From the IMG/VR virus record IMGVR_UViG_3300044712_000223, positions 1 to 22,763 of that record: a stretch of DNA of 22,763 bases. The stretch is one strand, 5' to 3'. Every line of letters begins with the position of its first letter. The first letter of the stretch is position 1. The position numbers and the translations under genes are program-made. The notes below the pieces were generated by a model, which saw nothing but the letters and a program-made list of their open reading frames with translations, searched no databases and was not told the origin of the DNA. This DNA comes from a virus. Below, one piece after another: positions 1-22,763 of the stretch.

Positions 1-1512
1 CAGACGGCAAATTACATCTTTGCAGGTCCGGTAACGGGCGCGGCGGCGGCTCCGGCGTTCCGTGCCCTTGTGAGTGCTGACATCCCGGCGAATGCAGCGA
101 ATACCAGCGGCACCGCGGCAAACGTCAGCGGCACTCCTGCCCTGCCAAACGGTACAACCGCAACAACGCAGAGCGCCGGGGATAACAGCACCAAACTGGC
201 AACCACGGCATACGCCAACGCCCTCGTGGCGGATACCGCTTATGACGCAACCTCATGGGATGGTGTAACGGCTATTGCGGCATCCAAGAACGCGGTGCGT
301 GATTACCTTGAAAGCAAACTCCCCTCCGGCGCAGACGGCAGTTACGGTGTGGTACTGACAAACAATACGGCGAAATCCCCGACCGCCTCGACAGACGAAC
401 TCTACTTTGAAGGTAACATTTTCAAAATCAACCAGAACGGAACTGAATATACTACTGCAATCGGCCCACTTGCCGGACAGATTACCTTTACAGGACCAAC
501 AGCAGCCCGGACGGTAACGATTGCTGATGCCGCTCAGACGCTACTCAACTCCACAGCGTCTGGCGTCCAGACATTCCTCACCTCTCCGTCAAGCGCGAAC
601 CTTGCATCGATGATTACGGATGAGACAGGTTCAGGTGTTGTTGCTCTTGCTACCTCCCCGGCGTTCACTACCGACATTCATTCTGTAACGGCTGGCGGCG
701 CGACAGTGGGAACCAACGCCCTTCCCTTCAGCGGCGTAAGGATCGGCAACGCAGCTACGAACAACATTCTGCTCACCGGCACGGCGGCATCGGATGTGAC
801 GGTAACACTTCCCTCTGCGACGAGTACCCTTGCAATACTCGGCGCTAACACTTTCACCGGGACGCAAGCCCTCGGAGCAAACAACCTGACCATGACCGGC
901 AGTATTGCGGCTACCGGCAACCGGGTGACGAAGTTGTGGGCAACGGACATTGAATCAACCAACATGCCTACAGTGGGCGGCACGGCTATCCTTTCGTCCC
1001 TTACCGCTCCGCAATTCACCACAATCGAACTCGGCGCGGTATCCGATACCACTCTGGCGCGTGTAAGCGCAGGGGTAATCTCGGTAGAAGGTGCCACCGT
1101 TTTAACCAACACCACCCCGGCAGTGATTGACGGCTCCGCGCACGTCCACCTCACGGCGGCGCAGATGAGCGATCCGCGTTGCCATGTCAGCAACTACGGG
1201 CAGACCACCGCTGATGTGAATATCGGACTCCCGGCGGCAGCGGCAAACCTATCCTGTTTTTTCGATGTTGAGACAGCACAGAGCAACCATTACGGGGTTT
1301 TGGCGGCAGCGGGTGACGCAATACGGATAGTCGCTGCAGATGGAACCGTAGGAGCGTTTGGTACGGATGCAGACGCGGTAGTCATGACAGCTGCCCAAGC
1401 CGGCCAAAGTTTCGCGTGTTGGTCAACGAGGACCGGCGCATCGGCTTATGACTGGTCTTGCAAGGCGGTCGCTATCGGGACAAGTACATTTGCGGCTCAC
1501 GCGGCGTGGTAA
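1..1512 (+). CDS. Phage tail fibre protein, 5' end missing
   Basis: The frame is open from the first base, so the gene begins upstream; the GTG at 70 is an internal codon. At least 503 residues are present. The first visible residues include PVTGAAAAPAFRALVSADIP, a linker typical of phage tail-fibre proteins. It is followed by a GDNSTKLATTAYANALV segment of the kind repeated in side-tail fibres, then Thr/Ala/Gly-rich sequence with short beta-strand periodicity (TGTAASDVTVTLPSATSTL, GANTFTGTQALGANNLTMTG). The C-terminal part, from about position 1130, is less repetitive and has several cysteines and tryptophans, as expected for a compact receptor-binding or trimerisation tip. The role is inferred to be host recognition at the tail. 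Its place upstream of head genes is unusual, since most fibre genes follow the tape measure and tail-tip genes, as the second set does here. Confidence 0.8.
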   Translation, partial: QTANYIFAGPVTGAAAAPAFRALVSADIPANAANTSGTAANVSGTPALPNGTTATTQSAGDNSTKLATTAYANALVADTAYDATSWDGVTAIAASKNAVRDYLESKLPSGADGSYGVVLTNNTAKSPTASTDELYFEGNIFKINQNGTEYTTAIGPLAGQITFTGPTAARTVTIADAAQTLLNSTASGVQTFLTSPSSANLASMITDETGSGVVALATSPAFTTDIHSVTAGGATVGTNALPFSGVRIGNAATNNILLTGTAASDVTVTLPSATSTLAILGANTFTGTQALGANNLTMTGSIAATGNRVTKLWATDIESTNMPTVGGTAILSSLTAPQFTTIELGAVSDTTLARVSAGVISVEGATVLTNTTPAVIDGSAHVHLTAAQMSDPRCHVSNYGQTTADVNIGLPAAAANLSCFFDVETAQSNHYGVLAAAGDAIRIVAADGTVGAFGTDADAVVMTAAQAGQSFACWSTRTGASAYDWSCKAVAIGTSTFAAHAAW

Positions 1513-1521
1513 GGGGGTAAT

Positions 1522-2214
1522 ATGCGATTTTTGTTAATCATTCTGTTATGCCTCCTGACCTCTCCGGCATGGGCGTTGACATTGGCTACACAGGCGGCGG
1601 TAGATACGTCGTACACGGCCCCGGCGGGCGGTGGTACTGCTCCGACCTATGTCAACTCAAATTCCGGCTACGACTCAGGCCCGATAACATTATCGGGAGT
1701 TACGGCAGGGAATACCTTAGTTGCGTGCGTGTCGGGAGGTGGAGCACTTACCAGCACCAGCCTGTCAGGGTGGACCGCCCTTGCTACCGCAGGGACCGCT
1801 ACAAACTTCAGCCGGTGCTATTATCTGTTGAGCGCGTCTGCTGGTAATCTGTCAATCGCTATCACATCCCCGCCATCAGACCCAGGGTGGACAGTGGCAG
1901 AATATAGCGGAGTGGGCGGGTTTGACACATCTACCGCTGGCGACACAGGGATGACCTCTCCATATACCACTCCGTCAATTACCGTGGCGCAAGACCACAG
2001 TGCAGTCATTGTGTTCGTCGCTGACGAGACAGCGAACACTGGCGCAGTCACATGGACAGGATCGGGAACTGTTGGGAGGCAATCAAACACATCACATGCT
2101 CACTATCTGGCTGATCATGTGGATACATCCGCAGGATCGTTAAGCACAACATTTACCGGCACAAACAACGCAACTCCACAGCTTGTGTATCTGATATCAC
2201 TGCAAGGTAGCTAA
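1522..2214 (+). CDS. Secreted protein of unknown function with signal peptide
   Basis: This is a 230-residue protein starting at ATG 1522 behind an AGGGGGT ribosome binding site. Residues 1-18 (MRFLLIILLCLLTSPAWA) form a textbook signal peptide: a basic residue, a leucine-rich core and an AWA cleavage site. The mature part is rich in Ser, Thr, Gly and Ala with predicted beta structure. It contains a GWTALA...YYLLSA...VAEYSGV pattern, which I associate with beta-sandwich domains in secreted or tail-associated bacterial proteins. The stop overlaps the next start by one base (TAATG), which suggests translational coupling to the beta-helix protein. Phage virion proteins normally lack signal peptides, so this may be an exported conversion protein or an appendage acquired from a bacterial gene. 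No enzyme motif was recognised. Confidence 0.7.
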   Translation: MRFLLIILLCLLTSPAWALTLATQAAVDTSYTAPAGGGTAPTYVNSNSGYDSGPITLSGVTAGNTLVACVSGGGALTSTSLSGWTALATAGTATNFSRCYYLLSASAGNLSIAITSPPSDPGWTVAEYSGVGGFDTSTAGDTGMTSPYTTPSITVAQDHSAVIVFVADETANTGAVTWTGSGTVGRQSNTSHAHYLADHVDTSAGSLSTTFTGTNNATPQLVYLISLQGS

Positions 2215-3881
2215 TGCGATACTTAATTATATTGATGATAATTATCATTCCGACTGCTTCATTTGCAGCCGATGTCTACGTTAAAATCGGCGGGACCAGA
2301 ACCAGCGGAAAATCGACGACTGGTGACTGGTCAAACGCCAACTGTTATCCTGACATAGTGACACACGGTTTCCCCGCCATGAGTGCTGGCGATACCATGA
2401 CGATTGATGATGGAACATATACTGGCACAGCGAATCATGCCAAGCAGGACACGGCTACTCCTCCAAACGGTACTAGCAAAGCAAATATGACTGTGATTAG
2501 GGCAAGGAATATTCCCTGTCAGGACGGTTACAGTTGTTCATCTGCACTCAAAGTGACTTGGGGTGAGTCAACCGATAATGGTGATTATTCTACAAGTGGC
2601 CTAGGGATGAACGGTCCTGTAAATTCAGGTGCAAAAAGCTATATCAAGTTTTATGGATTGAGAATGTACAATGCCAGTCTTTATACCGACTGGTCATATA
2701 TATATTTCAAGCAATGCGCGCTAATTGGATCTATGACCGGCAACACTATGTCATTTTCAACGGATTCTCCCTATTTACTGATGGAGGATTCCGTGGTGAT
2801 GGGGTCAGGGCGATACCAGACGATGAGCCACTTAGGAGAGGAGGGTTATCTACATAACGTATTTAGGCGTGTAGTTGCCCGTAAGGATTACTCAAATGGT
2901 AGCAATCAGGCCACTATGCCGATGGGTATTTTCACATCGTACTATACCTTGGACGATGCCTACCTGAACTGTATCGCCATAGACTCGGATCAGCCAGCAT
3001 ACTACGCGAATGAGTCAATCGAATATGGGGGAAGTTTTTTCCACGGCATGGGCGCTACCGGATTGACCATTAAAGGCAGCATATCAATCAATGTAGCAAT
3101 GAACGCCATAACGCTAGGCACTCACTCAGGAACTAATACCATTACTGATTTCTCGGCGGTGAATAATGCTGGCGGGCTGGCTGTGAGCCACGGTTCAGCA
3201 AATAGGGCTACGGTTTATAATGTCGGCACCGATCTGTTTTCAGGGTGGAAAACGGGCCAGATAGCAACATTCTCCGGTTCTGAAAATGACGCTTTTGCGA
3301 CTGTTGGTGGTGCCTTTTCGGTGACAAACAGCATTGCCCGGACTGCGCAGGGGTATGCAGGTAATGGGGATGTGGGAACTTTGACCGGAAGTTATTGGGA
3401 TTATTACGGCACTGGCGGTAATAGCAATGTAACTCCATCCGATTCGATTACGACTGATCCGCTTACTCATGGATTGCTCTACCCAGTGCGTATCGAAACC
3501 GGATCATCTCTGGCAACTGCCGGGTCAGGTGGTAGTCAAATTGGCGCAAACATCCTGAAGCGTATCGGCCATGATGGGGATTTCAACGGCGATACGGGGT
3601 GGAACACGGAAACCACAACCGACCTTTGGCCCTGGCCTTATGAGGATTGGGTGAAGGCTGAGTTGGCAGCCATGCCCTCAACGCTCGGCGGGTTATCCAT
3701 GCCCTCGCCAACAAGGGGTGTAGCGGCAGCGGGAAACGATGCATACGGACAGCCTATCACGTTGACTCGGTATATCTGGCAATCTCTCGGCAACCAGATC
3801 CCCGCTGACATTTACGGCTCAACTGCCGTTGTTTCAAAGCTTCAAGGCGGCGGGAAGCTCACCGGCGGCACTATCAGATGA
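2214..3881 (+). CDS. Exported right-handed beta-helix protein
   Basis: This is a 555-residue protein that begins at the ATG overlapping the previous stop. Residues 1-18 (MRYLIILMIIIIPTASFA) form a strong signal peptide, and the mature protein begins near ADVYVK. The N-terminal part (GDTMTIDDGTYTG, about residues 60-72) and the many short beta strands with Asn/Gly/Ser turns through residue 400 fit a parallel beta-helix of the pectate-lyase superfamily. The C-terminal region carries IGANILKRIG and a DLWPWPYEDWVKAEL segment that resembles the ends of secreted beta-helix proteins in bacterial genomes (from memory, not searched). No catalytic set can be assigned, so both polysaccharide binding and cleavage are possible. 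Base composition is visibly AT-richer than the flanking head genes, suggesting separate acquisition. The stop overlaps the next start (ATGA at 3878-3881). Confidence 0.75.
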   Translation: MRYLIILMIIIIPTASFAADVYVKIGGTRTSGKSTTGDWSNANCYPDIVTHGFPAMSAGDTMTIDDGTYTGTANHAKQDTATPPNGTSKANMTVIRARNIPCQDGYSCSSALKVTWGESTDNGDYSTSGLGMNGPVNSGAKSYIKFYGLRMYNASLYTDWSYIYFKQCALIGSMTGNTMSFSTDSPYLLMEDSVVMGSGRYQTMSHLGEEGYLHNVFRRVVARKDYSNGSNQATMPMGIFTSYYTLDDAYLNCIAIDSDQPAYYANESIEYGGSFFHGMGATGLTIKGSISINVAMNAITLGTHSGTNTITDFSAVNNAGGLAVSHGSANRATVYNVGTDLFSGWKTGQIATFSGSENDAFATVGGAFSVTNSIARTAQGYAGNGDVGTLTGSYWDYYGTGGNSNVTPSDSITTDPLTHGLLYPVRIETGSSLATAGSGGSQIGANILKRIGHDGDFNGDTGWNTETTTDLWPWPYEDWVKAELAAMPSTLGGLSMPSPTRGVAAAGNDAYGQPITLTRYIWQSLGNQIPADIYGSTAVVSKLQGGGKLTGGTIR

Positions 3882-4951
3882 CAGACATCAACAAGCAGCT
3901 CCTCGACTACTCAATCCATCACCAGGTCAATCTCGGGCGGTACTCCGGGAAGGTCGTGCGGGACATCCTCGCCCTGCTGAACGATGCCGACAAGGAGATC
4001 CTGGCGAAGATTATCGCCCGAGGGGAAGATGGGACGTTTACGGCGGCGCGGCTGAAGAAGTTGTTGTCAGAACTCCGGGAGATGACAGGCGAGACATACC
4101 GGCAGGCCCACAACGAACTGAAAACCGCCATGCTCGACTTCGGGACGGCAGAGGCGGCGGCAACGGCGGCGGTACTTACCGCCCAAGTGCCGGTCACGTT
4201 CAACATTGTGCAGCCTACCGTGGAGCAACTGGCGGCCATTGTGTCGAAAGTGCCTATCACTGTCGGGCCGGACAAGAAGCTGCTCCTCGAGGAGATTTTC
4301 GACTCCCTGGCGAAAGGGAAAGAGGAGGCAATCCGGGGTGCGATACGGCTCGGGATGGTGGAGGGGGAAACAGTTCCACAGATGGTGCGGCGGCTGCAAG
4401 GGTCCAGGGCATCCAGGTACACTGACGGCATATTCGAAAAGGATCGCAGAAATGCTGAGGCGATCGTTCGTACAGTGGTCAATCACACCAGTAATCACGC
4501 GGCTCAGTTGACCTTCGAAAAGAACAGCGCGGTCGTGTCAAAGTGGAAATTCCTTGCTACCCTCGACAGTCGCACGACGATAATCTGTGCATCACTCAGC
4601 GGCACGGAATGGCCGATAGGACAGGGACCCCTCCCCCCTCGGCACGTGCGTTGCCGATCCTTTCAAATCCCTGTGCTCAAATCCTGGCGGGAACTCGGAA
4701 TCGACATGGACGAAATGCCAGTATCCACCAGGGCATCAAAAGACGGTCCTGTCCGCGCTGACATAACCTTTGACGCATGGCTTCGGGGGCAAGACTCAGA
4801 CGTACAGAAAGATATTCTCGGAGCCACCCGCGCCAAGCTGTTCAAGGAAGGGTTAAAGATCGACCGCTTCACTGATCGCGCAGGCGTGGTGTACGACCTC
4901 AAGGAATTGGAAGCCCGCAACAAGGCGGCGTTTCGGAAAGTGTTCGGTTAA
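3878..4951 (+). CDS. Minor head protein, Mu F / SPP1 gp7 family
   Basis: This 357-residue protein has an N-terminal helical half and a C-terminal Mu F-type head-morphogenesis domain. The signature runs from W223 to about S261: a WKFLATLDSRTT start, C237, then GTEWPIGQGPLPPRHVRC with H256 and C259, which matches the conserved Pro-Pro-x-His-x-x-Cys-Arg end of the family. Members are minor capsid proteins that act with the portal in procapsid assembly, and in some phages are ejected with DNA. The portal gene is normally directly upstream; here the gene before it is an exported beta-helix protein joined by a 4-base ATGA overlap, so fibre and secreted genes seem to have been inserted between portal and minor head genes, or the order is rearranged. 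The stop is followed by a possible terminator. Confidence 0.88.
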   Translation: MTDINKQLLDYSIHHQVNLGRYSGKVVRDILALLNDADKEILAKIIARGEDGTFTAARLKKLLSELREMTGETYRQAHNELKTAMLDFGTAEAAATAAVLTAQVPVTFNIVQPTVEQLAAIVSKVPITVGPDKKLLLEEIFDSLAKGKEEAIRGAIRLGMVEGETVPQMVRRLQGSRASRYTDGIFEKDRRNAEAIVRTVVNHTSNHAAQLTFEKNSAVVSKWKFLATLDSRTTIICASLSGTEWPIGQGPLPPRHVRCRSFQIPVLKSWRELGIDMDEMPVSTRASKDGPVRADITFDAWLRGQDSDVQKDILGATRAKLFKEGLKIDRFTDRAGVVYDLKELEARNKAAFRKVFG

Positions 4952-4994
4952 TCCCTCCTCCTCTCCCCGTTTCATCCCCTACCCTCAAGGCATT

Positions 4995-5020
4995 GCCCGG
5001 CATCGCGTCCGAGCTTTTTT
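4995..5020 (+). terminator. Possible Rho-independent terminator after minor head gene
   Basis: GCCCGG (4995-5000) can pair with CCGAGC (5009-5014), with one internal mismatch and an 8-base loop, followed directly by six T (5015-5020). It points in the + direction and lies 44 bases after the minor head stop. The stem is short and imperfect, so efficiency is uncertain. It would keep late transcription from running through the antisense gene island, but would then leave the scaffold and coat genes needing readthrough or antitermination, because no convincing + promoter was seen after it. Confidence 0.4.
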
Positions 5021-5023
5021 ATT

Positions 5024-5197
5024 TCAACAACCTCGGCCGAAAGATCCGGGCTTGTATCCGAAAAGCCGCTCTACTCTCTCCATCTGATTGCTCATAACTT
5101 CACGTAATTCCTTTTCGTCATCGGCTATCCGATCGAACGCAATTTGCATAGCAAATAAAAGGTTGTCCTGAGCCAGTTGTTTGAGTGCTCTTTTCAT
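5024..5197 (-). CDS. Small helical protein of unknown function (island gene 5)
   Basis: This is a 57-residue frame starting at ATG 5197 (minus strand) behind a good AAGGGGA ribosome binding site. The protein starts MKRALKQLAQDNLLFAMQIA and continues with a charged helical stretch rich in Glu and Arg (DDEKELREVMSNQMERVERL), ending in FGYKPGSFGRGC. It looks like one or two amphipathic helices, possibly a coiled coil that dimerises. It is the last gene of the five-gene minus-strand cluster and begins only three bases after the stop of the ribbon-helix-helix-like gene. No family was recognised. The strong ribosome binding site and tight spacing are the main grounds for calling it real. Confidence 0.6.
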   Translation of the reverse strand: MKRALKQLAQDNLLFAMQIAFDRIADDEKELREVMSNQMERVERLFGYKPGSFGRGC

Positions 5198-5200
5198 TGC

Positions 5201-5380
5201 CTATTCCCCTTTCAACGCTTTCCCCCGAATATAATCCGAAGGGCAGATCCCGGCCTCTTTTGACCGGCGCAGCACCTCGGACCATTCAGTTTCGGTCCAC
5301 CGCTGCTGTTTCAGGACGGTGCGGGGCTTAAGGGTGGAGCCGGGTTTGCGCCCGGCCCCTTCACGTTTTCCGCCTCTCAT
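5201..5380 (-). CDS. Small ribbon-helix-helix-like DNA-binding protein
   Basis: This is a 59-residue protein from ATG 5380 (minus strand) with a canonical AAAGGAG site seven bases upstream. The N-terminus MRGGKREGAGRKPGS is a basic, Gly-rich tail common on small DNA-binding proteins of phages and plasmids. The rest, from RWTETEWSEVLRRSKEAG to ICPSDYIRGKAL, follows the pattern of MobC / ribbon-helix-helix proteins: a strand, a TExEW helix, then a short helix with the S-x-Y-I-R-x-x-A-L motif. Such proteins bind DNA as dimers, as repressors or relaxosome accessory factors. Here it could regulate its own cluster, where an inverted repeat lies upstream of the promoter; that link is inference. Confidence 0.65.
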   Translation of the reverse strand: MRGGKREGAGRKPGSTLKPRTVLKQQRWTETEWSEVLRRSKEAGICPSDYIRGKALKGE

Positions 5381-5382
5381 GT

Positions 5383-5580
5383 CTACTCCTTTTCGCAGAA
5401 TCTACGCCGGGTCTGAATAATTCTATCAGTGCCGTCAGTAATTTGTACGAAAACTATATCTCCCATATTAGCGTTAGATTCAATATCAATGACAACCCCG
5501 CGACAACCCTCGTAATGTTCCATTGTGCTCATTGGTTGAAACCCTCTCAGCTGTACCTTATCGCCTTTATTTATTTTCAT
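5383..5580 (-). CDS. Small KOW/SH3-like beta protein
   Basis: This 65-residue protein starts at ATG 5580 (minus strand) behind GGAGGTGG. The sequence MKINKGDKVQLRGF, then the YEGCRGVVIDI segment and later DIVFVQITDGT, has the alternation and Gly placement of a small SH3-like barrel such as a KOW motif (G-D-x-V and G-x-x-G-x-V-x-x-I). Such folds bind nucleic acid or protein partners. The start overlaps the stop of the upstream zinc-site gene by four bases (5577-5580), so translation is probably coupled. The assignment is from pattern only; an alternative is an unrelated small beta protein. Confidence 0.6.
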   Translation of the reverse strand: MKINKGDKVQLRGFQPMSTMEHYEGCRGVVIDIESNANMGDIVFVQITDGTDRIIQTRRRFCEKE

Positions 5581-5801
5581 TTAACCACCTCCGGCGTATT
5601 GTGTATCGGCAGCATTTTGCGTGTTGACGTCATAGGGTGATTGCGGAATACCAATTCACGTCCACACTTCGGGCAAATCACACCCTCTGCCATGTATTGA
5701 ATTTTTTCTTTAGGTGACACTCGCGATATTTCAATTACAGGCAAATCACCCCTTTCAAAAACATGGCCGCTGTAACTGCATCGTTTGCTGTAGTCTTTCA
5801 T
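5577..5801 (-). CDS. Small protein with CPKC zinc-knuckle-like motif
   Basis: This is a 74-residue protein. I chose ATG 5801 (minus strand) because AGGGGGC lies just upstream; an in-frame ATG ten codons earlier has no better site and would overlap the preceding gene. C43-P-K-C46-G is a typical zinc-ribbon knuckle. Other possible ligands are C8, H13, H55 and H67, so a single metal site is plausible but incomplete by classical zinc-ribbon rules, which need a second CxxC. The protein is short and basic toward its C-terminus. Small zinc-binding proteins of this kind are frequent in phage early or accessory cassettes, where they often bind DNA or host proteins. The function here is unknown. Confidence 0.6.
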   Translation of the reverse strand: MKDYSKRCSYSGHVFERGDLPVIEISRVSPKEKIQYMAEGVICPKCGRELVFRNHPMTSTRKMLPIHNTPEVVK

Positions 5802-5809
5802 AGTGCCCC

Positions 5810-6046
5810 CTAAAATCCGTTGATTGCCCAATCAAGGCACCAGTCCATAACATCAGCTTTCTTGCCATGCTTGCGGCCTGTAACATCTTGATCAGCCGTA
5901 AACCCTGCCCACTCATTATTCTGTTTTGCCATCCATGCGACAATGTCGCCGGAAGCGGTAATAAAGCGAGTGTAAATGCCGTCGTTTCGTACCGTGACAC
6001 CATGCTCAAGCGCATCTGCTTTCAGACTTTTCAAGGTGCGTTTCAT
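5810..6046 (-). CDS. Small protein of unknown function (island gene 1)
   Basis: This is a 78-residue protein, first gene of the minus-strand cluster. The start at ATG 6046 is supported by AAAGGGGGA five to six bases upstream; the frame stays open further 5', but that part would run through the promoter and is not coding. The protein begins MKRTLKSLKADALEHGVTV, continues with a likely beta hairpin (DGIYTRFITASGDIVAWMA) and ends in a Trp-rich helix (DVMDWCLDWAINGF). It looks like a compact alpha/beta domain. No family was recognised. It is translated from a short leader behind a strong sigma-70 promoter, so it may be expressed independently of the late phage genes. Confidence 0.65.
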   Translation of the reverse strand: MKRTLKSLKADALEHGVTVRNDGIYTRFITASGDIVAWMAKQNNEWAGFTADQDVTGRKHGKKADVMDWCLDWAINGF

Positions 6047-6083
6047 GACATCCCCCTTTCTCAATTTCCCATCTTTTGACTCT

Positions 6084-6111
6084 ATTATACCACCGAATTG
6101 AATCTTGTCAA
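6084..6111 (-). promoter_or_regulatory. Near-consensus sigma-70 promoter of the antisense gene island
   Basis: On the minus strand a perfect -35 box TTGACA (6106-6111) is separated by 16 bases from a perfect -10 box TATAAT (6084-6089). The predicted start is near 6077, which gives a leader of about 30 bases before ATG 6046. DNA upstream of the -35 box is very AT-rich and could act as an UP element. Such a full-consensus promoter suggests constitutive, host-polymerase-driven expression, unlike the flanking late genes. It is typical of morons expressed from a prophage. Confidence 0.85.
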
Positions 6112-6115
6112 TACA

Positions 6116-6138
6116 AAATATCAATAAAAATGATATTT
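6116..6138. promoter_or_regulatory. Perfect 8-bp inverted repeat upstream of the island promoter
   Basis: AAATATCA (6116-6123) and TGATATTT (6131-6138) form a perfect inverted repeat with a 7-base AT spacer, centred about 50 bases upstream of the predicted minus-strand start. The dyad fits a dimeric regulator site, either an operator or an activator site behind the -35 box. A weak AT-only hairpin is the alternative; it is too unstable to be a terminator. The ribbon-helix-helix-like protein of the same cluster is one candidate ligand, by inference only. Confidence 0.5.
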
Positions 6139-6259
6139 CTGAAAAATAATTTCCCTCTCCCAGTTTGTGCAACAGACGCATGGAATTTTTCTCACTCCTC
6201 CCTATATTGTGCGCTCAATACCAGATCCGGCCAGCAGGCCAAAAGGAAAGCGAGACGCT

Positions 6260-7015
6260 ATGAAACTAAAGCTCAATGCAGACGGAAGCGCAGCGGTACA
6301 GGACGGAAAGCCGGTCTATGTGGACGACGCAGGGCAGGAAATCCCTTACGACGTTCCGGCCATGATGACCAAAATCACGGAACTGAACAGCGAGGCGAAA
6401 ACACACCGCCTGGCGGCCAAAGAAGCTAAGGAAAAGCTGGCAGCATTTGAAGGCATCGAGGATCCGGCGGCGGCAATCAAGGCGCTGCAATTCGCGCAGT
6501 CCATGGAAGGTAAGAAGGCCATGGATGACGAGGCAATCCAGAAGCTGATTCAGAACGCCGTCAAGCCGCTACAAGAGAAAGCGACAGCCCTTGAAACGGC
6601 CCTGGCAGAAAAGGACGGTCACATTTACAAGCTGGAAGTGAGTAACCGCTTTCAGTCGTCACCGTTCATCAAAGAGAAGTCAATCATCCCTCCCGACATG
6701 CTGGAAGCGACGTTCGGGAAGAATTTCAAGATAGAAGGCGGCAAAACCATCGCATACGACGCAAGCGGTAATCAGATATTTTCCAAAGTTAGGCCGGGCG
6801 AACCGGCACAGTTTGACGAGGCAATGCAGGTACTTTTTGACAGCCATCCGATGAAGGATTCGCTTTACAAGGCCAGCGGCTCAAGCGGAAGCGGAAGCCA
6901 GCAGAACAATGGAACCGGCAACACACAAAAGACAATGACCCGCACAGCATTTGACGCAGCATCTCAGGTTGAGAGATCGGAGTTTTCAAAGGCTGGCGGC
7001 AAGGTCGTTGATTAA
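6260..7015 (+). CDS. Phage capsid scaffolding-like protein
   Basis: This 251-residue protein starts at ATG 6260 (MKLKLNADGSAAVQDGKPVY). An in-frame ATG at 6167 would add 31 residues that look unlike the family, so the later start is preferred, though its AAAGGAAAGCGAG ribosome site is not ideal. The N-terminus is a small beta unit, followed by a long charged helical or coiled-coil stretch (EAKTHRLAAKEAKEKLAAFE, then IEDPAAAIKALQFAQ), then a C-terminal domain and a Ser/Gly/Asn-rich linker. This arrangement, directly before the coat gene, is that of the scaffold-like proteins annotated in many phages (DUF6651-like, from memory). Scaffolds guide coat assembly into procapsids and then leave. Whether it has a protease is not indicated; no catalytic motif is seen. 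Confidence 0.75.
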   Translation: MKLKLNADGSAAVQDGKPVYVDDAGQEIPYDVPAMMTKITELNSEAKTHRLAAKEAKEKLAAFEGIEDPAAAIKALQFAQSMEGKKAMDDEAIQKLIQNAVKPLQEKATALETALAEKDGHIYKLEVSNRFQSSPFIKEKSIIPPDMLEATFGKNFKIEGGKTIAYDASGNQIFSKVRPGEPAQFDEAMQVLFDSHPMKDSLYKASGSSGSGSQQNNGTGNTQKTMTRTAFDAASQVERSEFSKAGGKVVD

Positions 7016-7036
7016 TCATTCAAGGAGTAACACCCC

Positions 7037-8206
7037 ATGGCAAACACACTGACCGACCTCGCAGCAGATATTTACAAAGCAGCCGACAAGGTAGGCCGGG
7101 AACTGATCGGCCTGATTCCTTCCGTAACCATCAACAGTGACGCTTCCCTCCGGTGTGCAAAGGGCGATTATGTTCGCTCCCACTTCACCCGCACCCCGAC
7201 TCTGAACGAAACCGATACCCCCGCGATGACCATCCCGGAAGGCACGGATCAGACGGTGGACAGCAAGACTCTCCGCGTCAACCGCTATGCCAGCGTACAG
7301 ATTCCCTGGACCGGCGAGGATCAGAAGCATGTTGACAACGGCAGCGGTTTCCAGACCATCTACGGTGACCAGATTCAACAGGCTATGCGGGTAATTGCCA
7401 ACGCCATTGAATCCTACCTATGGGGCATCATCTACAAGAGCGCCTCCCGCGCATACGGCACCGCCGGTACGACCCCCTTTGCTTCCGATTTCAACGAGAT
7501 CGCCAACGTCCGGCAGATCCTCGTTGACAACGGATGCCCCGCGAATGACGGCCTGCTCTCTCTGGTAATCAACAGTACCGCAGGTACGAAGCTCCGCAAC
7601 CTGGCGCAGCTTCAGAAGGTCAACGAGGCGGGCGGTTCTTCCCTGCTTCGCCAAGGAACACTGCTCGACCTTCAGGGCTTTATGTTGAAGGAAAGCGCAG
7701 GCATCGGCGTACATACCAAGGGCGCGGGCACCGGGTATGACGTTGACCTTGGCGCAGGGTATGTGCTCCGCGATACCACCATCCATCTGGACGGCGGCAC
7801 GGTCAACGTAACCGGCATCAAGGCGGGCGACGTGGTGACCTTCGCGGGCGACGCCAACAAGTATGTCGTCAACACCGGAACCACCGAAGTCGAAGCCGAC
7901 ATCATCCTGAACGGCCCCGGCATCTTCAAGGCGACCCTCGCCGATGCGGTTGAAATGACCATAGGCGACAGCTACACCGGCAACGTGGCGCTCCATAAGA
8001 GCGCCGTCGAACTCGTTGTTCGTCCTCCGGCACTGCCCAAGGGCGGGGATGCAGCGGTCGATACGATGACTATTCAGGACCCCTGGTCAGGCCTCGTCTT
8101 CGAAATCGCCGTATACAAGGGCTACCGCAAGACCATGATGGAAGTCCGTTGTGTATACGACGCGGTGTGCTGGAAATCGGATCACGTCGCAACCCTCTTG
8201 GGATAA
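7037..8206 (+). CDS. Major capsid protein, P22 coat (gp5) family
   Basis: This 389-residue protein starts at ATG 7037 behind AAGGAG. The N-terminus (MANTLTDLAADIYKAADKVG, then IPSVTINSDA) and the later segments IPEGTDQTV, DNGCPANDGLLSLVINSTAG and TLLDLQGFMLKESAG follow the P22 coat family. So does the small domain with VTGIKAGDVVTFAGDANKYVV, which matches the GDV(F/V)T(I/F)AG hallmark. The C-terminal part has DPWSGLVFEIAVYKGYRKTMMEVRC, also typical. The family has the HK97 fold and assembles an icosahedral shell with a separate scaffold. Its position after the scaffold-like gene, and the hairpin terminator right after the stop, fit a highly expressed coat gene. Confidence 0.9.
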   Translation: MANTLTDLAADIYKAADKVGRELIGLIPSVTINSDASLRCAKGDYVRSHFTRTPTLNETDTPAMTIPEGTDQTVDSKTLRVNRYASVQIPWTGEDQKHVDNGSGFQTIYGDQIQQAMRVIANAIESYLWGIIYKSASRAYGTAGTTPFASDFNEIANVRQILVDNGCPANDGLLSLVINSTAGTKLRNLAQLQKVNEAGGSSLLRQGTLLDLQGFMLKESAGIGVHTKGAGTGYDVDLGAGYVLRDTTIHLDGGTVNVTGIKAGDVVTFAGDANKYVVNTGTTEVEADIILNGPGIFKATLADAVEMTIGDSYTGNVALHKSAVELVVRPPALPKGGDAAVDTMTIQDPWSGLVFEIAVYKGYRKTMMEVRCVYDAVCWKSDHVATLLG

Positions 8207-8213
8207 CCAACGC

Positions 8214-8240
8214 GGGGCGGGGAAACTCGCCCCTCCTTTT
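8214..8240 (+). terminator. Hairpin terminator or attenuator after the coat gene
   Basis: GGGGCGGG (8214-8221) pairs with CTCGCCCC (8226-8233), an eight-pair stem with one G-T wobble closed by a GAAA tetraloop. It is followed by TCCTTTT (8234-8240). It lies eight bases after the coat stop and before the ribosome site of the next gene. The T tract is interrupted, so partial termination is likely; it could lower downstream expression relative to the coat protein or protect the 3' end of the coat message. Confidence 0.7.
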
Positions 8241-8251
8241 AGGGGGCAACG

Positions 8252-8959
8252 ATGATTTACAGACTACCGGCAGGACATATCATCACCGCCGAAGTTGCGG
8301 ACGGCTTCGGCAGCATCAAACAGGTTGAAGACGCCACCGTCGGCGCAACCTTCGCATCTTCCAAGACCTTCGGGCCTTATTTTATTGAGCGCAGTTTCAA
8401 CGTAAGCGCAAACGCTACCGTTACCATCTCGCCCGTTACCACAAGCCCGTTGTCCATGCTTGATGGTGGTGACGGCGCGCCTGTAGCGGCTGCAAAAGCC
8501 ACCGTCAATGTCAACCCGGCTGGAGATGAAAACGGCCTGACCTTCACGGCCAAGGAATACGGCTCGGACGGCAACCTCATTTCCGTTACCTACATTGACC
8601 CCGCCGGGAACAACAAGGCGCTTGCCGTGTCAGTGGTAGGCTCCGCAATCACCGTATCGCTCAAGACCGGGGCAGCTGGCGCAATCGAATCTACCGCAGC
8701 GCAGGTAATGGCCGCCGTCAATGCCGCAGCGTCAAAGCTCGTCGTTGCTTCCATCTATGCCGCTGATACTGGCGACGTTGACGACGGCTCGGGTGTGGTC
8801 ACCGCAATGGCAAAAGCATCCCTCACCGGCGGGGCAGGTACGAATATCGGCGTATCCCTCCCCGGCGCTCTCTACATCGACACCACCAACGGTAATGTGT
8901 ACCGCAATTCCGGGTCACTTGCGGCACCTGTATGGACTCAGCTCGGTGACGTATCATGA
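8252..8959 (+). CDS. Probable capsid decoration or head-fibre protein
   Basis: This 235-residue protein starts at ATG 8252 behind AGGGGGC. Residues 1-70 form a compact beta region (MIYRLPAGHIITAEVADGF and VTISPVTTSP). Residues about 85-190 are an Ig-like or beta-sandwich module (GLTFTAKEYGSDGNLISVTY, KALAVSVVGSAITVSLKTG, STAAQVMAAVNA) that recurs on phage surface proteins. The C-terminus has PGALYIDTTNGNVYRNSG and VWTQLG, a motif familiar from fibre proteins. Position directly after the coat gene is where decoration and head-fibre genes usually sit. It would bind the outside of the capsid and perhaps stick weakly to sugars. This is inferred from order and domain style, not from a recognised family. 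Confidence 0.6.
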   Translation: MIYRLPAGHIITAEVADGFGSIKQVEDATVGATFASSKTFGPYFIERSFNVSANATVTISPVTTSPLSMLDGGDGAPVAAAKATVNVNPAGDENGLTFTAKEYGSDGNLISVTYIDPAGNNKALAVSVVGSAITVSLKTGAAGAIESTAAQVMAAVNAAASKLVVASIYAADTGDVDDGSGVVTAMAKASLTGGAGTNIGVSLPGALYIDTTNGNVYRNSGSLAAPVWTQLGDVS

Positions 8960-9093
8960 TCGAGACCGTGAAGGTAAAGAGGGACGGCAAGAAGGGATTT
9001 CACGTCATCAACAAGACGGATTTTGTTGAAGGCGTCCATGAACTGTATGAAGCCAAGCCCGCCGCGCCTGCACCGAAGAAGGGGCGTAAGTAA
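8956..9093 (+). CDS. Small basic head-region protein, unknown function
   Basis: This 45-residue protein starts at ATG 8956, which overlaps the previous stop by four bases (ATGA), and its TAA overlaps the next ATG by one base. The sequence begins MIETVKVKRDGKKGFHVINK and ends in a Pro/Ala/Lys tail (APAPKKGRK). The first 30 residues look like a small beta-plus-helix unit, comparable to tiny FluMu-like proteins found between coat and neck genes in many phages. Tight coupling on both sides supports it being a real gene. The function is unknown; an accessory role in head completion is possible. Confidence 0.65.
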   Translation: MIETVKVKRDGKKGFHVINKTDFVEGVHELYEAKPAAPAPKKGRK

Positions 9094-9605
9094 TGGCGCT
9101 CGTAACGGAAACGGGATTGATCGTCAGCGGGGCCGAGTCCTACATTTCCGCAGCCGACGCAACCACCTACCACACCAACAGGGGAAATACCCTCTGGACC
9201 GGCACAGATGCCGTCAAGGAAGCCGCGCTACGCAAGGCGACCACTTACCTTGACGGCAAGTACCGCGCCCGCTGGAAGGGCTACAAGGTGCGCCCTGTGC
9301 CGATGGACGGTGTAACCACTCAGGCGCTTGAATGGCCCCGCTATGATGTGGTGATTTCTGACTACCTCTTCCCCTACGACGAAATCCCCCAACGCCTGAA
9401 AGACGCCTGTTGTGAACTCGCCCTCCGCGCCCTCTCCGCGCCCCTGGCTGACGACATCACGGCAGGGGTCAAGCGGGAAAAGGTGGACGTTATCGAAACG
9501 GAATACTTCCAAGGGGCTACGCCGGGAACCACCTACCAGATCGTTGACCAGCTCCTTTCGGACTATCTCAAACCTTCCGGCAGCGCTGACGCGGTGCGCG
9601 GATGA
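9093..9605 (+). CDS. Head-tail connector / head completion protein (DnaT-like family)
   Basis: This 170-residue protein starts at ATG 9093, sharing a base with the previous stop. It begins MALVTETGLIVSGAESYISA and carries ATTYHTNRG, AALRKATTYLDGKY and QALEWPRYDV, then a helix with IPQRLKDACCELALRAL. This is the pattern of phage proteins often annotated as DnaT-like ssDNA-binding proteins, and it parallels gp6/gp15-type adaptors, where a small helical bundle attaches to the portal ring. Given the position between coat and neck genes, an adaptor role is far likelier than replication. The C-terminus, with KVDVIETEYFQGA, is also shared by the family. Confidence 0.75.
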   Translation: MALVTETGLIVSGAESYISAADATTYHTNRGNTLWTGTDAVKEAALRKATTYLDGKYRARWKGYKVRPVPMDGVTTQALEWPRYDVVISDYLFPYDEIPQRLKDACCELALRALSAPLADDITAGVKREKVDVIETEYFQGATPGTTYQIVDQLLSDYLKPSGSADAVRG

Positions 9606-9624
9606 CATATAGCGAGGGCCACTA

Positions 9625-9879
9625 ATGACCGAAGACTCTGACATCTACTGTCCCGCGCACTCCGGTACCCGGACATGGATCACGGTAGGAATCGGGCTGC
9701 TCGTCTTCCTGAATGGGCTTGTCGGGTACCAGGTATTTTTCCAAGTCCCGGCCCTTAAATACGACGTGACGCGCAGGATCGACAGCACAGAAAACAGGCT
9801 GGCCATTGTGGAAAAGGATCTCACCAACATCAAGGCGGTGCGCAACACGGACCATCCCAACAGCACCCCCGTGAGGTAG
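9625..9879 (+). CDS. Small single-pass membrane protein with C-terminal coiled coil
   Basis: This 84-residue protein starts at ATG 9625, with only a weak GAGGG site upstream. Residues 18-39 (ITVGIGLLVFLNGLVGYQVF) form one clear transmembrane helix. After it comes a charged helical stretch (RRIDSTENRLAIVEKDLTNI) likely to be a coiled coil. Topology of this type is seen in XhlA/holin-associated proteins and in other phage membrane proteins. It lies between the connector and stopper genes, far from the endolysin. It may be a displaced lysis protein, a membrane-anchored assembly factor or a superinfection-exclusion protein. None can be decided from sequence alone. Confidence 0.65.
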   Translation: MTEDSDIYCPAHSGTRTWITVGIGLLVFLNGLVGYQVFFQVPALKYDVTRRIDSTENRLAIVEKDLTNIKAVRNTDHPNSTPVR

Positions 9880-9881
9880 CG

Positions 9882-10232
9882 ATGAACGCCGCCGGTATCG
9901 CCAAGACGTTGAAAGCCAAAGGGCAGGCAATGACCCTGACCCGCGTATCCGGCGGGACGTATGACCCGGTAGCGGGCAGCACGACAGGGGCAACGACACA
10001 GACATGGACGGTCTACGGCATCGAGACAGCTTTCCGCGACGGACTCACCATGTCAGCGGGTACGCTGATTCAATCCGGCGACCGACAGGCCATTGCCGCG
10101 GCGGATCAAGCAACGCCGGTGCCGGGGGATTCTCTGACCATCGGCGGCGTGGTGTGGAAGGTGATCGCGGTTTCTCCGGTAAATCCGGCAGGTACGGCGC
10201 TATTATTCAAGTTGCACATAAGGAAAGGATAA
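9882..10232 (+). CDS. Head closure / neck protein (putative)
   Basis: This 116-residue protein starts at ATG 9882, two bases after the previous stop, with GAGGT upstream. It begins with a short helix (MNAAGIAKTLKAKGQAMTL), then beta strands with TRVSGGTYDP and TWTVYGIE. It ends with VPGDSLTIGGVVWKVIAVSP and NPAGTALLFKLHIRKG, the small beta-barrel pattern of phage stopper or head-closure proteins encoded just before the HK97 gp10-like gene. Such proteins plug the connector after DNA packaging and receive the tail. Assignment rests on size, gene order and the conserved C-terminal motif. Confidence 0.65.
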   Translation: MNAAGIAKTLKAKGQAMTLTRVSGGTYDPVAGSTTGATTQTWTVYGIETAFRDGLTMSAGTLIQSGDRQAIAAADQATPVPGDSLTIGGVVWKVIAVSPVNPAGTALLFKLHIRKG

Positions 10233-10233
10233 A

Positions 10234-10623
10234 ATGCCCGGTTCCTTCTCCATCGATCTCGCCCGTTTTGCAGCCAAGAGCCAAACGGAGATGAAAACGG
10301 TGATCCAGAAAATCACCATGGAGGCATTTGAACGCGTGGTCCTCAAGACTCCGGTTGATACCGGCAGGGCAAGGGCGAACTGGTCGCCGGCCGTCGGAGC
10401 GCCGACAACAGCATCCTACCCCGAGAAGATGGACAAGAGCGGCGGGACGGCAATCGCGGCGGCACAGAAAGCGGCTTTCGATTGGAATTGCATCGGGTCG
10501 ATCTACTTGTGCAACAACCTCCCCTATATCGGGGCGCTTGAGTACGGGAGCAGTAGGCAAGCTCCGGCAGGCATGGTGCGGGTAACGCTGGGCGAGATTT
10601 CGTCGCATTACGGGGGGAGATGA
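10234..10623 (+). CDS. HK97 gp10-like tail-joining protein
   Basis: This 129-residue protein starts at ATG 10234 behind AAAGGA, one base after the previous stop. It shows the HK97 gp10 family signature: an N-terminal helix, TPVDTGRARANW at residues 39-50, and IYLCNNLPYIGALEYGSS (90-107) followed by QAPAGMVRVT. The family acts in head-tail joining or tail completion in long-tailed phages. It is followed by a TGATG overlap with a tiny membrane-protein gene and then the tail terminator, the usual neighbour. Confidence 0.88.
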   Translation: MPGSFSIDLARFAAKSQTEMKTVIQKITMEAFERVVLKTPVDTGRARANWSPAVGAPTTASYPEKMDKSGGTAIAAAQKAAFDWNCIGSIYLCNNLPYIGALEYGSSRQAPAGMVRVTLGEISSHYGGR

Positions 10624-10784
10624 TGGGCAGGGCTATGTATGTCGCGGGACTTTTAACTCTGTGGATGGGTCCGGCGATGCTGCACGCAATGGGGATAACC
10701 CCGCTGAAAGACACAATCATAATCACAACGTGGGCCGGTATTTACGGGGCATTTATGGCCGCTTCTGAGTTTTTCAAGAAATGA
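10623..10784 (+). CDS. Tiny hydrophobic membrane protein
   Basis: This 53-residue protein starts at ATG 10623, overlapping the previous TGA by one base; its stop overlaps the next start by four (ATGA). Two hydrophobic segments are seen: about residues 4-23 (AMYVAGLLTLWMGPAMLHAM) and 30-46 (DTIIITTWAGIYGAFMA), with a Lys-rich end. A two-helix hairpin in the membrane is likely. Coupling on both sides argues for a real gene. Size and topology fit a small holin-like or accessory membrane protein, but it sits in the neck block rather than beside the endolysin. Confidence 0.7.
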   Translation: MGRAMYVAGLLTLWMGPAMLHAMGITPLKDTIIITTWAGIYGAFMAASEFFKK

Positions 10785-11194
10785 GCGCGCCAGAAACCAA
10801 AATCCGCGCCGCCTTCGTGACGCGACTGCTCACCTTCCCCAGTTTGCCAAGTGTGGCCTACGAGAACGTGAGCTACACCCCGACCGCCGGAACAACGTAC
10901 CTCGCCCCTTTCCTCCTCCCTGGGGAGCCGGTACAGGCAGAACTCGGCGCAGCAGGACAGAACAGGCACAGCGGCGTCTACCAGATTTCGATTTACGCGC
11001 CCGCAGGGGTAGGCACTTCGGCAGCCGGAACCCTCCGCGACAACCTCGTGGACTTCTTCAAACGCGGCACACTGATGACTTACTCGGACATTACGGTGCA
11101 GATTCAGAAGGCATTTCCTGGCCCGATGCTGCAGGAAACGGACTGGATCCACATACCAATTACGATTCGATACCGGCTACTCGCAGCCAATTAA
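10781..11194 (+). CDS. Tail terminator protein (DUF4128-like)
   Basis: This 137-residue protein starts at ATG 10781 in an ATGA overlap. It begins MSAPETKIRAAFVTRLLTF and has YLAPFLLPGEPVQAELG, HSGVYQISIYAPAGVG, LRDNLVDFFKRG and a final strand with WIHIPITIRYR. This is the order and pattern of the DUF4128 / lambda gpU-like tail terminators, which form a hexameric ring that caps the tail tube and joins it to the head. It directly precedes the tail tube gene, as expected. Confidence 0.8.
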   Translation: MSAPETKIRAAFVTRLLTFPSLPSVAYENVSYTPTAGTTYLAPFLLPGEPVQAELGAAGQNRHSGVYQISIYAPAGVGTSAAGTLRDNLVDFFKRGTLMTYSDITVQIQKAFPGPMLQETDWIHIPITIRYRLLAAN

Positions 11195-11212
11195 CGCATA
11201 ACAGGAGTCACC

Positions 11213-12364
11213 ATGTCACTCACTACGACCGATGGAAGTAAAACACTCTATACTTTTTTCCCCGAAGTAACCCCCGGCACCGCCGCAGCTGGTGCATATC
11301 AAACTCTCCGCAGCAAAGTCGGCGTCAAGTTCGACCTGAAGCGCGACACCTTTATGTCGAAGGACCGCCGCAGTGACCGGATGGAAAGTTCCATGTCCTA
11401 CGGCAACCGCAGCGGGTCCGGCTCCATCCCGATTGAGTGGAGCTATGGGACGTATGACAGCATCCTTGAAGCTATCACTGGCGGGGCATGGGCCGCTGAG
11501 ATTCTGAAGGTCGGGAACGCGGTCAAGACTTTCAGTTTTGAAGAAACATCCGACGAACTTGACATTGTAGAGCGGATACTCGGCTTGCAGTTTTCCGGTT
11601 TCAGTATCAGCCAGAAAGTCAACGGTATTGCGGAGGGCTCGCTTGATTTCATTTTCCGTGATACCCGGGTAGCACAGACGAAGGGCGTCAACCTCGCCTA
11701 TGATTCCAGCGCCAAAACCATCACCCGCGCATCCGCTGGATTCCAGACCATTGACGGCTGGCAGCTTGGGGATGCCGTTTGTGGCCTCGGGAACGCTGAC
11801 GCAGGCAACAACAACACGACCGGATGGGTAATCACCACCCTGACCGACACCGTGATGACGTTCACCACGGCAACCGGTATTGTCACAGCCACCGCAGCAG
11901 CAGGCATTGTGCTAAACCTCGCGACAATCGCAACCTCGGTTGTCGCGCCTACCACCATCGCTCCTTTCGACTCCTTCACCGGCACCATCCAGGAAGGCGG
12001 CGCGACCATCGCCCACGTCACCGGATGGGATCTTAAGGTTGAGCAGAGCGTGGAGCCGAATTTTGCTTGCGGCTCGGCAATGGCTCAATCCGTGAGCGTC
12101 GGCACCCTCAAAGTGAGCGGCAATATCACGGTGTACTATATCGACCAGGCGCTTCGGAAAAAGTTCATCAATGGCGTGGGCTCCTCCTTGAAACTGATCC
12201 TTGGCAGCGTGTCGGCAACGAAAGCCTACACCATCGACCTTGGCACCGTGAAATATACCAGCAACACCCGCGATGATGCAGAACTGGCACGCACCGAATC
12301 GCTGGCATTCGCGGCAACCTACACGGCAACCGATACCACCATCAAGATCACTAGGACACCGTAA
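11213..12364 (+). CDS. Major tail tube protein
   Basis: This 383-residue protein starts at ATG 11213 with AGGAG upstream. The N-terminal half carries FFPEVTPGTAAAGAYQTLRS, DTFMSKDRRSDRM and IPIEWSYGTYDSILEAITGG, the pattern of long-tail tube proteins of the Phage_tube_2 type, where a beta-sandwich subunit stacks as hexamer rings. The middle (about 155-250) is Thr/Ala/Asn-rich, with WQLGDAVCGLG and TVMTFTTATGIVT, and probably forms an added Ig-like module facing outward. The C-terminal part returns to tube-like strands (WDLKVEQSVEPNFACGSAMA, KVSGNITVYYI). It lies between tail terminator and tail chaperone genes, the standard place. Confidence 0.85.
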   Translation: MSLTTTDGSKTLYTFFPEVTPGTAAAGAYQTLRSKVGVKFDLKRDTFMSKDRRSDRMESSMSYGNRSGSGSIPIEWSYGTYDSILEAITGGAWAAEILKVGNAVKTFSFEETSDELDIVERILGLQFSGFSISQKVNGIAEGSLDFIFRDTRVAQTKGVNLAYDSSAKTITRASAGFQTIDGWQLGDAVCGLGNADAGNNNTTGWVITTLTDTVMTFTTATGIVTATAAAGIVLNLATIATSVVAPTTIAPFDSFTGTIQEGGATIAHVTGWDLKVEQSVEPNFACGSAMAQSVSVGTLKVSGNITVYYIDQALRKKFINGVGSSLKLILGSVSATKAYTIDLGTVKYTSNTRDDAELARTESLAFAATYTATDTTIKITRTP

Positions 12365-12403
12365 CTGGCATGGGATGTTAAGCGGTTCATCTCCTCCCCC
12401 GTA

Positions 12404-12444
12404 TGGCCGGTTTCGTTGACTCCGGCCAGCATCCCCCTTCTTTT
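12404..12444 (+). terminator. Possible terminator or attenuator after the tail tube gene
   Basis: TGGCCGG (12404-12410) pairs perfectly with CCGGCCA (12422-12428) around an 11-base loop, and a pyrimidine tract ending in TTCTTTT follows (to 12444). It lies in the only sizeable gap among the tail genes, before the ribosome site of the chaperone gene. The T tract starts several bases after the stem, so it is more likely an attenuator that sets tube protein above chaperone expression than a full stop. Confidence 0.4.
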
Positions 12445-12471
12445 CCATCCTCAACAGAAAGGATTTACGCA

Positions 12472-12873
12472 ATGAGCAAGGAAGTGAAAGGATTCGACCT
12501 CGCAGCACTCGACCAGGACGACACCGCAATCATTCAGATAGTCCACCCTTCCACGGGCGACGAAATAGGAGCCACCGCCACAGTGTACGGGCAGGATTCC
12601 GAAATATACAGGTCAGAGAGCCGCAAAGCGGAGGCGAGGTATACGGAATACAGCAGGCGCAACCGTGGCAAGTTCATGCCTCCTGAGATGCGCGAGGAAC
12701 TCGACAAGCGCAAGGTGATCGCCTGTACCAAGTCCATCGACGGCCTGGCATACAAGGGCGCACCCCTCACCGACCCGGAGGACATTTTCAACCGCTTCCC
12801 CTGGATTTATGAGCAGGTAGTCACGGGGCTGATGGACAGGGCAAATTTTATCAAGGGCTCGTCGCCGAAATAA
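12472..12873 (+). CDS. Tail assembly chaperone, short form (lambda gpG analogue)
   Basis: This 133-residue protein starts at ATG 12472 (MSKEVKGFDLAALDQDDTA) behind AAAGGA; an upstream in-frame start at 12403 would lie inside the hairpin and is not used. The N-terminal half is a beta-rich domain (IIQIVHPSTGDEIGATATVY) and the rest is helical, with CTKSIDGLAYKGAPLTDPED and a final helix before the slip site. It lies between tail tube and tape measure genes, the place of gpG. Chaperones of this kind coat the tape measure protein and recruit tube subunits. The end of the gene carries a slippery heptamer that gives the longer GT form. Confidence 0.85.
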   Translation: MSKEVKGFDLAALDQDDTAIIQIVHPSTGDEIGATATVYGQDSEIYRSESRKAEARYTEYSRRNRGKFMPPEMREELDKRKVIACTKSIDGLAYKGAPLTDPEDIFNRFPWIYEQVVTGLMDRANFIKGSSPK

Positions 12874-13223
12874 TCACCTACGCGGAGAGCCAATTCAAAT
12901 TAAACAAGGTAATCAAGGATTCAAAGCCGCAACAAACAGTTCTTCAGGCCGCTGAATCATACGAGCGACAAACCGGAAAACCGGCACCAGAATTACAAGA
13001 CTTGCCCGTGCTTCCAGAGTGCGCAAAGTATTTGTGGGAAAAATGGTGGTCTGAACTGAGCGGTCGCCGCACGTGCGGCATGGCGATGAATCCGATAACG
13101 TGGCCCGATATTGACGCCTGGGCGCGGCTGAAGGGCATCACGCTGAAGCAGTGGGAAATGGACGCCCTGACGGGCATTGATGATGTATTTCGTATCGAGA
13201 TGACGCCGCCGGCAAAGGATTGA
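12472..13223 (+). CDS. Tail assembly chaperone, -1 frameshift product (gpGT analogue)
   Basis: After TTT at 12847-12849 (residue 126) a -1 slip moves the ribosome to the frame at 12849, giving ANF|YQGLVAEIITYAES and on to the stop at 13221-13223. The predicted fusion is 250 residues, with 124 from the second frame. That frame has no ATG until far inside it (13074) and no ribosome site near its beginning, but reads as a coherent T-type domain: a helix (EIITYAESQFKLNKVIKD), a Pro-rich linker, then LWEKWWSELSGRR, NPITWPDIDAWARLKG and WEMDAL. This matches the Trp-rich end of lambda-like T domains, which bind tail tube subunits. The fusion is a prediction from sequence; the frame has a perfect slippery site and is open on both sides. 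Confidence 0.82.
12843..12849 (+). promoter_or_regulatory. Programmed -1 frameshift site A AAT TTT
   Basis: The heptamer AAATTTT at 12843-12849 is in the zero frame read as A AAT TTT, the X XXY YYZ pattern with X=A, Y=T, Z=T. After slippage the two tRNAs re-pair with AAA and TTT. The zero frame then runs only seven more sense codons to TAA at 12871, while the -1 frame stays open to 13223. No stable downstream pseudoknot is obvious, and an AGGG just before the slip site is closer than the usual stimulatory distance. Confidence 0.82.
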
Positions 13224-13225
13224 AC

Positions 13226-16200
13226 ATGGTTGACATTGCTACGCTCGCGATCCAGGTGAAGACCGAAGGCGTGCAGCAGGCCAACGCGCAGATGAGTAGC
13301 CTTGCCAGCAATAGCGAGAAGGCTGAACGCGCAACTGACAAGCTCGGATCATCCTTCGCGGGCGCGACTCGCTACATGGTAGCGGCGGCGGCGGCCCTCG
13401 CAGCCATGGGCCTCGGCCTGTTCATCAAACAGTGCATCGACGCGCAGCTGCAAGTTGAACGCCTGGGCAGACTGATGAACGCAGCAGCAGGCAGCGCGAA
13501 CCTGGGCGCTCGTGAAATGGAATACGCCCGCGCAGTCACGAAGAAATACGGCTTGGATCTGGTGACCACCACGGAGAGTTACGGCAGATTCATGGCGGCG
13601 GTTCGCGGCACGACCATGGAGGGCGAGAAAGGCCGGGCAGTATTTGAGGCTGTGTCTAAGGCGTCTACCGCTCTCGGAATGAGGGCTGATGAAACCGCCG
13701 GCGTCTTCAAAGCCCTTGAGCAGATGATGAGTAAGGGCAAGGTTCAGGCTGAAGAATTGCGCGGGCAGCTCGGGGAGCGTTTGCCGGGTGCGTTCTTAAT
13801 GGCAGCAAAAGCCATGGGGATGAGCACCGCCGAATTGGACAAGAACCTCGTGGCAGGCAAGGTCATGGCTGACGACCTCCTCCCTAAGCTCGCCGCAGAA
13901 CTTGAAAAGACTTACGGAGCCGCAGCGGTTGAGGCGGCGAAATCCGCACAGGCTGAAATCAACCGTTTCAATAACGCCCTGTTTGAGTCGAAAGCGGCTG
14001 TCGGCGCGGCCCTCATGCCCGCCATGGGCGATATCTTGTCATCCCTCCGGCCCGTGATCGAGATGGTAGGAACCGCAATCAAGGCGTTTCAACAGCTTGC
14101 CGTTTCCTACGCCGTCACAATGGGCAAGATATCGGCGGCGCAAGAGGTCGGATGGTTCGGACTGATGACTAAATCAGGCAGGGCGCAGTACAAGCAGGGC
14201 GCGGCCAACGCGGAGGAGGCCGGATGGCAGCAGTACCAGGAAATCGAGAATCGGTATAAGCGCCCGACTTCTACCGGGTACACCGCGGCTGAACTCCTTC
14301 GGCAATCTCAGAATAAGCCCGTCACGCCAGCAGGGAAAGACGGCAAAGGCGCAGCCGACAAAGCCGCACGAGAAGCGGAGCAATGGCGCAAGACCTACGC
14401 CGACCTACGCAAAGAGGTTGACGCATTGACGCCGGGCCTGGATGAGTACGCCAAGAAGATTTCCGACATCGACAACAAGTACACAGACCTCATGCACAAG
14501 AAGGGCGCGGATATCGTGTTGCTGCAGCAGCTCCGGGCTGAACACCTGAAGGCTATCGAGGTCCAGAAGCAGGTTGACGCCACCAGCAAGGAATTCAAGG
14601 CACTGGCAACCGCCGAAGAGGAAGCCGCGAACCTTGCCCAAGCGCAGCAGGAGGTTGAGGACTGGAACCGCTCGGTAAGGGATATGGTAGCGGCGCTTGA
14701 CCCGGCGATAGTGAAGGAGAAGCAGTTTTCGGACGGCATCTATGACATCAACCGGGCCTTCGGGGAGGATGAGGCAGGGGGCGCGATAGACGCCTATATT
14801 AACGACTTCTTTAAGCTCAAAGACGTGCTGTCCTCAACGGCTGATATGAAAATCAACATGATTGAAGATCCGTATGAGAGGCAGCGGGCCGCCATGGTCA
14901 AGTATTACGACACTGAGCGGGCAAAAATAAACGAGAGTCTCAAGATACACAAGGCGTCGGGCAAGGAACAGTCAGACGCGTACAAGGCGTTAATGTCGCA
15001 ACGCGCCACTTTGGATGCAGAACAGGCGCAGAAAGCCAAACAGATCGCAGCCGAAGAGAACAGCGCAAAACTTTCGATGGTATCCAACTACGCCAGCACA
15101 GCGGCGGGGCTGTTTACGGCGCTGGCTGACACGCAGGATCAGACCAGCCGGAAGGGGTTTGAGACTGCCAAAGCCTTCAACATCGCGGCTGCGGTGATGA
15201 GTACGGCGGCGGCGGTGATGAACGCCCTCGCCACGGTGCAGCCCTACCCCCTCGCCATTGTCGCGGCGGCTGGTGCGGCGGCGGCTGGCGTCATCCAGAT
15301 CGCAAAAATTGCGTCAACCACTTTCGGAGGCGGGGCCGGGTCCGTCGGCTCGGTTTCGGTCGGCTTCTCCGGCGGCGGCGGGAACACGGCAGGCGGCGGC
15401 TCGGTGGGCGGCTCCATCAGCGCTCCGTATACCTCGGTGGGCGATAACCAGACAGAAGCATCATTACAGGCGCTTGCGGCATCAGCAGACAACGCCTCGC
15501 TTGCGCTCAACAAAGTATCGGACGGCCTCACCAACATCGCGGATCTCTTTTCCTCCGACCGGGCCAAACTCTTGAGTGGATCTATCACGCAAGGGGAATA
15601 TATCAACCCCGCCGGGTCAAACTTCAGCCAGTCATGGAACAGTCTGAAAGACTCCGCAAAGAAGTTGGTGGAGCCGATTTCCGGCCTCATAAACGGCTTC
15701 GGAAGCCTCGTTACTACCACGCTGAAAATGTTCTTCGGCTTCGGTAACGAGTGGTACACGAAGGCGCAGGGCCTAAAGCTCGGCGGGACCGGCACAGCCA
15801 TGACCTCGATGGGCTACCTTGAAAAACAGAAAGACGGCGGGTGGTTCACTTCCGACAAGCACAGCACGGAGAAGTTTGCTCTTGACCCCGGCCTGACCGG
15901 AGCCCTCGACAGCTACATGCAGCAGATCCGGGCTACCATCGTCAGGGCAGCAACGGTGATGGGTACGGACGCCAACCTTGAAAGCGCAATCCTCCCCGCT
16001 GGCAAAATCAAGACCTCGGGGCGCTCGGCTGAAGATATCCAGAAAGACCTTGAAAAGTGGTTCGGCAAGGCCGCAGATGCCATGGGGCAAACGGTGACCG
16101 GGCTGAAGGACTTCACCTATTACGGGGAAAGCGCCTTCGACGCCCTCGTTCGCCTCGCCTCCGCGCTTCAGAACGTCAACGAAAAGCTATCCCTGATCGG

Positions 16201-17047
16201 TGCCGGGCTTATCAACTCCACCCTTGCCGGGGCCGATGCAGCCGACAACCTGCAGAACCTGATGGGCGGCGCTGATAAATTCAACGAGGCGATTGATACC
16301 TACTTCACCAGCATGTTCACGGAGTCGGAACAGAAAGCAATGAAGGCGGCGCAGGCTACCCGACAGGTGTCTGTAGCCTTCGCGGAGATGGATCGGGCAG
16401 TTCCGAAAACGCGCACAGACTTTATCGGGCTCGTGAACTCCCTCGACGTGACCACGGAAGCCGGGGCGTCAACCTTTGCGGCCCTGATGAGCGTGTCAGA
16501 AGCCTTCGCCCTGATGACGGAATCCGCGGCAACGGCAAGCGAGGAGATGCGAACCGCATTTCTCGATACTGCCATGAGTGCAGCGGAAGCCCTCAAGAAC
16601 ATCCTGGGCGGCTCCTTCTCCACCCTTACCCCGTCGCAGATGTTGTTCCAACAGCAGGGCGCATGGAACGGCGCGGTATCCACCGGCAACACGACCGCCC
16701 TTCCCGGCCTGGCGGAATCATACCTTACATCAGCGCGTGAGATGTTCGGCAGCGGGACCGGCTACACGAAAATCTATGAAACCGTTACCCGCACACTGGC
16801 AGACGTGGCCGGTATTAGCGGAGACATTACCCTCGACAACGTGCAGCGCCAGATTGACGCGATTACGCGGGTACAGGATGCGATTGCAGCCGGCACAATG
16901 GCAATGGTCAACTCAATCGCTGAACTCCGGGCCGAAATCGCAGCCATGCGGAAGGATGCCGACGCGAATGCACAGAAGATCGTCAACGCGACGGACAACA
17001 GCGCGGATACTTTGGCCGGGACGTTTGCGGCAGTGGCGAGGGCCTGA
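13226..17047 (+). CDS. Tail tape measure protein
   Basis: This 1273-residue protein starts at ATG 13226 with AAAGGA six bases upstream; a TTG two codons earlier also lies in frame but is a poorer choice. The tape-measure N-terminal domain has KVQAEELRGQLGERLPGAF (about residues 172-190), the hallmark of the family, after a hydrophobic segment (about 50-68). Long helical stretches follow. A strongly hydrophobic Ala-rich region at about 651-695 probably inserts in the host membrane during DNA ejection, next to a Gly-rich linker (about 700-735). By the usual 1.5 angstrom per residue the tail would be roughly 190 nm. The stop overlaps the next start (TGATG). No lytic peptidoglycan hydrolase domain was recognised. 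Confidence 0.92.
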   Translation: MVDIATLAIQVKTEGVQQANAQMSSLASNSEKAERATDKLGSSFAGATRYMVAAAAALAAMGLGLFIKQCIDAQLQVERLGRLMNAAAGSANLGAREMEYARAVTKKYGLDLVTTTESYGRFMAAVRGTTMEGEKGRAVFEAVSKASTALGMRADETAGVFKALEQMMSKGKVQAEELRGQLGERLPGAFLMAAKAMGMSTAELDKNLVAGKVMADDLLPKLAAELEKTYGAAAVEAAKSAQAEINRFNNALFESKAAVGAALMPAMGDILSSLRPVIEMVGTAIKAFQQLAVSYAVTMGKISAAQEVGWFGLMTKSGRAQYKQGAANAEEAGWQQYQEIENRYKRPTSTGYTAAELLRQSQNKPVTPAGKDGKGAADKAAREAEQWRKTYADLRKEVDALTPGLDEYAKKISDIDNKYTDLMHKKGADIVLLQQLRAEHLKAIEVQKQVDATSKEFKALATAEEEAANLAQAQQEVEDWNRSVRDMVAALDPAIVKEKQFSDGIYDINRAFGEDEAGGAIDAYINDFFKLKDVLSSTADMKINMIEDPYERQRAAMVKYYDTERAKINESLKIHKASGKEQSDAYKALMSQRATLDAEQAQKAKQIAAEENSAKLSMVSNYASTAAGLFTALADTQDQTSRKGFETAKAFNIAAAVMSTAAAVMNALATVQPYPLAIVAAAGAAAAGVIQIAKIASTTFGGGAGSVGSVSVGFSGGGGNTAGGGSVGGSISAPYTSVGDNQTEASLQALAASADNASLALNKVSDGLTNIADLFSSDRAKLLSGSITQGEYINPAGSNFSQSWNSLKDSAKKLVEPISGLINGFGSLVTTTLKMFFGFGNEWYTKAQGLKLGGTGTAMTSMGYLEKQKDGGWFTSDKHSTEKFALDPGLTGALDSYMQQIRATIVRAATVMGTDANLESAILPAGKIKTSGRSAEDIQKDLEKWFGKAADAMGQTVTGLKDFTYYGESAFDALVRLASALQNVNEKLSLIGAGLINSTLAGADAADNLQNLMGGADKFNEAIDTYFTSMFTESEQKAMKAAQATRQVSVAFAEMDRAVPKTRTDFIGLVNSLDVTTEAGASTFAALMSVSEAFALMTESAATASEEMRTAFLDTAMSAAEALKNILGGSFSTLTPSQMLFQQQGAWNGAVSTGNTTALPGLAESYLTSAREMFGSGTGYTKIYETVTRTLADVAGISGDITLDNVQRQIDAITRVQDAIAAGTMAMVNSIAELRAEIAAMRKDADANAQKIVNATDNSADTLAGTFAAVARA

Positions 17048-18699
17048 TGGCAATTACTGACGCTCAATACCTCGCATGGCTCAAAAAGGAGGACGCACAA
17101 AGAGTCCTACTCGTGGAGGCGAAATACTACAACAGCGGGGAGCAAACCGCGTACCTTGCTTCAATGCCGTTTGTTTCAAAGCCCTCCGACACCCCGGCGA
17201 ATACTGAGTATCAGGATGTGGTGCTCGACATCCCGAAATACTCTTGCGCTCTCGGTGACGCGCTCCAGGGCTACACGGTGCCTTCCTGGGGCGACATCAT
17301 CATTGATAACTCGGAATTCAGCCGGGATGCATGGCTCGGGTATGGGTGGGACGGGCGCAGCGTTTCAATTCTGTTCGGTGACCAAACATGGCCGCGTGCG
17401 TGGTTCAAGTCGGTAATGACCGGGACGATCTCCGGGATCTCCGTCCCCAACGCGAACCAGATCAAGATGGGCATCAAAGACAATCAGTGGGCGCTCAACA
17501 CGCCGATCCAGTATCGGCTTATCGGTGACCCCACTCTTGTCAGCGGGACTACCTACAAAGTGTGCGAGGATGCAGTAACCAGTATCGACGCCGTATATGA
17601 CAACGGTGTGCTTCTGGACCCCTCCGATTACACGACAAGCCCCGCAACCAACCCGGCGACATTCACCCTCGACACGGCAGCGGTAGGCCGGGTGACGGCA
17701 GAATACACCGGCGGGGCAACGGCAACCGGCGACGTGATCCCGCTGTGCTATGGCGAGGTTTTCAACATCTCTCCGAAATGCCTGTCAACCGCCCTACTTG
17801 TCTACCAGGTGCATGATGGGCCTATTCAGAGCATCGTGGAGGTGCGCGACAATGGCATCCCGATTGAGTTCACCGCGGATCTCACCACGGGACGCTTCAC
17901 CCTGCTATCAAAACCCGTAGGGACCGTGACATGCGACGTGCAGGGGGCGACCTCTGGCGGCGTATTCGTGGAGGGTATCGGGCGCATCATTCGGTATATC
18001 CTGATTCAGCAGACGGACCTACCCGTTACGGGCATCGACAGCGCAAGCCTCCGGGATTTCATCGTCGCGGCCCCGCAAAGGTGCGGCATCTACATCAACA
18101 GCAGGCGCAACACGCTTGACGTGGTTGACGAACTGATCAAATCCGTGGGCGGCTTTTATGTCCCCGGCAGAGATGGGCGGCTCGTATTCGGGCAACTCGA
18201 CAACGTGCCGGGCGCATCCTCGATGACCCTGACCGCTGATGACATCGTTCAGGGCGGCCTGAAAATTGTCAAGCAGTCCGTCCCTTGCCAAACTACCCGC
18301 CTCGCATATCTTCGCAACTATACGCCGCAGGAGAACGTATGCGGAGCCGTGACGGATGCGGACCGGGCGATTTACGCGCAGCAATGGCGGTATGCACAGA
18401 AACCAGATCCGTCCATCAAAACCGCTCACCTACTGGCAGCGGAACCGGACGCAAAACAGACGTGCCTTGTATTGAGGGCTGACGCGGTAACGGAAGCGGC
18501 ACGGCAGCAGGCACTTAATGGGCCGGTACGAACGACCTACACCGCCGAATGTATTACCCTCCCCCTGACGGTCAACCTGGGCGACGTGATAACGCTGACA
18601 CACCCCCGCTATGGGCTCGGTTCGGGAAAACAGGTCTATGTCGTGGGCATCTCCGAATCAATCATCAATCGCCGGGTGACGCTCACCCTTTGGGGCTGA
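17047..18699 (+). CDS. Tail tip or hub protein
   Basis: This 550-residue protein starts at ATG 17047, overlapping the tape measure stop. It is the first gene after the tape measure, the position of the distal tail or hub protein. The N-terminal part has SWGDIIIDNSEFSRDAWLGY and FGDQTWPRAWFKSVMTGTIS, a beta-rich region. Residues 170-223 and 253-301 form two related modules: a Y-x-V start, an IDAVYDNG / IVEVRDNG core, and an FTLDTAAVG / FTLLSKPVG end, so a small Ig-like domain appears to be duplicated. The C-terminal half (ESIINRRVTLTLWG and GGFYVPGRDGRLVFGQL) fits a gp27-like hub with late beta domain. It would bind tube end and fibres. The exact family is not certain. Confidence 0.7.
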   Translation: MAITDAQYLAWLKKEDAQRVLLVEAKYYNSGEQTAYLASMPFVSKPSDTPANTEYQDVVLDIPKYSCALGDALQGYTVPSWGDIIIDNSEFSRDAWLGYGWDGRSVSILFGDQTWPRAWFKSVMTGTISGISVPNANQIKMGIKDNQWALNTPIQYRLIGDPTLVSGTTYKVCEDAVTSIDAVYDNGVLLDPSDYTTSPATNPATFTLDTAAVGRVTAEYTGGATATGDVIPLCYGEVFNISPKCLSTALLVYQVHDGPIQSIVEVRDNGIPIEFTADLTTGRFTLLSKPVGTVTCDVQGATSGGVFVEGIGRIIRYILIQQTDLPVTGIDSASLRDFIVAAPQRCGIYINSRRNTLDVVDELIKSVGGFYVPGRDGRLVFGQLDNVPGASSMTLTADDIVQGGLKIVKQSVPCQTTRLAYLRNYTPQENVCGAVTDADRAIYAQQWRYAQKPDPSIKTAHLLAAEPDAKQTCLVLRADAVTEAARQQALNGPVRTTYTAECITLPLTVNLGDVITLTHPRYGLGSGKQVYVVGISESIINRRVTLTLWG

Positions 18700-18700
18700 T

Positions 18701-19558
18701 ATGGCAAATATGCGGATCATCCACACCAATGTCATTGATGGCGCTGCAAACCTGGCGTCTTCTCCGGCGTGTGCTACTGGAATGCCTGTCGGTAATATCC
18801 AGCTTGCCCGGCGCGGTTCATTTGCGCGGGAAACATCTTCGACCTCATGGACGATATCTGGGGAGTATTCCGGGGCGGTTTCGGCAATGTGCATTGTTGG
18901 CCACAACCTGACCGGCTCGGCAACGGTACGGCTTCGGCTCTATTCTGATTACGCGAAAACTACCACAGTCTATGATTCGACCGCCCTTCCCGTCTGGACT
19001 CCGCAAGTATGGGGAGATCCTGCAGCATCACCAAACGGCGGGCTTGAGTGGGGCGTCCTCCCATGGCTGGCTACCGGCATCCTGTCCGGGACCCCTGAGT
19101 ATTTCCCTGTATGGTTTACGTCCGTAGCGAATGGCGTAGCGTTTACGATTGACATCGTGGACACCAACAACGTTGACGGCTACCTGCAAATCGGCAGGGT
19201 CTACCTGGGGGAATACTGGTCACCGACCGTCAACGACGCTTACGGCTTGAGCATGTGGTGGAAAGAGGCGTCAAAGCAGGTCCGCACAGACGGCGGGAGC
19301 CTTCGGACGGAAGGATATTACCCTTACCGCGCTTATTCCTGTTCCTTCGACGCCATGGACGAGACAGATCGCGGCAACTTCATGGAGATTATCCGAAAAC
19401 TCGGCCTCCGGCTGGACTTCTTCATCTCATTCAATCCTGGAGCCGGGGGCGATATCGAGCGGGATTACATGGCCGCATGTAAATTCGTCACCATCCCGGA
19501 AATGAAGCATCCCGCGTGGGGTCGGTTTGAAGCTGGCGTGACGATGGAGGAAATATAG
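18701..19558 (+). CDS. Tail protein with jelly-roll-like N-terminus
   Basis: This 285-residue protein starts at ATG 18701, one base after the previous stop, with a weak ribosome site, so it may be translationally coupled. The first 110 residues (from MRIIHTNVIDGAANLASSPA through CIVGHNLTGSATVRLRLYSD) look like a carbohydrate-binding-type beta sandwich. A long middle part is Trp- and Gly-rich (WGDPAASPNGGLEWGVLPWL). The C-terminus has RTEGYYPYRAYSCSFDAMDE and a helix with FMEIIRKLGLRLDFFISF. It lies between the hub and short fibre-like genes, so it probably forms part of the tail tip or baseplate. Confidence 0.6.
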   Translation: MANMRIIHTNVIDGAANLASSPACATGMPVGNIQLARRGSFARETSSTSWTISGEYSGAVSAMCIVGHNLTGSATVRLRLYSDYAKTTTVYDSTALPVWTPQVWGDPAASPNGGLEWGVLPWLATGILSGTPEYFPVWFTSVANGVAFTIDIVDTNNVDGYLQIGRVYLGEYWSPTVNDAYGLSMWWKEASKQVRTDGGSLRTEGYYPYRAYSCSFDAMDETDRGNFMEIIRKLGLRLDFFISFNPGAGGDIERDYMAACKFVTIPEMKHPAWGRFEAGVTMEEI

Positions 19559-19942
19559 ATGGCCGTTGACTACAGTTCATACAAGCCCGTTACCGGAGAC
19601 ACGCAGTACGCGACGAAAATTAACAACTTCATCGAGGCTGTCGAAGCCGACATGAATCTGAAGCTGGATACCTCGGCCCTTGTTGAGCGCCCGATTGCGG
19701 AGAAAACGGCAGACTATACCACCACCACCGATGATTACACGATTGAGATTGACGCGACGGTAGCGGACGTGACTATCACCCTGCATAACGCCACAACTTG
19801 TGCCGGCCAACTCCTGTTGTTTCGGCGGGTTGACGCAACGTCTTATCTCGGCATCATCGGGTCCGTGTATGCGCTGTACTCGCAGGGTGAAACAGTGACG
19901 CTGCAATCAAACGGCACCGATTGGGTGGTAGTGGGGCGATAA
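19559..19942 (+). CDS. Short tail-fibre-like protein
   Basis: This 127-residue protein starts at ATG 19559, abutting the previous stop, with GGAGGAAA upstream. The first 35 residues (YSSYKPVTGDTQYATKINNF, then IEAVEADMNLKL) look like an attachment helix. The rest is beta-rich, with ADYTTTTDDYTIEIDATVAD, TLHNATTCAGQLLLF and a final LQSNGTDWVVVGR. This second half is the pattern found at the ends of many fibre and spike proteins, a small trimeric beta domain. It is a candidate adaptor or collar for the spike rather than a stand-alone receptor protein. Confidence 0.6.
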   Translation: MAVDYSSYKPVTGDTQYATKINNFIEAVEADMNLKLDTSALVERPIAEKTADYTTTTDDYTIEIDATVADVTITLHNATTCAGQLLLFRRVDATSYLGIIGSVYALYSQGETVTLQSNGTDWVVVGR

Positions 19943-20590
19943 ATGGCCGGAATCGACACGCGCATATTGGTTACCAACTCAGACGGAATCGGGCGATATC
20001 TGGCTATCAGGACGTTTACCGACCATCTAACAATCACGGATGAGTCAACATCTCAGGTGATGACGATTGCTCTCACGACGAGCGTTGAGGGCGATAACAC
20101 CGGCGATCAAACGGCAATGACTGTGCCGCTTGAGGAAACATGGGGGATTGATGCGGTAGAGGTTCACGGGGCAACACTGGAATTGTCCGGGGAGATTGCG
20201 GCGCTCGGTGACGGTGAAATCATCGTCCTGGCAGCTGATCCTATGTTGCCAAATGCGACAGTATTGGAGGATGTTGACCCCGCAGTTTTCCCGACGCTGA
20301 ATCAGAACACTACCGGCAATGCGGCAACGGCCACGAAACTGGCGACGGCCCGGACTATCAATACGGTGTCGTTTGACGGGTCCGCAAATATCACGGTATA
20401 CGATGACACAAAATCGCCTGTTGCTGGTCCTGGCTCGTCTCAGGCGTTTACCGTGGGTAGTTTCGGGTGCAACGGGAAAACACCTCAAGCGGCGTATTCG
20501 GTAAATTCAGACTGTACGGATCTTTCGTCGGCAATCGCGCTAATCAACCAGCTCCGGGCGGCTCTCATTGCGAACGGGATAGCGGTATAA
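19943..20590 (+). CDS. Short tail-fibre-like protein with fibre repeat
   Basis: This 215-residue protein starts at ATG 19943, abutting the previous stop with no spacer. It has a beta-rich N-terminus, then TGNAATATKLATARTINTVS and FDGSANITVYDDT, a motif very frequent in phage tail fibres. The C-terminus CNGKTPQAAYSVNSDCTDLS followed by a helix (IALINQLRAALIANGIAV) recurs in phage fibre-tip proteins. Two cysteines in that region could make a disulphide or metal site. It lies between the short fibre-like gene and the tailspike, so these three probably act as one receptor-binding unit. Confidence 0.7.
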   Translation: MAGIDTRILVTNSDGIGRYLAIRTFTDHLTITDESTSQVMTIALTTSVEGDNTGDQTAMTVPLEETWGIDAVEVHGATLELSGEIAALGDGEIIVLAADPMLPNATVLEDVDPAVFPTLNQNTTGNAATATKLATARTINTVSFDGSANITVYDDTKSPVAGPGSSQAFTVGSFGCNGKTPQAAYSVNSDCTDLSSAIALINQLRAALIANGIAV

Positions 20591-20599
20591 GGAGTAGAA

Positions 20600-22072
20600 A
20601 TGGCGATCAGGGTATTTAATCCAAACGGTTTCCATGTTGAAGTGGCAAGTCTCGCGACAGCGGCGGCGCTTTCCTGGGGCGGGGATAAAACCGTTATCGT
20701 GGATTCGGCGGTTTCTCTTTCCGGTAATCTGGCATGGCCCGCTGATAGGCTGCTTGATATCCGTCCCGGCGGCATTATCACAACGACCGGACACACCCTT
20801 ACCTTTACAGTGCAGCCCCGGATAGGAAATTACCAGGCATTCGCGGGAACCGGCGCGGTTGCGGGTCTCACTGAAGCCTACCCGGAATGGTTTGGCGCTG
20901 CAGCAGACGGCACAACGGACGACTCTGACGCTATTGAAGCGGCTATTGCCTCGCTGACAGCCGGGGGCATCCTGCGATATCAGGCGAAATCCTACGCTCA
21001 GAACGTCGTGGTAGCTCAATGCAACATCTCCATCAGAGGGGCCGGGAGATCATCCACAGCGGCAAAGGGAGGCGTAGGCGGCACAATACTGAAATCCTAC
21101 TCTACGGCTTCACCATGTCTGCAAATCGGTGACGGCACAAACTACGTCAGGGCTATATCGTTCCGGGGCTTCTCGGTGCAGTCTGCCGCCGCTGGCGCAA
21201 TAAGTGGCAACGATGGCATCAAGATAAACGGTGCCGAATCAGTTCACGGCACCGATTTTGATGTGATTGGCTTCGGCGGTGACAACATCAGCATCGTTTC
21301 AACGGCATCAAGGGCTTCCACTGGCATCAAGTTGTCCATGTTTGATAGCAGTTATGCCTGGGGAGCGAACTACCGGGCCGTTTATGGCTCGACCTATGTT
21401 ACCGACCTCGGCATCATTGACTACCACATGACCGGCAGGAACTACACCGGGGCATATTCCGTGTACCTGAGCGGCGGTATCAAATTGTTTTCTCATGCTG
21501 GATGGATAGACACCGGAGGAGATCGGCAGGGGCATGTTTATCTTGACAGCATCAATGACTCTATTTCTGGCGGCTTAATCATTGACGGATCGTATGGAGG
21601 CAGTGCAACTGATACCACGGTGGAATGCAATGCGGCGGCGCGTAGTTATCCTTCCAACGTCTTGATCGGCAACGTAACGTTCAACAAATCGATGTTGTGG
21701 GGAGATGCTACAAAAACTTCCGGCGGCACCACTGGTGGATTGCCATACAATGTAGTCACTCAGCAAATAAGGGCTGGAAATGTGATCTTGAGCGCGTCAC
21801 CCGCCAGCCTTGCCGATGCCGCTACGGACTCAAAAATCTACGCATCAGGGAATGATGTGTGGATGATGAACAACTCTACCAGTAATGGATGTTTTATCAG
21901 GATGGGTGCGGCAGGGTACCTACAGATTGGAGGTACAGGGGTAAAGGCCGGGTCAGTAATATTGGCAGAAATTGCGGTAGCTAATGCCCCTAGCGGTTCG
22001 TTCTTCGTTGACAGTGCCGACCACAAACTGAAATTCAAGGACTCCGGCGGGACGGTCAACCTGTTGTACTGA
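20600..22072 (+). CDS. Tailspike with pectate-lyase-type beta-helix
   Basis: This 490-residue protein starts at ATG 20600 behind AAGGAG. Residues 1-95 form an N-terminal attachment domain. Residues 96-112 (EWFGAAADGTTDDSDAI) are the classical start of the pectate-lyase superfamily domain (W-F-G-A-x-x-D-G-x-T-D-D). A beta-helix then runs to about residue 390, with GILRYQAKSYAQNVVVA, NISIRGAGRSSTAAKG and DGIKINGAE. The C-terminus (GSFFVDSADHKLKFKDSGGT) is a small beta domain of the kind that trimerises. The role would be binding and possibly cutting of surface polysaccharide. Catalytic acids cannot be assigned by eye. Confidence 0.85.
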   Translation: MAIRVFNPNGFHVEVASLATAAALSWGGDKTVIVDSAVSLSGNLAWPADRLLDIRPGGIITTTGHTLTFTVQPRIGNYQAFAGTGAVAGLTEAYPEWFGAAADGTTDDSDAIEAAIASLTAGGILRYQAKSYAQNVVVAQCNISIRGAGRSSTAAKGGVGGTILKSYSTASPCLQIGDGTNYVRAISFRGFSVQSAAAGAISGNDGIKINGAESVHGTDFDVIGFGGDNISIVSTASRASTGIKLSMFDSSYAWGANYRAVYGSTYVTDLGIIDYHMTGRNYTGAYSVYLSGGIKLFSHAGWIDTGGDRQGHVYLDSINDSISGGLIIDGSYGGSATDTTVECNAAARSYPSNVLIGNVTFNKSMLWGDATKTSGGTTGGLPYNVVTQQIRAGNVILSASPASLADAATDSKIYASGNDVWMMNNSTSNGCFIRMGAAGYLQIGGTGVKAGSVILAEIAVANAPSGSFFVDSADHKLKFKDSGGTVNLLY

Positions 22073-22086
22073 CGCGGAGGGCAATC

Positions 22087-22317
22087 ATGCCCCTATACCT
22101 GGCACGTAAGATAAAGGATCTGGAAGCGGAGAAGCGGCAATTACTTGCGGAGCTGGAAGAGGTGAAGGCGAAACGGGATGAATTGTTTTTCTGGTATCTG
22201 GATTTCACGGAAAGGGTCAGGGACGGCGGTTTCGTCAAGTTGCCACCGCCGGACCTAAAAATAGTTGAAAGGAGTCAAACATCATGCCCTGCAAAGATTC
22301 CTCCCGATGCCCCCTGA
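22087..22317 (+). CDS. Small coiled-coil protein, unknown function
   Basis: This 76-residue protein starts at ATG 22087 behind GGAGGG. Residues 5-40 (LARKIKDLEAEKRQLLAELE, then EVKAKRDELF) form a strong coiled coil with heptad hydrophobics. The rest (FFWYLDFTERVRDGGFVKLP) is Pro-rich toward the end. There is no transmembrane segment or signal peptide. It lies between the spike and endolysin. A tail-fibre chaperone or a regulator of lysis are both possible. Its 3' end overlaps the next start by 34 bases in another frame. Confidence 0.6.
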   Translation: MPLYLARKIKDLEAEKRQLLAELEEVKAKRDELFFWYLDFTERVRDGGFVKLPPPDLKIVERSQTSCPAKIPPDAP

Positions 22318-22412
22318 ATGGCCGGATATGCGAATGTTGCACGAACAACGAACCGCCGGGAGATGGACCGGACCCGGAGATGCTTAAACCATCGGAGCGC
22401 GATCATGAATAA
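22284..22412 (+). CDS. Cysteine-rich mini-protein of unknown function
   Basis: This 42-residue frame starts at ATG 22284 with a strong AAAGGAG site placed about nine bases upstream, inside the end of the coiled-coil gene. The sequence begins MPCKDSSRCPLNGRICECC, with five cysteines (C3, C9, C16, C18, C19), followed by a Pro/Asp/Glu-rich tail. The stop overlaps the endolysin start by eight bases. A small metal-binding knot is possible. The good ribosome site and the overlaps with both neighbours support it, though it has no recognised family. Confidence 0.55.
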   Translation: MPCKDSSRCPLNGRICECCTNNEPPGDGPDPEMLKPSERDHE

Positions 22413-22763
22413 CTGGCCGAAGCAATCAGACTGCCACATTTTCTATGGCTTCCCTCGGCTCTCCAATTTTGAGAGTGAGTATATCGTTTCCGTCCCTGTC
22501 CCGTGGTTAATGGTGACCGCATGGGATGGGCAGCGGGTCAAGAGTATTCGCGTCAACCGGAGGTGTGCTGATTCCCTCTCTCGTATCTTGGCCGTGATAT
22601 GGAGTGCGGCCGGCAAGAGCCAGGACCAGATCGACGAGTGGGGGCTGAATCTGTACGGCGGCGGGTACGTGTTCCGGCAGATGAGGAACGGGTGGGCGCT
22701 CTCGATGCACAGCTACGGATGTGCGGTTGACTTCGACCCTTCACGGAACCAACAGGGCGATAC
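22405..22763 (+). CDS. Endolysin, M15-type D-Ala-D-Ala / L-Ala-D-Glu peptidase, 3' end missing
   Basis: The frame opens at ATG 22405 and is still open at the window end, so only 119 residues are seen. Residues 100-111 (SMHSYGCAVDFD) carry the S-x-H-x-x-G-x-A-x-D motif of M15 peptidases: H102 and D109 are the first two zinc ligands. The upstream segment has WGLNLYGGGYVFRQM, also typical. The third ligand, a later His, and the catalytic Glu lie beyond the window. Phage members cut the cross-linking peptide of peptidoglycan. The N-terminal 50 residues (FYGFPRLSNFESEYIVSVPV) resemble the lead-in of phage M15 lysins. No signal peptide is seen, so release would need a holin. Confidence 0.85.
   Translation, partial: MNNWPKQSDCHIFYGFPRLSNFESEYIVSVPVPWLMVTAWDGQRVKSIRVNRRCADSLSRILAVIWSAAGKSQDQIDEWGLNLYGGGYVFRQMRNGWALSMHSYGCAVDFDPSRNQQGD

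Follow-up and report, generated by a model that had tools for sequence, protein, structure and literature searches.

A probably acquired antisense gene cassette at a variable site in the head module of a metagenomic phage

Organization of the Locus

The window analyzed here is a metagenomic virus record of 22,763 nt (22.8 kb). According to Pfam and PHROG profiles, it encodes tail-fibre-like and secreted proteins, a minor head (head morphogenesis) protein (3878-4951, plus strand; Pfam Phage_Mu_F, PHROG 241), a scaffold protein (6260-7015, plus strand; PHROG 784/206), a P22-like coat protein (7037-8206) and a tail module. The phage is of the siphovirus type and has a temperate close relative.

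The coding strand switches between the minor head gene and the scaffold gene, where five minus-strand ORFs, named here g1 to g5, occupy positions 5024-6046 as one tight operon. In the direction of reading, these are g1 (5810-6046, 78 aa), g2 (5577-5801, 74 aa), g3 (5383-5580, 65 aa), g4 (5201-5380, 59 aa) and g5 (5024-5197, 57 aa), all on the minus strand. They are spaced by +8, -4, +2 and +3 nt, the overlap between g2 and g3 being of the ATGA type. The original prediction had described four of the five as packed; the packing was borne out, but it extends to all five. All five ORFs begin with ATG preceded by a purine-rich Shine-Dalgarno-like stretch (a strong one in g3), as had been expected. 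A chain of five ORFs of at least 50 aa with ribosome sites was obtained in 0 of 3000 Markov-1 shuffles of the region, where the maximum was two, and the longest such chain on the antisense strand elsewhere in the window is at most one, which agrees with the prediction of five short minus-strand genes inside the head module. Both GC and AT skew flip sign across the block. GC3 is 0.40-0.49 in four of the five cassette genes (0.66 in g4), compared with 0.63-0.72 in the head genes, and the lower values agree with a probable recent acquisition.

Promoter and Flanking Elements

The predicted promoter of the cassette was found at 6084-6111 (minus strand). It is a perfect 12/12 sigma-70 sequence match, TTGACA-16-TATAAT with TG before the -10 element, and no other site on the two strands of the window reaches 11/12; a 12/12 match arose in 7 of 20,000 shuffles of the cassette region. 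An AT-rich upstream element with a 23-bp palindrome, AAATATCATTTTTATTGATATTT (6116-6138), lies 5' of the -35 element. The palindrome was rejected as an operator, since shuffles give one in 36 of 1000 cases, which is not beyond chance.

The left junction carries a terminator-like hairpin of the late operon (4995-5021, plus strand), with a U-tract on the plus-strand side, which is found in filled and empty sites alike. Its plus-strand stem is perfect in two relatives described below, L002 and L003 (-12.3 kcal/mol), and is broken by a single mismatch in the window (-5.4), where the minus-strand RNA retains the stem via a G-U pair. No intrinsic minus-strand terminator was found for the cassette near 5024 or before the minor head gene, so transcripts of the cassette may run on into the minor head gene.

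Predicted Cassette Proteins

Neither Pfam nor NCBIfam gave a match above the curated cut-off for g1-g5, and PHROGs and PADLOC gave nothing convincing. In the same four collections, no convincing match to known anti-defence, defence or takeover families was obtained for any of the five. Acr and Aca families were not matched by g1-g5 in Pfam, PHROGs or NCBIfam, nor in the PDB by g1, g3 and g4. Searches of cultured phages gave no match at E <= 1 for g1, g2, g3 and g5, and one weak partial match for g4; searches of viral contigs gave no match for g2, g3 and g5. For g3 and g5, no homologue was found in cultured phages or viral contigs.

The first protein, g1, is predicted to have an alpha/beta fold (pLDDT 86) and has no known family. 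A fold search with its model against the PDB and viral models gave no match below E 0.001. The viral-model match to an anti-restriction nuclease of Pectobacterium phage PM2 (E 0.043) is not taken as a basis for a claim of anti-restriction activity, because g1 is not acidic (pI 7.9). We also rejected a longer, 123-aa reading of g1 starting at 6181, since the promoter would then fall inside the ORF and a homologue in another phage contig, L006, uses the shorter ATG start. In comparison with that homologue, which is 60% identical, the dN/dS of g1 is 0.27, indicating purifying selection. In sequenced bacteria, g1 was found neither in the genome contigs nor in 399 genomes of one phylum.

As predicted, g2 contains a CPKC motif; it forms a single CPKCG knuckle, for which zinc-ribbon profile matches are weak. 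The basic protein g4 (pI 10.4) starts with GGKREGAGRKP. Its earlier description as ribbon-helix-helix-like is weakly supported: a NikA-like Pfam profile is matched (E 9.5e-5), but at 22.9 bits, under the curated cut-off of 27, and the match to NikA in the PDB has an E-value of 0.034, so that the assignment is suggestive only. For the label of g3 as KOW-like, no support came from profiles in Pfam, PHROGs, NCBIfam or the PDB, and the single-sequence structure model of this protein is uninformative (pLDDT 44). Three genes of contig L054, considered as counterparts of g3, g4 and g2, were discarded because the alignment scores of g3 and g2 were at noise level.

The Insertion Site in Related Phages

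The close relative L002, a 49-kb contig whose scaffold and minor head proteins are 89 and 91% identical to those of the window, has an empty site. The equivalent of 4993-5024 there joins directly to that of 6164 onward, continuing through the scaffold start. The cassette therefore corresponds to a 1.14-kb insertion on the minus strand at about 5025-6163 (limits +/- 2 nt), with a two-T overlap at the junction and the stop codon of g5 lying on its left limit. Comparison of the junctions revealed neither target duplication nor end repeats, and a transposon origin was accordingly rejected. L002 also encodes two integrases and a CI-like repressor. The integrases are tyrosine recombinases (L057:1218-2315 and L059:3110-4216), and similar structural genes lie near both; this contig is possibly composed of two phages, either joined in assembly or in tandem.

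In L003, which shares its metagenome of origin with L002 and whose scaffold and minor head proteins are 79 and 73% identical to those of the window, an unrelated antisense cassette (7895-8943, minus strand) lies next to the same left junction. It encodes a DUF5710-type protein, a 155-aa protein with a CPKCG motif and, as the last gene, an Xre-type HTH protein; a plus-strand HNH endonuclease gene lies ahead of the junction. The promoter of this cassette, TTGACA-16-TAAAAT (near 8985-9018), is the sole match of at least 11/12 in the L003 contig, and its core is spanned by a 19-bp palindrome, TTTTACCCATTGGGTAAAA, of a kind that shuffles give in 32 of 1000 cases. The sequence AATTGCATTTTT, related to the window palindrome, sits 5' of both the L003 promoter and that of the cassette counterpart in L006.

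More distant relatives, L010 and L011 (scaffold 49% identical), carry an antisense gene for a 65-aa RMF/CrpP-like protein immediately 5' of the scaffold gene (L011:5416-5613, minus strand), with a hairpin terminator of its own. In the remaining relatives, the gap, 82 bp to about 1.8 kb in size, mostly holds nothing or small plus-strand genes, and cultured relatives in which the scaffold region is annotated have plus-strand genes only. These differing contents indicate that the minor head-scaffold junction is a variable site, at which antisense cassettes form a minority.

A Counterpart in the Early Operon of an Unrelated Phage

The L006 contig belongs to an unrelated phage whose portal and terminase families differ from those of the window. 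It nevertheless carries, in the same order, homologues of g1 (60% identical) and g2 (30% identical, adjoining g1 and with CPxCG kept) and a third gene related to g4. Together they open an early operon that leads to Erf and exonuclease genes and is divergent from the terminase. The noncoding promoter and leader are homologous as well (71% over 85 nt, E 7e-8). The possibility, raised in the original prediction, that the genes have neither homologues nor a conserved order in other phages does not hold, because g1, g2 and g4 keep their order in L006 and follow a homologous promoter there.

The search of the L006 contig gave neither an integrase nor a resolvase; this contig may be incomplete, so the missing integrase is weak evidence. 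Taken together with the place of the block in the early operon, it favours a role early in infection, such as anti-defence or takeover of the host, rather than a role in lysogeny alone. The L006 context thus points to a putative early-infection role at least as much as to a role in the lysogen.

Comparison With Known Accessory Loci

Morons are inserted between genes that are adjacent in relatives, have their own promoter and terminator and an unlike composition, and some are expressed from a repressed prophage (PMC4378225). The cassette shares with them the insertion (seen from the empty site of L002), the promoter (a 12/12 sequence match) and the composition (GC3). To judge from these features, it is a moron-type accessory locus at a variable site, a kind of locus that is already known. 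The predicted layout of a moron cassette draws good support from the empty site, the different cassette in L003, the foreign composition and the promoter, while the suggestion of an undescribed accessory system stands for the proteins but not for the kind of locus. New here are the protein set and its promoter-bearing link to the early operon of another phage.

Several described loci resemble the cassette in part. The tab/atab locus of Pseudomonas phage JBD26 is a small minus-strand moron with its own promoter, located within the late operon between two conserved genes (PMC10884400), and is thus similar in layout. However, tab lies between terminase genes and consists of one gene with a plus-strand antidote, whereas the cassette comprises five genes without a partner on the plus strand and has a counterpart in the early operon of another phage. 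Locus STMMW_20121 of prophage ST64B and similar loci also have their own promoter and are antisense to prophage lytic genes (PMC7067206); unlike the cassette, STMMW_20121 is a single, transcript-supported gene in another phage and at another site.

The acr accessory block RGP G of Pseudomonas Mu-like phages consists of swappable, low-GC short genes (PMC4378225), and the combination of a strong near-consensus early promoter with an autoregulator in the same operon is established for acr-aca loci (PMC9410906). The cassette is similarly exchangeable and low in GC, with short genes, a strong promoter and a putative DNA-binding protein in the operon. It differs from the acr-aca pattern in that no Acr or Aca match was obtained, g4 is RHH-like instead of HTH, and the inverted repeat lies 5' of the -35 element, not in the core promoter. 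The L003 cassette, with its terminal HTH gene and a palindrome across the core promoter, is nearer to this pattern. The short, tightly packed, dispensable-looking ORFs also recall the lambdoid nin region (discussed in PMC4378225), but nin lies in a sense operon, whereas the cassette, promoter included, is antisense in the head module.

Possible Function of the Cassette

Based on these results, the cassette is very probably an acquired antisense accessory operon. For its mode of action, we put forward an early, host-directed mechanism, to which we give close to an even chance. A horizontally acquired moron-type operon would occupy the variable site that separates the minor head gene from the scaffold gene. 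Its consensus promoter would need host RNA polymerase only, so the operon would be expected to be on at entry, and in the prophage too unless repressed; transcription of the cassette would be independent of late control. The small proteins would act on the host, most likely by blocking defence or taking over host processes, and the basic, NikA/RHH-like g4 may damp the cassette promoter. The plus-strand terminator at the left junction is weakened by one mismatch, so late read-through could run antisense across the cassette and may silence it during head assembly. This mechanism draws support from the empty site, the other antisense cassettes found there, the unique promoter, the L006 block, the selection on g1 and the low GC3, as well as from the failure to find an integrase or resolvase in L006 and from the acr-aca precedent of a strong early promoter with an autoregulator. 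Against it stand the lack of a match to anti-defence families and of a confident fold match for g1, the lack of homologues found for g3 and g5, the score of g4 below the cut-off, the failure to find an intrinsic minus-strand terminator and the possible incompleteness of the L006 contig.

A somewhat unlikely alternative is that the operon serves lysogenic conversion or superinfection exclusion, being on in the prophage while the late genes are silent and protecting the lysogen, as with Tab of JBD26. Its layout is that of tab (minus strand, own promoter, within the late operon; PMC10884400), an orientation antisense to lytic genes is described as a characteristic trait of accessory loci in prophages (PMC7067206), and the integrases and CI-like repressor of L002 fit such a role. 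Yet g1, g2 and g4 lead an early operon in L006, where no integrase was found, a plus-strand antidote gene is absent from the site, and exclusion proteins were not matched.

It is quite improbable that the block is a neutral passenger, that is, early genes brought in by chance recombination, transient and awaiting loss. The variable contents of the site among relatives and the failure to find homologues of g3 and g5 would be expected of such a passenger, but the promoter and all five ORFs are intact, and L003 has a second, independent cassette at this position, likewise headed by a strong promoter.

An action of the transcript itself, with antisense RNA running into the minor head gene and limiting head expression or excluding related phages, seems very improbable. 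The failure to find a minus-strand terminator before the minor head gene would permit it, and an antisense exclusion RNA is known from prophage BTP1 (PMC7067206). However, the five packed ORFs with ribosome sites and the purifying selection on g1 show that selection acts on the proteins, and the L006 block is not antisense to head genes. Finally, an assembly chimera of two phages is hardly credible. The metagenomic source of the window and the occurrence of related genes in another phage, L006, would allow for one, but on either side of the block the sequence continues with the head module seen in L002. A chimera would therefore need two false joins 1.1 kb apart, at the very site that is independently filled in L003.

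In an extension of the early, host-directed mechanism, the minor head-scaffold junction would be a docking site: early anti-defence blocks, each headed by a promoter and common to the early operons of unrelated phages, would be exchanged there as units and placed in antisense. Both g1-g5 and the L003 set, with its HTH gene and operator-like palindrome, would then be new families of autoregulated anti-defence proteins. We consider this broader proposal unlikely.

The locus marks a site of small accessory-operon exchange in a metagenomic phage lineage and, through guilt by location, gives access to anti-defence or exclusion genes that escape naming by sequence searches. The match to L006, in which an antisense cassette and its promoter are common to the start of an unrelated phage's early operon, suggests a source of some antisense morons as well as their time of action.

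Variation in the Neighboring Structural Genes

Some variation was also observed among the structural genes around the site. In the window, two plus-strand proteins with signal-peptide-like N-termini (1522-3881) are encoded immediately 5' of the minor head gene, whereas in L003 this position is taken by the portal gene. The minor head protein of L002 has a C-terminal extension of about 160 aa (L002:7072-7554) with a HELGH metalloprotease-like motif, which is not present in the window protein. In L003, the gene after the scaffold (L003:9904-10830) has no match to the window coat gene despite the close scaffold (79%) and minor head (73%) proteins, an apparent swap of the coat gene beside a conserved scaffold.
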